This document shows, piece by piece, positions 1 through 64,000 of a DNA stretch of 64,000 nt (position 1 is the first letter of the stretch; the number at the start of each line of letters is the position of its first letter). This DNA is from Caldinitratiruptor microaerophilus (lineage in GTDB: Bacteria; Bacillota; Sulfobacillia; Symbiobacteriales; ZC4RG38): the NCBI RefSeq assembly GCF_025999835.1, contig NZ_AP025628.1, positions 682,001 through 746,000 of the forward strand. Reading direction: 5' to 3'. The notes below the pieces were generated by a model that saw only the letters and a program-made list of their open reading frames with translations, did no database searches and was not told where the DNA came from. A program made the position numbers and the translations under genes.

Positions 1-240
1 GTCCGGGTCAACCCCGACTCCGTCGAGATCCGGGGTGAGGTCCGGCAGGAGGTCACCCGCGAGCAGGCAGGGTATTACGTGAGTGAGCGGCGCTACGGTA
101 ACTTCCACCGCGTGGTCCCGTTCCATGTCCCGGTCGACCCCGACAGCGCCACGGCCCGGTTCCACGAAGGGCTGCTGACGGTGCGCGTACGCAAGGTCAA
201 GGACGAGGGGCGCGGGCGCCGGGTTCCCATCGAAGGCTGA
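1..240 (+). CDS. Small heat-shock protein Hsp20, C-terminal part (5' end outside window)
   Basis: Frame 1 is open from the first base and gives 79 residues before TGA. The text matches the second half of an alpha-crystallin domain: a YVSERRYGNFHRVVPF segment (the usual SERxxGxFxRxxxLP strand), then an acidic stretch and an A-x-F-x-x-G-L-L-T-V-x-V strand pair, ending in a short charged tail. Hsp20 proteins are ATP-independent holdases that bind unfolding proteins in the cytoplasm. The tail after the last strand is VRKVKDEGRGRRVPIEG; it has no clear I-x-I motif, although V-P-I near the end may serve. The promoter and N-terminus are not visible. Confidence 0.9.
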   Translation, partial: VRVNPDSVEIRGEVRQEVTREQAGYYVSERRYGNFHRVVPFHVPVDPDSATARFHEGLLTVRVRKVKDEGRGRRVPIEG

Positions 241-340
241 CGTAGGGGTCATCCTCCGGCAAAGTTCACCGGAGGCACCTGGGAGGCACCTGGCCTCTGT
301 CTCGCGAAATGCGGCCGGCGGGTCGACGGGCCGGCCGCTT

Positions 341-375
341 GCCCCCTCCCCGACGGCGGGAGGGGGCGCCTTTCT
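341..375 (+). terminator. Rho-independent-like terminator after hsp20
   Basis: A perfect 10-bp stem (GCCCCCTCCC at 341-350 with GGGAGGGGGC at 358-367, 7-base loop) is followed by GCCTTTCTC, a weak T tract. It lies 100 bases after the Hsp20 stop and fits a terminator for that gene. Confidence 0.6.
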
Positions 376-474
376 CGCCGCGGGGCCGGTGTCGTGGCGA
401 AGGGGGAGGCGGTGGGGTGGGGTCCGGGTGTTCGGAGGCAAGCAGGGCTGACCTGGAAGACTCTGGACACAAGG

Positions 475-521
475 CGCAGAAGTTGCGCGGCAAGGGGTGC
501 GCCTGCCGCGCAACTTCTGCG
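475..521. repeat. Perfect 18-bp inverted repeat upstream of lacI-type gene
   Basis: CGCAGAAGTTGCGCGGCA (475-492) is matched exactly by TGCCGCGCAACTTCTGCG (504-521) around an 11-base loop. No T tract follows. A related half-site, GGCGCAAAAGTTG, occurs at 634-646, so the element may be a protein-binding site rather than a simple terminator. The remaining bases of 241-897 show no convincing gene; a smaller dyad GACGCC/GGCGTC lies at 579-597. Confidence 0.75.
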
Positions 522-897
522 TGAGCAACGCCCGGCGAGGAGTCCATGGTAGACATAACAACACACGCGGGTCGCCTTGACGCCCCCAAATGGCGTCACC
601 TTTTCCCTCCTGACCCGTGTGATAGGGGGTGGTGGCGCAAAAGTTGAGAGTCGACGGGCCTGTTCGCCGCGCAATCGGTGCGTTTCGTGCCGCAGCGCGC
701 ACCGGCATTCTGCACTGCGGGACCCACCACCCGGGGCCGCGCGGCCAAGACCGCCCCCCCGACTCCGGCCCGCTCGGGCCGGGGCCGCGGACTGGGGCGG
801 TGACCCGCGCGGGCGCCGCTCCGTGTACCTGCGAGGCAGGGATGCGCGGCGGTTCGGTGTATTCTTGCCATGGAGCGGCTACGAAGGAGTACCGTCG

Positions 898-1917
898 ATG
901 GCGACCATACGCGACGTCGCGAAGCGGGCGGGCGTGTCGATCGCGACCGTCTCGCGGGTCCTGAACAACGTCGGCCACCCGGTCCGCGAGAGCACGCGCC
1001 AGCGGGTGCTCGAGGCGGCCCGCGAGCTCAACTTCTCCCCGAACGACCTCGCCAAGAGCCTCCTGCGCGGACGGACGGCGACGATCGGGCTCCTGGTCCC
1101 CGACATCTCGAACACCTACTACGCCGACATCCTGAGCGGCGTGGAGGCGGTGGCGAGCGAGCGGCAGCTCGTCGTGCTCCTCGGCAACACGAACCGGGAT
1201 CGGGAGCGGCAGGTCCGCTACCTGCGCGTCTTCCAGGAGAAGCGGGTGGACGGGGTCATCCTGGCCGGCGGCGACACGGAGCACGGCGTGGAGCCCGGCT
1301 CGTTGGCGGAGTCGGGGCTGAAGATCATCTGGATCGGGTACGGCGCGCCGGGGATCCCGGCCATCCACCCGGACAACGAGGGCGGGGCGATGGAAGCCAC
1401 GCGCCTCCTGGTGGCGCTCGGCCACCGGGCGATCGGCTGTATCACGGGGCCGCCGGAGTCGAACAGCTCCCGGGCGCGGTTTGTCGGGTACCGCCGGGTG
1501 CTCCAGGAGGCTGGGCTGCCCCTGAGACCCGAGTGGGTCACCTCCGGCGGGTTCCGGCCGGAGGGCGGCTACGAGGCGGTGCGGCGCATTTTCCGGAGCG
1601 GCCACGGCGAACGGCCGACGGCGCTGTTCGTGGCCAACGACCAGATGGCGATCGGGGCGCTGCGGGCCTTCCAGGAGCTCGGCCTGCGGGTGCCGGAGGA
1701 CGTCGCCGTGGTGAGCTTCGATGACGTGCCGATCGCCCGGTTCCTGCGCCCCGCACTGACGACCGTGGCCATCGCCGGGGCCGATCTCGGCCGGCAGGCG
1801 ATGGAGATGCTGTTCGAGTTCCTCGACACCGGCAGGCCGCCGGCCTCCCGCCAGCTGACGACCCGGCTCGTGGTGCGGGAGTCGAGCGGTGGCCCTGTAG
1901 GGACCCTGCAGGCCTGA
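898..1917 (+). CDS. LacI-family transcriptional regulator
   Basis: This is a 339-residue protein, the usual LacI/GalR length. The N-terminus MATIRDVAKRAGVSIATVSRVLNN is the classic LacI helix-turn-helix with hinge helix, followed by a periplasmic-binding-protein-like core containing GLLVPDISNTYYADI and, near the end, the DDVPIARFLRPALTTV segment typical of the family. The ATG at 898 was chosen because AAGGAG lies at 884-889 and the helix-turn-helix starts there; upstream sequence in frame is non-coding in style. It presumably senses a sugar or sugar acid and represses the operon that starts at 2143, whose promoter carries a palindrome at 2094-2107. The ligand is not known. Confidence 0.93.
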   Translation: MATIRDVAKRAGVSIATVSRVLNNVGHPVRESTRQRVLEAARELNFSPNDLAKSLLRGRTATIGLLVPDISNTYYADILSGVEAVASERQLVVLLGNTNRDRERQVRYLRVFQEKRVDGVILAGGDTEHGVEPGSLAESGLKIIWIGYGAPGIPAIHPDNEGGAMEATRLLVALGHRAIGCITGPPESNSSRARFVGYRRVLQEAGLPLRPEWVTSGGFRPEGGYEAVRRIFRSGHGERPTALFVANDQMAIGALRAFQELGLRVPEDVAVVSFDDVPIARFLRPALTTVAIAGADLGRQAMEMLFEFLDTGRPPASRQLTTRLVVRESSGGPVGTLQA

Positions 1918-1952
1918 CGGGGGCCGCTGGCCCCGAGCCCCAGCGGTGTTCC

Positions 1953-1979
1953 CCCTCTTCTTGGCCCCGGAGAAGAGGG
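1953..1979 (+). terminator. Hairpin after the LacI-type gene
   Basis: A 9-bp perfect stem, CCCTCTTCT (1953-1961) with AGAAGAGGG (1971-1979), lies 35 bases after the stop. No T run follows, so it may be a weak or Rho-assisted terminator separating the regulator from the operon promoter at 2061. Confidence 0.4.
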
Positions 1980-2060
1980 AAACTTCGGTCCAAATGCGCA
2001 AAAAGAAACGATATGGCGAGCCAGGAGAGGAAGAATCCAGCCAATTCGCCGTCTGTGCGT

Positions 2061-2090
2061 TTGACACCCCCAGGCTGGCCCTCCTATCGT
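2061..2090 (+). promoter_or_regulatory. Sigma-A-type promoter of the catabolic operon
   Basis: A perfect TTGACA (2061-2066) is separated by 18 bases from TATCGT (2085-2090, four of six consensus bases). The predicted start of transcription is near 2097, about 45 bases before the GTG start of the first gene. It sits in one of the few AT-richer patches nearby. Confidence 0.65.
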
Positions 2091-2093
2091 AAA

Positions 2094-2107
2094 GGAAAAG
2101 CTTTTCC
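2094..2107. promoter_or_regulatory. Probable LacI-type operator
   Basis: GGAAAAGCTTTTCC is a perfect 14-bp palindrome placed four bases after the -10 box, over the predicted transcription start. LacI-family operators are short even palindromes of this size, often with AAnCGnTT-like cores; here the centre is GC instead of CG. Position and symmetry suggest it is the binding site of the adjacent regulator (898-1917), which is inference. Confidence 0.6.
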
Positions 2108-2142
2108 GCAACCCCCAACTCATCCCGACTGGAGGGTCCGCT

Positions 2143-3054
2143 GTGGGTCACGCCTACGAGAGCTTCTACCTGCACGATGTCCCGGAGAAGGGTCGGAAGC
2201 GCAACATCCTGGCGCTGTCCTTCGCCGAGGTCGCAGAGCGCCTGAAGGAGCCGGGCCAGGACGTGGTCATGGTGCCGCTGGGGAGCACGGAGAAGCACGG
2301 GGCGCACATCCCCCTCGGCACGGACAGCTACATCACGATGACGGCCGTGGTCATGGCCTCCGAGATGGCGGACTGCCTCTACACGCCGCTCATGCCCTTC
2401 GGTTACTCGCCGCACCACATGGGGCGCCTCCACGAGGGAGCGGGCACGATCACCCTGCGGGCCGAGACGTACCGGCGGATCATGCACGACATCGCCCTGA
2501 GCCTCATCTTCCACGGCTTCAACAAGATCGTCTTCGTCAGCCACCACGGGTCGAACACGAAGCCGATCGACGAGCTCCTCCGCTACCTGCGCTACCGCAC
2601 CGGTGGATTCTTCGCCTTCTACAAGACGCCGACGGAGCGGGAGATCAACGTCCTGAAGGACGTCCTGGAGAACCCGCCGGAGGAGACGCCGGGCTGGCAC
2701 TCCAGCGAACTCGAGACCTCCTGCGTCATGGCGGTGCACCCTGGTCTGGTCGACATGAACCGGGCCGTCGCCGACCGGGCGCATGCCCCGCACTGGATGG
2801 GCCCGAACTTCTCCAAGATCGACGGCACCGGCACGGTGAACTTCCAGGGCTCCGAGAACATCTGGGTGCCGATGGAGCACCACGAATACTCGGACACCGC
2901 CGTGATCGGCAACCCGTTCCGGGCCCGGGCGGAGAAGGGCGAGGAGATCTTCAAGCGGATGGCCCGGCACCTCGCCGACTTCATCGAGGAGGTCCGGAAG
3001 TTCCCGGTCGAGGTCAGGAACCGGGACTACCCCGAGCGTGCGTGGAATCCCTGA
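2143..3054 (+). CDS. Creatininase-family metal-dependent hydrolase
   Basis: This 303-residue protein is first in the operon. It starts with GTG behind GGAG at 2131-2134. Family motifs are visible: VPLGSTEKHGAHIPLGTD (the E-x-H-G-x-H-x-P-x-x-T-D metal site), an MPFGYSPHHMG segment, VSHHGSNT in place of the usual NGHGGN, and HSSELETS with the acidic ligand. Members include creatinine amidohydrolase, formamidopyrimidine-type amide hydrolases and mycofactocin MftE, so a hydrolase acting on a cyclic or linear amide or lactone is expected. The altered NGHGGN motif argues against true creatininase. Being the first gene of a sugar-acid-like operon, it might open a lactone or amide of the substrate, which is inference. 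Confidence 0.85.
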   Translation: MGHAYESFYLHDVPEKGRKRNILALSFAEVAERLKEPGQDVVMVPLGSTEKHGAHIPLGTDSYITMTAVVMASEMADCLYTPLMPFGYSPHHMGRLHEGAGTITLRAETYRRIMHDIALSLIFHGFNKIVFVSHHGSNTKPIDELLRYLRYRTGGFFAFYKTPTEREINVLKDVLENPPEETPGWHSSELETSCVMAVHPGLVDMNRAVADRAHAPHWMGPNFSKIDGTGTVNFQGSENIWVPMEHHEYSDTAVIGNPFRARAEKGEEIFKRMARHLADFIEEVRKFPVEVRNRDYPERAWNP

Positions 3055-3084
3055 GTCACCCCTGAGTCGAGGGAGACGAGGCCG

Positions 3085-3696
3085 ATGCCGGCGCAGACGG
3101 ATACCATCGCCGACCTCCGCCGCACCCTGGTCGAGCTTTCCCACCGGGCCTACGCCCTGGGGCTGGTCCCCGGGGTCAGCGGCAACCTGAGCGTCCGGGT
3201 GCCGGGCGAGGACCGGGTCCTCATCAAGGCGACGGGCTTCTCGCTGGGTGACATGACCCCCGCGCACACGCTCCTCGTCGACCTGGACGGGCGGGTCCTC
3301 GAGGGCACCGATCTGCGCCCCTCCAAGGAGATGTTCTTCCACCTCGCCATCTACCGCCGGCGGCCCGAGGTCGGCGCGGTGGTACACCTGCACCCCCCCT
3401 ACACGACGGCGTTCGCGGCGGTGCATCAGCTCCCGCCGGCGCTGACGGGCGCCGCCCGGGCCTTCCTGGGCGGGAAGGTGGCGCTGGTTCCGCCGGCTCC
3501 CTCGGGGTCCCGGGAGCTCGCCGCCATGGTCGAGGCGGCGTTCCGGGACCCCGAGATCCGGGCGGCGGTCCTGGCCGAGCACGGCAGCATCACCGTCGGC
3601 CCCGACCTGTACTCGGCCTTCTACCTAAGTCAGTACCTGGAGGACGCGGCGCGTACCGCCCTCCTGGTGCGGATCCTTCGGGGACCCCAAGACTGA
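3085..3696 (+). CDS. Class II aldolase/adducin-family protein
   Basis: This 203-residue protein has the expected length for fuculose-phosphate-aldolase relatives. It shows the phosphate-binding SGNLS segment near residue 32, an S-K-E-M motif with the catalytic Glu, the paired Zn ligands H-L-H in VVHLHPPYTTAFAA, and a third His in AEHGSITVG. Such enzymes cleave a sugar phosphate or sugar acid phosphate into dihydroxyacetone phosphate or pyruvate plus an aldehyde. The ATG at 3085 has a GAGGGAGACGAGG leader. It lies 30 bases after the hydrolase gene and belongs to the same operon; its substrate cannot be told from sequence. Confidence 0.88.
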   Translation: MPAQTDTIADLRRTLVELSHRAYALGLVPGVSGNLSVRVPGEDRVLIKATGFSLGDMTPAHTLLVDLDGRVLEGTDLRPSKEMFFHLAIYRRRPEVGAVVHLHPPYTTAFAAVHQLPPALTGAARAFLGGKVALVPPAPSGSRELAAMVEAAFRDPEIRAAVLAEHGSITVGPDLYSAFYLSQYLEDAARTALLVRILRGPQD

Positions 3697-3715
3697 CCGC
3701 CCGGGAGGGGCACGG

Positions 3716-4978
3716 ATGCGCCCGGAGCGTGTGGTGGCCATCGTCGCCACGCTGGACACGAAGGGCGAGGAGGCGGTCTTCCTCCAGAACTGGTTCTGCC
3801 GCCGGGGCTACGACGCCCGCCTGGTGGACGTCGGCACCCTGGGCGACGCTCCGCTTGCCGCCCGGGAACCCGATGTGAGCCGGCGCCGGGTGGCGGCGGC
3901 CGCCGGCATCTCGCCCGAGGCGTTCGCGGGGATGCGCCGGGACGAGATCATGGCGGCGATGGGCCGCGGGGCCGCGGCGGTCCTCCGCCGGTGGCACGAC
4001 GACGGCGTCCTCGCCGGGGTGATCGGGCTCGGCGGGAACCAGGGGACAGCTATCGCCTGCACTGCCATGCGGGCGCTGCCGATCGGGGTGCCCAAGGTGA
4101 TGCTGTCGACCGTCGCCTCCGGCAACCTCCGCCCGTACATCGGCAGCAGCGACATCGCCGTCGTGTTCTCGGTGGGCGACCTCCTGGGCGGGTTGAACCG
4201 GGTCACCCGTGGGGTCCTCGTCCGGGCGGCGGGGATGCTGGCCGGGATGATGGAGGCAGCGGAGGCCCCGGCGGACGGCGGGAGCGTCCCCGCCGTGGCC
4301 ATCACCGCCTTCGGCAACACGCACCCGGCCGTGAGCCGCATCATGAAGGAACTCCGCCGGCACGGCTACGAGGTCGTGCCGTTCCACGCCTCGGGGGCCG
4401 GTGGGTCGGCGATGGAGGCACTCGTGGCGGAGGGCGTCTTCCGCGGCGTGATCGACCTCACGACCCACGAGCTGATCGGTGAGGTCTTCGGCGACGACAT
4501 CTACGCCCCGGTGCAGCCCGGCCGTCTCACTGTGGCTGGCCGGATGGGCATCCCGCAGGTGGTGGCGCCGGGCGGGCTGGAGTACTTCTGCTTCGGGCCG
4601 GAGGAGAGCATCCCGCCGCGCTACCGTGGGCGGCCGACCCACTACCACAATCCGTACAACACCAACGTCCGCGCCACCGCCGGGGAACTCGCGCGGCTGG
4701 GCGAAGAACTCGCCCGCCGGCTGAATGAGTCCCGGGGGCCGGTGGCGTTTCTCGACCCCCTCCGGGGCTGGTCCCAGGTGGGCAGCCCGGGCGGGCCGCT
4801 CTGGGACCCCGAGGGGAACGAGGCGCTGCGCCGGGCCCTCCGGCGGGCGCTCCGGCTCGACCGGGTGCGGTACGTCGAGGTCGACGCCGCCATCAACGAC
4901 CCCGTCTTCGCCGATGAGGTCGTGCGGGTGTTCCTCGAGCTCTGCACCCACCCGGTGACCCCGTCGGGGACCCCGTGA
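3716..4978 (+). CDS. Tm-1-like ATP-binding domain protein (UPF0261)
   Basis: This 420-residue protein starts MRPERVVAIVATLDTKGEEAVFL, the characteristic N-terminus of UPF0261/Tm-1-like proteins (TLDTKG motif). Further family signatures are GLGGNQGTAIACTAMRALPIGVPKVMLSTVASG and the C-terminal VAPGGLEYFCFG region. Plant Tm-1 has this ATP-binding N-terminal fold; bacterial members are of unknown enzymatic role but occur in carbohydrate and small-acid catabolic operons. Here it follows the aldolase by 19 bases, with GGGAGGGG before the ATG. The partner that often accompanies it, a phosphoenolpyruvate-hydrolase-like TIM barrel, is absent from this operon. Confidence 0.88.
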   Translation: MRPERVVAIVATLDTKGEEAVFLQNWFCRRGYDARLVDVGTLGDAPLAAREPDVSRRRVAAAAGISPEAFAGMRRDEIMAAMGRGAAAVLRRWHDDGVLAGVIGLGGNQGTAIACTAMRALPIGVPKVMLSTVASGNLRPYIGSSDIAVVFSVGDLLGGLNRVTRGVLVRAAGMLAGMMEAAEAPADGGSVPAVAITAFGNTHPAVSRIMKELRRHGYEVVPFHASGAGGSAMEALVAEGVFRGVIDLTTHELIGEVFGDDIYAPVQPGRLTVAGRMGIPQVVAPGGLEYFCFGPEESIPPRYRGRPTHYHNPYNTNVRATAGELARLGEELARRLNESRGPVAFLDPLRGWSQVGSPGGPLWDPEGNEALRRALRRALRLDRVRYVEVDAAINDPVFADEVVRVFLELCTHPVTPSGTP

Positions 4979-5017
4979 CAGGCGGACACACCGAGAGCGA
5001 GAGGGAGGGGACGGCCT

Positions 5018-6121
5018 TTGCCGGTCGGATCCGCTGTTCGACCGAATATTCCAGAGACCATGAAGGCTTGGGCGCTGTTCGGGCCCGGCGACCTGCGGCC
5101 GGTGGTCAAGAAGGTGCCCCGCCCGGGGCCAGCCGAGGTCCTGGTGAAGATCGAGGCCGTGGCGATCTGCGGCACCGACCTCGAGATCCTCTACAACGGC
5201 CTGCCGGCCATGATCGAGGGCGAGTTGCCCTGGGGCCGCGAGCACGTGATCGGCCACGAGTACGTGGGAACGGTGGTCGAGGTTGGCCCGACGGTGGACG
5301 AGTTCCAGGTCGGGGACCGGGTGGTCGCCGAGATCCACGCCGGCTGCGGCCGGTGCGAGCGCTGCCGCCACGGCATGTACACGTCGTGCCTCAACTACTC
5401 GTACAAGGCGAAGGGTCACCGGGCGAACGGCTTCACCACCGACGGCGCGTTCGCCGAGTACGCCGTGAACCACATCAACACGCTGTACAAGCTCCCGGAC
5501 CACATCCCCTTCGACGAGGCCACCCTGATCGTCACGGCCGGGACGGCACTGTACGGCATCGACGTGCTGGGCGGGTTCATCGCCGGACAGACGATGCTGG
5601 TGACGGGCCCGGGGCCGATCGGGCTCATGGCGGTCGCCTGCGGCAAGGCCCTGGGCGCCGAGGTCATCCTGACCGGCACCCGGGAGAGCCGGCTGGCGCT
5701 GGGCAGAGAGCTGGGGGCCGACCACGTCATCAACGTCCGCGAGCGAGATCCCGTCGAGGCCGTCAGGGAGATCACGGGCGGGCTGGGGGTCGACCTCGTC
5801 ATGGAGTGCTCCGGCGCACCGAACGCCGTGAACGAGGCGCTCCATGCCACCAAGCGGGGCGGCCGCATCTGCCTGGCGGCCTTCAGCAAGGAGCCGGTGC
5901 AGCTGGACGCGGCCTACATGGTGCGCAACAACATCTACATGTACGGCATCCGGGGTGAGGGCAACGGCGCGGTCCGGAAGGCCGTCGCGCTCTTCGCCCA
6001 GGGGAAACTCAGCGGCAAGCCCTTCATCACCCACCGGTTCAAGCTGGATGAGCTCCCGAAGGCCATCGAGACGTTCGAGAAGCGGATCGGGGACGCGATC
6101 AAGGTGGTCGTCACCCCGTAG
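5018..6121 (+). CDS. Zinc-dependent medium-chain alcohol/polyol dehydrogenase
   Basis: This 367-residue MDR protein has the catalytic Zn site (C in AICGTDLE, then GHEYVG) and a structural Zn site in GCGRCERCRHGMYTSC, with four Cys. The Rossmann motif is GPGPIGLMAV. The TTG at 5018 is preferred because GGAGGGG lies seven bases upstream; the internal ATG at 5060, where homologs often start (MKAWALFGPG), has no visible ribosome site. Relatives are L-threonine, sorbitol and galactitol dehydrogenases, so oxidation of a secondary alcohol of the operon substrate with NAD is likely. It sits between the Tm-1-like gene and the uptake genes. Confidence 0.88.
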   Translation: MPVGSAVRPNIPETMKAWALFGPGDLRPVVKKVPRPGPAEVLVKIEAVAICGTDLEILYNGLPAMIEGELPWGREHVIGHEYVGTVVEVGPTVDEFQVGDRVVAEIHAGCGRCERCRHGMYTSCLNYSYKAKGHRANGFTTDGAFAEYAVNHINTLYKLPDHIPFDEATLIVTAGTALYGIDVLGGFIAGQTMLVTGPGPIGLMAVACGKALGAEVILTGTRESRLALGRELGADHVINVRERDPVEAVREITGGLGVDLVMECSGAPNAVNEALHATKRGGRICLAAFSKEPVQLDAAYMVRNNIYMYGIRGEGNGAVRKAVALFAQGKLSGKPFITHRFKLDELPKAIETFEKRIGDAIKVVVTP

Positions 6122-6144
6122 CGGCAAGACAGGAGGTGGTTCGA

Positions 6145-7116
6145 GTGAGGCGCAGGCTCATTCTGGCTCTCGTCCCGATGTTCGTGGCCATCCTCGTCGC
6201 CGGGTGTGGCGGCAGGGCCGCCGCCCCCAAGTATCCCACGAAGCCGATCGAGATGACCGTGCTCTTCGGCGCCGGTAGCAGCGCCGACCTCGTGGCCCGC
6301 CAGCTCGCGTCGGGCCTCGAGAAGGTCCTGGGGCAGCCCGTGGCGGTGGTGAACCGCACCGGGGCGGGCGGCGCTGTCGGTTACAACTACGTCAAGACCA
6401 AGCCGGCGGACGGGTACAGCATCGTCTGGAACTCGAACTCGATCTCGACGGCGTATTACGCCGGCAACATGAAGCTCACGTACAAGGACTTCGACCCGGT
6501 CGCGCAGGTGAGCGTGGAGACGGCGACCATCGCCGTGGCGGCGGACTCGCCGTGGAAGACCCTGCCGGAGCTCATCGAGTACGCCAGGCAGAACCCCGGC
6601 AAGGTGCGGATCGGCAACTCCGGCAACGGCAGCTACACCCACCTGACGGCGGCCGCCCTCGCCAAGGCCGCGGGGATCGAGGTCATCCACGTTCCGTTCG
6701 GCCAGGGGCTGGCGGTCTCGAGCCTCCTGGGGGGCAAGATCGAGGCCAGCGTCCAGTTGCCGGCGGAGATCATGTCGCAGTACCAGGCCGGGAAGGTGCG
6801 GATCCTGGCGGTGACCGACTCCGAGCGGGACCCGGCACTGCCCGACGTGCCCACGGCGAAGGAGCAGGGCGTCGACCTGGTCATGAACCTGTGGCGCGGC
6901 GTGGCCGCACCGTCGGGCACGCCGAAGGAGGTCATCCAGGTCCTCGAGGGCGCCATCCAGAAGGTCGTCACCAGCGACGAGTTCAAGGAGGCCAGCAAGA
7001 AGCTCTCGTTCCGGCCGGCGTTCCTGGGCGCCCAGGACTTCGGCAAGCTCATCGCCGACGACGATGCCCGCATCGGACAGCTCATGGCGGACCTGGGCCT
7101 GCGCAAGACGCAGTGA
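6145..7116 (+). CDS. TctC-type tripartite tricarboxylate transporter solute-binding lipoprotein
   Basis: The GTG at 6145 follows AGGAGGTGG (6131-6139), giving 323 residues. An earlier in-frame GTG at 6136 lies inside the ribosome site and is rejected. The N-terminus is an arginine-rich, hydrophobic signal ending in the lipobox LVAGC, so the mature protein is a membrane-anchored lipoprotein. The family pattern is clear: YPTKPIEMTVLFGAGSSADLVARQL, NRTGAGGAVGYNYVKTKPADGY, and VPFGQGLAVSSLLGGKIEA. TctC proteins bind carboxylated substrates (citrate, tartrate, terephthalate, sugar acids), which supports an acidic substrate for the whole operon. Confidence 0.93.
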   Translation: MRRRLILALVPMFVAILVAGCGGRAAAPKYPTKPIEMTVLFGAGSSADLVARQLASGLEKVLGQPVAVVNRTGAGGAVGYNYVKTKPADGYSIVWNSNSISTAYYAGNMKLTYKDFDPVAQVSVETATIAVAADSPWKTLPELIEYARQNPGKVRIGNSGNGSYTHLTAAALAKAAGIEVIHVPFGQGLAVSSLLGGKIEASVQLPAEIMSQYQAGKVRILAVTDSERDPALPDVPTAKEQGVDLVMNLWRGVAAPSGTPKEVIQVLEGAIQKVVTSDEFKEASKKLSFRPAFLGAQDFGKLIADDDARIGQLMADLGLRKTQ

Positions 7117-7134
7117 ACCCCGGGAGGGGTGGGG

Positions 7135-7632
7135 ATGCCGGCTCGAGGTGACCGGATCGTCGCGCTGATCATCGCCGCGGTGGCCATCCTGTGGTGGTTC
7201 CCGACCCGGCAGCTTGCCGTGGCCTCGGCCGACCATTCCCCGGGGCCGGGCTTCTTTCCGCGCCTGGTGCTCATCGCGCTGCTGGTGCTGTCCGGGGTGC
7301 TGTTCGTGTCGACCTTGCGGCCGCCGGCAGCGGACGCCGAGTGCGGCGACGGAGCGCTGGCGACCCAGGGACAGCCTCCCGCGGCCAGGAGCCGGCGGGA
7401 GCCCGTGACCGCCGCGCTCCTTCTCCTGGGCCTTCTCGCCTACGCCCTGTCCCTGGAGCGCCTCGGCTTCCTGGTCGCCACGCCGGTCTTCCTGGGCGGC
7501 CTCTTCGTGTGGCAACTCGGGTGGCGGAACTGGCTCAGGGCGGCGGTGACCGCCCTGGCGGTGGCGGTGGGGGTGTGGGCGATGTTCGACCTCCTCCTGG
7601 AGGCCGCGCTGCCCACCTGGCCGTCTTTCTGA
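7135..7632 (+). CDS. TctB-type small membrane subunit of tripartite transporter
   Basis: This is a 165-residue membrane protein with four hydrophobic segments. It starts MPARGDRIVALIIAAVAILW and has the DHSPGPGFFPRLV segment typical of TctB. Start ATG 7135 follows GGGAGGGG with five bases of spacing; an in-frame GTG at 7129 overlaps the ribosome site. TctB is the small 4-TM subunit that works with the large TctA channel in the membrane. It is flanked by tctC and tctA, the usual order. Confidence 0.9.
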   Translation: MPARGDRIVALIIAAVAILWWFPTRQLAVASADHSPGPGFFPRLVLIALLVLSGVLFVSTLRPPAADAECGDGALATQGQPPAARSRREPVTAALLLLGLLAYALSLERLGFLVATPVFLGGLFVWQLGWRNWLRAAVTALAVAVGVWAMFDLLLEAALPTWPSF

Positions 7633-7674
7633 ACTCGTGCCGCCGCCCTGACGAGTCGGAAAGGGGGGAGGATC

Positions 7675-9180
7675 GTGCCCGAGGCCGTGCAGGCCGCACT
7701 GGCGATGGTGCTGAGCGGGGAAGGCCTCCTGTCGATCCTGGCCGGGGTCCTCATCGGGCTCGTGGTCGGGTGCGTGCCGGGGCTCAACGTGACGATGGGG
7801 ATGATCCTCCTCCTGCCGTTCACGTTCTCCCTGGAGCCCGCATCGGCCGTGGGCCTCCTGATGGGCATCTACATCTCGGCGATGACGGCGGGGGCCGTCC
7901 CCCCGGTCCTCTTCGGCATCCCCGGGGTGCCGTCGTCCGCCGCCACCGTGATGGACGGATACGCTCTCTGCCGCCAGGGTCGGGCCGGCAAGGCGCTCGG
8001 CGTGGCGATGCTGGTCGGGATCGTGGGCGGGCTCATCGGCGTGGCGCTCCTGATGGTCAGCGCGCCCCTCATCGCCCGGGTGGCCCTGAACTTCGGCCCG
8101 GCGGAGATCTTCGCGGTCGTGCTGTTCGGCCTCACCTCGATCTCCGAGGTCACCGGCATGGGGCTCGTCAAGTCCTTGATCGCCGCCGGGCTCGGGCTCA
8201 TGCTGACGACGATCGGCATGGACCCGCTCCTGGGCACCGCCCGGTACAACTTCGGCTCGGCGGCGCCGGTGGAGGTCGACCTGGTGGCGGCCATGCTGGG
8301 CGTCTTCGCCATCCCGCGGGTGATCGAGCAGCTGGTGCGGCGCCCGGGGCGGGAGGCCGTGACGCTGGACTACCGGGTCTCGGCCGAACTGCCCACCTGG
8401 GCCGAACTCCGGAGCCTGTGGTGGGTGTTGCTGCTCTCCTCGCTCATCGGGGTCTTCGCCGGGGCGATCCCGGGTCCGGGCGGCCCTGTGGCGGTCTTCC
8501 TCTCCTACGACCTCGTGCGCCGCCTGAGCAAGAGTCCCGATCCGCCGTTCGGCCAGGGGAACCTGGCCGGCGTGGCGGCGCCCGAAGCGGCGAACAACGC
8601 CATCACCGGCGGCGCCCTCATCCCGATGCTCACCCTCGGCGTGCCCGGTGAACCCCCGGCGGCGGTCCTCATGGGCGCCCTGCTGATCCACGGCCTGCGG
8701 CCCGGTCCGCTGCTCTTTCAGCAGAACGCCGCCTTCGTCTACTCGATCTTCCTGGCGATGCTCGTCGGCAACCTCTTCAGCCTCGTCATCTCGGTCTGGG
8801 CCATCCGGCTCTACGTCAACGTCCTCCGGATCCCCAAGGCGTACCTGATGCCGGTCATCCTCGTGCTGGCCGTGGTCGGGTCGTACTCGATCAGCCACAA
8901 CATGGCCGACGTGTACGTCATGCTCGGCCTCGGCCTCGTGAGCTACCTGCTGGAGAAGGGCGGGTTCCCCACCATGCCGATGGTGCTGGGTCTCGTCCTC
9001 GGCGGCACGGCGGAGAGCGAGTTCCGGCGGGCCCTCATCCTCAGCGCGGGCGACTACACGGTGTTCCTCCGGAGCCCCATCAGCCTCACGTTTCTTGTCG
9101 CCGCCTTCCTGTGGGTCTTCGGCCCCACCCTCTGGCAGGTCGTCCGGGGGCTCCGTCCGGCGGCGACCGAGAGCGACTGA
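7675..9180 (+). CDS. TctA-type large membrane subunit of tripartite transporter
   Basis: This 501-residue, roughly 12-helix protein starts with GTG behind GGGGGGAGG. Diagnostic TctA stretches are GLVVGCVPGLNVTMGMILLLPFTF, AGAVPPVLFGIPGVPSSAATVMDGY (the conserved GxPGxPxxxAT loop) and the repeat-related GAIPGPGGPVAVFLSYDL plus EAANNAITGGALIPMLTLGVPG. It forms the secondary, ion-driven channel that receives ligand from TctC. It is the last transport gene; the isomerase gene begins 14 bases later. Confidence 0.93.
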   Translation: MPEAVQAALAMVLSGEGLLSILAGVLIGLVVGCVPGLNVTMGMILLLPFTFSLEPASAVGLLMGIYISAMTAGAVPPVLFGIPGVPSSAATVMDGYALCRQGRAGKALGVAMLVGIVGGLIGVALLMVSAPLIARVALNFGPAEIFAVVLFGLTSISEVTGMGLVKSLIAAGLGLMLTTIGMDPLLGTARYNFGSAAPVEVDLVAAMLGVFAIPRVIEQLVRRPGREAVTLDYRVSAELPTWAELRSLWWVLLLSSLIGVFAGAIPGPGGPVAVFLSYDLVRRLSKSPDPPFGQGNLAGVAAPEAANNAITGGALIPMLTLGVPGEPPAAVLMGALLIHGLRPGPLLFQQNAAFVYSIFLAMLVGNLFSLVISVWAIRLYVNVLRIPKAYLMPVILVLAVVGSYSISHNMADVYVMLGLGLVSYLLEKGGFPTMPMVLGLVLGGTAESEFRRALILSAGDYTVFLRSPISLTFLVAAFLWVFGPTLWQVVRGLRPAATESD

Positions 9181-9194
9181 CGGGAGGTGGCGAC

Positions 9195-10109
9195 GTGGAC
9201 GCCCCGATGAAGCGCTACATGCGGCCCGGGATCGTGCACTTCAAGGCGTACCCGGTCGAGAGCGGCGACGGCCCGATCATCGAGAGCCTCCTCAAGCTGG
9301 CGGAGGACGAGTTCTTCAGCGCCATCGAGGTCGGCTGGATGAAGGATCCCCGGGTCCGCAGCGAGGCCCGGCAGATCCTGGAGCAGAGCCACCTGGAGGT
9401 CTGCTACGCCACCCAGCCGGCGATGTTCAGCCAGAAGCTGAGCCTGAACGCCTTCGATCCGGAGGCGCGGCGGCGGGCGCTGAACCAGGTGAAGAACTGC
9501 ATCCGGGAGGCCGACCAGCTCGGCGCCCGCTGGGTGCGGCTCACGGCCGGCAAGGACCCGGGCCCCGAGCGGCGGGAGGAGGCCAAGGACATCCTGGTCG
9601 ACTCCCTCCTCCAGATCTGCGAGTTCGCCAGGGAGTACGGCGACCCGGGGCTCACCCTCAAGATCTTCGACCGCTCGATCGACAAGGAGTCGCTCATCGG
9701 CCACTTCTCGGACGCCCGGGACGTGGCCGAGCGGGTGCGCAGGCACTTCCCGAAGTTCGGCCTCCTCGCCGACCTGTCCCACTTCCCCCTGCTCGGCGAG
9801 GATCCGGCCGAGGCCATCCCGATGATCCGGGAGTGCCTGGTCCACGTCCACATCGGCAACTGCTACCTCAAGGACAGGCGGCACCCCGTCTACGGCGACC
9901 TCCAGCCCCGGTTCGACTTCCCCGACAGCGAGGTCACCACGGACGACGTCCGCCGGTTCTTCCGCCTCCTCCTCGACCTGGGGTTCCTGAACCCGCAGGA
10001 CCGCCCGGTGGTGAGCGCCGAGGTCCGCCCGCTCGTGGCCGGCGAGCGCCCGGAGCTCATCGTGGCGAACGCGAAGCGGGTCATGGAGGAGGCGTGGGCC
10101 CTGGCCTGA
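9195..10109 (+). CDS. Sugar phosphate isomerase/epimerase-type TIM barrel protein
   Basis: This 304-residue protein starts with GTG at 9195 behind GGGAGGTGG (9182-9190 region). It resembles the AP-endonuclease-2/xylose-isomerase-like barrel family: FFSAIEVGWM, HLEVCYATQPAMF, LADQLGARWVRLTAGKDPG, LADLSHFPLL (metal ligand D/H), HVHIGNCYLKD and a late AEVRPL. The usual DTGH motif is replaced by DLSH, but the H-V-H ligands remain. It likely interconverts keto or hydroxy groups in a sugar acid intermediate. It is co-transcribed with the Tct genes and the dehydrogenase that follows. Confidence 0.82.
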   Translation: MDAPMKRYMRPGIVHFKAYPVESGDGPIIESLLKLAEDEFFSAIEVGWMKDPRVRSEARQILEQSHLEVCYATQPAMFSQKLSLNAFDPEARRRALNQVKNCIREADQLGARWVRLTAGKDPGPERREEAKDILVDSLLQICEFAREYGDPGLTLKIFDRSIDKESLIGHFSDARDVAERVRRHFPKFGLLADLSHFPLLGEDPAEAIPMIRECLVHVHIGNCYLKDRRHPVYGDLQPRFDFPDSEVTTDDVRRFFRLLLDLGFLNPQDRPVVSAEVRPLVAGERPELIVANAKRVMEEAWALA

Positions 10110-10212
10110 AGGCGGTCCCCCGGCAGGTGCGGCCGGTGGCAGGACGAAGAGCTACAGAGGGTCGTGGCGGTAGCACCACACCCCAATGCGGCGGCAGCCG
10201 GGAGGGAACGGC

Positions 10213-11277
10213 GTGATCCACGAGGTGGCGGTGATTCCGGGCGACGGCATCGGGCCGGAGGTGGTGGAGGCGGCGCTGGGGGTGCTGGACGCGGCGGCGG
10301 AGGCTCACGGGGGCGTCCGGTTCCGCTACACCCACTTCCCCTGGAGTTGCCGGTACTACGCCGAGCACGGCCGGATGATGCCCGAGGAAGGGCTCCAGAC
10401 GCTGTCGGGGTTCGAGAGCATCTTCCTGGGTGCGGTGGGCTGGCCGGGGGTGCCGGACCACGTCTCGCTGTGGGGGCTCCTCCTGCCGATCCGGCGCCGG
10501 TTCGAGCAGTACATCAACTACCGGCCGCTCCGGCTTCTCCGGGGCCTTCGGAGCCCCCTGAAGGGGATCGAGCCGGGCGACATCGACCTGGTGATCGTCC
10601 GGGAGAACAACGAGGGCGAGTACTCCAACATGGGCGGCCGGATCTACGAGGGCACGCCGAGGGAGATCGTCATCCAGAACACCGTGTTCACCCGGACGGG
10701 CACCGAGCGGGTGGTACGCTTCGCCTTCGAACTCGCCCGGCGCCGCTCCAGGCGCCTGGTCTCGGCGACCAAGTCGAACGGGATCAACTTCACCATGCCC
10801 TTCTGGGACCAGGTCGTGGGGGAGATCGCCCGGGAGTACCCCGACGTGACGGTGTCTTCCTATCACATCGACGCTCTGGCGGCCTACTTCGTCCTCCGGC
10901 CCAAGACCCTTGACGTGGTCGTGGGCTCCAACCTCTTCGGCGACATCCTCAGCGACCTGGCCGCGGCCATCGTCGGCGGGATCGGCCTGGCGCCGTCGGC
11001 GAACCTCAACCCGGAGCGGAAGTACCCGTCGATGTTCGAGCCGGTGCACGGCTCGGCGCCGGACATCGCCGGGAAAGGCATCGCCAACCCGACGGCGGCG
11101 ATCTGGTCGGCCGCGCTCATGGCCGAGCACCTCGGACACCCGGACATCGCGAGCGCCATCGTGCAGGCCCTGGAGGACACGCTGGCGGCGGGGATCGTGA
11201 CGCCGGACCAGGGAGGGTCAGCCAAGACGGCCGACGTGGCGGCGGCCGTGAAGGCACGGGTGCGGGGCCGGAGCTAG
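10213..11277 (+). CDS. Tartrate/D-malate/isopropylmalate-type dehydrogenase
   Basis: This 354-residue protein starts at GTG 10213 with GGGAGGG upstream; the in-frame ATG at 10186 lacks a ribosome site. The beta-decarboxylating dehydrogenase family is clear: VIPGDGIGPEVVEA, IRRRFEQYINYRP (substrate-binding Arg), VIVRENNEGEYSNMGG, and FEPVHGSAPDIAGKGIANPTA for cofactor binding. The ENNEGEYS form is like tartrate and D-malate dehydrogenases rather than leucine-pathway LeuB. It would oxidise and possibly decarboxylate a 2-hydroxy acid with NAD, and it ends the operon. Confidence 0.88.
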   Translation: MIHEVAVIPGDGIGPEVVEAALGVLDAAAEAHGGVRFRYTHFPWSCRYYAEHGRMMPEEGLQTLSGFESIFLGAVGWPGVPDHVSLWGLLLPIRRRFEQYINYRPLRLLRGLRSPLKGIEPGDIDLVIVRENNEGEYSNMGGRIYEGTPREIVIQNTVFTRTGTERVVRFAFELARRRSRRLVSATKSNGINFTMPFWDQVVGEIAREYPDVTVSSYHIDALAAYFVLRPKTLDVVVGSNLFGDILSDLAAAIVGGIGLAPSANLNPERKYPSMFEPVHGSAPDIAGKGIANPTAAIWSAALMAEHLGHPDIASAIVQALEDTLAAGIVTPDQGGSAKTADVAAAVKARVRGRS

Positions 11278-11416
11278 CCACAGGATGGCTGTAAGGCCGT
11301 CTGCCGGGGCGGGGGGTCGCCGTCCTGGGGCACGCGAGCCGTTCGGCTTCAGGGGGCGGTAGGCGGACGTGCTCGGGTGGAGCGACCTGGCGTGTCGCTT
11401 GGTAGGCGTGCACTTC

Positions 11417-11447
11417 AGGCCCCGCGAGAGTTTCTCTTGCGGGGCCT
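11417..11447. repeat. Long hairpin flanked by TGCACTTC direct repeats
   Basis: AGGCCCCGCGAGAG pairs with CTCTTGCGGGGCCT (one G-T pair) around a 3-base loop, a 14-bp stem 140 bases after the dehydrogenase stop. An 8-base direct repeat TGCACTTC lies on both sides (11409-11416 and 11452-11459). It could terminate the operon, though only a weak T run follows. Nothing coding was seen in 11278-11803. Confidence 0.5.
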
Positions 11448-11714
11448 CTACTGCACTTCTCGGCCTTCGTTCGGGCCGAGAGCGGGGGGTTGGAGGCCGT
11501 GTGGGACCCAAATAGTTACTGAGATGGAACCTTATGTAACACCAGCGCGGCCACGCGGCACCAGCACACACGGCCGGGGACCCGTACCACGATCGGGATC
11601 GGGGGTGGGAAGGCCGCCGATCCCCGGCCGCCGGACGCCGATCGGCCGTCCACCCCGAGGCTGCCTGTGAAGGCGGTCCTGGACCGGGCGCCGTTGCCTT
11701 CGGGCCACGAAGGA

Positions 11715-11790
11715 ACGCGGGCCCCGCGTCGCCAACGTCTTAGGGTGGGGACGACTGTGGCAACCGAAACGTGACAGGATTCTGTGGCAA
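11715..11790 (+). promoter_or_regulatory. Candidate control elements upstream of pdhA
   Basis: The palindrome ACGCGGG-C-CCCGCGT spans 11715-11729. A 9-base direct repeat CTGTGGCAA occurs at 11755-11763 and 11782-11790, 27 bases apart, with the second copy touching the AAAGGAGGAGG ribosome site of pdhA. No consensus promoter boxes could be assigned. The repeats are seen directly; a role as operators is inference. Confidence 0.35.
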
Positions 11791-11803
11791 AGGAGGAGGC
11801 CGG

Positions 11804-12871
11804 ATGTTGCCCGACTTGTTCCTGACGCCCCGCCAGGTGCTCGCCCCCGACGGCACCGTGGTGGGGCCGGTCCCGGACCTGCCACCGGACCGGCTGGTGG
11901 GCTTCCTGCGCTGGATGTACCTCGGCCGCTACTTCTCCGATCGTATGGTGAACCTGCAGCGGCAGGGCCGGATGGGCACCTTCGGACCGATCGCCGGCCA
12001 GGAGGCGGCGTCGGTGGGCCTGGCGGCACCGCTGGAGGGCCGGGACTGGCTCGTGGGGTCGTACCGCGAGCTCCTGTCGTACTTCGTCAAGGGCGTGCCG
12101 ATGCTCGCCCTGATGCAGGTGTACCGCGGCTACGTCGGCGATCAGTACCCGCCCGAAGCCCGCTGTCTACCGATCCAGATCGTCATCGGGGCCCACATCA
12201 CCCATGCCGTGGGCATCGCCATGGCGGCCCGGATCGCCGGCGACGACGCCGTGGCGCTGGCCGCCTTCGGCGACGGGGCCTCGTCGGAGGGCGACGTCCA
12301 CGAGGCGATGAACTTCGCCGGGGTGTACAAGGCGCCGGTGGTGTTCGTGCTCCAGAACAACCACTGGGCGATCAGCACCCACCGCAGCCGGCAGAGCGCC
12401 GCCGCGACGCTCGCCCAGCGGGCGGCCGGCTACGGCTTCCCCGGGGTGGTGGTCGACGGCAACGACGTCCTGGCGACCTACGCCGTGGTCAAGGAGGCGG
12501 TCGACCGGGCCCGGGCGGGCGACGGCCCGACCCTCATCGAGGCGATCACGTACCGCTACGGCGCCCACACCACCGCCGACGACCCCACCCGCTACCGCCC
12601 CGACGAGGAACTGAAGGAGTGGCAGGCCCGCGACCCGATCACCCGCTACCGCCGGTTCCTGCTGGACCGGGGGCTGCTGGACGAGGCCGCCGACCGGCAG
12701 CTGCAGGAGCAGGTGGCGGCCGAGGTGGACGCGGCGGTGGAGCAGCTCGAGGCCATGTCGCCGACCCCGCCGGAGCGGATCTTCGACATCGTGTATGCGG
12801 AGCCGACGCCGCAGCTGCGGGCGCAGCGGGCCGAGATGGCGGCCCGGACGGGGGGTGGCCGCCGTGGCTAG
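11804..12871 (+). CDS. pdhA: Pyruvate dehydrogenase E1 component alpha subunit
   Basis: This 355-residue protein starts at ATG 11804 after AAAGGAGGAGG. It has the thiamine-diphosphate motif GDGASSEGD...NN ([12 protein letters not shown]) and a Bacillus-type N-terminus with an [20 protein letters not shown] segment. With E1 beta it decarboxylates pyruvate or branched 2-oxo acids and passes the acyl group to the lipoyl arm of E2. It is first of a four-gene operon encoding E1alpha, E1beta, E2 and E3, the PDH/BCKDH arrangement of Bacillota. Pyruvate is the likelier substrate from the Bacillus-like layout, but branched 2-oxo acids cannot be excluded. Confidence 0.9.
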
Positions 12872-13841
12872 GATGACGATGGTCGAGGCGCTGAACAGCG
12901 CCCTGGCGCTGGAGCTGGAGCGGGACCCCCGGGTGGTGATCCTCGGGGAGGACGTGGGGAAGAACGGCGGCGTCTTCCGGGTCACGGACGGGCTCATGGC
13001 CCGCTTCGGGGAGAAGCGGGTGATCGACACGCCGCTGGCGGAGTCGGGGATCGTCGGGACGAGCATCGGGATGGCGATCTACGGCCTGCGGCCGGTGGCG
13101 GAGATCCAGTTCGCCGGGTTCCTGTACCTGGCGATGAACCAGATCGCCTCGCAGGCGTCCCGGATGCGGTTCCGGTCGGGCGGGGTGTTCACGGTGCCAC
13201 TGGTGATCCGGGCCCCGTACGGCGGCGGGGTGCGGACGCCGGAGCTGCACTCGGACAGCCTGGAGGCGCTGTTCCTGCACACGCCGGGGATCAAGGTGGT
13301 GATCCCGTCGAGCCCGTACGACGCCAAGGGGCTCCTGGCGGCGGCGATCGAGGACCCGGACCCCGTGCTCTTCCTCGAGCCGATGAAGCTCTACCGCTCC
13401 GTGCGGCAGGAGGTGCCGGAGGAGCGGTACACGATCCCGCTGGGGAAGGCGGCGGTGGTGCGGGAGGGCCAGGACGTGACGGTGGTCGCCTACGGGCAGA
13501 TGGTGCCGGTGGCGCTGGAGGCGGCCCGGCAGGCGGCGGGCGAGGGGATCGAGGCCGAGGTGGTGGACCTGCGGACGATCTCGCCGCTCGATGAGGAGAC
13601 GATCGCCGCCTCGGTGGAGAAGACGGGGCGGCTGGTGACGGTGCACGAGGCGCCCCGGGCCGGCGGGGTGGCGGCGGAGATCGCGGCGGTCGTGAACGAG
13701 CGGTGCTTCTACTCCCTGCATGCTTCGCCGGTGCGGGTGACGGGGGCGGACACCCCGTTCCCGGTGCCGGCGGTGGAGGACTTCTACGTGCCCGACGCGC
13801 CGCGGGTGCTGGCGGCCATCCGCCAGGTGATGTCGGCGTGA
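12864..13841 (+). CDS. pdhB: Pyruvate dehydrogenase E1 component beta subunit
   Basis: This 325-residue protein overlaps the end of pdhA by eight bases if it starts at GTG 12864 (GGGGGGTGG upstream); ATG 12873 is the alternative. Family signatures are [78 protein letters not shown] and the C-terminal [11 protein letters not shown]. It supplies half of the E1 active site and contacts the E2 core. The overlap suggests translational coupling for one-to-one subunit output. Confidence 0.92.
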
Positions 13842-13855
13842 GGGGGGAGGCGGCG

Positions 13856-15196
13856 GTGTACGAGTTCCGGCTGCCGGACATCGGCGAGGGGCTGCACGAG
13901 GCGGAGGTCGTCCGCTGGCTCGTGGCCGAGGGCGAGAGGGTGGCCCGCGACCAGCCCCTCGTCGAGGTGATGACCGACAAGGCCACGGTGGAGATCCCCT
14001 CGCCCGTCGCCGGGACGGTCGTGTCGATCCAGGTGCCGGCCGGGCAGACGGCGAAGGTCGGGGACGTGCTGGTGGTGCTGGAGGCGGCGGGGGCGGCGCC
14101 GGCCGGGCGGGCCGGCGGCGCGCCCGCCGGGGCGGAGGGGGCCGCCGCGGCGCCCGGGGTGGCCGCGCCCGCCGGGACCCCGGCCGAGCCTTCGGCGGGC
14201 GGCCCGGCCCGGCGCATCCTGGCCGCCCCGTCGGTGCGCAAGCGGGCCCGGGACCTGGGGGTCGACCTCGCCCGAGTGCCCGCCACCGGGCCCGGCGGCC
14301 GGATCACGATGGAGGACGTGGAGCGGTTCGCCGGCCAGCGCCAGGGGGCGCCGGACGGCGTGACGGCCCCGGCCGCGCCGGCGACGCCGGCGGCGGATGC
14401 GGCCGGGCCGGCCGTGCGCGCCGCGTCCCCGGCGGCGCCGGCCCCCGCGGCCCCTGCGCCCGCGGCACCGGCCCCCGCGGCGGCCCCGGCCGGGACCGAG
14501 GACGTGGTGCCGCTCCTCGGGCTGCGGCGGCGGATCGCCGAGCGGCTGTCCCGGGCGTGGCGGGAGATCCCGCACGTCACCTCCCACGAGGAGGTCGACG
14601 TGACCGCCCTGGCCGCGCTGCGGGACCGGCTCGCCGCCCGGGCGGAGGCGGCCGGGGTGAAGCTCACCTGGATGCCGCTGGTCGTCAAGGCCGTGACGAT
14701 CGCCCTGAAGGACCATCCGTACCTGAACGCCACGTTCGACGAGGCCCAGGGGGCGATCGTCCTCAAGCGGTACTACCACATCGGGGTGGCGACGGCGGTC
14801 CCCGACGGCCTCCTGGTGCCGGTGATCCGGGACGCCGACCGCAAGAGCGTCCTGGCGATCGCCCGGGAGCTGGCGGACCTGGTGGAGCGGGCGCATGCCA
14901 AGACGCTCACGGCCTCCGAGCTCCAGGGCAGCACGTTCACGATCACGAACTACGGGCGCTTCGGCGGCACGTACGGGACGCCGATCATCAACCCGCCGGA
15001 GGTGGCGATCCTGGGGGTGGGCCGGGTGGCAGAGCGGCCCGTGGTGCGGGACGGCCAGGTCGCCGTCCGGCTGACGATGCCGCTGTCGCTCAGCTTCGAC
15101 CACCGGGTGATCGACGGCGAGGGGGCGGCCCGGTTCCTGAACCAGGTGGCGGAGCTCCTCTCGGACCCCGACGAGCTCCTGCTGAGGCTGGGGTAG
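13856..15196 (+). CDS. pdhC: Dihydrolipoamide acyltransferase (E2) of the PDH complex
   Basis: This 446-residue protein starts at GTG 13856 behind GGGGGGAGG; another in-frame GTG at 13838 overlaps the pdhB stop. Domains in order: one lipoyl domain with the lipoylated Lys in MTDKATVEIPSP (residue about 42), an Ala/Pro/Gly linker, an E3/E1-binding domain (LAAPSVRKRARDLGVDLARVPATGPGGRI), a second long Ala-Pro linker, and the catalytic domain ending with SFDHRVIDGEGAARF, where His and Asp do acyl transfer. The low-complexity linkers are expected swinging-arm hinges. Confidence 0.93.
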   Translation: MYEFRLPDIGEGLHEAEVVRWLVAEGERVARDQPLVEVMTDKATVEIPSPVAGTVVSIQVPAGQTAKVGDVLVVLEAAGAAPAGRAGGAPAGAEGAAAAPGVAAPAGTPAEPSAGGPARRILAAPSVRKRARDLGVDLARVPATGPGGRITMEDVERFAGQRQGAPDGVTAPAAPATPAADAAGPAVRAASPAAPAPAAPAPAAPAPAAAPAGTEDVVPLLGLRRRIAERLSRAWREIPHVTSHEEVDVTALAALRDRLAARAEAAGVKLTWMPLVVKAVTIALKDHPYLNATFDEAQGAIVLKRYYHIGVATAVPDGLLVPVIRDADRKSVLAIARELADLVERAHAKTLTASELQGSTFTITNYGRFGGTYGTPIINPPEVAILGVGRVAERPVVRDGQVAVRLTMPLSLSFDHRVIDGEGAARFLNQVAELLSDPDELLLRLG

Positions 15197-15199
15197 GCG

Positions 15200-16606
15200 A
15201 TGGTGGTCGGCGACATCCCCACCGCCACGGGGCTCCTGGTGCTGGGCGGCGGGCCGGCCGGGTACGTGGCGGCGATCCGGGCGGCGCAGCTGGGGCTGCA
15301 GGTGACCCTGGTCGAGCCGGAGCGGGTGGGCGGGACGTGCCTGAACTCGGGCTGCATCCCCCTGAAGGCGTTCCTGGAGGCGGCGGCCGGGGCCCGGCAG
15401 GTGGCCCGGCTGGCGGAGATGGGCGTGGCAGCCGGCCCCGGCCGGGTGGACTTCGCCCGGGTGCGGGCCTGGACGGCGTCGGTGGTGGCCCGGCTCACGG
15501 GCGGGGTGGAGCAGCTCCTGCGGGCCGCCGGGGTGCAGGTGGTGCGGGGGCGGGGCTGGTTCCTCGGCCCGACGGAGGTGCGGGTAGAGGGCGAGCACGG
15601 CTCGCAGCGCTTCACCTTCGACGCGGCCCTCGTGGCCACCGGGGCGGAGCCGGCGGCGGCCGGGGGGCTGGCGGTGGACGGCGAGCGGGTGCTGACGCCG
15701 CAGCAGGCGCTGGCCCTGCCGGAGCTGCCCGCCCACCTGGCGGTCTGCGGTGACGACTACGTCGCCCTGGAGCTGGCCACGGCCTTCCGGGGGCTGGGGA
15801 GCGAGGTGACGCTTGTCCTGCCGGGGGACCAGCCGCTGCCGGACTTCGAGCCCGCCGCCGTCCGGCAGGTGGTGGCGGGGCTCAAGGGGCAGGGGATCGC
15901 CGTGGTGCCCCGGGCGGTGCTGGCCGGCCTGGATGAGGCAGGGCTGCGGTGGCGATCCGGCGGCGAAGAGGGGGTCGTGGCGGCGAGCCACGTGGTGGTC
16001 GCCGGCGCGGTGCGGCCCCGCACCGCAGGCCTGCGGCTGGAGGCGGCGGGGGTGCGCACCGGCCCGGACGGGGCGATCGCCGTGGACCGGGCGCAGCGCA
16101 CCTCCGTCCCCCACATCTACGCCGCCGGGGACGTCACGGGCGGTCCCTTCCTGGCGCACCGGGCGATGCTGCAGGCCCGGGTGGCGGCGGAGTCGGCCGC
16201 CGGCCGGGCGGCGGCGTACGAGCCCCAGGCCGTGCCCCAGGTGGTGCTGACCGACCCGGAGGTGGCCCGGGTCGGCATGAGTGCGGAAGAGGCCCGGCAG
16301 CAGGGGATCGACGCCGTCACCGCCCGGTTCCCCTTCGGCGCGAACGGCCGGGCCCTCACCCTGGGCCGCCCGGAGGGGTTCGTCCTCGTGGTGGCCGAGC
16401 GGGGCTCGGGGGTGGTGCTCGGGGTCACGGTGGTCGGACCCCGGGCGGCGGAGCTCATCGGCGAGGCGGCCCTGGCCGTCGAGATGGGCGCCAACCTGGA
16501 GGACCTCGCCGCCGTCATGCACCCGCACCCCGGGCTGGGGGAGGCGCTGCAGGAGAGCGCCGAACTCGCCCTGGGCCGGCCGGTCCACGTGGCGCGGCTC
16601 AGATGA
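15200..16606 (+). CDS. pdhD: Dihydrolipoyl dehydrogenase (E3)
   Basis: This 468-residue flavoprotein starts three bases after pdhC. It has the FAD motif LGGGPAGYVAAIRAAQLG, the redox disulfide GGTCLNSGCIPLKAF (Ser and Leu replace the usual Val and Ser around CX4C), a second dinucleotide site and the C-terminal HPHPGLGEALQESA with the His-Glu pair (the usual text is HAHPTLSE). The NAD-site glycines look weaker than usual: ELPAHLAVCGDDYVALELATAF replaces GGGxxGxE. It reoxidises the dihydrolipoyl arm. It may also serve the E3-less acetoin-type complex at 47327-50610. The stop codon overlaps the convergent gene by eight bases. Confidence 0.85.
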   Translation: MVVGDIPTATGLLVLGGGPAGYVAAIRAAQLGLQVTLVEPERVGGTCLNSGCIPLKAFLEAAAGARQVARLAEMGVAAGPGRVDFARVRAWTASVVARLTGGVEQLLRAAGVQVVRGRGWFLGPTEVRVEGEHGSQRFTFDAALVATGAEPAAAGGLAVDGERVLTPQQALALPELPAHLAVCGDDYVALELATAFRGLGSEVTLVLPGDQPLPDFEPAAVRQVVAGLKGQGIAVVPRAVLAGLDEAGLRWRSGGEEGVVAASHVVVAGAVRPRTAGLRLEAAGVRTGPDGAIAVDRAQRTSVPHIYAAGDVTGGPFLAHRAMLQARVAAESAAGRAAAYEPQAVPQVVLTDPEVARVGMSAEEARQQGIDAVTARFPFGANGRALTLGRPEGFVLVVAERGSGVVLGVTVVGPRAAELIGEAALAVEMGANLEDLAAVMHPHPGLGEALQESAELALGRPVHVARLR

Positions 16607-17003
16607 TCCGGTCCGGCTCGGCCGGCCCCTCCCGCCCGGGCGCGGTGGCGAGGTTCTCCAGGCGCCAGTCGCCGGCCACCCAGACGAAGTAGTCGCCGGC
16701 CCCGTCGGCCTTCTGCAGGTCGAACCGGGTCTGGTTGCCGACGCCGTGGTGCAGGCCGGTGACCCGGAACTGTTCCAGGTAGATGGTGCCGACGTTGCCG
16801 GTGGCCTCGCTCATCTCCTCCTCGGGCTCGCCGAGGCAGAGGAAGGGCCGGTCGCGGTCGTCGGTGCCGACGGCCCAGATGCCGAGCGTCATCTGGTTGA
16901 GCCCGTCGGTCCAGGTGAAGGTCGGGCGGTTCGCCTCGTCCCGGATCTGCGCCTCGATCGCCTTGAGCATCAGGCGCTGCAGTTCGTCGCCCACAGCGTT
17001 CAC
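16599..17003 (-). CDS. Conserved-looking hypothetical protein, 134 residues
   Basis: I do not recognise a family. The protein is acidic and soluble, with no signal or membrane segment, and contains WTDGLNQMTLGIWAVGTDDRDRPFLC, an EEEMSEATGNVGTIYLEQFRV strand-like region, and YFVWVAGDWRLENLATAPG. The pattern of alternating hydrophobic residues suggests a compact alpha/beta protein. GTG at 17003 gives the longest form, but GTG at 16994 is equally possible; both lie in or beside a perfect 13-bp hairpin (16998-17031). It follows yjbQ by 51 bases on the same strand, and its stop overlaps the pdhD stop. Confidence 0.6.
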   Translation of the reverse strand: MNAVGDELQRLMLKAIEAQIRDEANRPTFTWTDGLNQMTLGIWAVGTDDRDRPFLCLGEPEEEMSEATGNVGTIYLEQFRVTGLHHGVGNQTRFDLQKADGAGDYFVWVAGDWRLENLATAPGREGPAEPDRII

Positions 17004-17031
17004 CCCGGCGACAGTGTGCGCGCCGGGGTGA
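16998..17031 (-). promoter_or_regulatory. Perfect 13-bp hairpin over the start of the 134-residue gene
   Basis: GTTCACCCCGGCG (16998-17010) pairs exactly with CGCCGGGGTGAAC (17019-17031) around an 8-base loop. On the minus strand the GGGGTGA that would act as ribosome site, and the first GTG, are inside the stem, so translation of the downstream gene could be masked. It could equally be an intercistronic terminator after yjbQ; no T run follows. Confidence 0.5.
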
Positions 17032-17054
17032 ACGGGCGATACCGGCCGACCGGG

Positions 17055-17489
17055 TCACTCCCCCATGAACTTCAGGACAACGCGCTTGGGCCGGCGGCCG
17101 TCCCACTCGCCGTAGAACACGCGCTGCCAGGGCCCGAGGTCGAGCCGGCCGGCGGTGATCGGCAGGATCACTTCGTGGCCGATCGTGAGGCTCCGGAGGT
17201 GCGCCGCGGCGTTGTCCTCCCCGGTCCGGTTGTGGAGGTAGTCGCCGCCCCGGGCTGGGTGGCGCTTCCAGGGCGCGATGTGCCCCTCGAGCCAGTCGAG
17301 GATGTCCTCCCACAGCCCCGGCTCGTGGTCGTTGACGAACACGGAGGCGGTGATGTGCATGGCGCTCACCAGCACCATGCCCTCCCGGATGCCGCTCTCC
17401 GCCAGGGCGCGCTCGACCTCGTCCGTGATGTCGACGATGGCCTGGCGCTTCTCGGTGTTGAAGGTAAGGTACTTGGTGTGAAACCGCAC
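17055..17489 (-). CDS. YjbQ/UPF0047-family protein (secondary thiamine-phosphate synthase type)
   Basis: This 144-residue protein shows the family core: [31 protein letters not shown] (the H-x-T-x-x-x-x-x-N-E/D site), and a second half containing [44 protein letters not shown]. The invariant metal-binding His residues are present. Members have been reported to have weak thiamine-phosphate-synthase activity; the true role is unclear. GTG 17489 is preferred because AGGGAGGGG lies six bases upstream; GTG 17495 is too close to it. Confidence 0.88.
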
Positions 17490-17526
17490 CTTCACCCCTC
17501 CCTGCCGCCTGACGGCCGGCGGCGCC

Positions 17527-17694
17527 TCAGATCCCGCCGAGCTCCCGCAGCGCTTCGAGGAGGGCCGGATCGGCAAGCCCGGCCAGCACCTTGCGGAGGC
17601 TGCCCAGGGCCGGCCACCGCCGCCCCGGCGCCGTGAGGGGGAGCGCCAGGAGGTGCGGGGCCCGGGTGCTCAGGGTCCTCAAGAGCCCCGGCAT
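17527..17694 (-). CDS. Possible 55-residue protein between asnB and yjbQ
   Basis: A short frame opens at ATG 17694 and stops at 17527. The residues read [20 protein letters not shown], then a proline-tryptophan turn, a [14 protein letters not shown] helix and [12 protein letters not shown] at the end. Amphipathic leucine-rich helices and protein-like codon choice suggest it may be real, but the ribosome site is weak (AAGG three bases before ATG) and no family is recognised. It lies 57 bases after the asparagine synthetase on the same strand. Confidence 0.35.
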
Positions 17695-17751
17695 GAGCCT
17701 TCGAAGGAGATCCGCCGTCTTCCTGCTGGCTGGGAAGCGGGCGGCACCGGT

Positions 17752-19596
17752 TCAGCGAATCACCACCCGGTACTCCCGCATCCAGGCGTCGACCTGGATG
17801 AGGTAGGCGAAGAACTGCGGCCCGCTCATGAGCTGGCCATACCACGGCAGGTTCGATGAAGCTTGCGCGGACCGGGCCAGGTCCCGCACGGCCTCGGCGT
17901 CGAAGAGGGAGCGGAGCGGGGACCCCGGATCGTCCAGGAGGCGCAGGGCCCGGTCGCGCACGAGCTCCAGGTACGCCGGGTCGTGGGTCTTGGGGTACGG
18001 GCTCTTGCGCCGCTCCAGCACGTCGTCCGGAAGGACCCCCCGCAGCGCCCGGCGGAGGATGCCCTTCTCCATGCCGTCGGCCATCTTCATGTCCCACGGG
18101 ATGTTCCAGACGTACTCGACCAGCCGGTGGTCGCAGTACGGCACCCGCACCTCCAGGCCCACGGCCATGCTCATCCGGTCCTTGCGGTCGAGCAGGGTGG
18201 GCATGAAGCGGGTGATGCTCAGGTAGGCGATCTCCCGCAGCCGGGCCTCGCGGGGCCCCTCGCCGGGGAGGCGGGGCACCTCGTCGAGCGCCTCCCGGTA
18301 GCGCCGGTCGACGTACTCCTCCGGGCGGATCCACTCCCGCACCTCCGGGGCCAGGAAGCGGGCCCGCTCCCGGGTCATCCGCATCCAGGGGAAGGTGGGC
18401 GCCGACAGGGCGTCCTCCATGCGGAACCAGGGGTAGCCGCCGAAGATCTCGTCGGCCGCCTCGCCTGACAGGGCGACGGTCGCTTCCTTCTTGATCTCCC
18501 GCGAGAAGAGGAGGAGGGAGGCGTCGACGTCCGCCATCCCCGGCAGGTCCCGCGCCCGGGTCGCCGGGACGAGGGCGTCCGCCAGGTCCGGGGTGTCCAC
18601 CACGACCTCCCGGTGGTCCGTCCGGAGGAAGGCAGAGACCCGCCGCACCCACGGGGTGTCGGCGCCCGGCTGAAAGGCGGTGGGGCGGAAGTGGCGGTCG
18701 TTCCCGGCGTAGTCGGTGGAGAAGGTCCGGATCGGCGCCCTCCCCTCCCGGGCGAAGGCCGCCGCGGCGAACGCCGTCACCGCGCTCGAGTCGATGCCGC
18801 CGGACAATAGCGTGCACACCGGCACGTCGGAGACGAGCTGCCGCTCCACCGTGTCCTGCAGGAGCTCGCGCACCCGGCGGGCGGTGGTATGCAGGTCGTC
18901 TTCGTGGGGCCGGCTCTGTAGCGCCCAGTACCGGGCGACGTGCACCCCGCCCCGGTCGAGGCGCAGCCAGTGGCCGGGCTTCAGCTCGTGGATCCCCCGG
19001 AACACGCCGTGCCCGGGCGTGCGGCCCGGGCCCATGACGAGCACTTCTGCCAGGCCCTCGGCGCCGACTTCCGGCCGGACGGCGGGGTGCGCCAGGAGCG
19101 CCTTCAGCTCGGAGGCGAAGAGGAAGGCCGTCCCCCGCTGCGCGAAGAAGAGCGGCTTGACTCCCAGCCGGTCCCGGGCCAGGAAGAGGCTCTGGTCCGC
19201 CTCGCTCCAGATCCCGAACGCGAAGATGCCGTTCAGGCGGTGCACGCACGCCGGGCCCCATTCGATGAAAGCCGTCAGGAGCACCTCCGTGTCCGAGTAG
19301 CCCCGGAAGCGGTGGCCGGCCGCCTCGAGTTGCTCACGCAGGTCCGCCGTGTTGTAAAGCTCCCCGTTGTACGTGATCACGTATGTTCGCCCGCCGAGCG
19401 TCTTCACCATGGGCTGCGCGCCGCCCTCGGGGTCAACCACCGTCAGGCGCCGGTGCACGATCGCTGCACGGGGCGAGAGCCACGTGCCGGCGTCGTCCGG
19501 CCCCCGGTGGCGGAGCGACTCGCGGAGCGCCTCCGCGACCGGACCCGCCCGTGTCAGGTCCGCTTCCCAGTCGATCCACCCTGCGATCCCGCACAT
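17752..19596 (-). CDS. asnB: Asparagine synthetase (glutamine-hydrolysing)
   Basis: This 614-residue class II amidotransferase starts MCGIAGWIDWE, with Cys2 as the catalytic nucleophile after Met removal. The glutaminase half includes RHRGPDDAGTW and AIVHRRLTVVDPEGGAQPM; the synthetase half has the PP-loop LLSGGIDSSAVTAFAAAAF and later ALSGEAADEIFGGYPWFR, GLEVRVPYCDHRLVEYVWNIPW. The longer upstream frame is rejected because Cys2 must be N-terminal. GGGAGG lies 11 bases upstream. It makes asparagine, or amidates a related carboxylate, from glutamine and ATP. It is encoded alone, upstream of the YjbQ gene. Confidence 0.94.
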   Translation of the reverse strand: MCGIAGWIDWEADLTRAGPVAEALRESLRHRGPDDAGTWLSPRAAIVHRRLTVVDPEGGAQPMVKTLGGRTYVITYNGELYNTADLREQLEAAGHRFRGYSDTEVLLTAFIEWGPACVHRLNGIFAFGIWSEADQSLFLARDRLGVKPLFFAQRGTAFLFASELKALLAHPAVRPEVGAEGLAEVLVMGPGRTPGHGVFRGIHELKPGHWLRLDRGGVHVARYWALQSRPHEDDLHTTARRVRELLQDTVERQLVSDVPVCTLLSGGIDSSAVTAFAAAAFAREGRAPIRTFSTDYAGNDRHFRPTAFQPGADTPWVRRVSAFLRTDHREVVVDTPDLADALVPATRARDLPGMADVDASLLLFSREIKKEATVALSGEAADEIFGGYPWFRMEDALSAPTFPWMRMTRERARFLAPEVREWIRPEEYVDRRYREALDEVPRLPGEGPREARLREIAYLSITRFMPTLLDRKDRMSMAVGLEVRVPYCDHRLVEYVWNIPWDMKMADGMEKGILRRALRGVLPDDVLERRKSPYPKTHDPAYLELVRDRALRLLDDPGSPLRSLFDAEAVRDLARSAQASSNLPWYGQLMSGPQFFAYLIQVDAWMREYRVVIR

Positions 19597-19841
19597 GCCG
19601 GCTTCATCCTCCCGGGGGCCGCCCGGGCACCGGTGCGGGTGCACCGGGCGGAACGGGCTTTCGTTCTGCGACGGTGCATCGTACGCTCTTCCCGACGGTA
19701 TTGCGCGTGCGGTGGGACGGGGAGGTACCGGCAAACGGAGGCGCAACTCCAGGTCCGCGTGCCGGACGGCGGAAATGGAATCGACCCGGCGCGGCTGGCG
19801 CCGGGCCTGGGACTTCGTGCAACGGCCGCCCGAAGGCGCGT

Positions 19842-20000
19842 TCACCCGCCCGGCTCAGGGCGCGCCGCCACGGCTCCCCAGGGCACCGCGACCAGACACG
19901 GCGCGAGCCCGGCTGCCGTCCCGGGCGCGAAACCCTTGTGTGCCCGCAGCGGAATGGCCAGCATGACGCCGGCGCCGAACCCGGTGGCCAACTCGGCCAA
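19842..20000 (-). other. Short membrane-like frame in the asnB upstream region
   Basis: The minus-strand frame ending at 19842 reads like a small membrane protein: LAELATGFGAGVMLAIPLRAH, then a GFAPGTAAGLAPCLVAVPWGAVAA segment. No ATG or GTG start fits; only TTG at 20000 is available and no ribosome site is seen, so it may be a decayed fragment or chance. The rest of 19597-20129 shows only the repeats and promoter listed separately. Confidence 0.2.
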
Positions 20001-20043
20001 CGGGACGACGCTCAGGATCCTGAGCAGGACCCGCCGGGCCGGA

Positions 20044-20071
20044 CCTTCTCGACCGCACCTTCTCGACCGCC
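20044..20071 (+). promoter_or_regulatory. Tandem 14-bp repeat upstream of winged-helix gene
   Basis: CCTTCTCGACCGCA is followed directly by CCTTCTCGACCGCC (13 of 14 identical). The pair ends two bases before the -35 box at 20074. Tandem direct repeats in this place are typical activator or autoregulator sites; the assignment to the downstream gene product is inference. Confidence 0.5.
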
Positions 20072-20073
20072 CC

Positions 20074-20102
20074 TTGACGGCGGCCCCGGCCTCGTGTACG
20101 CT
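20074..20102 (+). promoter_or_regulatory. Promoter of the winged-helix gene
   Basis: TTGACG (20074-20079) and TACGCT (20097-20102) are 17 bases apart. The predicted transcription start near 20109 leaves only about 20 bases of leader before the GTG at 20130. Confidence 0.5.
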
Positions 20103-20129
20103 TGGGAATGCAATTTGGGTCTTTTGGGG

Positions 20130-20825
20130 GTGGACAAGGCGGGCCTGACCGAACGCCGCAAGCAGTTCTTGCAGAAGCTGCTCGATCTCTACCGGCGGAC
20201 GAACCTGCCGGTCCACTACGAGAGCGTTGCCCAGGCACTCGGGGTCAGCAAGTGGACGGCCTACGACATGCTGAAGGCGCTCGAGAAGCTGGGGTACCTG
20301 CGGCGCGACTACGCCGTGGGCCGCGGCGAGGTCGGGCGTTCGCTCATCGTCTTCACCCCGACGGCCGAGGCGGAGCGGCTCTTTGCGCGCGCCCGGGCCT
20401 CCGTGGCCGCAGCGGAGGAGTGGGAAACCGTGAAGGCCCAGGTCATGGGGGTTCTCCGCCAGCTGCGGGGCATGCACCCCGGCGAAGCGATCCAGCAGCT
20501 GCTGCGGGACCTGCCGCACGTGGAGTCCCGGGTGTCGTTCTGCGCGCACCTCCTGGGCCTCTTCATCCTGCACGTCCGGGGGCTGGGGGAACGGACGGTG
20601 CGGTGGGTCGAGCGGCTCGTCGGGGCGGCCCCGGGGGCCGAGATGCGGCTCACCCTGTTCGTGGGGGTCGTGTCGGGAACGGCGCTGCAGACCCTGGGCC
20701 AGAGCCTGAGCACCGAGCTCGCAGACTTGGTCGGCCGGTTCCTGGGCTACGTGCGGGACCTGGACCCGCGGGAGCAGGAGATGCTGGGCCGGTTTCTCGA
20801 CAGCGCCCTGGGAGAAGTCATGTAA
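20130..20825 (+). CDS. Winged-helix DNA-binding protein, unknown family
   Basis: This 231-residue protein has residues 5-75 forming a winged helix (FLQKLLDLYRRTNLPVHYESVAQALGVSKWTAYDMLKALEKLGYLRRDY) with a wing and VFTPTAEAERLF strand. The C-terminal two thirds are helical (ETVKAQVMGVLRQLRG, EAIQQLLRDLPHVESRVSFCAHLLGLFILHVRGLG, LSTELADLVGRFLGYVRDLDPREQEMLGRFLDSAL) and resemble a ligand or dimer domain, but I know no name for it. The GTG at 20130 has only a poor ribosome site (GGGGG); TTG 20124 is an alternative. Tandem repeats before the promoter suggest autoregulation. Confidence 0.75.
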   Translation: MDKAGLTERRKQFLQKLLDLYRRTNLPVHYESVAQALGVSKWTAYDMLKALEKLGYLRRDYAVGRGEVGRSLIVFTPTAEAERLFARARASVAAAEEWETVKAQVMGVLRQLRGMHPGEAIQQLLRDLPHVESRVSFCAHLLGLFILHVRGLGERTVRWVERLVGAAPGAEMRLTLFVGVVSGTALQTLGQSLSTELADLVGRFLGYVRDLDPREQEMLGRFLDSALGEVM

Positions 20826-21037
20826 CCCGGTCCCGCCGTGCTCGCGCACGTTCGCCCTGATCCCCAGGGGTCCTTGCGTCGATTTTTTGGGTTTTATAGG
20901 TCAGCACAGCCGGGTCGCCGGCGGAGGTACCGGCGGGGGGGACGTCGTGGGTCTCACCGGGTTCGGGTCGGGGCTCGCGCGGGGCGTGGGCGGGGTCACG
21001 TGGGGGGCGGCTGCGACGATCGGGAGGTGCTCACGTC

Positions 21038-22018
21038 ATGCACGAGGCGGGAATCGGCCTCGCCCTGGGCGGCGGGGCCGCGCGCGGGCTGGCGCACATC
21101 GGCGTCCTGCGGGAGCTGCAGGCGGCCGGGGTCGCCGTGACCCATGTGGCCGGGTGCAGCTTCGGATCGGTGGTGGGCGCCGCATACGTCTGCGGCACCC
21201 TCGGAGAACTGGAAGACCGCATCCGAACCCTTGGCCGGGCAGAGCTCGTCCGCTACGCCGATGCGACCTTTTCCGGGGGAGTTCTGCGCGGTGACGCCCT
21301 CCTCGACGAGCTCCGGCACCTTACCCGGGGGCTTCACTTCGAGGATCTGGCGGTGCCCTTCGCGGTGGTGGCGACGGACCTGGAGAGCGGCGCGCCGGTC
21401 GTGCTGCGCACCGGTTCCATCGCCGAGGCCGTCCGGGCCAGCGTGTCGGTGCCGGGTCTGTTCGCCCCCGCTGTGGTCGGCGGCAGAGCGCTGGTCGACG
21501 GGGGGCTCGTGGAACTGGTCCCGCTGAGCGCTCTGCGTGAGCTCCGGCCGCCACGGGTCGTCGCCGTCGACGTCTCCAGCCAGGACGACGTCTGGACACG
21601 GGCCGCCACCCGGGCGCGCCTGTCCGTCGGTGGCGTGCGGAGCCGCTGGCGCCGGCTGAGCGAGGCCGCGACCGACCTCGTACCCGGGCGGGTGTTCACC
21701 CTCCTCGCCGCGCACGCCCGGACGGGCGAGCAGGGGTGGGGGCTCGTCCGGACGGTCCTCACCGCCTTCGACATCACGGAGGCCCGCCTGCAGCGGGGTA
21801 CCTCCCACTTCCAGGCCGACCTGGTGATCCGGCCGGACGTCCGGCGCTTCCATGGCCACCAGTTCGACCGCGCGGCGGAGATCATCGCGGCCGGACGGGC
21901 CGCGGCGCGGCAGGCCCTCCCCGTCATCACCGGCACGGCCGCGGCGTCCGATCCGGTGTCACGGTCCGGAGCGGTACCCGTGCCGCGGCCCGCCGCGGGA
22001 GGGGGAATGGCGGGGTGA
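21038..22018 (+). CDS. Patatin-like phospholipase (RssA/NTE type)
   Basis: This 326-residue protein starts MHEAGIGLALGGGAARGLAHIGVL, with the oxyanion loop GGGAARG. The nucleophile serine sits in GCSFGS (GXSXG) and the catalytic Asp in LVDGGLVELVPL. It is a cytoplasmic or membrane-associated lipid acyl hydrolase. ATG 21038 follows GGGAGGTG. The gene shares a GTGA overlap with the glycosyltransferase downstream, so the trio 21038-23824 looks like one envelope-lipid operon. An AT-rich patch with TTTTTT and TTTATAGG at 20883-20900 may hold its promoter, but box spacing is poor. Confidence 0.9.
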   Translation: MHEAGIGLALGGGAARGLAHIGVLRELQAAGVAVTHVAGCSFGSVVGAAYVCGTLGELEDRIRTLGRAELVRYADATFSGGVLRGDALLDELRHLTRGLHFEDLAVPFAVVATDLESGAPVVLRTGSIAEAVRASVSVPGLFAPAVVGGRALVDGGLVELVPLSALRELRPPRVVAVDVSSQDDVWTRAATRARLSVGGVRSRWRRLSEAATDLVPGRVFTLLAAHARTGEQGWGLVRTVLTAFDITEARLQRGTSHFQADLVIRPDVRRFHGHQFDRAAEIIAAGRAAARQALPVITGTAAASDPVSRSGAVPVPRPAAGGGMAG

Positions 22019-23226
22019 GGGTCGCGTTCTTCACCGACTCCTTCCGGAAGAACCTGGGCGGGCTCACCCGCGCGGCCATCTCCCTCCACGACCGGCTCAC
22101 CCGGGCCGGGTACGCCGTGCGCGTGTTCACGCTGCCGCAGACGGGCGGCCCGCTTCACCCGGGGGATGTCCGTCTGGTGCGGGCCATCCCGCTCCGGCCG
22201 GTGCCGGGCCTGCCTCCGGACTCCCACCTCGCCTGGGACTACCGGGAGGTCCGGCGTGAGCTGGCCGCCTGGCGGCCGGACGTGGTGCACCTGCACACCC
22301 TTCTGCCGGTGAGCTGGCTCGGCCTGCTGGCGGCCCGGTCCCTCGGGATCCCGGTGGTGGCCACCTACCACGCCAACGTCCGGTCGGCCGCGATGGTACT
22401 CCCCGCGGGGAAAGCCGTGGCGGCGGTGGTGGGCCCGCTCGTGCGGACCTTCTACAACCGCTGCGACGCCGTGATCGCCCCCAGCCGGTTCGCCGCGGGG
22501 GAACTGCGGCGCTTCGGGGTGAGGCGGCCCGTCGAGGTGATCTCGAACGGGATCGACCTGGACCGGTTCGCCCCGACTCAACCCGTGCGTCCCGAAGAGG
22601 CCAGCGGGGCCGCCGGGCCTGCCGAACCCCGCTGGCCGGAACGTCCCGTCACCGTTCTCTTTGCGGGTCGCCTCAGCCCGGACAAGGGCGTGGACAGCCT
22701 CCTGGAGGCGCTGGAGATCGCCCTGCGGGAAGAGCCGGGCCTGCGGGCCCGCATCGCCGGCGACGGGCCGCTGGCGGGCGCCGTGCGACGTGCGCTCGCC
22801 CCCCACATCGCCGCCGGGCGGGTTACCCTGTGCGGACACGTGCCGTGGGAGGCCATGCCTGCGGAGTACGGCGCGGCGGACATCCTCCTGTTCCCTTCCC
22901 GGACCGAGACGCAGGGGCTGGCGGCTCTGGAGGCCATGGCCGCGGGGCTTCCGGTCGTGGCCGTCCGTGCCGGTGCCCTGCCGGAACTGGTCCGCGACGG
23001 CGAGAGCGGGATCACCGCTGCGCCCGGCGATGCCGAAGCCCTGGCCCGCGCGGTGCTCCTCCTGGCCCGGGACCCGGATCTGCGGCACCGGCTCGGGGCG
23101 GGGGCGCGCGCCGTTGCCGGGGAGCACGAGGCCGGCCGGGTGCTGGAGCAGGTGCTGGCGCTCTATGCCCGCGTGGCGGGTGCGCGTGCCGGCCGCGGCG
23201 AGGTGCACCGGCGTGGCGCTGCCTGA
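22015..23226 (+). CDS. GT4-family glycosyltransferase
   Basis: This 403-residue protein starts at GTG 22015, overlapping the lipase stop, with GGGAGGGGG upstream. It is GT-B fold: N-terminal FFTDSFRKNLGGLTRAAISLHDRL, HTLLPVSWLGLLAARSLGIPVVATYH, an ISNGIDLDRFAP link, then the nucleotide-sugar domain with VLFAGRLSPDKGVDSLLEAL and the E-x7-E region SRTETQGLAALEAMAAGLPVVA. This resembles 1,2-diacylglycerol and phosphatidylinositol mannosyl or glucosyl transferases, so glycolipid synthesis is plausible given the lipase and DedA-like neighbours; the acceptor is inference. Confidence 0.92.
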   Translation: MRVAFFTDSFRKNLGGLTRAAISLHDRLTRAGYAVRVFTLPQTGGPLHPGDVRLVRAIPLRPVPGLPPDSHLAWDYREVRRELAAWRPDVVHLHTLLPVSWLGLLAARSLGIPVVATYHANVRSAAMVLPAGKAVAAVVGPLVRTFYNRCDAVIAPSRFAAGELRRFGVRRPVEVISNGIDLDRFAPTQPVRPEEASGAAGPAEPRWPERPVTVLFAGRLSPDKGVDSLLEALEIALREEPGLRARIAGDGPLAGAVRRALAPHIAAGRVTLCGHVPWEAMPAEYGAADILLFPSRTETQGLAALEAMAAGLPVVAVRAGALPELVRDGESGITAAPGDAEALARAVLLLARDPDLRHRLGAGARAVAGEHEAGRVLEQVLALYARVAGARAGRGEVHRRGAA

Positions 23227-23824
23227 GTGGGCCGCCGGCCTGCCCCCGTGGGCGGCGAGCTGGGCGGGCCTGGCGACCGGGTTCGCCCTCCTGGCCGCAG
23301 GGTTCCCGCTGTCCTCCCTCGCCCTTTTCGGTCTCCTGGCGGGGACGGCGGCCCAAAGCGGAACTCCCTGGTGGGTGGCGGGGACCCTGGCCGGAGCGGC
23401 CACGGCGCTGGGCCACGGCGCCAGCTACGCGGTCTTCGCGCGCCTCGGCCCCCCCTTCCTGCAAGCGGTAGCCGCGTGGATTCCCGCCCTGGCTGTGCCG
23501 GTGGGCAGCCTCCGCCTCGTCCTGGCACGCCGGCGGCCGTGGCTGCCTCTCTTCCTCCTCCGGTGGGTCGGGCTCGGCTACACGCAGGTCTTCTGGGTCC
23601 TCGGGGCCACAGGGGGCGGACGGCCGGCCCTTCTGGCCTTCCTCCTGCTGAACGACCTCGTGTGGGGGCTCGTCTGGGCCTACGGCAGCGTCGATCTCGT
23701 GGTCGCCGCCCCGCCCATCGGTCGGTGGCTGACCCTGGGTGCCCTGGCCCTGCTCGCGATGTCGCTCGTGGCCGGTTCCTGGCAGTTCTACCGGTCCCGC
23801 CGCCGGCCCGATCGCACATCCTGA
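23213..23824 (+). CDS. Polytopic membrane protein, DedA/VTT-like
   Basis: This 203-residue protein has about five hydrophobic segments. GTG 23213 overlaps the glycosyltransferase end by 14 bases and has GAGGTG upstream. The central region RWVGLGYTQVFWVLGATGGG, followed by FLLLNDLVWGLVWAYG, resembles the second half of DedA (SNARE-associated, VTT) proteins, which move lipids between leaflets. The N-terminal E-x-P-G-E hairpin of DedA is not evident, so the match is partial. A basic tail (SRRRPDRTS) ends the protein. Confidence 0.6.
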   Translation: MALPEWAAGLPPWAASWAGLATGFALLAAGFPLSSLALFGLLAGTAAQSGTPWWVAGTLAGAATALGHGASYAVFARLGPPFLQAVAAWIPALAVPVGSLRLVLARRRPWLPLFLLRWVGLGYTQVFWVLGATGGGRPALLAFLLLNDLVWGLVWAYGSVDLVVAAPPIGRWLTLGALALLAMSLVAGSWQFYRSRRRPDRTS

Positions 23825-23876
23825 GGCCTTGTCCACGGGCAGGGGTCCACTTCGGGCGGATCGCCAACCGGCGTGT

Positions 23877-25484
<1,608 letters not shown>

Positions 25485-25742
25485 CAGGCCTTCCATATGA
25501 GGTTCCATCCTCCTGTCCTTGTCACCGGTTCGGTGGGCAGGGCTCGGAGACCGGGCCAGCCCCGGTGGCGGTACTCTGTACAAACTGAAAAAGCAAGAAA
25601 CGTGCCATCCTGCGACGGCACGCTCGGGCGGGAGGATCCCCTGCTGGCGGCTTTCCCTGAGGATGGAGTGCAGTGGGCCGGTGTGTGCGATGCAAGACGG
25701 GTGCACAGTCAGTGTACGCGATCGTGGACAACCGCTGCGGGG

Positions 25743-26930
25743 TCAACCGGTTTCCCGGGTGCGCACGGACGCGGGATCGCTCACGACGCCCGCCTCCAGC
25801 AGTTCCCGGATCCGGTCCTGGTCGTAGCCGGCCCATGACAGGATGTCATGCGCCGTGCCACCCTGAGCGTCCCGCTTTTCGGGGGATTCCGGGTGGCGAA
25901 AGCCCCCGCCTGTCGCCGGTCGCACGCGCCACGGCGGTCTCGGCCCCTTCACGTCCCCCTGGGCGAAGGCGTCCAGCGCCCGCGCCTGGGGGTGGTGCGG
26001 GGCAGCGGAGGGGTCCACGGCGACCTCGAGGCAAGCAGACGGGACCTGGGCAGCGATCCGGGCCCATTCCGCCGCCGGTTTGGCTGCCACGACCGCCGCG
26101 ACCTCCGCTGCCAGCGCCTCCTGATCCCGATCGTTCTGCCGCGCGATCCACTCCGGGTGACCGGCGGCCAGACAGAACTCGGCCCAGAACCGGGGTTCCA
26201 GAGCACCGACGGACAGGATGCCCCCGTCGGCGGTGCGGTAACAGCGGTAACAGGCCATGGTGCCGGCGAGGGGCAGGTCCGACCGGTGCAGGCCTCCCCG
26301 GGCGGCAGCGGCCGCCAGGAGGTAGCCGCCCAGGCTCCAGAGCGCCCCGAGGATGGGGATGTCGACGTGAAGCCCGTGCCCGACGGTGCGGGCGTGGAGA
26401 ATCCCCGCGACGGCCGCCAGGGCGGCCTGGAGACCCGCGGACAGGTCACCCAGCTGGAGAGGGGGGAGGAGCGGCGTTCCGTCCGGTCCGGGCGGGAACA
26501 GGGAAAGCAGCCCGCTGGCGGCCAGGTAGTTGAGGTCGTGTCCGGCCCGGTCGCGGTACGGCCCGTCCGCGCCGTATCCGCTCAGCGAGACGATGACCAG
26601 CCGGGGATTGCGCTCCCACAGCGCCGCCGGGGAAAGCCCGAGGCGATCGATCACCCCGGGGCGGAAGCCCTCCAGCAGGGCATCGGCCCTGCTCGCCAGG
26701 TTCAGGAGCACCTCCCGTCCGTCCGGATGCTTGAGGTCGATCCGGGCTCCTCGCTTTCCGGCGTTCAGCCAGGCGAACCACTCGGGCTGGAGCTCTCGCA
26801 GGTAGTCACCGCGCTCGGGGTCCTCGATCTTGACGACCTCCGCGCCCAGGTCGGCGAGGAGGCGGGTGGCGTATGGGCCCGGGAGCAGGCGGGTCAGGTC
26901 GAGCACGCGCACGCCCGCCAGGGGGCGCAC
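25743..26930 (-). CDS. CaiB/BaiF-type (family III) CoA transferase
   Basis: This protein has 395 residues. It starts with PLAGVRVLDLTRLLPGPYATRLLADLGAEVVKIEDPERGDYLR, the standard family III N-terminus, then NAGKRGARIDLKHPDGREVLL, ADALLEGFRPGVIDRLGL and the active-site DLNYLAASG region with the nucleophilic Asp. GTG 26930 is preferred because GGAG is eight bases upstream; an in-frame GTG at 26972 extends it. It swaps CoA between two acids, or racemises a 2-methylacyl-CoA, as relatives do. It fits a branched acyl-CoA pathway with its neighbours. Confidence 0.9.
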   Translation of the reverse strand: MRPLAGVRVLDLTRLLPGPYATRLLADLGAEVVKIEDPERGDYLRELQPEWFAWLNAGKRGARIDLKHPDGREVLLNLASRADALLEGFRPGVIDRLGLSPAALWERNPRLVIVSLSGYGADGPYRDRAGHDLNYLAASGLLSLFPPGPDGTPLLPPLQLGDLSAGLQAALAAVAGILHARTVGHGLHVDIPILGALWSLGGYLLAAAAARGGLHRSDLPLAGTMACYRCYRTADGGILSVGALEPRFWAEFCLAAGHPEWIARQNDRDQEALAAEVAAVVAAKPAAEWARIAAQVPSACLEVAVDPSAAPHHPQARALDAFAQGDVKGPRPPWRVRPATGGGFRHPESPEKRDAQGGTAHDILSWAGYDQDRIRELLEAGVVSDPASVRTRETG

Positions 26931-27036
26931 CGCTGCATCTCCGGGGATCGTGCCGGCGTTCAGGGCTCCCACCTCCGAAAGCGCCCGGGCATGCCGGATG
27001 GGCCGGCATCAGGGAGGTCGCTTGCACCGTCTGCGC

Positions 27037-28558
27037 CTATGACGGACCGCCCAGGAGCCGGTACCGTCGCAGGCGCTGGTAGAAGGCCGAACGGCTCATG
27101 CCCAGCAGGCGGGCGGCTCGCACCCGATTTCCGCCGCTTTGCCGCAAGGCGGCCAGGATGGCCTCGCGTTCGGCGGCCTCGACGGCCTCGACGATGCGAG
27201 GCGGCCCCGCGGTGCGCGCTGGACCTTCCTGTTCCAGCCTCACCGCCAGCCCCGAGCGGGACACGGCGGCCGCAATCTCTTCGGGAAGGTCGCCCGGGCC
27301 GATCTCCCCCGACTCGCAGAACACCATGGCCCGTTCGATGACGTTGCGCAGTTCCCGGACGTTGCCGGGCCACGTGTATCGGCGCATGGCCTCCAGGGCT
27401 GCCTCCGAGACACCGGCGACGGTCGTGCCGAGGAGAGGGTTGAGCTCGGCGATGAAGCGCCGGGCAAGCACCTCCACATCTTCTGGCCGCTCGCGCAGCG
27501 GCGGCAGGGTGAAGGAGATGACGTTCAATCGGTACAGCAGGTCGGCGCGGAACTCGCCCCGCGCGACCTTTTCCTCCAGGGGCTGGTTGGTCGCCGCGAT
27601 GATGCGCACGTCCACCCTCACAGGCTCCACGCCGCCCACCCGGTAGAACTCGCCTTCCTGCAGCACCCGGAGGAGCTTGGCCTGCAGGTGTGGGGACATG
27701 TCCCCGATCTCGTCCAGGAAGAGCGTGCCGCCGTCGGCCAGGTCGAACTTCCCCAGCCTTCCCTTGCTGCTGGCGCCGGTGAACGCGCCCGGCGCGTAGC
27801 CGAAGAACTCCGCCTCCGGCGGCCGGGTTCCGGCCCTGTGCCCGGGCGTCACGCCCAGGCGACAGATGCCCGACGGCCGGCAGCGTGTCCGCGGGCGTCT
27901 CGAAGCGCGAGGCACTGACGAGGGTGATCCGGTCGCCGACCGGGCAGCGGAGGCCGACCACCCGTCCGGGATCGGCGAGCACCTGGTCGAGCGGGAAGCC
28001 GGGGATGACCTCGGTGAGGGCGAGGCCGGCCAGCTCGCCGGAGGGCCGCCCGGTGAGCTGGCCGAAGGCCGGGTTCGCCAGGACGATGCGGCCCTGCCCG
28101 TCCAGCACTGCGGTGCCGCTGGGCATCGCCGTCAAGACGGCCGAGAGGAGGGCGCCCAGGTCCTCCGCCTGTTCGAACAGGTAAGTGATGAGATCGAGCT
28201 TGGTGAAGACGCCCACGACCCGGCCGTCCTCGTCCAGGACGGGGCCGCTCCCCACGGGGCTCGTGAGGGTGAGCCGGATGACGCTGGCGTAGTCCAGCGG
28301 ATAGGAGGCGGAGACGGAGAAGACCTGCCGGGTGCAGACGGTGTGCAGAGGGGCCTCGAGCGGGCCACCCGCCAGGATGTGATCGTAGAGCCGGGAGCGG
28401 GTGAGCACGCCGGCAAGCCGGCCGCCGGCGTCCGCCACCGGACACAGGTCCAGGCGGGTGCGCCGGAGGAACCGGATGGCGTCGGCCACCGTGTCGTCCG
28501 GCCCCAGCAGGCTCTCCAGCGGGGTCATGCAGTCCCGGACGGTGTGCCGCTGCGGCAC
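27037..28558 (-). pseudogene. Broken sigma-54 activator (CBS-CBS-PAS plus part of AAA+ and Fis HTH)
   Basis: The 5' part (GTG 28558 to about 27890) encodes two CBS motifs (VRDCMTPLESLLGPDDTVADAI, and VFSVSASYPLDYASVI with GVFTKLDLITYLFE) and a PAS domain ([30 protein letters not shown]). The 3' part (about 27813 to 27037), in a different frame, has the GAFTGA loop, Walker [39 protein letters not shown] and a Fis-type helix-turn-helix. Between them the GESGTGKE Walker A segment and some 90 residues are missing in all frames. As read it cannot hydrolyse ATP. A sequencing or assembly error could explain the frame change, but not easily the lost Walker A. Confidence 0.8.
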
Positions 28559-28635
28559 CGCTCTTCCCTCCGCGATCGGGCGGCCCCACGGCCGGAGGAG
28601 GCGGAGCGGCCCCGGCCTCCGCTCCGGGCCGGGCC

Positions 28636-29829
28636 TCACGGGGCACCCGGCTCCCGGCCCAGGATCGAGACGAAGGCGACCGACTGCCACGGCAGGCCGC
28701 CCAGGTTGTGCGTGAGGCCCAGGCGCGCGCCGGGGATCTGCCGTTCGCCCGCCCGGCCCTGAAGCTGCAGGTACACCTCGTACATCATGCGGAGGCCGCT
28801 GGCCCCCACCGGGTGCCCGAAGGACTTGAGGCCCCCGTCCGGGTTCACGGGCAGTTCGCCGCCCAGGTCGAAGACCCCGCTCAGGGCGTCCTGCCAGCCC
28901 TTCCCCCGCTCGCTGAAGCCGAGGTCTTCGTAGAGGATGAGCTCCGTCGGGGTGAAGCAGTCGTGCACCTCGGCCAGGTCGAGCTGGCGGCGGGGGTCCG
29001 TGATCCCCGCCTGGCGGTACGCCTCCTGCGCCGCGTGCACGTTCTCCCGGATGGTGGTGAAGTCGTAGTCCTGGTGGAGGCCCCCGTGGCCAGGGCCGGC
29101 GGCGACGGCCATCGCCTTGACGTAGACGGGATCGGGGCGGAAGCGCCGGGCGTCCTCCGCCCGGACGATGACGGCCGCGGCGGCGCCGTCGGCCACCCCG
29201 GAGCAGTCGTAGACCCCCAGCGGCTCGGCCACCATGGGCGCCTTCAGGATGACGTCCATGGGGACTTCCTTCTGGTACTGCGCCCGGGGGTTCAGCGCCC
29301 CGTTTTTGTGATTTTTCCACGCGATCCGCGCCAGGACCTCCTTGCCGTGCCGCGGGTCCAGGCCGTACTTGGCGAAGTAGGCCGGGGCGAGGAGGGCGAA
29401 GGCGGCGGGGGCCGTGAGGTTCGGACCCGTGCGGTCGGCGGCGTCCAGGTTGGCCACCAGGCCGCTGTAGCCCGAGTCCTTGAGCTTCTCCACTCCGACC
29501 GCCACCACCACGTCGTACACGCCGGCGGCCACCGCGTAGGCCGCGTTCCGGAACGCCTCGGACCCCGTCGCGCAGAAGTTCTCGACCCGGGTCACGGGCT
29601 TGTACCGGGTCTTGAGGGGGACCGACAGGGTGAGGCCGGAGTTGCCGCTCGAAAGGGTACCGAGCCAGTAGGCGTCGACCTTCTCCGGGCCGATGCCGGC
29701 ATCTGCCAGCGCCTCGGTCACGGCCTCCACCAGCAGGTCCTCGGGGCCCTTGTCCCACAGCTCGCCGAAGCGGGTGCAGCCCATCCCGACGATGGCCACC
29801 CGGTCCCGGATGCCCTGCGCCACGTTCAC
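28636..29829 (-). CDS. Acetyl-CoA C-acyltransferase, SCP-x-type thiolase
   Basis: This 397-residue protein starts at GTG 29829, sharing GTGA with the upstream stop, behind GGGGAGGG. The nucleophile Cys is in RVENFCATGSEAFRNAAYAV; the C-terminal half has EVHDCFTPTELI and GGLKSFGHPVGASGLRM with the catalytic His. This subfamily usually works with a DUF35 OB-fold/Zn-ribbon protein, and here that domain is fused to the HMGS-like protein encoded just upstream (29826-31262). It likely performs thiolysis or acetoacetyl-CoA formation in the branch acid pathway. Confidence 0.92.
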   Translation of the reverse strand: MNVAQGIRDRVAIVGMGCTRFGELWDKGPEDLLVEAVTEALADAGIGPEKVDAYWLGTLSSGNSGLTLSVPLKTRYKPVTRVENFCATGSEAFRNAAYAVAAGVYDVVVAVGVEKLKDSGYSGLVANLDAADRTGPNLTAPAAFALLAPAYFAKYGLDPRHGKEVLARIAWKNHKNGALNPRAQYQKEVPMDVILKAPMVAEPLGVYDCSGVADGAAAAVIVRAEDARRFRPDPVYVKAMAVAAGPGHGGLHQDYDFTTIRENVHAAQEAYRQAGITDPRRQLDLAEVHDCFTPTELILYEDLGFSERGKGWQDALSGVFDLGGELPVNPDGGLKSFGHPVGASGLRMMYEVYLQLQGRAGERQIPGARLGLTHNLGGLPWQSVAFVSILGREPGAP

Positions 29830-31262
29830 TCGCCCTCCCCTGCGGTCCGCACCGGGCGGGCCTTCCAGAAGTAGTTCTGGATGCCCTCCGCCTCGTACAG
29901 CCGGCGGAAGGTCATCTCGACGGGCATGCCCACGTGCAGTTCGTTTGCCATGCAGTCGGTGAGCTCCACGAGCATGCGGCCGCCGCCCTCGAAGTCGATG
30001 GCGCCCAGGAGGGTCGGCGGGTCCACCGCGGCGGCCAGGTGGTCGGCGGTGAAGGTGACGAGGCGGGCCGGGCGGTCGGCGAAACGATAGGGCTCCATGT
30101 GGTCGACGGCCTGGCAGTGGACGCACACGCGCTGCGGCGGGAACTGGGGGGTGCCGCAGGCCGTGCACCGGCTGCCGGTGAGGGCCAGGTTCTTGGCCCG
30201 CCGGCGCCACAGGGCCGGTGCCGAAGGCCGGGGCCGCGCCGGCCGGCGCCCGGGCTCGGCGGGAACGAGGCCGCGCCAGCGCAGGTAGCGCATGTACGTG
30301 AGCCCTTCCCGCCCCACCTCGAGCCAGCCCGCCACCCCCCGGCGGGGCCGGAACTGCGAGGCTGCCTCCGTGACCCGGAAGACCAGGGCGTCGGCGCCGT
30401 CGCCGTAGCTCACGTAGAGGAGACGGTCGCCGGGGCGGGCCTGGGCCAGCGCCGCGGCCAGCATGAGGGGGGCTGCGGCCGCCCCCGCCAGGCCCACCGC
30501 GGCGAAGAGCGGGTCCTGCACCTGCTCCGGCCGGAAGCCGAGCCCGGCGGCCAGCGCGGCGTGGTGGCGGGGGTGCAGGGGATGGAGGATCACCCGGGCG
30601 AAGTCGGCCGGCCCGAGGCCGGTGCGCTCCCGCAGCCCGATGAGCACCTCGCGGACCAGCGCCCCGTAGCCCTCGCTGACTACGAAGCGCTCCTCCCACG
30701 AGCGGACGAAGGGGTCCTGGGCGCCCCGCCACTGCCCCACGAGGTCGGCGGTGACGCTGTGGGCCGCCTCCAGGGTCGCCAGTACCCCGGGCCCGCTGCC
30801 CACGAGGAAGGCGGCTGCCCCATCCCCGACGATCGACTCCAGGGGGCCCTGGGGCGCGGCGGGCCGCAGGTCGGCCACGGCGACCAGGACGCTCCCGGCC
30901 GACCCGGCCCGCACGGCGTCCACCGCCGCCAGGAGGGCCGATGCCCCGGCCTGGAGCGACCCGGAGAACGCGGCGGCCCGCACGGACGGCCGTACCCCCA
31001 GGGCGGCAGCCACCGTCGCGGCTGCCTGCTTCTCCCGGTAGGGGGCCGTCGTCGTGGCGAGGTAGACCGCGTCCAGGCCGTCCCCCCGCTGGCCGCCGAG
31101 GGCGTCCCGGGCGGCCTCCACGGCCATGGTCACGCTGTCCTCGTCCGGCCCCGCGACGGCCCGCTGCCCGGGCAGGGCCGTCTCGCCCGTGGCCTCGGCG
31201 ATCGCCTTGCGGCTCAGGCGGTGGTAGGGGATGTACGCCCCGTAGGCGGTGATACCGATCAA
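29826..31262 (-). CDS. HMG-CoA-synthase-like protein fused to DUF35 (OB-fold/Zn ribbon)
   Basis: This 478-residue protein starts at TTG 31262 with AGGAGGT six bases upstream. Residues 1-330 are a thiolase-fold HMGS/KASIII-like domain (MIGITAYGAYIPYHRLSR; later VGDGAAAFLVG, VILHPLHPRHH). At the usual catalytic position the text is FSGSLQAGASAL, so Leu103 stands where archaeal and bacterial synthases carry Cys (ACKAGTA), and the late GN-A motif is GLAGAAAA. Residues about 345-470 form DUF35 with zinc ligands C-T-A-C and C-V-H-C. In archaea, HMG-CoA synthase, thiolase and DUF35 form one complex sharing a CoA site; here two of the three are fused and the synthase site seems inactive. Confidence 0.85.
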   Translation of the reverse strand: MIGITAYGAYIPYHRLSRKAIAEATGETALPGQRAVAGPDEDSVTMAVEAARDALGGQRGDGLDAVYLATTTAPYREKQAAATVAAALGVRPSVRAAAFSGSLQAGASALLAAVDAVRAGSAGSVLVAVADLRPAAPQGPLESIVGDGAAAFLVGSGPGVLATLEAAHSVTADLVGQWRGAQDPFVRSWEERFVVSEGYGALVREVLIGLRERTGLGPADFARVILHPLHPRHHAALAAGLGFRPEQVQDPLFAAVGLAGAAAAPLMLAAALAQARPGDRLLYVSYGDGADALVFRVTEAASQFRPRRGVAGWLEVGREGLTYMRYLRWRGLVPAEPGRRPARPRPSAPALWRRRAKNLALTGSRCTACGTPQFPPQRVCVHCQAVDHMEPYRFADRPARLVTFTADHLAAAVDPPTLLGAIDFEGGGRMLVELTDCMANELHVGMPVEMTFRRLYEAEGIQNYFWKARPVRTAGEGE

Positions 31263-31275
31263 GGCGGACCTCCTC

Positions 31276-32442
31276 TCAGAGCCCCAGCCGGCGGGCGATG
31301 ATCGTCTTCATGATCTCGGTGGTCCCGCCGGCGATGGTGTGGAAGCGCACGTCCCGGTAGAAGCGCGCGATGGGGTACTCCTCCATGTAACCGTAACCGC
31401 CGTGGAGCTGCAGGCAGTGATAGGCCACGCGGTTGGCCATCTCGCCGATCCACCACTTGGCCATGGAGACGCGCGTGACCACGTCCTCCCCCCGCATGTG
31501 GGCGGCGATCAGGGCGTCCAGGAAAGCGCGGCCGAGGGCCAGCTCCGTGGCCATCTCGGCGATCTTGAACTGACTGTGCTGGAAAGAGGCGACGGGCTGG
31601 CCGAAAGCGACGCGTGCTTTCGCGTAGCGGACGGCGTCCTCCAGCATCCGCTCTGCCATCGCCTGGGAGAGGATGGCCATCACGAGGCGCTCCTGCTGGA
31701 GCTTCTCCATGAGGTACTGGAAGCCCCGGTTCTCCTCGCCGATCCGGTTGGCGACGGGCACCCGGCAGTCCTCGAAGAGGAGTTCGGCCGTGTCCTGGCC
31801 GTGTGCGCCCAGCTTGTGCAGGTTGCGGACCTTGGTGAACCCCGGCGTTCCGGCCTCGACGGCGATGAGGCTCAGGCCCCGGTGGGCGGGGCGCGCCTCG
31901 GGGTCCGTGCGGGCGACCACGATCACGAGGTCCGCCGAGATCCCGTTGGTGATGAAGATCTTCCGGCCGTTCAGTACGTAGTGGTCGCCGTCGCGCCGGG
32001 CGGCGGTGCGGATGGCCTGCAGGTCGGAGCCGGCGTCCGGTTCGGTCATGGCGATGGCCAGCAGGAGATCGCCGCTCACGCAGCGGGGCAGCCAGCGGGC
32101 CTTCTGCTCCGGGGTGCCGTAGCTGGCGATGTACGGCGCCACGACGTCGCTGTGGAGGGCCACGGCGATGTTCGCCCCCACCCGGGCCAGCTCCTCGTCG
32201 ATGATGGCCGAGTAGAGGAAGTCGGCGCCTGCCCCGCCGTACTCGGGATCGACCCACGGGCACAGGTAGCCCTGCTCCCCCATCCGCTTCCACAGTGCCC
32301 GGGGGGCGAGGCCCGCCGCCTCCCACGCCGGGATGCGGGGCACGACCTCGCGCTCGACGAACTGCCGGAAGGTCTGCCGGAAGAGGCGGTGCTCGTCGGT
32401 GTACAGGCTGGACTGCAGCAGCGTCTCAAGCGTCTCAGGCAT
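31276..32442 (-). CDS. Acyl-CoA dehydrogenase
   Basis: This 388-residue flavoprotein uses ATG 32442, which overlaps the SDR stop by eight bases. Family features are LARVGANIAVALHSDVVAPYI, LLLAIAMTEPDAGSDLQAI (FAD and substrate loop), FITNGISADLVIVVART, and the C-terminal LQLHGGYGYMEEYPIARFYRDVRFHTIAGGTTEIMKTIIARRLGL, whose Y-M-E-E-Y carries the usual catalytic Glu region. It oxidises acyl-CoA to the 2-enoyl-CoA and donates electrons to ETF; no etf genes are in the window. It is central in the minus-strand operon. Confidence 0.93.
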   Translation of the reverse strand: MPETLETLLQSSLYTDEHRLFRQTFRQFVEREVVPRIPAWEAAGLAPRALWKRMGEQGYLCPWVDPEYGGAGADFLYSAIIDEELARVGANIAVALHSDVVAPYIASYGTPEQKARWLPRCVSGDLLLAIAMTEPDAGSDLQAIRTAARRDGDHYVLNGRKIFITNGISADLVIVVARTDPEARPAHRGLSLIAVEAGTPGFTKVRNLHKLGAHGQDTAELLFEDCRVPVANRIGEENRGFQYLMEKLQQERLVMAILSQAMAERMLEDAVRYAKARVAFGQPVASFQHSQFKIAEMATELALGRAFLDALIAAHMRGEDVVTRVSMAKWWIGEMANRVAYHCLQLHGGYGYMEEYPIARFYRDVRFHTIAGGTTEIMKTIIARRLGL

Positions 32443-33247
32443 AGAAGCCACCGTCGACCTTCAGGACCATGCCGTTCACGTAATCCGAAAGGGGCGAGGC
32501 GAGGAAGAGGATCGCCGCCGCCGCCTCCCGGGCCTGCCCGGGCCGCTGGAGGGGGATCATGCGCTCCATGGTCGCCCGCATCTCCTGCGGGATGCCCACC
32601 GCCTTGCCCTGTACCATCTCTCCTCTTTCCTTGGGCTGGGTGAGGCGTGTCTCGATGAGCCCGAAGGCGACGGCGTTGCAGTTGATCCGGAAGGGACCCC
32701 ACTCCTTGGCCACGGTCTTGGTGAGCCCGACCACGCCGGCCTTCGCGGCCGCATAGTTGGCCTGCCCCGGGTTGCCCATGAGGCCGGATACGGAGGAGAC
32801 GTTCACGATCTTCCGATGCACCACGACCCCTTCCGCCATCTCCCTCTTGGCCGCGTCGCGCATGAGGGGGGCCGCGGCCCGGATCATCCGGAATGGCGCC
32901 ACGAGGTGGACGTCGAGCATCGCCTGGAACTGCTCGTCCGTCATCTTGTGGAGCACGCCGTCCCAGGTGTAGCCGGCGTTGTTCACCAGCACGTCGAGCC
33001 GGCCGAAGCGCTCGGCCACCTGCGCCATGATCCGGTCCGGGAGCCTCGGGTCCGTGATGTCCCCGGCGACCGTCAGCACCTCGGCCCCCAGCGCGCGCAC
33101 CGCCTGGGCGGTTTCCTCGAGGGGCCCGGGGTCGAGGTCGCACGCCACCACCCGGGCGCCCTGCTCGGCCAGCATCTCCGCCGTCGCCCGGCCGATCCCC
33201 CGACCCGCCCCGGTCACCACCGCCACCTTGCCGTCCAGGAAGCCCAT
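32435..33247 (-). CDS. SDR-family 3-hydroxyacyl-CoA (or ACP) dehydrogenase
   Basis: This 270-residue protein has the NAD motif VVTGAGRGIGRA, VLVNNAGYTWDG, the catalytic S...Y-x-x-x-K (VSSVSG, then NYAAAKAGVVGLTK) and KVDGGFYA at the end, as in FabG relatives. ATG 33247 follows AAAGGAG. An insertion, AAKREMAEGVVVHRKIVNVSS, and residues around QPKERGEMVQGK make it slightly longer than FabG. With the hydratase and thiolase it would carry out the oxidation step of beta-oxidation in (R)- or (S)-configuration. Confidence 0.9.
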   Translation of the reverse strand: MGFLDGKVAVVTGAGRGIGRATAEMLAEQGARVVACDLDPGPLEETAQAVRALGAEVLTVAGDITDPRLPDRIMAQVAERFGRLDVLVNNAGYTWDGVLHKMTDEQFQAMLDVHLVAPFRMIRAAAPLMRDAAKREMAEGVVVHRKIVNVSSVSGLMGNPGQANYAAAKAGVVGLTKTVAKEWGPFRINCNAVAFGLIETRLTQPKERGEMVQGKAVGIPQEMRATMERMIPLQRPGQAREAAAAILFLASPLSDYVNGMVLKVDGGFYA

Positions 33248-33332
33248 GTTCAGAACTCCTTTCCTTTGCGGATACGGGGTTTGCGGATGGACCCCGTCTA
33301 CCGGTGTGCACACGCCAGCGCGCCGTGGGCCA

Positions 33333-33758
33333 CTATGCGCCGCGGGAGGCCTGCACCGGCAAGGCGGCCTCGAAGGAGCCCTTCGCCTTGACCCGCCCTT
33401 CCTGGTCCCGGATCACGAGCTCCGCCGTGATCCGGTCCTCCCCTGCCTCGGCGCGCCTGCCCGTGACGGTACCCTCCACGGTGAGGGCGTCGCCCGGCCG
33501 GGTGACGTCGACGAAGCGGACCTGAAGGCGCCGCACGGACCGGAGGGGCACCCAGGAGGCCACCGCCTGGGCGGCGAAGCCCATGACGAGCATGCCGTGG
33601 GCGATGGGGCCCCCGAAGCCGGCGGCCCGCCCCACCGCCTCCACGGTGTGGACCGGGTTGAAGTCGCCCGAGGCCCCCGCGTAGCGGACCAGTTGCATCT
33701 GGGTCACCGGCTCCTTCACCAGCGGGGGGAAGGTGTGGCCAGGCTGCACGCCCTTCAC
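33333..33758 (-). CDS. MaoC-type (R)-enoyl-CoA hydratase
   Basis: This 141-residue hot-dog protein has the hydratase-2 motif: YAGASGDFNPVHTVEAVGRAAGFGGPIAHGMLVMGF, with the catalytic Asp and His. It starts at GTG 33758 (GTGA overlap with the upstream gene) or at GTG 33749, which has a better-spaced GGAGGTG. It probably pairs with the product of 33755-34207 as a heterodimer, as in two-chain MaoC hydratases used in steroid and branched acyl degradation. Confidence 0.9.
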   Translation of the reverse strand: MKGVQPGHTFPPLVKEPVTQMQLVRYAGASGDFNPVHTVEAVGRAAGFGGPIAHGMLVMGFAAQAVASWVPLRSVRRLQVRFVDVTRPGDALTVEGTVTGRRAEAGEDRITAELVIRDQEGRVKAKGSFEAALPVQASRGA

Positions 33759-34207
33759 CTCCGCTCGATGATCGTGGCCACGCCGACCAGGACGTCCTGG
33801 CCGTGCTGGTTGGTGTACGTGGTCTCCAGCTCGACGATCCGCAGCACGCCGTGGCTCCCTTCCCGCTCGGTCTCCTTGCGGACCCGGGACCGGGCCCGGA
33901 TCGTGTCTCCGGCGCAGATGGGAGCACGGTACTCGTAGGCCTGCTCCCCGTGCAGCACGCGCACCGGGTCCATCCCAAGACGCCGCACGAGCTCTTCGAA
34001 GTCCGGGCCGCCCCAGAGGTCGATGCAGGTCGCAAAGGTCAGAGGCGCGACCAGGTCCGGGTAACCCGCCGCCCGGGCGGCCTCGACGTCGTGGTGGAGG
34101 GGGTTCGGGTCGCCGATCGCCCGGGCGAACTCCCGGATCTTGCCGCGCTCCACGGTGAACTCATACGGGGGGAACTCGCGGGGATCTGACTGCGTGTGGG
34201 CTTCCAT
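33755..34207 (-). CDS. MaoC-like N-terminal (FAS1-type) dehydratase-domain protein
   Basis: This 150-residue protein is likely first of the minus-strand operon. It starts at ATG 34207 with AGAGGTGG upstream. The text YEFTVERGKIREFARAIGDPNPLHHDVEAARAAGYPDLVAPLTFATC is the MaoC N-terminal-domain pattern, and later HGEQAYEYRAPICAGDTIRARSRV and ETTYTNQHGQDVL. The paired-gene order (N-type then C-type hot-dog) indicates a heteromeric hydratase with the product of 33333-33758. Confidence 0.88.
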   Translation of the reverse strand: MEAHTQSDPREFPPYEFTVERGKIREFARAIGDPNPLHHDVEAARAAGYPDLVAPLTFATCIDLWGGPDFEELVRRLGMDPVRVLHGEQAYEYRAPICAGDTIRARSRVRKETEREGSHGVLRIVELETTYTNQHGQDVLVGVATIIERR

Positions 34208-34720
34208 CGTTACCACCTCTCCGCAGGCTTGTGCCGGCACCTCTCCTCTGCGCCCAGGGTCATCGACCGGGCCGGGTCGTAGCTCCCCATCGCCTCATTC
34301 CCCCTGGGAGTGCTGCACCGGTTCAGCCGCATCGGGTACGCAAGCTCCGTGCCAGCAGGGCCCGTCGCCTGCGTCGGGTGGTGCCACGGGCCGCGGGAGC
34401 GCCGTCGGGTGCCGGTGTGGGCGGAAGAACCATCCAGCCGGTGTCCGATTTTGTGTACAGCCGCCGGTACCTCTTGTCCAGATATGAGGACACCATGGAA
34501 CGGGGCACCCGCTGCAGGGCCCCGCCGCGCGGGTGGCCAGCGGAAGCGGCACGGCGAGGCCCCCGTGACGGTCCGGGCAGCCCGTTCGGGGTCCCACCGC
34601 GGGTTCAGGAAACAAATCGAACCAATCGGTTACAGGATGCTTGGCGGTGAGCAGCGAATCCCATCGGCAAAGGTCCGTTCCATCCGCGTCGGGGGCGGGC
34701 GTTCCGGGAGGATCACCGGC
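34208..34720. other. Divergent intergenic region
   Basis: These 513 bases separate the minus-strand degradation operon from the plus-strand permease. I see no convincing gene. There are small dyads: TGTCC/GGACA around 34475-34493 and AACC-AATC-GGTT near 34619-34630, in the AT-richest patch, which may carry promoter or operator functions for the permease. No box pair with good spacing was found. Confidence 0.4.
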
Positions 34721-35785
34721 ATGGACTCCACCAACCGCCCGGCCGCCACGGCGGCCCGGCAGATCGCGGCTGGCATGGGCGCCGCAGCGCTGGTGGCGGT
34801 CGCCGGACTGGCCTACGTGAAGTGGTGGCCTTACTACCACCGCATCCTGACCGTGGCCACCACGCACCGGCTGGGTGGCTCCATCTTCGGTCCCCAGGGC
34901 CACTTCGCCTCCGTCAGCCTCGCAGCGGCCTGGGAGTACACCGTGAAGTACTTCCAGGCCGTGTGGCAGGCCGCCATCCTCGGCATCGTCCTGGGTGGGG
35001 CCGTGGAGGCGCTCCTGCCCGCCGACTGGGTGGAGCGCTTCCTCTCCGGCCGGGGTGTTCGCGCCACGCTGATTGCCGGCATCTCCGCGCTGCCGGGGAT
35101 GATGTGCAGTTGCTGCGCCACCCCGGTCGTGGCCAGCCTCCGCAGGCGCAACGCCTCCGCCGGCGCTTCCTTCGCCTTCTGGATGGGCAACCCCGTTCTC
35201 AACCCCGCCACCCTCGCCGTCCTGTTCCTGGTGCTGGGTTGGAAGTTCGGACTCATCCGGCTGATCTTCGGCGTCGTGATGGTCTTCGGCGTGAGCTACG
35301 GGTTGGACCGCCTTTTCCCGGACGAGAACAGACCGCCACAGGCGGCGCCGGCGCTGGTCGAGGTGAACCTGGGCCGTCCGGAGCACTGGTCGTTGCGCTG
35401 GCTCAGGGCCAGCGGCCGCCTCGCCGGATGGATCGTACCCGAGTACCTGGGGATGGTGCTCGTCACCGGTCTGCTCGGCGGCTACTTCTTCCCCGCCGGG
35501 ATCGGGACCTGGACCGGTACGATCCCCGCCCTGCTGCTGATCGCCCTGGCCGGCACCCTGTTCGTCATTCCGACCATGGCGGAGATCCCCATCGTACAGG
35601 GTCTCATGGCCATCGGCCTGCCACCCGCGCCGGCGGCAGCGCTCCTGCTCACCCTGCCGGCCGTCAGCCTGCCGTCCCTCATCATGCTGGGTCGCTCGTT
35701 CCGGCGGCGCACCCTGGTGGCGGTCACGCTCGCCGTCGCCCTCGTGGGCCTCGCCGGCGGGCTTGCTGCGGCGGTGCTCTTCTAG
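34721..35785 (+). CDS. YraQ/ArsP-type permease (UPF0718)
   Basis: This 354-residue membrane protein has about eight helices. It starts at ATG 34721 after GGGAGG. The hallmark is the first-repeat loop GISALPGMMCSCCATPVVASLRRRNASAGASFAFWMGNPVLNPATL, with the S-C-C residues shared by UPF0718 permeases and ArsP, and a second repeat with ATLFVIPTMAEIPIVQGLMAIGLPPAPAAALLLTLPAVSLPS. ArsP exports methylated arsenicals; other members are uncharacterised metal or metalloid transporters. No ArsR-type repressor or arsenate reductase is nearby, so arsenic is only a possibility. Confidence 0.85.
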   Translation: MDSTNRPAATAARQIAAGMGAAALVAVAGLAYVKWWPYYHRILTVATTHRLGGSIFGPQGHFASVSLAAAWEYTVKYFQAVWQAAILGIVLGGAVEALLPADWVERFLSGRGVRATLIAGISALPGMMCSCCATPVVASLRRRNASAGASFAFWMGNPVLNPATLAVLFLVLGWKFGLIRLIFGVVMVFGVSYGLDRLFPDENRPPQAAPALVEVNLGRPEHWSLRWLRASGRLAGWIVPEYLGMVLVTGLLGGYFFPAGIGTWTGTIPALLLIALAGTLFVIPTMAEIPIVQGLMAIGLPPAPAAALLLTLPAVSLPSLIMLGRSFRRRTLVAVTLAVALVGLAGGLAAAVLF

Positions 35786-35827
35786 TTCGGCGGCTGTCCG
35801 GGCAGGGACGAGGGCGGCATGCGGGCC

Positions 35828-36101
35828 TCAGCGCGCACGGTCGTGCGCGGCCGCAGCAGCAGGTTCGGCGGCGATGGCCGGATCGGGCGCCCGCCCCATC
35901 TCCTTTTGCGCCCATGTGTAGCACACGGTGACGAACGTGGGCACGAGCACCGCCATGCTTCCGGAGCTTCATCAGGGTGCCGCCCAGTTGCTGGTCTTCC
36001 AGCGGGGTCAGCCGGAGTACCCGGGAAGCCAGGGCGTGGCGCGGGTAGAGCACGTGGTCGGCGAAGGTCAACAGGGCGAACACGTCGGGCATGACGCCCG
36101 T
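35828..36101 (-). pseudogene. Remnant of a CtaG-like cytochrome oxidase assembly protein
   Basis: On the minus strand, PDVFALLTFADHVLYP and LTPLEDQQLGGTLMKL match the C-terminal region of caa3-type CtaG proteins (PLEDQQLGG motif). About 15 bases further the frame shifts, and the final helix and tail continue in the next frame (MAVLVPTFVTVCYTWAQKEM to a stop at 35828). The N-terminal helices are missing; the upstream DNA is occupied by a plus-strand gene. This is a truncated and frameshifted relic, so respiratory-assembly function is lost here. Confidence 0.65.
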
Positions 36102-36142
36102 CTTGCGCCCGCCCGGATCCGGCGCGATGCTGGAAACCGCGG

Positions 36143-37546
36143 GTGAGGATGGTGCAGGCATCGTCGTCACATGTACGTGGCCCGTCCGTCCCGGAACGCG
36201 TGCGGCTTCGCCGGGCCGCCACCGGCGCGCTGGTGGGCGCGGTTCTGATCACCGCCGCCTCGGACCTGACCCACCTGGCGGTGGGGGAGGTGGTTACTGG
36301 CCTCTGGCTCCTGGCGTCGGCCGCGCTCTGCGTTCCGCTCGCGGATACGTTCGCCCGGAGGTTCTTCGTCGTCCTGGGCACCGCCAGCGTGGCGCTGGTC
36401 CTTGCCCGGCGTCTTCCGTGGTCGGTGGCGTGGTCGGGAGCCGTGACCGGCGGTACGGTGCTCGTGTTCCTTCTCCTGGTCGAGTTCCTGGGCGCGGCCA
36501 TCCAGGTGGGCGGGTACGATCGCGCGCTGACGGCCTTGCTCGCCCGCCGCGCCCGCTCCGGCAGTTCGGCCCGGCGGGCGGCGTGGATCGGGGCCTTCAC
36601 CCTGGCGTCGATCGGGATGTTCATGGCCTCCGTTCCGGCCGTGTACTACGCGCTGGGCCTGGGGGGCGACGAGCGCCGGCTCCCGCTGGTGGTCGGCGCC
36701 ACCCGGGGGTTCGCCGCCGCCGTCCTCGTGAACCCACTCTCCCCCCTGGTGGTCATCGCCCTGAGCATCAGCGGGGCACCATTCGGTCGTTACCTTCTTT
36801 ACGCGCTCCCCGTGTTCGTCCTCATGCTGGCGGTCGAGTGGTGGGCCGGGGCCCGGAGCGCCGCGGCGCCGCCCGAGTTGCCGGAGGCGGATCCCGCCGA
36901 GCCGCTCTGGCAGCGGCGGCACACCCTGGCCCTGATGGGGGCCGTGGTGGCCTTTGTCCTGGCCTATGGCTTCCTGTCGCTGCTCGATGCCGGCGCGCTG
37001 ATGAGCACGGCGCTGTCCGTCGCTGCGGCCGCCGGCGCCCTCGGCCTGGCCGCCCCGTCGCGGTGGCCCCGGTCCCTGGGGGCGGTGCCCGCCGAGCGCT
37101 TTCCGAAGCACTTCGGCGCGGCGCCTCTCTTCGTGGGCGGCGGCCTCTTCGGGAACGTGCTCGTCCACTCCGGCCTCCTCGATCCCGTCATCGGCGCCAT
37201 GCAAGGCGTGCCGGTCCCCTGGCTCTGGGTGCCATTCATCGTGGCACTCGTCCTCCTCCTGCGGTGGCTCGGGGTGGCGCCGACGGTGAGCGTGCTGATC
37301 GTCGGTCCCGTGCTGGCCGGGGCCGTGTCGATCACCCCGGCCCTGTACGCCCTCGCGCTCGTCTTCGGCGGTGTGATGGCCTTCCTCGGGTCGCCCCTGA
37401 GCGGGACGAACCTGTTCGTCGCCGGTGCCACGGGGCTCTCGCCGCTGCAGGTGAGCGTGCGGCTCCAGGGCGGGTATGTACTGGCCACGATGGCGCTGTT
37501 CCTCGGCTACGCGTGGGTGCTGCAGGTCCTCGGGACGCCGTTCTGA
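36143..37546 (+). CDS. Polytopic membrane transporter, family uncertain
   Basis: This 467-residue protein has some twelve hydrophobic helices. Recognisable stretches are ASIGMFMASVPAVYYALGLGG, RGFAAAVLVNPLSPLVVIALSISG, FGAAPLFVGGGLFGNVLVHSGLLDPV and FGGVMAFLGSPLSGTNLFVAGATGLSP. The two helical-hairpin-like halves with NPLSP and GSPLSGTNL remind of ion-transporter (IT) superfamily anion exporters, but I cannot name a family. The start is uncertain: GTG 36143 has GGAA eight bases upstream, and the later GTG at 36200 could be used. Its 5' end overlaps nothing functional, only the CtaG relic border. Confidence 0.7.
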   Translation: MRMVQASSSHVRGPSVPERVRLRRAATGALVGAVLITAASDLTHLAVGEVVTGLWLLASAALCVPLADTFARRFFVVLGTASVALVLARRLPWSVAWSGAVTGGTVLVFLLLVEFLGAAIQVGGYDRALTALLARRARSGSSARRAAWIGAFTLASIGMFMASVPAVYYALGLGGDERRLPLVVGATRGFAAAVLVNPLSPLVVIALSISGAPFGRYLLYALPVFVLMLAVEWWAGARSAAAPPELPEADPAEPLWQRRHTLALMGAVVAFVLAYGFLSLLDAGALMSTALSVAAAAGALGLAAPSRWPRSLGAVPAERFPKHFGAAPLFVGGGLFGNVLVHSGLLDPVIGAMQGVPVPWLWVPFIVALVLLLRWLGVAPTVSVLIVGPVLAGAVSITPALYALALVFGGVMAFLGSPLSGTNLFVAGATGLSPLQVSVRLQGGYVLATMALFLGYAWVLQVLGTPF

Positions 37547-37691
37547 TGGGGTACTTCCCGGGGGCTGGTTGCACCGGAAAGGGGGCGGTCGACGCCGTGA
37601 GGCGGGGGGAGCCCCGCACCATCGTGGATACGGTCGAACCCTGGTCCGCACGCCTCGGATCCCCATACCGGTCGATTGCGAGGAGGATGGC

Positions 37692-38297
37692 ATGCGCCGT
37701 CACGATAAGGCCTTCCACGACCCCCAGGCCATCGCCGACCTGATGCGCCGGGCCCCCACCGGCTTCCTGGCTCTGGCCGACGCCGAGGGTCCCTTCGCCG
37801 TCCCGGTCAACTTCGCCTACGTTGCGGAGGAGCAGCGCATTTACTTCCACTCCGCCGCCGAGGGGCGGAAGGTGGCCGCCATGGACGGGTCACCCCGTGC
37901 CGGCTTCACCGTGTGCGAGTACCTCGGCACCATGCCCGACCGCGTGCCGGGAAAGGTGGGGACCGCCTACCGCTCCGTCATGGCCCGCGGCCGCCTGCGC
38001 CGGGTCACCGACCTGGCCGAGGAGACGCGGGTTCTTCAGCTCCTCCTCGACAAGTACGTGCCCGGGTTCTTCGACCGGCCGCTCTTGCCCTCGCATGTCG
38101 ACCGCTACCGGTCGAGTCGCGGTTCACGGGTGCTGGTGGTGGCGTTCGAGATCGAGGAACTCACCGCCAAGGCCGCTCTCCCCCGGGGGAGGGCGATCTT
38201 CACGCCCGGCATGACGGTCCGGGACCTGCCCCTGGTGCGCACCCGCTCGCCGAGTGCCGGGCATGACCACGGTGTGCCCGGCCCCGGTGGCTTCTGA
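37692..38297 (+). CDS. Pyridoxamine-5'-phosphate-oxidase-like FMN-binding protein
   Basis: This 201-residue protein starts at ATG 37692 five bases after AGGAGG. It has a split-barrel flavin domain: LMRRAPTGFLALADAEGPFAVPVNFAYVAEEQRIYFHSAAEGRKVAAM, then YRSVMARGRLRRVTD. Homologs of the PF12900/NimA type bind FMN, F420 or heme and reduce nitro-compounds or act in stress defence. The C-terminal 20 residues, rich in His and Gly, look like a non-conserved tail. No partner is obvious; the membrane transporter ends 145 bases upstream. Confidence 0.88.
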   Translation: MRRHDKAFHDPQAIADLMRRAPTGFLALADAEGPFAVPVNFAYVAEEQRIYFHSAAEGRKVAAMDGSPRAGFTVCEYLGTMPDRVPGKVGTAYRSVMARGRLRRVTDLAEETRVLQLLLDKYVPGFFDRPLLPSHVDRYRSSRGSRVLVVAFEIEELTAKAALPRGRAIFTPGMTVRDLPLVRTRSPSAGHDHGVPGPGGF

Positions 38298-38494
38298 CGG
38301 CCGGTGCATGTCCGGCGGGCAACGCCTGTGGACCAAAATCGGGCGGCAGCGTTTGCCCGCAGAACACAACCGGCCCCGCCGTGGGGTACTTCGTGGCGTA
38401 AGCCGCGTGTTTTGCAGAGGTCGGCCGCGAGTCAGTCTGCGGAAATCGCCGTTGGTCCCGCGAGACGGTACGGCCTCCCGGGGTGGGGCACGAA

Positions 38495-38525
38495 GCGGCG
38501 GCCCGGGGAGCACCCGGGCCGCCGC
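38495..38525 (-). terminator. Strong hairpin after the DinB-type gene
   Basis: GCGGCGGCCCGGG and CCCGGGCCGCCGC form a perfect 13-bp stem with a 5-base loop, 17 bases downstream of the minus-strand stop at 38542. On the minus strand TTCGTGCC follows, a weak T tract. It also lies between convergent genes and may act in both directions. Confidence 0.6.
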
Positions 38526-38541
38526 GGGGTGCAGGGCGGCG

Positions 38542-39036
38542 TCACCCCTTCCGGTGCGGCGTCGACTGCACGCGGTAGTCGGGTCCCAGCCGCATCTTGG
38601 CGATGTACAGGATCTGCCCGACGTGCTCGGACAGGTGGGTCGCGACGCCGAAGATCAGGTCGAGGACGGTCATCTCCCGGTCGCGCACCCGCCGGGTCTC
38701 GGCCAGCTGTTCGGCGGAAAGCGTCTCCAGCACTCGGTCGGCCGCGCCGAAGGCGTCCCCCAGGATCTCCAGGACCCGGTCCCGGGTCAGGAAGTCCCGC
38801 GAGTTGAACTCGGCGTCCCGGTCGCGGGTGTCGGGCGCGCCGCCGACGGCGGAGACGAGGCGCTGCCCGATGTTGCCGGCCATGTGCAGCACCAGGTTGG
38901 CGATGCTGTTGCTCTCCTCGTTGGGCCGCCAGTTGACGTCCTCGTCCCGGAGCTGCTCGATCGCCGCCCCGGCGCGGCGGTGGAGGTCCCGCAGCCGGTC
39001 GCGGTGAATCCGGATCACGGTCTGCCCGAGGTCCAC
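38542..39036 (-). CDS. DinB-superfamily protein (DUF1572-like)
   Basis: This 164-residue four-helix protein starts with GTG behind GGAGGGG. The text ESNSIANLVLHMAGNIGQRLVSAVGG contains the first metal-type His, and MTVLDLIFGVATHLSEHVGQILYIAKMR gives the usual H-x3-H pair of DinB/YfiT proteins. Members are metal-dependent, often thiol-related hydrolases or transferases of unknown substrate (bacillithiol in Bacillus). No thiol-biosynthesis gene is next to it. Confidence 0.88.
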   Translation of the reverse strand: MDLGQTVIRIHRDRLRDLHRRAGAAIEQLRDEDVNWRPNEESNSIANLVLHMAGNIGQRLVSAVGGAPDTRDRDAEFNSRDFLTRDRVLEILGDAFGAADRVLETLSAEQLAETRRVRDREMTVLDLIFGVATHLSEHVGQILYIAKMRLGPDYRVQSTPHRKG

Positions 39037-39162
39037 GGTCTTCCCCTCCCTGCGGAAATGGGTCGGTGGTTCCTTCTTGCCCGGTGCGTGGGTTTCCTCT
39101 CCGGCCCGGCCGAACGGCCGGCTCGCCGCCGGCTCACACTATCGCCGGGAGGTGTGGGCGAC

Positions 39163-39357
39163 ATGGCGAAGACCGGTCGCAGGCAGGATTCCGACAGCGT
39201 GGACCGTCCGATCCCCGGCCGGGGGTCCCGCGAACCGGCACCCCTGAGGGAGCCGCACCCGGTGGGGGAGGGCCGGCGCGAGCGGACCCGGTGCCTGTCC
39301 GCCCGGCTCACTCGTAAAGGTGGAGGAGGGCGTCGACGGGCGCGTGGTCGTCCGTGA
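39163..39357 (+). CDS. Possible small basic protein, 64 residues
   Basis: A frame starts at ATG 39163 with a strong GGGAGGTG eight bases upstream and runs to a stop at 39357, overlapping the end of the opposite-strand gene by 50 bases. The product starts MAKTGRRQDSDSVDRP and is Arg/Gly-rich, probably disordered. No family is recognised. The good ribosome site is the only support. A CCGGCC-GAAC-GGCCGG hairpin lies upstream at 39106-39121. Confidence 0.25.
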   Translation: MAKTGRRQDSDSVDRPIPGRGSREPAPLREPHPVGEGRRERTRCLSARLTRKGGGGRRRARGRP

Positions 39358-40912
39358 GGACCGGCACGTCGTCGACCGGGAGGGGCCGCGTGTGCAGGGC
39401 GGCGGCGTACTCGGGCAGGGAGGGGGTCCCGAGCGCGTCCGCCTGCGCCTCCGCTGCCTTGACGATGTCCTCGCGGCTCCACCGGTGCGGCTCCCTGGGG
39501 GCGAGGAGGATGACGTTCTGGTAGGTGTCGGGGCTGCGCCCCCCGACGGGGAAGAGGTACACCTCGGGAAACACCGTCGCAAAGGTGCGCGCCATCGACC
39601 GCAGGAGGGCGCTCCGGGGCCCCTCGAGGGCGCCGATGAGGTTCGCGGCCACCAGCCCGCCGTCCGTGAGGCGGGCCCGGACGCGCCCGAGGAACTCCCG
39701 CGTGGTCAGGTGGAACGGAATGGCGTCCGCGTAGTACGCGTCGAGGAGGATGACGTCGTAGGCCGGACCGGCGCGGTCCAGGAGCCGCCGGCCGTCCTCC
39801 ACGTGCACGGTCAGGCGCGGGTTGTCCGGGACGCCGAAGTAGGTGCGGGCGACCTCGACCACCACCGGGTCGAGTTCGGCCACGTCCAGCCGCAGGTCCG
39901 GCCGGTAGGCGAGGAGCTTCTTGACCACGGAGCCGCCCCCGAGCCCGACCATCAGCGCCCGCCCGGCGTCCGGTCGCAGCGCGAAGGGGAGCAGCAGGTA
40001 GTCCGTGTACTCGAAACGGGCCCGGAGCGGGTCATCAAGGTACATGCCGCTCTGCCACGAGTTGTCGAACCGGAGGTAGCGGCTGCCGCCTGCGTTCTCC
40101 ACCCGGATGTGGTGGTACAGGCTTTCCTTCTCGAAGACCACACCGTCCTCGAAGGGGCCCCGGATCTCGCCGACCGCCGGGCCGCCGGACACCACCCCCG
40201 GCTGCATGCCGCCGCCGACTGCCCGGGGCGGCTCGATCCGCGCCGGCGCACCGGTCTCGAAGAGCGCCGGTGGACGCAGGACGGCCGAGGTGAAGAGGAG
40301 CAACGCGGTCAGGGCCGTGACCCCGATTGCCTGGGCCCGCCGGCGCGCGGCGGCCAGGTCGAGGGCGGCCAGGGCGAGGAGGACGAGCCCGCAGCTCCGC
40401 AGGAGGTCGGCGACGCCGAAGGCGGGGATCAGGAAGAAGGACGTGACGAGCGTGCCGGCGATGCTCCCGCCGGTCGACAGCGCGTAGAGGACGCCGGCGG
40501 TGCTGCCCACGCTCCGGATTTCCCGCGCCGCCAGCCGCACGGCCCAGGGTGACACCAGCGCCAGGAGGAGGGCGGGGCCGGCGAACAGGGCGAGCGAGGC
40601 GACCAGGGCCCCGAGCCGGGGCCCCAGATCCCGGGCGGCGAGCCAGGCATTCACCCGCGTGGCCGCCTCCGGCAACAGCCAGGTCCACACCCCCGCCAGC
40701 GCCAGGACGCGGGCCAGGGGCGGGAGCGACGGGTGCCGGTCGGCCAGCCGGCCTCCGAGGTAGTAGCCGGCGCTCAGGGCGGTCAAGATCACCCCGATCA
40801 GGCTGCCCCAGACGAAGATCGAGTTTCCGAACTGGGGCGCCAGCACCCGGCTGCCCAGCATCTCCAGGGCCATGAGCACGGCGCCGGAGACCAGCACGGT
40901 GAGCTGCAGCAC
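39308..40912 (-). CDS. Membrane-anchored spermidine-synthase-like aminopropyltransferase/methyltransferase fold protein
   Basis: The protein has 534 residues. The first 200 form about six membrane helices (LGSRVLAPQFGNSIFVWGSLIGVILTALSAGYYLGGRLADRH, typical of the fused SpeE-like family), and the rest is a Rossmann-like PAPT domain: LMVGLGGGSVVKKLLAYRPDLRLDVAELDPVVVEVARTYFG, then HVEDGRRLL and ILLDAYYADAIPFHLTTREF. The catalytic DxxD of true spermidine synthases is replaced by LLDAYYAD, so polyamine synthesis is uncertain. GTG 40912 follows GGGGAGGTGG. It is followed upstream on the same strand by lysE. Confidence 0.87.
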   Translation of the reverse strand: MLQLTVLVSGAVLMALEMLGSRVLAPQFGNSIFVWGSLIGVILTALSAGYYLGGRLADRHPSLPPLARVLALAGVWTWLLPEAATRVNAWLAARDLGPRLGALVASLALFAGPALLLALVSPWAVRLAAREIRSVGSTAGVLYALSTGGSIAGTLVTSFFLIPAFGVADLLRSCGLVLLALAALDLAAARRRAQAIGVTALTALLLFTSAVLRPPALFETGAPARIEPPRAVGGGMQPGVVSGGPAVGEIRGPFEDGVVFEKESLYHHIRVENAGGSRYLRFDNSWQSGMYLDDPLRARFEYTDYLLLPFALRPDAGRALMVGLGGGSVVKKLLAYRPDLRLDVAELDPVVVEVARTYFGVPDNPRLTVHVEDGRRLLDRAGPAYDVILLDAYYADAIPFHLTTREFLGRVRARLTDGGLVAANLIGALEGPRSALLRSMARTFATVFPEVYLFPVGGRSPDTYQNVILLAPREPHRWSREDIVKAAEAQADALGTPSLPEYAAALHTRPLPVDDVPVLTDDHAPVDALLHLYE

Positions 40913-40940
40913 GCTGCCGGACCACCTCCCCGGATCGGAC

Positions 40941-41591
40941 TCAGAGCCAGCTCAGGGCCGCTTCCCGGGCCAGCACGACGGCGAAGAAGAGCATGATGGC
41001 GCCCGATGCCCGCCGGACCCAGACCTGGTGCGCCGGCGTCAGCCGGGCGCCGAAGAGGGCGCCGCCCAGGGCCAGGGTGAGGAAGAAGAGCCACGAGGCG
41101 GCCACCGCGCCGGCCGCGAACGCCGCCCGGGTCGCCGGGGCCCGGCTGGCGATGGCCGAGCCGAGCACGGCCACCGTGTCGAGGATGGCGTGGGGATTAC
41201 CCCACGAGACGCCGACCCCCGTCAGGACGACGGCACGCGCCGGCGCGGCCGCCGCAGCCGCCTGCCGGCCGGCCGCTGCGTCCCCGGCGGCCAGGACGGC
41301 CGGCTCGGCAGGGTCCCGCAGCGACCCGAAGCCGAGGGCCGTCAGGAACAGCGCCCCCACCGCCAGGAGGACGGTCCGCAGCCAGCCCACCCCGGTGAGC
41401 AGCGCGGACAGGCCGGCCGCACCCGAGAGGATCAGCACGGTGTCGCACACGCCGGCCACGACGGCAGCGAGGAGGCCCCGCCGCAGCCCGCCGAGCAGGC
41501 CCTGGTTGAGGACGAAGACGTTCTGCGGGCCGATGGGGAGGATCATGGAAAGGCCGAGCAGGAGGCCGCTGAGGAACGCCAGCGCTTTCAC
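40941..41591 (-). CDS. LysE/ArgO-type amino acid exporter
   Basis: This 216-residue, six-helix protein starts LSGLLLGLSMILPIGPQNVFVLNQGLLGGLRRG, the LysE signature, followed by AAVVAGVCDTVLILSGAAGL and GVSWGNPHAILDTVAVLGS (conserved N-P). It exports lysine, arginine or related cationic amino acids. The middle cytoplasmic loop is alanine-rich. It starts with GTG; the ribosome site is poor. No LysG-type regulator is beside it. Confidence 0.92.
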   Translation of the reverse strand: MKALAFLSGLLLGLSMILPIGPQNVFVLNQGLLGGLRRGLLAAVVAGVCDTVLILSGAAGLSALLTGVGWLRTVLLAVGALFLTALGFGSLRDPAEPAVLAAGDAAAGRQAAAAAAPARAVVLTGVGVSWGNPHAILDTVAVLGSAIASRAPATRAAFAAGAVAASWLFFLTLALGGALFGARLTPAHQVWVRRASGAIMLFFAVVLAREAALSWL

Positions 41592-41755
41592 CCCTGAGGG
41601 ACATGTGCCGGTATGGATTCGGCTCCGCGCCGGCGCGGTCCTCCCCTGCCCGGGCCGCGTGTCGGGGTGGTGGCGGCGGCAGGACCCGGCCGGGGCAGGC
41701 GCGACCTGTCTGCGCGTAGAAGGATGTTCCCAGTACCGCGCAGGAGGTCGTTGCC

Positions 41756-42082
41756 ATGCCGTTCGCTCCCGGCCCCGAGGTTGCCGCGGTGGAGATGCTG
41801 CCGGGCGTGTTCCGCAAGACCATGACGACGACGCCGTCCATGATGCTGTGCGAGATCAGCCTCAGTGCCGGCTCGTCGGTGCCCATGCACCAGCACCCCC
41901 ACGAGCAGATCGGCTACGTGGTGAGGGGGCGCATGCGACTGGTCATCGGCGATGAGGAGCGCGTCCTGAACGCCGGGGACGCCTACGCCATCCCGGGCGG
42001 TGTACCGCACATGGCCGAGCCCGTGGACGGCGACTGCACCGTCGTTGACATCTTCCACCCGCACCGGGAAGAGTACCGCTGA
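41756..42082 (+). CDS. Small cupin-domain protein
   Basis: This 108-residue single-domain beta barrel starts at ATG 41756 after AGGAGGT. Cupin motif 1 is HQHPHEQIGYVVRGRMRL (H-x-H-x4-E/Q) and motif 2 is PGGVPHMAEPVDGDCTVVDIFHP. The metal ligands His, His, Gln/Glu and His are present. It may be a small dioxygenase, isomerase or sugar-binding protein; the sequence alone does not tell. It stands alone upstream of the ABC export genes. Confidence 0.9.
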   Translation: MPFAPGPEVAAVEMLPGVFRKTMTTTPSMMLCEISLSAGSSVPMHQHPHEQIGYVVRGRMRLVIGDEERVLNAGDAYAIPGGVPHMAEPVDGDCTVVDIFHPHREEYR

Positions 42083-42160
42083 ACCGGCGGCCACGCGGCG
42101 GTGGTCCGGCAGGACTGCCGCCGGCGTGCCACGCCCTGGCAGGCGAGGAGGGGATTCGCC

Positions 42161-42889
42161 CTGCCGCTTCTCGTCCTTCAGGACATCTGGCGCACGTACC
42201 GGGACGGAGCCATCCGGGTCGACGCCCTTCGGGGCGTCGACCTGACCGTGGAGGATGGGGAGTTCGTCTCGATCATGGGGCCGTCCGGGTCCGGGAAGTC
42301 CACCCTCCTCAACATCATCGGCTGCCTGGACCGGCCGACGTCCGGCGTGTACACGCTCGCCGGCCAGCGGGTCGACGGCCTGGCCGACGTCCGCCTGGCA
42401 GCAGTGCGCAACCGCTTCATCGGCTTCATCTTTCAGGAGTTCCGGCTGCTCCCGGACCTCGACGCCCTGGGCAACGTGGCCCTCCCGCTCATCTACCGGG
42501 GCGTGCCGGCCCGGGAGCGGCGACGCAGGGCCGAGGAGGCCCTGGCGGCCGTCGGGCTGGCCGACCGCGGGCGGCACCGCCCCTCGCAGCTGTCCGGCGG
42601 CGAGAAGCAGCGAGTGGCCATCGCCCGCGCGCTGGTGGCCGACCCCGCCCTGATCCTGGCGGACGAACCGACCGGCGCGCTCGACTCGGCCAACGGGCGG
42701 GCCATCATGGCGATCTTCCAGCGCCTGAACCGGGAGCGGGGCCTGACCGTCGTCCAGGTGACGCACGATCCGACCGTCGCCCGGCACGGCACGCGCATCG
42801 TCCACCTGCGGGACGGGGCGGTCGAGCGTGAGGAGGCCGTCGCCGAGCCCCTGGTGGCTCAGGAGAATGCCGCCGGTGGGGAGGGCTGA
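42161..42889 (+). CDS. MacB/LolD-type ABC transporter ATP-binding protein
   Basis: This protein has about 242 residues. Walker A is MGPSGSGKSTLLN, the signature LSGGEKQRVAIARAL, Walker B LILADEPTGALDS, and the H-loop [17 protein letters not shown] (42146-42154) sits six bases before CTG 42161, and homologs start right there (PLLVLQDIWRTY), so a CTG start is the best reading; upstream GTG 42101 has no ribosome site and adds unrelated residues. It powers export with the adaptor and permease encoded next. Confidence 0.9.
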   Translation: MPLLVLQDIWRTYRDGAIRVDALRGVDLTVEDGEFVSIMGPSGSGKSTLLNIIGCLDRPTSGVYTLAGQRVDGLADVRLAAVRNRFIGFIFQEFRLLPDLDALGNVALPLIYRGVPARERRRRAEEALAAVGLADRGRHRPSQLSGGEKQRVAIARALVADPALILADEPTGALDSANGRAIMAIFQRLNRERGLTVVQVTHDPTVARHGTRIVHLRDGAVEREEAVAEPLVAQENAAGGEG

Positions 42890-42896
42890 TGTCCGG

Positions 42897-44762
42897 GTGC
42901 TCCGGGAAGGAATGGGTTCTTCGGTGCAGCGCGTGCTGGCCATCGTCTTGATCGTGGCCCTGGCGGTCGCCGGGGGGTACTACGCGTTCCGGAGCCTGGT
43001 CCCCCCGCCGGCGGACCAGGCGGCAGGGCCGCTCTACGCCACCGCCGACGTCGTGCGCGGCGACATCACCGTCGCCGTCGACGCCAGTGGCCCCCTCAGC
43101 CCCTCGAGCGGCGGCGGCATCCAGGCGCCGTTCCCCCGCGGCCCGGTCCGGGGCGGGATGCCCAGCTTCATCGTCGACAAGGTCCTGGTGCAGGAGGGCG
43201 ACGCCGTCCGGATGGGGCAGCCGCTCCTCCAGCTCGTCGCCCCGGAACTGGCGTCTCAGGTGCAGACCCTGGCCGCCGAGATCGAGGCGGACCGCCAGGA
43301 CCTTGCCGACCTCCTGGGCATCCCGCCGGAGGCGGTGGACGCAGCCAACCCGGCGCAGGGGGTCACGCTGCGGGCGCCGATCTCCGGCCGCATCAGCGGC
43401 CTCAGGGCCCGCGAGGGCGAAGAGATCCAGCAGGGGCAGATCGTCGCCCGGATCGTGGACGACTCGGAGTGGCGGATGACGGTCCGGCTCAGCCCCCTGG
43501 AGTTTCAGGGGCTCAAGCCGGATGACGTCGCCCTGGTCCGCTTCACCCAGTTCGACAGCGTGATCGAGGCCCGGATCACCGACATGAACCCCAACCCCAT
43601 CCCGACGCCGGCGTCGGCGCTCGGCGCCTGCCCGAGCGGTCCGGTCCTGCGGCCGCCCCAGGGCAGCGAGGGGACGGGCTCCGGCGGTGGGGAAGGCAGC
43701 CCGCAGGCCGGCCCGACGTTCTACCAGTTCGCCCACCTGGTCACGATCCAGGGGCCCAACCCGGGGCTGATCCTGCCGGGCATGACGGCCTACGTCGGCT
43801 TCCTGCCCAGGGAGGCGCAGGACGTCCAGGATCCCCTGCAGCGTGCGGCCCGGGCTCGCTGGGCGGGCAACTGCGCCACCGTCGAGGGTTACGCCCGGGA
43901 GGAGCGGGTCATCAGCCGGACGAACGGCATCCCCACCCAGGTTTTCGTCCAGGAGATGCAGAAGGTGAAGGCCGGCGACCCCATCGTGGCCCTGTCCGGC
44001 GACGAGACCCAGGACGCCATCGAGAAGCGCCTGCGCGAGCTCCAGCAGAAGGAGACGGAGCTCGAGGCGATGCAGTCGCAGCTGGACCAGCTGACGATCA
44101 CGGCGCCCATGGACGGCGTGGTCTCCGAGCTGCGCGCCCAGGCAGGACAGCGGATCGAGCCCGGCGAGTGGCTGGGTTCGATCTTCCACACGTCGAACAT
44201 GGACCTCTGGGTCGAGGTCGACGACGCCGACGTGCTCAAGGTCCGCCCCGACGCGCCCGTCAAGGTCACGGTGGATGCCCTGCCCGGCCAGACCTTCGAG
44301 GGGCGTGTCACGCAGATCGCCATGGCGGGCCAGAACCAGAGCGGCATCACCGTGTTCCGGGTGCGCATCCAGGTGCGGGGCGGGCCCGACCTGCGCCCCG
44401 GCATGCAGGCGCACGCGCACATCGAGGCCGGCAGCGCCAGGGGCGTGCTCCTCGTGCCGCTGGAGGCGGTGTTCGAGGAGGACGGCCAGACCAAGGTCGA
44501 GGTCCTCCAGCCCGACGGCACGACCAAGGTCGTCCCGGTCGAGCTCGGCCTCATGAACGACCGGGTGGCCGAGGTGAGGAGGGGGCTCGAGGAGGGTCAG
44601 AAGGTGGTGACCGGCAGCTCGGCCGACGTGTTGCCGAGCCAGCGCATCCAGTCCCGGGACCTCCTGCTGCCCGGCCAGCAGGAGCGTGAGGGCGGGGGCA
44701 CGAGCGGGCGCGACGGCGAGCGCGGCGGCGACCGGCCGGCCCCGCCAGGCTCCCGGCGCTGA
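42897..44762 (+). CDS. HlyD/MacA-like periplasmic adaptor with duplicated adaptor modules
   Basis: This protein has about 621 residues, far longer than the usual 350-450. After an N-terminal membrane anchor (RVLAIVLIVALAVAGGYYAFRSL), it contains one adaptor half (VDKVLVQEGDAVRMGQPLLQLV, RAPISGRISGLRAREGEEI, LSPLEFQGL), then a second set (VISRTNGIPTQVFVQEMQKVKAGDPIVAL, a helix rich in Glu, TITAPMDGVVSELRAQAGQRIEPG, and the membrane-proximal VPLEAVFEEDGQTKVEV). GTG 42897 has GGGGAGGG upstream; ATG 42912 is the alternative. It links the MacB-type permease to the outside and is inner-membrane anchored. Confidence 0.85.
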   Translation: MLREGMGSSVQRVLAIVLIVALAVAGGYYAFRSLVPPPADQAAGPLYATADVVRGDITVAVDASGPLSPSSGGGIQAPFPRGPVRGGMPSFIVDKVLVQEGDAVRMGQPLLQLVAPELASQVQTLAAEIEADRQDLADLLGIPPEAVDAANPAQGVTLRAPISGRISGLRAREGEEIQQGQIVARIVDDSEWRMTVRLSPLEFQGLKPDDVALVRFTQFDSVIEARITDMNPNPIPTPASALGACPSGPVLRPPQGSEGTGSGGGEGSPQAGPTFYQFAHLVTIQGPNPGLILPGMTAYVGFLPREAQDVQDPLQRAARARWAGNCATVEGYAREERVISRTNGIPTQVFVQEMQKVKAGDPIVALSGDETQDAIEKRLRELQQKETELEAMQSQLDQLTITAPMDGVVSELRAQAGQRIEPGEWLGSIFHTSNMDLWVEVDDADVLKVRPDAPVKVTVDALPGQTFEGRVTQIAMAGQNQSGITVFRVRIQVRGGPDLRPGMQAHAHIEAGSARGVLLVPLEAVFEEDGQTKVEVLQPDGTTKVVPVELGLMNDRVAEVRRGLEEGQKVVTGSSADVLPSQRIQSRDLLLPGQQEREGGGTSGRDGERGGDRPAPPGSRR

Positions 44763-44774
44763 GGGGGCGAGCCC

Positions 44775-46193
44775 ATGCGGGTGACGCGGTGGCTGCAGCG
44801 CACCGGTGTCCGGATCTGGTTCAGCGCGCAGATGGCGGGCCACGGCGTGCTCGCCAACCCCCTGCGCTCCGGGCTCACCGTGCTGGGGGTGGCGATCGGG
44901 GTCGCCTCGGTCGTGAGCCTCATGGCGATCGGCGAGGGGGCCCGGCGGGCCGTGGTCGAGCAGTTCCGCAGCCTCGGGGAGAACGTGATCGTGGTGCGGG
45001 CGGAGGACCCCTCGGCGGAGTTCGACCCGGACGAGGCCGGGGACCTGGTGGAGCGGGTCGGCGTGCTCACCCACGCCACCCCGGTGATCGAGGCTCAGGC
45101 CACGATGCGCTGGCGCCGCACCCGGGGCGTCGTGGGCGTGTTGGGGGTGAACGAGCAGTTCCCCATCATCCGCGACCACCCCCTGGCGGCGGGCCATTTC
45201 TTCACGAGTCTCCACGTGAAGCAGCGAGCCGCCGTGGCGGTCCTGGGCTACAACCTGGGCTCCGGGCTCATGGGCGGCCGCAGCCCCGTGGGGCAGGCGT
45301 TCACGCTCGGCGGGCGGACCTTTCGCGTGATCGGCGTGCTGGCGCCGAAGGGCGCGGGGCAGGCGGAGGGGATCGACGACAAGGTCGTGATCCCGTACAC
45401 GGCGGCGCAGCCGATCGCCGGGAAGGTGACGGCCTCCCAGATCTGGGCCAAGGCCCGGTCGGCCCGGGAGGCGGACCTCGCCGTCGTGCAGCTCGGCCGC
45501 ATCTTCCGGCGCCAGCTCGGGATGGACCCCGGGGCACCGACCCCTGCCGGCACGGACACGGCGGCCGGCCCGGCGGCGGCTCCCGGTCCCGGACCCGGAC
45601 CCGGAGGCCCGTTCTTCACCAGTCCCGGCGTGGGCGTCTTCCCGAGGGGGGCGTTCGGCTTCCGGGCGCCGCCGACGGGCAGCGCGGGCCCGCCCCGCCC
45701 GGGCGCGCCGGGGGCCGAGGGCGGGGAGGCGGGGCCGCTGCTGGGCGGGCGTGCCCTGATCACCGTCACGAACCTCAACCGGATGGTCCAGCAGGCCGAC
45801 AAGGCGAACCGCATCATGACCCTGCTCCTGGGCGGGATCGCGGCGGTCTCGCTCCTGGTGGGCGGCCTGGGAATCATGAACATCATGCTGGTCGCGGTGA
45901 CGGAGCGCACGGCCGAGATCGGCCTGCGCCGGGCCCTCGGCGCCACGCAGGGCGACCTGGTGGTCCAGTTCCTCCTGGAGGCGCTCTACCTGAGCGGGAT
46001 GGGTGCCCTCGCCGGCATCGCCGCCGGCGTCTGGGGCAGCCAGCTCTTCGCCCGGTACGGGCTCGAGACCGCGGTGAACCTGCAGGCGATCCGGACCGCG
46101 GTCATCGTGGCCCTGGGTTCCGGCCTGCTGTTCGGCGTGTACCCCGCGGTCTCCGCGTCGTCGCTGCCGCCCGTGGAGGCGCTGCGGCGGTGA
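44775..46193 (+). CDS. MacB-like ABC transporter permease
   Basis: This 472-residue protein has the MacB_PCD N-terminus (LANPLRSGLTVLGVAIGVASVVSLMAIGEGARRAV), a large extracytoplasmic domain, and three C-terminal FtsX-type helices (TLLLGGIAAVSLLVGGLGIMNIMLVAVTERTAEIGLRRALGAT). In the extracellular part there is a Pro/Gly-rich insert (roughly residues 255-320). It exports peptides, lipids or antibiotics with the ATPase and adaptor in the same operon. ATG 44775 follows GAGGGGGCGAG. Ends at 46193 before a convergent gene. Confidence 0.93.
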   Translation: MRVTRWLQRTGVRIWFSAQMAGHGVLANPLRSGLTVLGVAIGVASVVSLMAIGEGARRAVVEQFRSLGENVIVVRAEDPSAEFDPDEAGDLVERVGVLTHATPVIEAQATMRWRRTRGVVGVLGVNEQFPIIRDHPLAAGHFFTSLHVKQRAAVAVLGYNLGSGLMGGRSPVGQAFTLGGRTFRVIGVLAPKGAGQAEGIDDKVVIPYTAAQPIAGKVTASQIWAKARSAREADLAVVQLGRIFRRQLGMDPGAPTPAGTDTAAGPAAAPGPGPGPGGPFFTSPGVGVFPRGAFGFRAPPTGSAGPPRPGAPGAEGGEAGPLLGGRALITVTNLNRMVQQADKANRIMTLLLGGIAAVSLLVGGLGIMNIMLVAVTERTAEIGLRRALGATQGDLVVQFLLEALYLSGMGALAGIAAGVWGSQLFARYGLETAVNLQAIRTAVIVALGSGLLFGVYPAVSASSLPPVEALRR

Positions 46194-46268
46194 CGGGGCC
46201 GGGGACGCCCGTCCTGCCCGTGTTCCGCCTGGAGCTACCGCCTGGGCGCTGGGCTAGTAGTGCCAGCC

Positions 46269-46286
46269 CACCAGGTTCACCTGGTG
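46269..46286. repeat. 18-bp near-palindrome between convergent genes
   Basis: CACCAGGT-TC-ACCTGGTG is a symmetric 18-mer lying 76 bases after the permease stop and 40 before the LOG gene end. With a 2-base centre it is poorly suited to a hairpin but well suited to a dimer-binding site. Confidence 0.5.
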
Positions 46287-46325
46287 CGCGGCCCAGATGA
46301 AGCCTGCGGCCGCTCGTCCGCGGGC

Positions 46326-46919
46326 TCATCGTGTGCCGGCCGCCGGCACGTCGCCCTGCACGGTGTCCCAGGGGGGACCGCCGGCAGGGCCGGCGGCGGG
46401 CGCCGCTCCGGCCAGCTCCAGGGCCAGCCGCACCGCCTCCTCCGGGTCGGAGGCGAACCGGATGGCCACGAGGCGGCGGTGGTCGAGGTACTTCCCCTCG
46501 ATGAGGACCGGCTGCAGGCGGTCTGCCCATCCCCCGCTGCCCCGCACGGCCACGATGGGCTTTCGGTATAGGTACGCGTTGGAGATCTCGCCCAGCGTGC
46601 CGTTGCCACCGCCCACCGCCACGACGGCGTCGGCGGTGTGGATGAGGACCTGGCTGCGGCCTTCCATCGTCAGTCCGGTCGTGATGGGGATGTCGACGTA
46701 CGGATTGGCCTGGCCGAGGTCGTCCCCGGGGAGAATGCCCACGGTCACGCCGCCTGCCTCCCGGGCCCCCTGGGAAGCCGCGGCCATCACCCCGTCACGG
46801 CCGCCCGTGAAGAGGATGGCGCCGGCCGCCGCGACGGCCGCGCCCACGCGGCGGGCCAGTTCGCGCAGCTTGGGCCCGATCTCCCCGGACTGGCCGATCA
46901 CGGCGATGCGAAGCGGCAC
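46326..46919 (-). CDS. LOG/TIGR00725-family nucleotide-binding protein
   Basis: This 197-residue Rossmann-like SLOG protein starts at GTG 46919 after AGGAGG. It begins PLRIAVIGQSGEIGPKL and carries AILFTGGRDGVMAAASQGAREAGG and VVAVGGGNGTLGEISNAYLYRKPIVA. The usual PGGxGTxxE motif is present as GGGNGTLGE. Such proteins are cytokinin-nucleotide phosphoribohydrolases (LOG) or related nucleotide-sugar handling proteins. The role in this organism is unknown; the gene stands alone. Confidence 0.88.
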   Translation of the reverse strand: MPLRIAVIGQSGEIGPKLRELARRVGAAVAAAGAILFTGGRDGVMAAASQGAREAGGVTVGILPGDDLGQANPYVDIPITTGLTMEGRSQVLIHTADAVVAVGGGNGTLGEISNAYLYRKPIVAVRGSGGWADRLQPVLIEGKYLDHRRLVAIRFASDPEEAVRLALELAGAAPAAGPAGGPPWDTVQGDVPAAGTR

Positions 46920-47083
46920 CGGTGTTCCTCCTTCCGTGCTCCGGGGGGTGGATTCGCCGGCCCCGCAGCGATTCCTCCGTCGCGCTGCCCTGGCAGGAAC
47001 TGGCGGTCTTTCGGGGAATTCCAGGCGGTACTCAGCGCGGCCAGGTGCTGGGGCGAATAGGGTCGGCCCGTCCACCCGCCCGG

Positions 47084-47105
47084 GCCGGGCTCTCCGGAGC
47101 CCGGC
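47084..47105. repeat. 9-bp hairpin in acoA upstream region
   Basis: GCCGGGCTC (47084-47092) pairs with GAGCCCGGC (47097-47105) around TCCG. It lies midway in the 407-base gap between the LOG gene start and acoA and may be a terminator remnant or a binding site. No gene was found in 46920-47326. Confidence 0.4.
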
Positions 47106-47238
47106 TCGGGCGTTTCGCGGGTGCGGCCCGGACCCGGGCTCCACGACTGGCGTGGGCGCGGATCGCTGCCCGGGGACGGGGCGGGGCGATGGGACGGGTT
47201 TTCCGGGCCACCTCAGGGACAGAGGCCGCACACTGACC

Positions 47239-47267
47239 TTGACGGACTCGCCAAAATGAACGATACT
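47239..47267 (+). promoter_or_regulatory. Promoter of the acetoin-dehydrogenase-like operon
   Basis: TTGACG (47239-47244) and GATACT (47262-47267) are separated by exactly 17 bases, in an AT-richer patch. Start of transcription would be near 47275, about 50 bases before the GTG of acoA. Confidence 0.6.
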
Positions 47268-47326
47268 TTTCCGGGTACTCTGCTTGGTACGAAGACACTG
47301 CACAAGACAAGCAGGAGGTGGTCCGC

Positions 47327-48295
47327 GTGGAGATCGGCAGGGAGGAACTGCTCTGGCTCTACGAGCGGATGCGGAAGATCCGCGAGTTCGAACTGGCCAC
47401 GCGGGAGCAGTTCGCGCAGGGCAAGCTGCCGGGTTTCGTCCACCTGTACGCCGGCGAGGAGGCGGTGGCGGTGGGCGTGTGTGCGCACCTCACGGACCGC
47501 GACTACATCACGAGCACCCACCGCGGGCACGGGCACTGCATCGCCAAGGGCTGTGACGTGAAGGGGATGATGGCGGAGCTCTTCGGCAAGGCCACCGGGC
47601 TCTGCAAGGGCAAGGGCGGCTCCATGCACATCGCCGACGTCGACCGCGGGATGCTCGGTGCCAACGGCATCGTCGGCGGCGGGTTCGGCATGGCCACCGG
47701 GGCGGCCCTGAGCGCCAAGCTGCGCGGCACCGGTGGCGTGGCGGTCTGCTTCTTCGGGGACGGCGGCGCGCAGCAGGGAGCCTTCCACGAGGCCCTGAAC
47801 CTGGCGGCGATCTGGAAGCTCCCCGTGGTGTTCGTCTGCGAGAACAACATGTATGCCGAATCGACGCCCGTCTGGTACCACAGCTCGGTCCAGAACATCG
47901 CCGACCGGGCGGCGGGCTACAGCATCCCCGGCCTGGTGGTGGACGGTCAGGACGTCTTTGCCGTCTTCGAGGCAGCGGGCGAGGCGATCCGCCGCGCTCG
48001 CGCCGGCGAGGGGCCGGCGCTCATCGAGGCCAAGACGTACCGCCACTTCGGCCACTTCGAGGGCGACCTGCAGACCTACAAGCGCAAGGAGGACCTTGAG
48101 CTATACACCGGTGAGCGCGACCCGATCCAGGTCTTCCGGCGGACCGTGCTGGGCCGCGAGCTGTTGACCGAGGACGACCTCGCCCGCATCGACGCCGCCG
48201 TGAAGGCCGAGATCCAGGAGGCGCTGCGGTTCGCGCTGGAGAGCCCGTATCCCGATCCCTCCGAGGTGACGACCGACGTCTACGTGAACCCGTGA
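47327..48295 (+). CDS. acoA: Acetoin/2-oxo acid dehydrogenase E1 component alpha subunit
   Basis: This 322-residue protein starts at GTG 47327, six bases after AGGAGGTG; the in-frame GTG at 47318 overlaps the ribosome site. Features are YERMRKIREFELATREQFAQGKLPGFVHLYAGEEAVAVG, THRGHGHCIAKG, the GKATGLCKGKGGSMHIAD stretch typical of AcoA-type and Gram-negative PDH E1, and the thiamine motif FFGDGGAQQGAFHEA...ENN. It cleaves acetoin or a 2-oxo acid. The cluster with AcoX (52240) favours acetoin. Confidence 0.85.
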   Translation: MEIGREELLWLYERMRKIREFELATREQFAQGKLPGFVHLYAGEEAVAVGVCAHLTDRDYITSTHRGHGHCIAKGCDVKGMMAELFGKATGLCKGKGGSMHIADVDRGMLGANGIVGGGFGMATGAALSAKLRGTGGVAVCFFGDGGAQQGAFHEALNLAAIWKLPVVFVCENNMYAESTPVWYHSSVQNIADRAAGYSIPGLVVDGQDVFAVFEAAGEAIRRARAGEGPALIEAKTYRHFGHFEGDLQTYKRKEDLELYTGERDPIQVFRRTVLGRELLTEDDLARIDAAVKAEIQEALRFALESPYPDPSEVTTDVYVNP

Positions 48296-48350
48296 CAGCG
48301 ACCCCATCGCGGTCAGGGGCGAGTCTGCCACCCGAGAGGAGGACCGTGAG

Positions 48351-49382
48351 ATGGTCACGGAGGTAAGGTCCCGGGAACTGACCTTCGCACAGGCGATCAA
48401 CGAGGCGCTCCGCCTGGAGATGCGCCGGGATCCCGCTGTCATCCTGATGGGCGAGGACGTGGCCGGGGGCGCGGCGGTCGACCACCTGGAGGGCACCGGC
48501 GCCTGGGGTGGTCCCCTCGGGGTCACCAGGGGCCTCGTGGAGGAGTTCGGCCGGGAGCGCGTCCGGGACACGCCGATCTCCGAGACCGCGTTCATCGGCG
48601 CCGCGGTGGGTGCGGCCGCCACGGGCCTGCGCCCCGTCGCCGAGCTCATGTTCATCAGCTTCATCGGCGTGGCCTTCGACCAGCTGCTCAACCAGGCCAG
48701 CAAGCTCCGCTACATGTTCGGCGGGAAGGCGAGGGTGCCGATGACCATCCGCACGCTCATCGGCGCCGGCTTCCGGGCGGCGGCCCAGCACAGCATGGCG
48801 ATCTACTCCGTGTTCGCCCACATCCCGGGCCTCAAGGTCGTCGTCCCCTCCGACCCGGCCGACGCCAAGGGCCTCCTCGCCGCCAGCATCCGGGACGACG
48901 ACCCCGTCGTCTTCTGCGAGCACATCGCGCTGTACAACGAGAAGGGCAACGTGCCGGAGGGCGAGTACGTCGTGCCGCTGGGCCGGGCGGCGGTGAAGCG
49001 CCCCGGTTCGGACGTGACGGTGGTCGCCATCGGCCGCATGGTGCGCCACGCCCTGGAGGCGGCCAGGGCGCTGGAGCGGGAGGGGGTCGAGGTCGAGGTG
49101 GTCGACCCGCGCACCCTCCACCCGCTCGACGAGGACACCATCCTCGAGTCCGTCCGCAGGACCGGCCGGCTCGTGGTGGTGGACGAGGCGAACCCGCGGG
49201 CCAGCATGGCGGCGGACATCACCGCCACGGTGAGCACGAAGGGCTTCGATTTCCTCGACGCCCCGCCGGTGATGGTGACCGCACCGCACGCCCCGGTTCC
49301 GTTCAGCCCCGTCCTGGAGGACGCGTACATCCCCTCGCCGGCGCGGATCCAGTCGGCCGTCCGGCAGGTCCTCGGCCGGTGA
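48351..49382 (+). CDS. acoB: Acetoin/2-oxo acid dehydrogenase E1 component beta subunit
   Basis: This 343-residue protein starts at ATG 48351 with AGAGGAGG upstream. It contains LTFAQAINEALRLEMRRDPAVILMGEDVAGG, RVRDTPISETAFIGAAVGAAATGLRPVAELMF, and VVDPRTLHPLDEDTILESVRRTGRLVVVDEAN. With AcoA it forms the TPP-dependent E1 heterotetramer, and it feeds the E2 encoded next. The 55-base gap to acoA is the longest inside the operon. Confidence 0.85.
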   Translation: MVTEVRSRELTFAQAINEALRLEMRRDPAVILMGEDVAGGAAVDHLEGTGAWGGPLGVTRGLVEEFGRERVRDTPISETAFIGAAVGAAATGLRPVAELMFISFIGVAFDQLLNQASKLRYMFGGKARVPMTIRTLIGAGFRAAAQHSMAIYSVFAHIPGLKVVVPSDPADAKGLLAASIRDDDPVVFCEHIALYNEKGNVPEGEYVVPLGRAAVKRPGSDVTVVAIGRMVRHALEAARALEREGVEVEVVDPRTLHPLDEDTILESVRRTGRLVVVDEANPRASMAADITATVSTKGFDFLDAPPVMVTAPHAPVPFSPVLEDAYIPSPARIQSAVRQVLGR

Positions 49383-49392
49383 GGTGGGCAGA

Positions 49393-50610
49393 GTGGCCGT
49401 TGCCGTCGTCGTGCCCAAGATGGGTCTCAAGATGGAGAGCGCCACGCTGGTCCGCTGGCTCCGGGCGGAAGGGGAGCGGGTGGAGGCGGGGGAGGCGGTC
49501 GCCGAGATCGAGACGGACAAGGTCACGGCCCAGGTGACCGCCCCGGTCTCGGGCTTGCTCACCGGCCTCCGGGCCCAACCCGGGGACACCCTGCCCGTGG
49601 GGGCGGTGCTGGCCTACGTGGGCACCGGCCCCGAGGACCGCCCGGAGCCGTCGCCGGGACCGGTCGCCGCCGAGGTCGCGGCCGCCGCTCCTCCCGTGCC
49701 GTCGATGGCCGGTGCGGGGGCGCCCACCGCCGCGGAGGCCCAGGCGCCCGGCCGCCTGAGCCCGGCCGCCCGCCGGCTCGCCCAGGAGCTGGGCGTGGAC
49801 CCGGACGAGATCGCCCGGGCCCACCCGGGCGTCCGGGTGACCCGGGAGGACGTCGAGCGCTGGGCGGCGGCCCGCCGGCCGGCGTCCCCCGTGTCCGGAG
49901 AGGCGACGCCGGCGGTGCGGCGGGTCCCGGCCAGCTTCATGCGCCGCACCATCGCCCGTCGCATGGTGGAGAGCCTGCGGGAAGCGGCGCAGCTCACCCT
50001 CTCGGCGGAGGTCGACGTCACCGAGCTGGTGCGGGTTCGGGAGGACCTCGCCCCGCGGCTCGAGAGGCGCTACGGCGTCCGCCCCACGTACACGGACTTC
50101 CTCGTGCGGGCGATGGCCCTGGCCGTGGCGTCCGTGCCCCAGGTGAACGCCCGCTGGGACGGGGATGCCGTGATCCTGCTCCCCGAGGTGAACGTGGGCG
50201 TGGCCGTCGCCCTCGAGGACGGGCTCATCGTCCCCGTCGTCCAGGGCGCCGACCGGCTCTCGCTCATCGAGATCAGCCGGCGCGTCCGCGACCTTGCCGA
50301 ACGGGCCCGCACGGGGGCTCTCCTGCCCGGCGAGGCGTCGGGGGCGACGATCACCCTGACGAACCTCGGCGCGGAGGGGGTTGACGTCTTCACGCCGATC
50401 CTCAACCCTCCGGAGGTGGCGATCCTGGGCGCGGGGCGCATCCGCTCGGTCCCTGTCCTGGCCGACGGGCGGCTCGAGGCGCGGCAGGTGATGACGCTGA
50501 GCCTGACGATCGACCACCGGGTGGTCGACGGCGCCCCCGGTGCCCGCTACCTGCGCCGCGTCGGCGAACTCCTGGCCGACCCCCTGGTGCTCCTGGCGGG
50601 CGGGGCCTGA
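49393..50610 (+). CDS. acoC: Dihydrolipoamide acetyltransferase (E2) of the acetoin-type complex
   Basis: This 405-residue E2 starts at GTG 49393 with GAGGTGG upstream. It has one lipoyl domain (VVVPKMGLKMESATLVRWL, lipoylated Lys in EIETDKVTAQVTAP), a linker, an E3-binding domain (RLSPAARRLAQELGVDPDEIARAHPGVRVTREDVERW) and the catalytic domain ending in LTIDHRVVDGAPGARYL. No E3 gene follows; the pdhD product (15200-16606) could serve both complexes, which is inference. The E3-binding domain confirms it needs one. Confidence 0.9.
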   Translation: MAVAVVVPKMGLKMESATLVRWLRAEGERVEAGEAVAEIETDKVTAQVTAPVSGLLTGLRAQPGDTLPVGAVLAYVGTGPEDRPEPSPGPVAAEVAAAAPPVPSMAGAGAPTAAEAQAPGRLSPAARRLAQELGVDPDEIARAHPGVRVTREDVERWAAARRPASPVSGEATPAVRRVPASFMRRTIARRMVESLREAAQLTLSAEVDVTELVRVREDLAPRLERRYGVRPTYTDFLVRAMALAVASVPQVNARWDGDAVILLPEVNVGVAVALEDGLIVPVVQGADRLSLIEISRRVRDLAERARTGALLPGEASGATITLTNLGAEGVDVFTPILNPPEVAILGAGRIRSVPVLADGRLEARQVMTLSLTIDHRVVDGAPGARYLRRVGELLADPLVLLAGGA

Positions 50611-50846
50611 GGCAGAAGCGGGCGGACGCCGGCCCGCCGAACCGAAGCCGCCGTCGCCGGTCGCACGTTCAAGGAAGCCCTCTTGGGCAGGGCGCTCGTG
50701 TGCCTCCCCGGCGACCTGGTCAATGCCCTGGCGGCCTCCGGCGCGGCGGTGGCGGTCCGGCACCGGTATCCTGCCAGGCGGGCATCGGATCAGACGGCCT
50801 GACCGACGGCGCGCCACACGGGCCACAGGGGAAACGGCCCTGGCCG

Positions 50847-50869
50847 TGGAAGTTCCATGTTCCATGGAA
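50847..50869 (+). promoter_or_regulatory. Cluster of TGGAA/TTCCA half-sites over the MFS gene start
   Basis: Four five-base half-sites occur in a row: TGGAA (50847), TTCCA (50853), TTCCA (50860) and TGGAA (50865). The last pair is the palindrome TTCCATGGAA, which contains the predicted ATG at 50864. It may bind a regulator or merely be a repetitive leader. Confidence 0.35.
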
Positions 50870-52183
50870 GTGGACACACGGCCGGGGCGCTCCGCGCGCC
50901 CCCACCCGCCCTACCGCACCGTGATCACGGCGACCCTGATGGGGTTCGCCCTCCTCGGCGACTCCATGCTGTACGCCGTGCTGCCGGCTCGCGCTCCGGA
51001 GGCGGGCGTCACCGCCGTTCAGGTGGGGATCCTCCTCAGCGTGAACCGGTGGGTCCGGCTCGTCACGAACAGTCTGGCGGGTCGAACCGGCGAGCGGGTG
51101 GGTTGGTCGTGGGCCTTTGTGGCCGCCTTGTGGCTCGGCGCCGCGACGACGGCCGTCTACGGCCTGGCCTCGTCGTTCTGGCTCCTGCTCGCCGCCCGCC
51201 TCGCGTGGGGCCTGTCGTGGTCGTTCCAGCGCCTGGCCGCTTTCGGCGCCATCATCGCCGACAGCAGCCCGGCTGACCGCGGTCGCCTCGCCGGGCTCGC
51301 CAACGGCGTGTTCCGGCTGGGCAGCCTCGTGGGTGCGCTGGCCGGCGGGCTCCTGACCGATGCCGTGGGATTCCGGCCCACACTGTGGCTGTTCGCCGGG
51401 ATCTCCGGGGCCGGGGCCCTGGCGGCGACCTGGGGGGCTCTCCGCCGTCCCGACCTGAGCCCCCCGCACCGGCTGAACGGCCCTGCGGCCCCGCCGGCCC
51501 GCCGGGTCGGGGGCCCGACCGCCCCTGCGGGGGACGGCCCGCCACCGGTTCGCCGCGCCGCCCTCTACCTTGGCGCCTTCGCCACGCAGCTCGTCGTCAG
51601 CGGCCTGGTGACGGCGACCATGGGCCTCCTCGTCGTCCGCCGCCTCGGGACCATGGTGAACCTGCCGGGCTTCGTCCTGGGGGCCGCCTCGTTCAGCGGC
51701 GTGATGCTCACCGCGAGGTGGCTTGTCGACCTGGCCCTGGGAGCGCCGCTGGGCGCGCTCTCCGACCGGATGGGGCGCGACCGCACCCTGGCGGCGGCCG
51801 TCGGGCTCTGCATCGTCGGTCTCCTCGCCCTCAGCGTAGCCCGGAGCGCCGGGGCAGTTGCGGGCGGGGCGGCCCTGGTGTGGCTCACCGGCACCACGCT
51901 GGCGGCCACGCTGGACGCCCGCGCGGCGGAATGGGCCGGTAGCCGTCCGGAACGGACCCTGGCCCGCTACACCACCGCGGCCGACACGGGCGCCGCGCTC
52001 GGCCCGCTTCTCGGAACCCTCCTGGCCGAGCGATGGGACCTCGCCGTGGCGTACCGGGCGGCAGCCGGAATCCTGACGGCGTTCTGGCTGGTCCACGCCG
52101 CAGCGGCGTTCCGACGCAGCCGGGACGGATCGACTCCGCCTCCGGTCCGCCCCGATCCGCTCGCGCCACCGTCCGGGCCCTGA
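50864..52183 (+). CDS. Major facilitator superfamily transporter
   Basis: This protein has about 439 residues and 12 predicted helices. The 6+6 halves are split by a long Pro-rich loop (near residues 200-225). Typical MFS stretches are AGRTGERVGWSWAFVAALWLG (loop 2-3), GAIIADSSPADRGRLAGLANGVFRLGSLVGALAGGLL and GAPLGALSDRMGRDRTLAAA. ATG 50864 (MEVDTRPGRSARPHPPYR) is the first start with credible context, but its ribosome site is weak. It lies between acoC and acoX and may import acetoin or a related small substrate, or export by-products. Confidence 0.85.
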   Translation: MEVDTRPGRSARPHPPYRTVITATLMGFALLGDSMLYAVLPARAPEAGVTAVQVGILLSVNRWVRLVTNSLAGRTGERVGWSWAFVAALWLGAATTAVYGLASSFWLLLAARLAWGLSWSFQRLAAFGAIIADSSPADRGRLAGLANGVFRLGSLVGALAGGLLTDAVGFRPTLWLFAGISGAGALAATWGALRRPDLSPPHRLNGPAAPPARRVGGPTAPAGDGPPPVRRAALYLGAFATQLVVSGLVTATMGLLVVRRLGTMVNLPGFVLGAASFSGVMLTARWLVDLALGAPLGALSDRMGRDRTLAAAVGLCIVGLLALSVARSAGAVAGGAALVWLTGTTLAATLDARAAEWAGSRPERTLARYTTAADTGAALGPLLGTLLAERWDLAVAYRAAAGILTAFWLVHAAAAFRRSRDGSTPPPVRPDPLAPPSGP

Positions 52184-52239
52184 GAGTTCGCCACCAGCAG
52201 GGACGGCGCAGGTTGCGGGCGAACCCCTTATGGCCGGGG

Positions 52240-53244
52240 GTGGGGGACCTGCGCGCGGTGGGGATCATCGCCAACCCGGCGGCAGGGAAGGATATTCGCC
52301 GGTTGGTGGCGCACGCGTCGGTTTTCGACAACGCCGAGAAGGTGAACATCGTCCGGCGGGTCCTGTTCGGTCTCGAGGCGGTCGGCGTGGAGCGGGTCAT
52401 CATCATGCCCGACTCGTACGGGATTGGCCTGCGGGCGCTGGACGGGATCCGTCTCTCGATCGACGCGTCGGTTCTGGACATGCCGCTGACCGCATCGCAG
52501 GAGGACTCGACCCGGGCTGCGGCGGTCATGGCCGGCCGGGGCGTGGGGGCGATCGTCGTCCTCGGGGGTGACGGCACGAACCGGGCCGTGGCGCGGGCGA
52601 GCGGCGACGTCCCCCTGGTCCCCGTCTCGACCGGCACCAACAACGCGTTCCCGGAGATGGTGGAGGGAACGGTCGCTGGGATGGCGGCGGGGCTGGTGGC
52701 CCGGGGCGTGGTCCGCGCGGCCGTCCGCCGCGTCCCCTGCCTCGAGGTGCTGCGGGGCGGCGAACCGGTGGACATCGCGCTGGTCGATGCCGTGGTCTAT
52801 GACGAGCTGTTCACCGGGGCGCGGGCGATCTGGGACGCAGGGAAGATCCGGCGCGTCTTCCTGGCGCGCACGCGGGTGGATGCCACCGGCATGGCGGCGC
52901 TCGGCGCCTATCTCGGGCACCGCTGCCCGGGCGACGGGCAGGCAGGGGCGATGATCACGATCGGCGAGGGCCGTGGGAGGGTCCTGGTCCCCATCGCCCC
53001 CGGCATGGTGCGCTGGCTCCCCGTCGCCGCCTGCGAGGCGCTCGCCCCGGGCCGGCGTGTGCCGGTGGCGGATCGGCCGGCGGTCATCGCCCTCGACGGG
53101 GAGCGGGAGGTCGAAGTGCGGCCGGGGGACGGGACCGAGATCCGTCTGAGCCCGCACGGCCCCCGGGTGGTGCGCATCCGGGACGCTCTGGCCGAGGCCG
53201 CGCAGCAGGGGTTCTTCGTCGACTCGAGCAGCCTTGACGGCTGA
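52240..53244 (+). CDS. acoX: AcoX-type ATP-NAD-kinase-like protein
   Basis: This protein has about 334 residues. It begins LRAVGIIANPAAGKDIRRLVAHASVFDNAEKVNIVRRV and has the kinase-like motif VVLGGDGTNRAVARA and the VPVSTGTNNAFPEMVEGT pattern of AcoX. AcoX genes accompany acetoin dehydrogenase genes in many bacteria, but the function is unproven; the fold is that of NAD kinase. GTG 52240 is chosen; TTG 52213 or GTG 52258 are possible and no ribosome site stands out. It supports naming the 47327-50610 genes as acetoin-type. Confidence 0.85.
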   Translation: MGDLRAVGIIANPAAGKDIRRLVAHASVFDNAEKVNIVRRVLFGLEAVGVERVIIMPDSYGIGLRALDGIRLSIDASVLDMPLTASQEDSTRAAAVMAGRGVGAIVVLGGDGTNRAVARASGDVPLVPVSTGTNNAFPEMVEGTVAGMAAGLVARGVVRAAVRRVPCLEVLRGGEPVDIALVDAVVYDELFTGARAIWDAGKIRRVFLARTRVDATGMAALGAYLGHRCPGDGQAGAMITIGEGRGRVLVPIAPGMVRWLPVAACEALAPGRRVPVADRPAVIALDGEREVEVRPGDGTEIRLSPHGPRVVRIRDALAEAAQQGFFVDSSSLDG

Positions 53245-53348
53245 TCGGCTTCACCGGATCGGTTCAACGTCTGTTATACGGGGCGCGCGGGTCCCCGCGC
53301 ATCCCCGTCCCCGACGATCCTCGCGTACCCGACGATGGGGTGACGGCA

Positions 53349-55190
53349 GTGTGGCGCGATCCCCCGACCGGACCCCCGGACTCCGCCCGACAGCTGGTGG
53401 CCGTGCTGGAGGCGACCACCGACCTCGTCGCGACGCTGGAGGCCGCGGGCCGGCTCCTGTACCTCAATCCGGCCGGCCGGCGCCTGCTCGGGCTGGACGT
53501 GGACAGGGACGTGAGGGACCTCCGGGTCGGTGACCTGTTTCCGGAGCGGCTGCGCGCGCAGGTCCTGGACGAGGCGCTGCCGGCGGCGATTCGTGCCGGC
53601 GCCTGGAGCGGGGAGACAGTGCTCGCGGCTGCCGGCGGCCGCGAGATCCCGGTATCGATCGTCTTCCTCGCGCACAAGGCACCGGACGGCACGGTGGAGT
53701 TCCTCTCCGCCATCGCGCGGGACATCGCCGCGCACAAGCGCCTGGAGGAGGAACTGCTCCACCTGGCGAACCACGACGACCTCACGGGCCTCCTGAACCG
53801 CCGCCGCTTTCAGCAGGAGCTCGAACGGGAGCTGGCCCAGGCGCGGCGGTACGGCACCCACGGGGCCCTCCTCTTCGTCGACTTCGACAACTTCAAGGCG
53901 GTGAACGACTCGCTGGGCCACCGGGTCGGCGACCAGATGCTGGTCCGGCTGGCGGGGCTCCTCCGGGAGCAGCTGCGGGAAACGGACGTCCCGGCGCGCC
54001 TCGGCGGGGACGAGTTTGCCGTGCTGATGCCGCATACCGGGCCGGAGGAGGCGGAGATCGCCGCCCGGCGGATCCTGAAGGCCGTCCGGGAGCACCGCAC
54101 CGTCGTGGGCGAACAGGCCGTGGGGGTCACCGCGAGCATCGGCATCGCGGTGTACCCCGAGCACGGGACGACGGCAGAGGAACTGCTCACCCGGGCGGAT
54201 CACGCCGTGTACGAGGCCAAGAAGACCGGCGACCGCCACTGCGTCTACGCGCCGGGCGAGGGGCCCCACCAGCCGATCGGGGGTCCCCGGCCGCAGCCAC
54301 CCCGGACCCCTGGCTCGCCGGAGCTCGATTCCCTCTGGGCCAGCGGCCTGGCCCGGGGGCTCATCGCCCCGGTGTCGGCCCTTCGCCGGGCGGTCGACGC
54401 GCTCGCCGGCCGCCCTCCGGACGCCGGCGAGATCGCGGACGCGGCCCGACTGGAGCTGAGCCGGCTGGAGCGGGTCGTCCAGGCGCTCCACGTCGTGGCC
54501 GATCTGGACCGGGTCGGGCCGCGCACCCTGGAGCCGGTCCCGGCCCAGGACCTGCTACTGCAGGCGGCGGAATCGCTCAAGGATCGGGCCGACGCCCAGG
54601 GCGTCCGCTTCTTCGTTCCCACCGGCCGGCCGGCCCTGCCGGGGCAGGAGACGCCGGGCGGACAGCCGGTCGGGGACTGGCTGGTGGTGACCGCACACCC
54701 GGCGCTCCTGCGGCAGGCCTTCTCGTTCCTGCTCGAGAACGCGCTCGATGCCATGCCGGGCGGCGGCCTCATCCTCCTTGACTGGACGGCCGAGGAAGAC
54801 GGGGTGCGACTCGACGTCATCGACAGCGGTCCGGGCATCGACCCGGAGGTGCAGGGGCGGGTGTTCGAGCCGTTCTTCACCACGCGCCCCGACCGCCTGG
54901 GCGTGGGTCTCACCCTCTGCCAGGCGATCGTGCGGGCCCACGGCGGCACCGTCCGGCTGGGGGCCGGAGTGGCGGGCGGGGTCCGGGCCTCCGTCTTCCT
55001 CCCTCGCCGGAGACCGGGCGGGACCGGGCCGCGCCCTGCCGGGATGGCCGGCGGCCAGGAGCCGGCATCCGCCGCGGAGTCCGCCCGCGCTCGCCTGGAA
55101 CTCTACCGTCTGGTCGATGCGCTCGGGCCGGAGGACGTCCCCGTGGCGCGGCGCTTCCTCGAGCTTCTGAGCCGGGCGGACGGCCCGTGA
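53349..55190 (+). CDS. PAS-GGDEF protein fused to a histidine-kinase-like ATPase lacking the acceptor His
   Basis: This 613-residue protein starts at GTG 53349 after GGGGTGA. Residues 15-130 are PAS (VLEATTDLVATLEAAGRLLYLNPAGRRLLG). Residues 135-300 are a full GGDEF domain: the inhibitory site RETD, five residues, then GGDEF (219-223), so diguanylate cyclase activity with c-di-GMP feedback is expected. Residues 330-540 look like a kinase core: LARGLIAPVSALRRAV aligns with the H-E-x-x-N-P-L box but has Arg where the phospho-His belongs, followed by an intact ATPase (LLENALDAM, DSGPGID, GVGLTL). The tail is short and helical. Confidence 0.9.
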   Translation: MWRDPPTGPPDSARQLVAVLEATTDLVATLEAAGRLLYLNPAGRRLLGLDVDRDVRDLRVGDLFPERLRAQVLDEALPAAIRAGAWSGETVLAAAGGREIPVSIVFLAHKAPDGTVEFLSAIARDIAAHKRLEEELLHLANHDDLTGLLNRRRFQQELERELAQARRYGTHGALLFVDFDNFKAVNDSLGHRVGDQMLVRLAGLLREQLRETDVPARLGGDEFAVLMPHTGPEEAEIAARRILKAVREHRTVVGEQAVGVTASIGIAVYPEHGTTAEELLTRADHAVYEAKKTGDRHCVYAPGEGPHQPIGGPRPQPPRTPGSPELDSLWASGLARGLIAPVSALRRAVDALAGRPPDAGEIADAARLELSRLERVVQALHVVADLDRVGPRTLEPVPAQDLLLQAAESLKDRADAQGVRFFVPTGRPALPGQETPGGQPVGDWLVVTAHPALLRQAFSFLLENALDAMPGGGLILLDWTAEEDGVRLDVIDSGPGIDPEVQGRVFEPFFTTRPDRLGVGLTLCQAIVRAHGGTVRLGAGVAGGVRASVFLPRRRPGGTGPRPAGMAGGQEPASAAESARARLELYRLVDALGPEDVPVARRFLELLSRADGP

Positions 55191-55202
55191 GGTCACGCGG
55201 GG

Positions 55203-56237
55203 TCAGGCCGGCGCGACCGCGAGTACCACCTTGCCGAATTGCTCGCCCCGTTCGAGCAGGGTGAAGGCCTGCGCCGCCTCGGCAAGTGGGAAGACCCTCG
55301 CCACCTGGGGGACCAGGCGGACGTGCCCGACGAAGCGCAGGGCGGCGGCGAACTCGGACTGGTTGCTCATCGTGGTACCCAGGAGGGCGACCTGCTTCCA
55401 GAAGAGCGCCCGGAAGTTCAGCGTGCCCTCCGCACCGGTCGTCGCGCCGAAGTAGGCGATCCGGCCGCCCCGGCGCACCGCCTCCACGCTGATCGGGAGG
55501 GTCAGCCGGCCGCCGCTGTCGACCACCAGGTCGGCCCCGCGCCCGTCCGTGAGCTCCTTCACCCGTGCCGCCACGTCTTCCCGGCGGTAGTGGATGGCCG
55601 CGCTCGCGCCCATCTCCAGGGCGCGGCGGAGCTTGTCGTCGCTGCTGGAGGTCACGATGGCCCGCGCGCCCATCGCCACGGCGATCTGGAGGGCATAGAG
55701 GGCCACGCCGCCGCCGATGCCGTGGATCAGCACCGTCTCTCCGGGCTGGAGGCGGCCCCGGCTCACGACCGCCCGCCAGGCCGTCGCCAGCGCGAGCGGG
55801 AGCGCGGCGGCCTGGCGGAAGTCGAGATGCTGCGGCTTGGGGTAGAGGTTCTGGGCCGGCACGCGCACGAACTCCGCCAGGGTGCCGTCGCTCGGCCCGC
55901 CGAGGATCTGGAAGCGGTCGCACAGGCTGTGCTCGCCGGCCAGGCAGGCGGGGCACGTCCCGCACGACAGGGTCGGGTTGATGACGACCGGGTCGCCGGG
56001 CCGGACCGAGGTGACACCGGGCCCGACGGCCTCCACGACCCCGGCGCCGTCCGAGCCCATGACGAAGGGCGGGAACCCCTGACTCGTCGCCCCCGACCTC
56101 AGAAAGAGGTCGCGGTGGTTGAGCGCCGCCGCGTGGAGCCGGACCACGGCCTCCCCGGGGCCCGGGGACGGGTCCGGCCGCTCCGTCAGGACCAGGGAGT
56201 CCGCCGTGCCGGGCTGGGCAAGAACGACGGCTTTCAT
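55203..56237 (-). CDS. Zinc-type MDR alcohol dehydrogenase / quinone oxidoreductase
   Basis: This 344-residue protein starts MKAVVLAQPGTADSLVLTERPDPSPGPGEAVVRL at ATG 56237 with GGAGGGG upstream. It has a structural Zn set CGTCPACLAGEHSLCDRFQ (four Cys) and a Rossmann motif HGIGGGVALYALQIAVAMGARAIVTSSS. Catalytic-Zn Cys is replaced by Asn-His-Arg (ALNHRDLF), as in quinone oxidoreductase-like members. NAD(P)-dependent redox of an unknown small substrate is likely. It precedes nothing on its strand; the M20 peptidase is 50 bases upstream on the same strand. Confidence 0.9.
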   Translation of the reverse strand: MKAVVLAQPGTADSLVLTERPDPSPGPGEAVVRLHAAALNHRDLFLRSGATSQGFPPFVMGSDGAGVVEAVGPGVTSVRPGDPVVINPTLSCGTCPACLAGEHSLCDRFQILGGPSDGTLAEFVRVPAQNLYPKPQHLDFRQAAALPLALATAWRAVVSRGRLQPGETVLIHGIGGGVALYALQIAVAMGARAIVTSSSDDKLRRALEMGASAAIHYRREDVAARVKELTDGRGADLVVDSGGRLTLPISVEAVRRGGRIAYFGATTGAEGTLNFRALFWKQVALLGTTMSNQSEFAAALRFVGHVRLVPQVARVFPLAEAAQAFTLLERGEQFGKVVLAVAPA

Positions 56238-56287
56238 CGACGTCCCCTCCTCTCCGCTCCATCCTGCCGGCGCCGGATCGCCTGCCG

Positions 56288-57667
<1,380 letters not shown>

Positions 57668-57822
57668 CTCCGTTCAACCCTCACCGTTCCTTCTGCTGCG
57701 GCCTCCCTCAACGTTCCACCCGGGGCCCCGCGGCTCCTTCCTGCCCCAGGGCAGGAACGGGCCAGTTCGCGTCCAAGGATCTCCGGGACTGCCAGGCACG
57801 CGTGCAGCGGGGAGGCGAGAAC

Positions 57823-58464
57823 ATGGCCCTCCAGGTCGAGTGGCTCCGCCATGCGAGCGTCCGGATCCGCACGGAAGAGGGCTTCACCGTTTACGTCGAT
57901 CCCTGGGAGGTCAGCGGGCCCCCGGCGGACCTCATCCTGGTGACCCACCCGCACTACGACCACTGCTCCGCCCCCGACGTGCGGAAGCTCCTGGGTCCCC
58001 GCACCACCGTCGTGGCGACGCCGGCTGCCGCGGCCGACCTGCGCAGAGGTGGCGTCCGCGCCGCGATCGTCGAGGCCCGCCACGGCGAGCCGGTCGAGGT
58101 GGAGCCCGCACGCGTGCTTCCCGTGCCGGCGTACAACGTGAACAAGTTCCGCTCGCCGGGCGTGCCCTTTCACCCCCGCCACCCCGACTTCGCCGGCTAC
58201 GTGCTCACGCTGGGCGGGGAGCGCGTCTACGTGGCCGGGGACACGGACGTGATCCCCCCGGAGGTCGAGCCGCCCATCGACCTCGCCATCGTGCCCGTCT
58301 CGGGGACCTACGTGATGACCGCCGAGGAGGCGGCCGCCGAGGTGAACCGGCTGCGGCCCGCCCGGGCGATGCCCGTGCACATCGGGGCGATCGTGGGCAG
58401 CATGGCGGACGCCCACCGCTTCGCCGCCGCCTGCCGGGTGCCGGTAGTGCGGCCGGGGGAGTAG
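57823..58464 (+). CDS. Metallo-beta-lactamase-fold hydrolase (UPF0173 type)
   Basis: This 213-residue protein starts at ATG 57823 after GGGGAGG. The metal motif is THPHYDHCSAPDV (H-x-H-x-D-H), followed by AGDTDVIP and the terminal PVHIGAI His. Relatives include UPF0173 proteins and L-ascorbate-6-phosphate lactonase UlaG, and more distantly RNase-type metallo-hydrolases. It is first of a plus-strand set with a GHMP kinase 11 bases downstream and RtcB beyond, so it might act on phosphorylated or RNA substrates, which is inference. Confidence 0.88.
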   Translation: MALQVEWLRHASVRIRTEEGFTVYVDPWEVSGPPADLILVTHPHYDHCSAPDVRKLLGPRTTVVATPAAAADLRRGGVRAAIVEARHGEPVEVEPARVLPVPAYNVNKFRSPGVPFHPRHPDFAGYVLTLGGERVYVAGDTDVIPPEVEPPIDLAIVPVSGTYVMTAEEAAAEVNRLRPARAMPVHIGAIVGSMADAHRFAAACRVPVVRPGE

Positions 58465-58475
58465 GGCGGGGCGCG

Positions 58476-59450
58476 GTGGCGGTCCGGGCCCTGGCCCGCG
58501 TGCCGGGCACCTGGGGGGAGCTGGTACAGGGGGCCCTCGACGGGGTCGACTTTCTCATCACGTGCCCCGTCGACCTGTGGGTGGATGCCCTGGCCAGTGC
58601 CGGGCGCGCCGGCGCCGACCTGCGTGGCGCCGGGCGGACCCACGCCGGCTGGCGGGCGCCGCCCGGCCGGGAGAAGGTCGCTGCGGTCCTGGCCAGCCTC
58701 CCCGGCCGGGGGCGGGTACGGATCTGGAGCCCCCTGCGGCCCGGAGCCGGCATGGGGAGCAGCACCGCCGACATGGCGGCGGCGCTGGCCGCCGCGGCGG
58801 CAGCCGGCGGCCGGCCTCTCGATCCCCTGGACGTCTTTCGCCGCTGCCTGGCCGTCGAGCCCACCGACGGACTGATGCTGCCCGGCATCGCCCTGGTCGA
58901 CCACCGCCGGGGCCGGCGTGTCGAGCCCCTGGGTCCGGCACCGCCCCTCGTGATCCTGGGAGTCGACCCGGGCGGTGCCGTGCCCACCCGGGATTTCAAT
59001 CGCCGGGAGGATCTCGACGCGGCCAACCGCCGCAAGGAGCCGCTGGTGCGGGAGGCGCACGACCTTGCCGTGCGGGCCGTCGCCGCCGGGGATCCAGCCG
59101 CCCTGGCGGCGGCAGCGACGCTCAGCGCCCGCGCGCACCAGGCAATCCTGCCGAATCCGCTGTGGGAGCGGGCCACTGCCCTTGCGAGGGAGATCCGGGC
59201 CCTCGGCCTGAACGTGGCCCACAGCGGGGTGGTGCTCGGCTTCCTGCTCGATCCCCGGCACGCGGACGCGCCGGCCGCCCGGGCGTTCCTCGAGCGCCGG
59301 CTGGGCCTGCCGGTCCGGTTCCTGCGCCTGGTCCCGGGCGGGGTGCGGGTCGCGTCACTGGGAAGGGAATTCGTGGGATCCATTCGCGCATCGGAGAGGA
59401 GGCGGCCGGATGCCCCCTCGTGTCCGCATCTGGGGCCGGCACGACGCTGA
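58476..59450 (+). CDS. PduX-like GHMP kinase (L-threonine kinase type)
   Basis: This 324-residue protein starts at GTG 58476. The N-terminus ARVPGTWGELVQGALDGVDFLITCPVDLW matches the PduX pattern (PGTCGELxQG with TCP). The ATP motif is RPGAGMGSSTADMAAALAAA (GLGSS type). Later VEPTDGLMLPGIALVDHRRG and LNVAHSGVVLGFLLD fit as well. PduX phosphorylates L-threonine for cobalamin synthesis. No other cobalamin gene is in the window, so a different alcohol or nucleoside substrate is possible. Its last 41 bases overlap the RtcB start in another frame. Confidence 0.8.
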   Translation: MAVRALARVPGTWGELVQGALDGVDFLITCPVDLWVDALASAGRAGADLRGAGRTHAGWRAPPGREKVAAVLASLPGRGRVRIWSPLRPGAGMGSSTADMAAALAAAAAAGGRPLDPLDVFRRCLAVEPTDGLMLPGIALVDHRRGRRVEPLGPAPPLVILGVDPGGAVPTRDFNRREDLDAANRRKEPLVREAHDLAVRAVAAGDPAALAAAATLSARAHQAILPNPLWERATALAREIRALGLNVAHSGVVLGFLLDPRHADAPAARAFLERRLGLPVRFLRLVPGGVRVASLGREFVGSIRASERRRPDAPSCPHLGPARR

Positions 59451-60615
59451 CACCCTCCGCCAGCTCGAGATGTGTGCCCGAACGGGCGAAGTGGCGGCCG
59501 CGGCACTCATGGCCGACGGGCACAAGGGGTACTCCCAGCCGATCGGGGGCGTGGTCGCCTACCGGGGCCAGATCAGCCCGTCAGGCGTGGGTTTTGACAT
59601 TGCCTGCGGCAACAAGGCGGTGCGCACCGACCTGCGTGCGGAGGAGATCCGCCGCGACCTGCCGCGGATCATGGACGAGATCGCCCGGACCGTGAGCTTC
59701 GGGATCGGACGGAAGAATCCCCGCCCGGTCGACCACGACCTCTTCGACGATCCGGCGTGGACGGTCCACCCCGGCGTGGCGGCCCTCAAGGACCTTGCCC
59801 GCCAGCAGCTCGGGACGGTCGGAGGCGGCAACCACTACGTCGACCTCTTCGAGGAGCCGGCAACGGGCCTCGTCTGGGTGGGGGTGCACTTCGGCAGCCG
59901 CGGCCTCGGGTTCAAGACGGCCACCGGCTTCCTGAACCTCGCCGCCGGCCGGCCGTTCGACGCGCCGGGCCGGCGGGAGTCGATGGACCAGCCCCCGGTG
60001 GTCCTCTCCCTTCGCTCGGACCTCGGCCAGGCTTACCTGGAGGCCATGAAGCTGGCCGGCCGGTACGCCTACGCCGGGCGGGACTACGTGGTGAACCAGG
60101 TACTGGCGATCCTGGGCGCCCGGCCGACCCTCGAGGTGCACAACCACCACAATTACGCCTGGATCGAGAAACACGACGGCGAAGAGCTCGTCGTCGTCCG
60201 CAAGGGAGCCACGCCGAACTGGCCGGGCCAGCTGAGCTTCATCGGCGGCTCGATGGCCGACATCGCCGTCATCGTGCGCGGCAAGAACAGCCCCGAGGCG
60301 CGGGACGCCCTGTACAGCACCGTCCACGGGGCGGGGCGGATCATGAGCCGGACCCAGGCGGCAGGCAAGTGGAAGCGCGTGCGGGGGCGCCGTGTGCGGA
60401 TCGGGGGCGCGGTGAGCGAGGAGGCGATGCGCCAGGCCGTGCGCGGCTACGGCGTGGAGCTGCGCGGCGGCGGTCCGGACGAGGCGCCCCAGGTGTACCG
60501 CCCCCTGCAGGAGGTCCTCGACGCCCACCGGGGGACCCTCGAGATCGTCCACGTCCTGCGGCCGATCGGGGTCGCCATGGCCGGGCCGGAGGAGGAAGAC
60601 CCGTACAAGGATTAG
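59410..60615 (+). CDS. rtcB: RtcB-type RNA ligase
   Basis: This 401-residue protein starts at ATG 59410 with GGAGG eight bases upstream, inside the end of the kinase gene. Motifs are MADGHKGYSQPIGGVVAY, VGFDIACGNKAV with metal Cys67, TVGGGNHYVDLFEE, VGVHFGSRGLG, VHNHHNYAW and the guanylylated His in STVHGAGRIMSR. RtcB joins RNA 3'-phosphate or 2',3'-cyclic phosphate ends to 5'-OH, using GTP. Shorter than E. coli RtcB-like forms by little and lacking the usual N-terminal strand, it looks like an RtcB paralog. No archease gene is nearby. Confidence 0.9.
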   Translation: MPPRVRIWGRHDADTLRQLEMCARTGEVAAAALMADGHKGYSQPIGGVVAYRGQISPSGVGFDIACGNKAVRTDLRAEEIRRDLPRIMDEIARTVSFGIGRKNPRPVDHDLFDDPAWTVHPGVAALKDLARQQLGTVGGGNHYVDLFEEPATGLVWVGVHFGSRGLGFKTATGFLNLAAGRPFDAPGRRESMDQPPVVLSLRSDLGQAYLEAMKLAGRYAYAGRDYVVNQVLAILGARPTLEVHNHHNYAWIEKHDGEELVVVRKGATPNWPGQLSFIGGSMADIAVIVRGKNSPEARDALYSTVHGAGRIMSRTQAAGKWKRVRGRRVRIGGAVSEEAMRQAVRGYGVELRGGGPDEAPQVYRPLQEVLDAHRGTLEIVHVLRPIGVAMAGPEEEDPYKD

Positions 60616-60696
60616 CCCCTCTTGGTCCCGCAGCGGCGGTCGGTCCTGCCGGGAAGCAGCCGGGCCCCACCCGGCGGCACGTGTAGCCCGGCTCGA

Positions 60697-62595
60697 TCAC
60701 TCGCCGAGCAAGAGGCCCTCGAGGCGCTCGCCGTAGGCGATCTGAATGAGCCACCGCCCGTGGACGGAAGGCCAGCCCGGGCTGCCGAACCGCCCCGCCT
60801 CCCGGCAGGTGGCGGCGCCCGGCGCGCAGCGCCACACGGTGCCCGAGTCGGCGACCACGACCAGCTCGCCACCGGGAGCCGCCACGGCGGCGAAAGGGCT
60901 CCAGGGCTCCGCGGGCAGCGGCGGCGCCCCGGCTCCGCCCCACCCGGTCGCGAGGGGCTCGGGCGTCCCGCCGGACACCGACTGGATCTCCAACGCCCAC
61001 GTGGGGCCCACGGCCACGATCTGCCCGTAATTGCCGCGGGCCTCGCGGACGCGGGTTGCGGGGCCGCGGAGAGGGAGGAGGAACAGGCCGGCGTCGCCAA
61101 GCGGCTGCCCCGTGTCGACGTCGGCGTCGGGCGTCACCCCTGGCGCTACCCGCGCGGCCCGCACCACGAGGCCGCTGGAGTCCGGCAGCCAGCGCATGTC
61201 GAAGATGAACGGGCCCTCGCCGGGGCGCGCGGACCGGGTCTCCACCGGGAGGGTGAGCGTGGCCACCTCCCGGCCGTCGCGGTCCACCACGCGAACCGCG
61301 CCCGCCAGCAGGAACCCCCCGTCCTCGCCCTGGAGCCAGCGCCCCGTGTACCGTTCACTGCGCACCCGCAGGGCCAGCAGCCGGCCGTCCGGCGACCAGG
61401 CGCCCCCGCCCGGTTCCACGCCGGCCGGCAGGAGCGGCAGTTCCTCGCCGGTGTCCGCCCGGAGGAGGCCCTCCCCGTAGAAGCCGTACAGGACCCGTTC
61501 GCCGTCGGGGGATACTGCCAGGGGCACGGTGCCGGACGGTTCGAACACGGGCATGTTCCGCCGCACCGCTCCCGCGGCGCCCGCCTCGAGGTCGAAGCGG
61601 TAGAGCGTGCCCGTGCTGAGGTAGGCGTACCGGCCGGAGAGCCAGCCCTCCTCGAAGTCGATGGGCCGCACCACGGCCGGCAACGCTGCCAGGCGTCGGA
61701 CGGTGCCCCGGTCGACGTCGTACTCCTCGGCGACGATCGACGGCCGGGCCGGCTTGCCGTCCTCCCCCGTGAAGGTCGTGCGGAGGACGACGAGCCGGTC
61801 GGCGCCCCGCCAGCCCAGCGGGAAGAACCCCACGGTCGGGTACGCGTCGGCGGTGTTGTGGCCGCGGGTCGGGAAGACCACCTGCTCCGCCAGGACGCGG
61901 CGCACCCCGCGCGCCGGGTCGAGCAGCACGAGGCTTTCCAGGGCGTCCTGTGGCTCCTTACCCTCTCCCTGGCTGAGGAGCACGACGGCCAGCCGTTCCC
62001 CGTCCGGGGACGGCAGCCAGCGGGGCGGTGGACCGGCGGGGAGCTGCAGGGACCACCGGGTAGGTTCCGACTGCCACGCCAACCCGTCCCGGAGGGCGCG
62101 CAGTCGCTCGAGCCGCGCGCCTGCCGGCACGGGAGGCAGGGGGGTCAACTCGACTTTGCGGGGCGCGTCGCCCGGGTTCATGAAGTAGTACAAGGGCTGG
62201 TATCCGGGCGCCAGAAAGGCGAACATCCCGTACTCGGGCAGCGTCACCGGCAGCCGCAGCGGCGTCGTGCCCAGAAGCTCGCCTTCCAGGTACACCTCCG
62301 CCCCCGGGGGGTCGGTTTCGACCAGCGCCCCGGTGGCGTTCCCCACTGCCGGTTCCGGCGATTCGCCGCCCGGCCCGGCGCCCGCTTCGGGTTTGCCGGG
62401 GGTGGCCGGCGGCGCCCCGGCGAGGTCCCCTGCCGGGCCGGCGGGAGAGCCGGCGTCCGAGGCGGGGGAGCCCGCCCCCGGTCCCTCGGGCCGGGGGCCT
62501 GGCGGCGTGCGGGCGGGCGTGCCCCCCGTACACGCGGTGGTGGCGGCGATGAGCGCGATCGACGCGAGCCACGCGGCCCGGCGCCTTGCTGTCAT
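60697..62595 (-). CDS. PEGA-domain lipoprotein with beta-propeller-like repeats
   Basis: This 632-residue protein starts MTARRRAAWLASIALIAATTACTGG, a signal peptide ending at a Cys (ATTAC, an atypical lipobox), so it is probably a secreted lipoprotein. A Pro/Gly/Ala-rich linker (residues 25-75) leads to a PEGA domain (VETDPPGAEVYLEGELLGTTPLRLPV) and then WD/TolB-like repeats (RWLPSPDGERLAVVLLSQ, GAWSPDGRLLALRV, LAVSPDGERVLYGF). ATG 62595 has GGAGGT eight bases upstream. It likely binds envelope glycan or other partners outside the membrane; no enzyme site is seen. Confidence 0.85.
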   Translation of the reverse strand: MTARRRAAWLASIALIAATTACTGGTPARTPPGPRPEGPGAGSPASDAGSPAGPAGDLAGAPPATPGKPEAGAGPGGESPEPAVGNATGALVETDPPGAEVYLEGELLGTTPLRLPVTLPEYGMFAFLAPGYQPLYYFMNPGDAPRKVELTPLPPVPAGARLERLRALRDGLAWQSEPTRWSLQLPAGPPPRWLPSPDGERLAVVLLSQGEGKEPQDALESLVLLDPARGVRRVLAEQVVFPTRGHNTADAYPTVGFFPLGWRGADRLVVLRTTFTGEDGKPARPSIVAEEYDVDRGTVRRLAALPAVVRPIDFEEGWLSGRYAYLSTGTLYRFDLEAGAAGAVRRNMPVFEPSGTVPLAVSPDGERVLYGFYGEGLLRADTGEELPLLPAGVEPGGGAWSPDGRLLALRVRSERYTGRWLQGEDGGFLLAGAVRVVDRDGREVATLTLPVETRSARPGEGPFIFDMRWLPDSSGLVVRAARVAPGVTPDADVDTGQPLGDAGLFLLPLRGPATRVREARGNYGQIVAVGPTWALEIQSVSGGTPEPLATGWGGAGAPPLPAEPWSPFAAVAAPGGELVVVADSGTVWRCAPGAATCREAGRFGSPGWPSVHGRWLIQIAYGERLEGLLLGE

Positions 62596-62688
62596 CGGTC
62601 TGACCTCCGGCGGAAGCGTCTTCACAGCGTTTGACGTTGCGCACAGCCCCCGGGTTGCCGGCCCGAAGGCTCGGGCCGTGCAGCTTTT

Positions 62689-62702
62689 CCGATTCGAATC
62701 GG
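62689..62702. promoter_or_regulatory. 14-bp palindrome between divergent genes
   Basis: CCGATTCGAATCGG is a perfect palindrome located 94 bases upstream of the lipoprotein start and 64 bases upstream of the PRD regulator, between divergent genes. A nearby TGACAG direct repeat (62724-62729 and 62734-62739) is one helical turn apart. A role as operator is inference. Confidence 0.5.
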
Positions 62703-62715
62703 CAGAAAGTTTCAC

Positions 62716-62745
62716 TTACGGCTTGACAGAGCCTGACAGTATCAT
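62716..62745 (+). promoter_or_regulatory. Possible promoter of the PRD regulator
   Basis: TATCAT (62740-62745) is a fair -10 box, and TTACGG lies 18 bases upstream at 62716-62721. A better -35 (TTGACA at 62723-62728) is only 11 bases away, too close for sigma-A. The patch is AT-rich for this genome. Confidence is low. Confidence 0.3.
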
Positions 62746-62765
62746 GGCTTCGGGGGAATGATCCG

Positions 62766-64000
62766 GTGCTGAACGCGCGTCAGCGGACCATCCTCGCCAC
62801 GCTGATCGAGCAGGCGGACTATGTGGCCATCGCCGATCTCTCCCGGCGCCTGGGCGTCACCCCCCGCACCGTGCGTCTCGACCTGGAGGCCATCGACGAG
62901 TACCTGCGCGCCACCCCGTACCGCCTGGAGCGCCACAAGCATCGGGGCGCCCGCCTCGACATCCCACCCGAGGAGCGCGCCGAGTGGCTGGCCCGCCTCA
63001 GTCCCCTGATGGACCATGCCTACCGGCTCTCCCCCGAGGAACGCCGGCTGGCCATCCTTGCCGCCCTCTTGCGGCGGAACACCCCGATCAGCTTAGGACG
63101 GCTGGCCGACGAGCTCTTCGTCAGCCGTCGCACGGTGGTGGAGGACGTGAAGGCGGCCGAAGCCTGGCTGCGGGACCACGGGCTGGCGCTGCGCCGGCTT
63201 CCTTCCGGCGTTGCCGTGGCCGGGCCGGAGTCCGCATGGCGCCGGGCACTGGCGGAAGTGCTGGCCCCGCAGGGGGCGACCACCGGACGTACGCCAGGCT
63301 TTCCGCTGCAGCCGCTGCCCCCGGACGAGATGGAGCAGATCCGCCAGGCGGTAGCCGACGCCGCCCGGCACCTGCCGTTCGAGCTGGCCGACGTCGCCTT
63401 CGAGGGGCTTGTCTACCACCTGGCCGTCGCGGTCATGCGCCTGCGGTCCGGCCACGACATCGTGATGGATCCCACCCAGATGTCGGAGCTCGAGGGGCGA
63501 CCGGAGTGGGCGGTGGCCAGTGCTCTCACCAGGGATCTGCAACAGCGGTTTCATCTCCGGCTGCCCCGCGACGAGGTCGGCTACATCACCCTTCACCTGC
63601 TGAGCGCCAAGGCGATCGGTACACGCAGCTCCCACCCGGGTGATGAGGATCGGGACGCCCCCTTGGTCGCGGCCGTGGATGCTTTCATCCGGATCGCCGG
63701 TGCGCACCTCGGGACCGATCTGACCGGGGACGACGACCTGGTCCGCGGCCTGATCCTCCACCTGCGTCCGGCGGTGTACCGGCTGCGATACGGCCTGCGG
63801 CTCGTGAATCCGCTGAAGGACGAGATCCTGCGGGAGTTCCCGTTCCTCGTGGCAGCCGTGAGGGCGGCCGCGCCCGCGCTCGAAGAGCGACTCGGCGTGC
63901 GCGTCACGGTCGACGAGCTCACCTATCTGGCGATGCACGTGGGTGCGCACCTGGAGCGGCAGGCCCGGCAGCTGCCCCCGCGAGCGCTCCTGGTCTGCGG
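62766..64000 (+). CDS. BglG/MtlR-family PRD transcriptional regulator (3' end outside window)
   Basis: GTG 62766 follows GGGGGAATG. The frame stays open to the window end (411 codons). N-terminal domains are two helix-turn-helix units: LSRRLGVTPRTVRLDLEAIDEYL and LADELFVSRRTVVEDVKAAEAWL. PRD1 follows (VYHLAVAVMRLRSGHDI, with VGYITLHLLSAK) and PRD2 (LILHLRPAVYRLRYGLRLVNPL, then LTYLAMHVGAHLERQ). These His-containing modules are phosphorylated by PTS proteins to signal sugar uptake. An EIIB-like domain may start at the window edge (PRALLVC). It suggests a PTS operon downstream. Confidence 0.9.
   Translation, partial: MLNARQRTILATLIEQADYVAIADLSRRLGVTPRTVRLDLEAIDEYLRATPYRLERHKHRGARLDIPPEERAEWLARLSPLMDHAYRLSPEERRLAILAALLRRNTPISLGRLADELFVSRRTVVEDVKAAEAWLRDHGLALRRLPSGVAVAGPESAWRRALAEVLAPQGATTGRTPGFPLQPLPPDEMEQIRQAVADAARHLPFELADVAFEGLVYHLAVAVMRLRSGHDIVMDPTQMSELEGRPEWAVASALTRDLQQRFHLRLPRDEVGYITLHLLSAKAIGTRSSHPGDEDRDAPLVAAVDAFIRIAGAHLGTDLTGDDDLVRGLILHLRPAVYRLRYGLRLVNPLKDEILREFPFLVAAVRAAAPALEERLGVRVTVDELTYLAMHVGAHLERQARQLPPRALLVC

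Follow-up and report, generated by a model that had tools for sequence, protein, structure and literature searches.

What can a histidine-kinase module still do without its phospho-acceptor histidine when it is joined to a diguanylate cyclase? The question is raised by a gene in a 64,000-nucleotide stretch of the Caldinitratiruptor microaerophilus genome (the window), whose product carries, in this order, a PAS domain, a GGDEF domain, a Pro/Gly-rich linker, a DHp region, and a CA domain. The features of this fusion gene, all on the forward strand, are as follows.

53349..55190, +, fusion gene (CDS; PAS-GGDEF-linker-degenerate DHp-CA), from the list of open reading frames; alternative start GTG 53340
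53391..53738, +, PAS domain (residues 18-133); Pfam PAS_4, E 1.2e-9
53766..54233, +, GGDEF diguanylate cyclase domain (residues 143-298); Pfam GGDEF, E 1.4e-50
53976..53987, +, I-site RETD (residues 213-216), read from the sequence five residues ahead of GGDEF
54234..54338, +, Pro/Gly-rich linker (residues 299-333), by composition and low model pLDDT
54339..54533, +, degenerate DHp (dimerisation) helices, by model helices 29-57 and 62-93 and alignments; no HisKA Pfam match
54354..54356, +, Arg339 (codon CGG) in the phospho-acceptor column, where all 42 ungapped relatives have His
54699..55010, +, HATPase_c/CA domain (residues 454-557); Pfam, E 9.2e-20, and motif conservation
54894..54896, +, Arg519 for the first Gly of the G2 box (DRLGVGL); Gly in 47/49 relatives and in the paralogue
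55011..55187, +, C-terminal tail, predicted helix pair (LYRLVDALGPEDVPVARRFLELL); helices 280-295 and 301-315 at low confidence

The open reading frame comprises 616 amino acids counted from 53340, as are the residue numbers used here, and its third-position GC is 0.88-0.94 in every domain; by length and composition we regard it as genuine. There are two candidate GTG starts (53340 and 53349). Because a possible Shine-Dalgarno sequence (GGGGTGA, 53337-53343) is better spaced for the second, 53349 is more likely the true start; the first-pass annotation had also begun the gene there, and 53340 is kept as the alternative.

Cyclase half and phospho-acceptor site

The PAS domain and the GGDEF domain with an intact I-site, claimed in that annotation from the letters alone, are confirmed by Pfam matches and by the motifs themselves. 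The GGDEF motif (residues 222-226; 54003-54017) and the metal/substrate motif DFDNFK (residues 181-186) are intact, so that the protein has both the signature and the metal-binding Asp of a diguanylate cyclase. In the GGDEF family, an intact GGDEF motif together with an I-site is associated with cyclase activity under product inhibition. Because GGDEF, RETD, and DFDNFK are all intact, synthesis of c-di-GMP with product inhibition is expected, and the fusion protein is probably an active, product-inhibited diguanylate cyclase.

The kinase half is altered where phosphotransfer would take place. In a column profile built from kinase relatives of the organism's own genome and its class, the acceptor column holds His in all 42 ungapped histidine-kinase relatives and Arg339 in the fusion protein; the following column holds an acid in 42 of 43 relatives and Gly340 in the fusion protein. 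Arg, the usual residue of the relatives at H+3, is replaced by Ile, and the phosphatase position at H+4 (Asn or Thr in 39 of 46 relatives) by Ala; the Pro at H+5 is retained. A MAFFT alignment (A1) also puts R339 in the acceptor column, and all ten kinases of the same genome placed beside the fusion protein retain the acceptor His, so the exchange of His for Arg reported earlier stands. A sensitive Pfam scan of the 140-amino-acid stretch from GGDEF to CA failed to detect HisKA at thresholds up to E 10; the same scan recognized HisKA at E 1.5e-10 in a paralogue from the same genome.

Sequencing error was ruled out as the source of Arg339: the paralogue reads CAC GAC CTC CGC ACG CCG and the fusion gene CGG GGG CTC ATC GCC CCG, a two-base change at the acceptor with adjacent codons differing too. 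A nearby alternative acceptor was also rejected, since the His of QALHVV (helix 2) aligns with Leu and the other His residues sit in the CA domain.

The protein thus lacks the H-box His in DHp helix 1 by which HisKA-type kinases are defined, and by the alignments and the model it combines a retained DHp-CA architecture with a non-phosphorylatable acceptor residue, as a pseudo-histidine kinase does. The module is probably a pseudokinase unable to carry phosphate, and autophosphorylation would not be expected of it. Good support for the suggestion that it does not act in phosphotransfer comes from the loss of the acceptor His, the next acid, and the phosphatase Asn/Thr, all kept by the sister kinase.

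Predicted structure, ATP site and origin

Because the full-length alignment misplaced the kinase rows, only the C-terminal half (residues 299-616) was folded with AlphaFold, from a thin alignment of four sequences. The model (mean pLDDT 61.5; DHp blocks 56-71, most CA blocks 78-86) contains two long DHp-like helices (29-57 and 62-93) and then a CA fold; R339, which is residue 41 of the model, lies in the first of these helices, where the kinase-like dimer helix had been proposed. Its matches among crystal structures cover the whole of DHp-CA, with DivL (4q20, Z 19.4) and ZraS (9jfj, Z 18.8) in first ranks that are tied, and Foldseek concurs; a sequence-only comparison with the PDB extended no further than the CA domain of DivL. 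At the confidence of this four-sequence model, the DHp-CA fold of a HisKA-type kinase is predicted to be retained (Z up to 19).

The linker between GGDEF and DHp (35 residues, among them 9 Pro and 5 Gly) is without structure in the model, at very low confidence. Because so long a Pro/Gly-rich stretch splits the two domains, stiff helical coupling from cyclase to DHp is unlikely. The C-terminal tail gave no Pfam match and is missing from the paralogue; its stretch 55095-55187 (LELYRLVDALGPEDVPVARRFLELL), which forms the predicted helix pair, doubtfully resembles one other stretch of the same genome (E 0.26).

The "intact ATPase" of the first-pass annotation needs one correction. The N box (at 54729), G1 box (at 54822), and F box (at 54864) keep the N-box Asn, the G1 Asp with both glycines, and the F-box Phe. 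In the G2 box the last two glycines remain, but the first is Arg519. Judged by these motifs, the ATP site is nearly, though not fully, intact. Conserved CA columns are kept at 25 of 33 positions (26 of 33 in the paralogue) and conserved DHp columns at 3 of 8 (6 of 8 in the paralogue), the latter counts being small.

The paralogue is a PAS kinase of the same genome (L045:5743-7793, match at G000:C1:121118-121792), about 610 kb from the fusion gene and 47-49% identical in the C-terminal half. It has a PAS-like region upstream of its DHp-CA module and a normal H box, AHDLRTP(I), but neither GGDEF nor the Pro-rich linker. A 51-row tree places the two proteins as sisters with 100/100 support; because this sister has the normal AHDLRTP box, the loss of the acceptor His is placed on the fusion protein's own branch. 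That branch is the longer (0.76 changes per column, against 0.28 for the paralogue), which would fit a constraint that relaxed or changed once the module had been fused. Decay of the DHp region was also sought by pairwise identity: the two proteins are 36% identical in DHp and 61% in CA, a contrast that falls inside the range seen among other kinase pairs and does not stand out.

The PAS-GGDEF half has a different affinity. Among the matches listed, its closest relatives are four PAS-GGDEF-EAL proteins of related genera (L050, L051, L052, and L110; 46-51% identical), which share this half with the fusion protein but end in an EAL-type domain rather than a kinase module. The simplest history, we infer, is that the kinase module occupies the former place of the EAL domain. 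If so, one can apparently follow here how a duplicated kinase module entered another protein, where EAL had been, and lost its catalysis afterwards.

Possible roles of the kinase module

DivL is the standard example of a bacterial pseudo-histidine kinase, and we know of few others with a known role. In Caulobacter it has Tyr550 in place of His, and its catalytic domains are repurposed to sense DivK~P; Magnetospirillum DivL has Ala at this position (PMC4211667). Like the fusion protein, DivL joins a PAS sensor to a DHp-CA module whose acceptor His is replaced and whose fold and most motifs are kept (PMC4211667), and 4q20 is among the top matches of the model. In contrast, DivL acts on CckA and is not described as having a GGDEF domain (PMC4211667); apart from the acceptor it keeps the H, N, G1, F, and G2 boxes, whereas in the fusion protein the acid, H+4, and one G2 glycine are altered as well; and DivL has DivK as its partner, whereas the fusion protein has no known DivK-like partner.

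By this analogy we favor, with a probability of about one half, a probably active cyclase carrying a DivL-like pseudokinase that serves dimerisation or docking. The usual C-terminal partner (EAL in the nearest relatives) would here have given way to a DHp-CA module akin to the one in a PAS histidine kinase; the DHp helices of this module could join two cyclase chains or give a response regulator a docking face, and either would set how readily two GGDEF halves meet. The place of DivL among the tied top matches, the CA columns kept (25/33) set against those of DHp (3/8), and the high third-position GC throughout are in favor. On the other side, no response-regulator partner is found among the identified neighbors, the 36% versus 61% contrast is unremarkable, and the DHp columns are few; no orthologue in the samples searched shows the Arg form under constraint, and the module may have drifted after fusion.

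A tentative and rather doubtful alternative makes the module an allosteric sensor of a nucleotide or phospho-regulator, directly controlling the diguanylate cyclase of the same chain. If true, it would link energy state or two-component signaling to c-di-GMP without phosphotransfer. A pseudokinase fused to a second-messenger enzyme would also offer a built-in readout, the rate of c-di-GMP synthesis, of whatever the module senses.

It seems unlikely that the kinase module is a vestige drifting without function, leaving a plain PAS-GGDEF cyclase. The longer branch since duplication, the loss of several catalytic positions and of a G2 glycine, and the lack of an orthologue showing conservation among the matches listed in the class and phylum samples would fit such drift, but frame, third-position GC, and CA motifs are maintained across 290 residues and the model shows a full DHp-CA fold.

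Sensing of ATP or ADP, the idea put forward in the first-pass annotation, is improbable in its specific form, in which the CA domain binds nucleotide, moves against DHp, and tunes c-di-GMP synthesis to energy state. The retained N-box Asn, G1 Asp and glycines, F box, and two G2 glycines speak for it, as do the better preservation of CA than of the DHp catalytic positions and the location of the gene downstream of 2-oxoacid dehydrogenase genes (E1-alpha, E1-beta, and E2). However, the first G2 glycine is Arg, the 35-residue Pro/Gly-rich linker intervenes between GGDEF and DHp, and no diguanylate cyclase regulated in this way was found in the open-licence papers searched. Docking or dimerisation, as in DivL, would fit at least as well.

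Pairing of DHp helices in a mixed dimer with the paralogous PAS kinase is a similarly weak candidate; the Arg protein would block its paralogue, or its CA domain would phosphorylate the paralogue's His in trans. The modules are sisters (100/100) within one genome, their CA regions are 61% identical, and the paralogues ChrS and HrrS do form heterodimers (PMC9491836), but identity is only 36% in the DHp regions, through which the two proteins would pair, and the genes lie about 610 kb apart. A working kinase that uses another acceptor residue is very hard to credit despite the near-complete ATP site, given Gly for the acid beside the acceptor, the loss of the phosphatase Asn/Thr, and the fact that Arg is, to our knowledge, no acceptor in DHp domains.

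Distribution and genomic neighborhood

There are precedents both for dead kinases and for fusions of a kinase with a cyclase; a second copy of the present fusion was not found in the samples searched. Galperin's 2005 census names GSU3350 of Geobacter sulfurreducens as an HK-GGDEF combination (PMC1183210), comparable by that description alone to the fusion protein in uniting histidine kinase and GGDEF in one protein. A dead acceptor and a cyclase in one protein were not found together in the open-licence papers searched.

The distribution searches used drawn samples and best matches, so that the rarity they indicate is not proof of absence. No orthologue of the full architecture appeared among the matches listed in a sample of 154 genomes of the class, in one of 398 genomes of the phylum, or in a scan of GTDB contigs. 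Among the matches listed, plasmids yielded 0 records with a full-length relative (80% cover), and viral contigs yielded no relatives. For the C-terminal half alone, the paralogue is the only close relative among the matches listed (61 relatives plus the phylum sample); at E < 1e-22, the phylum sample adds to it one generic kinase among the matches listed. Within the genome itself there are 39 HATPase_c and 11 GGDEF matches, and by their coordinates the two occur in one frame only in the fusion gene. Two other proteins of this genome are unusual in their own right: a GGDEF protein (L005; G000:C1, near 1412600) whose EAL domain ends early (...RSSHTS) and is possibly truncated, and a kinase (L070; G000:C1, near 2181900) with the unusual H box AHELGHPLS.

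The E1-alpha, E1-beta, and E2 genes upstream of the fusion gene are accompanied by an NAD-kinase-like gene, which we take to be AcoX-like; downstream, on the other strand, are genes for a zinc-type dehydrogenase and an M20 peptidase. No response regulator was found among the identified neighbors of either the fusion gene or its paralogue. Judged by their neighboring genes, both could have a part in 2-oxoacid oxidation. In L045 (5743-7793 and 11213-12975), the paralogue lies near genes for subunits of a 2-oxoacid:ferredoxin oxidoreductase, one assigned to POR by Pfam and the others by appearance. Farther along the window, on the reverse strand (60697-62715), a 672-amino-acid protein with a weak PEGA domain is encoded next to an RtcB-like gene (59410-60615).
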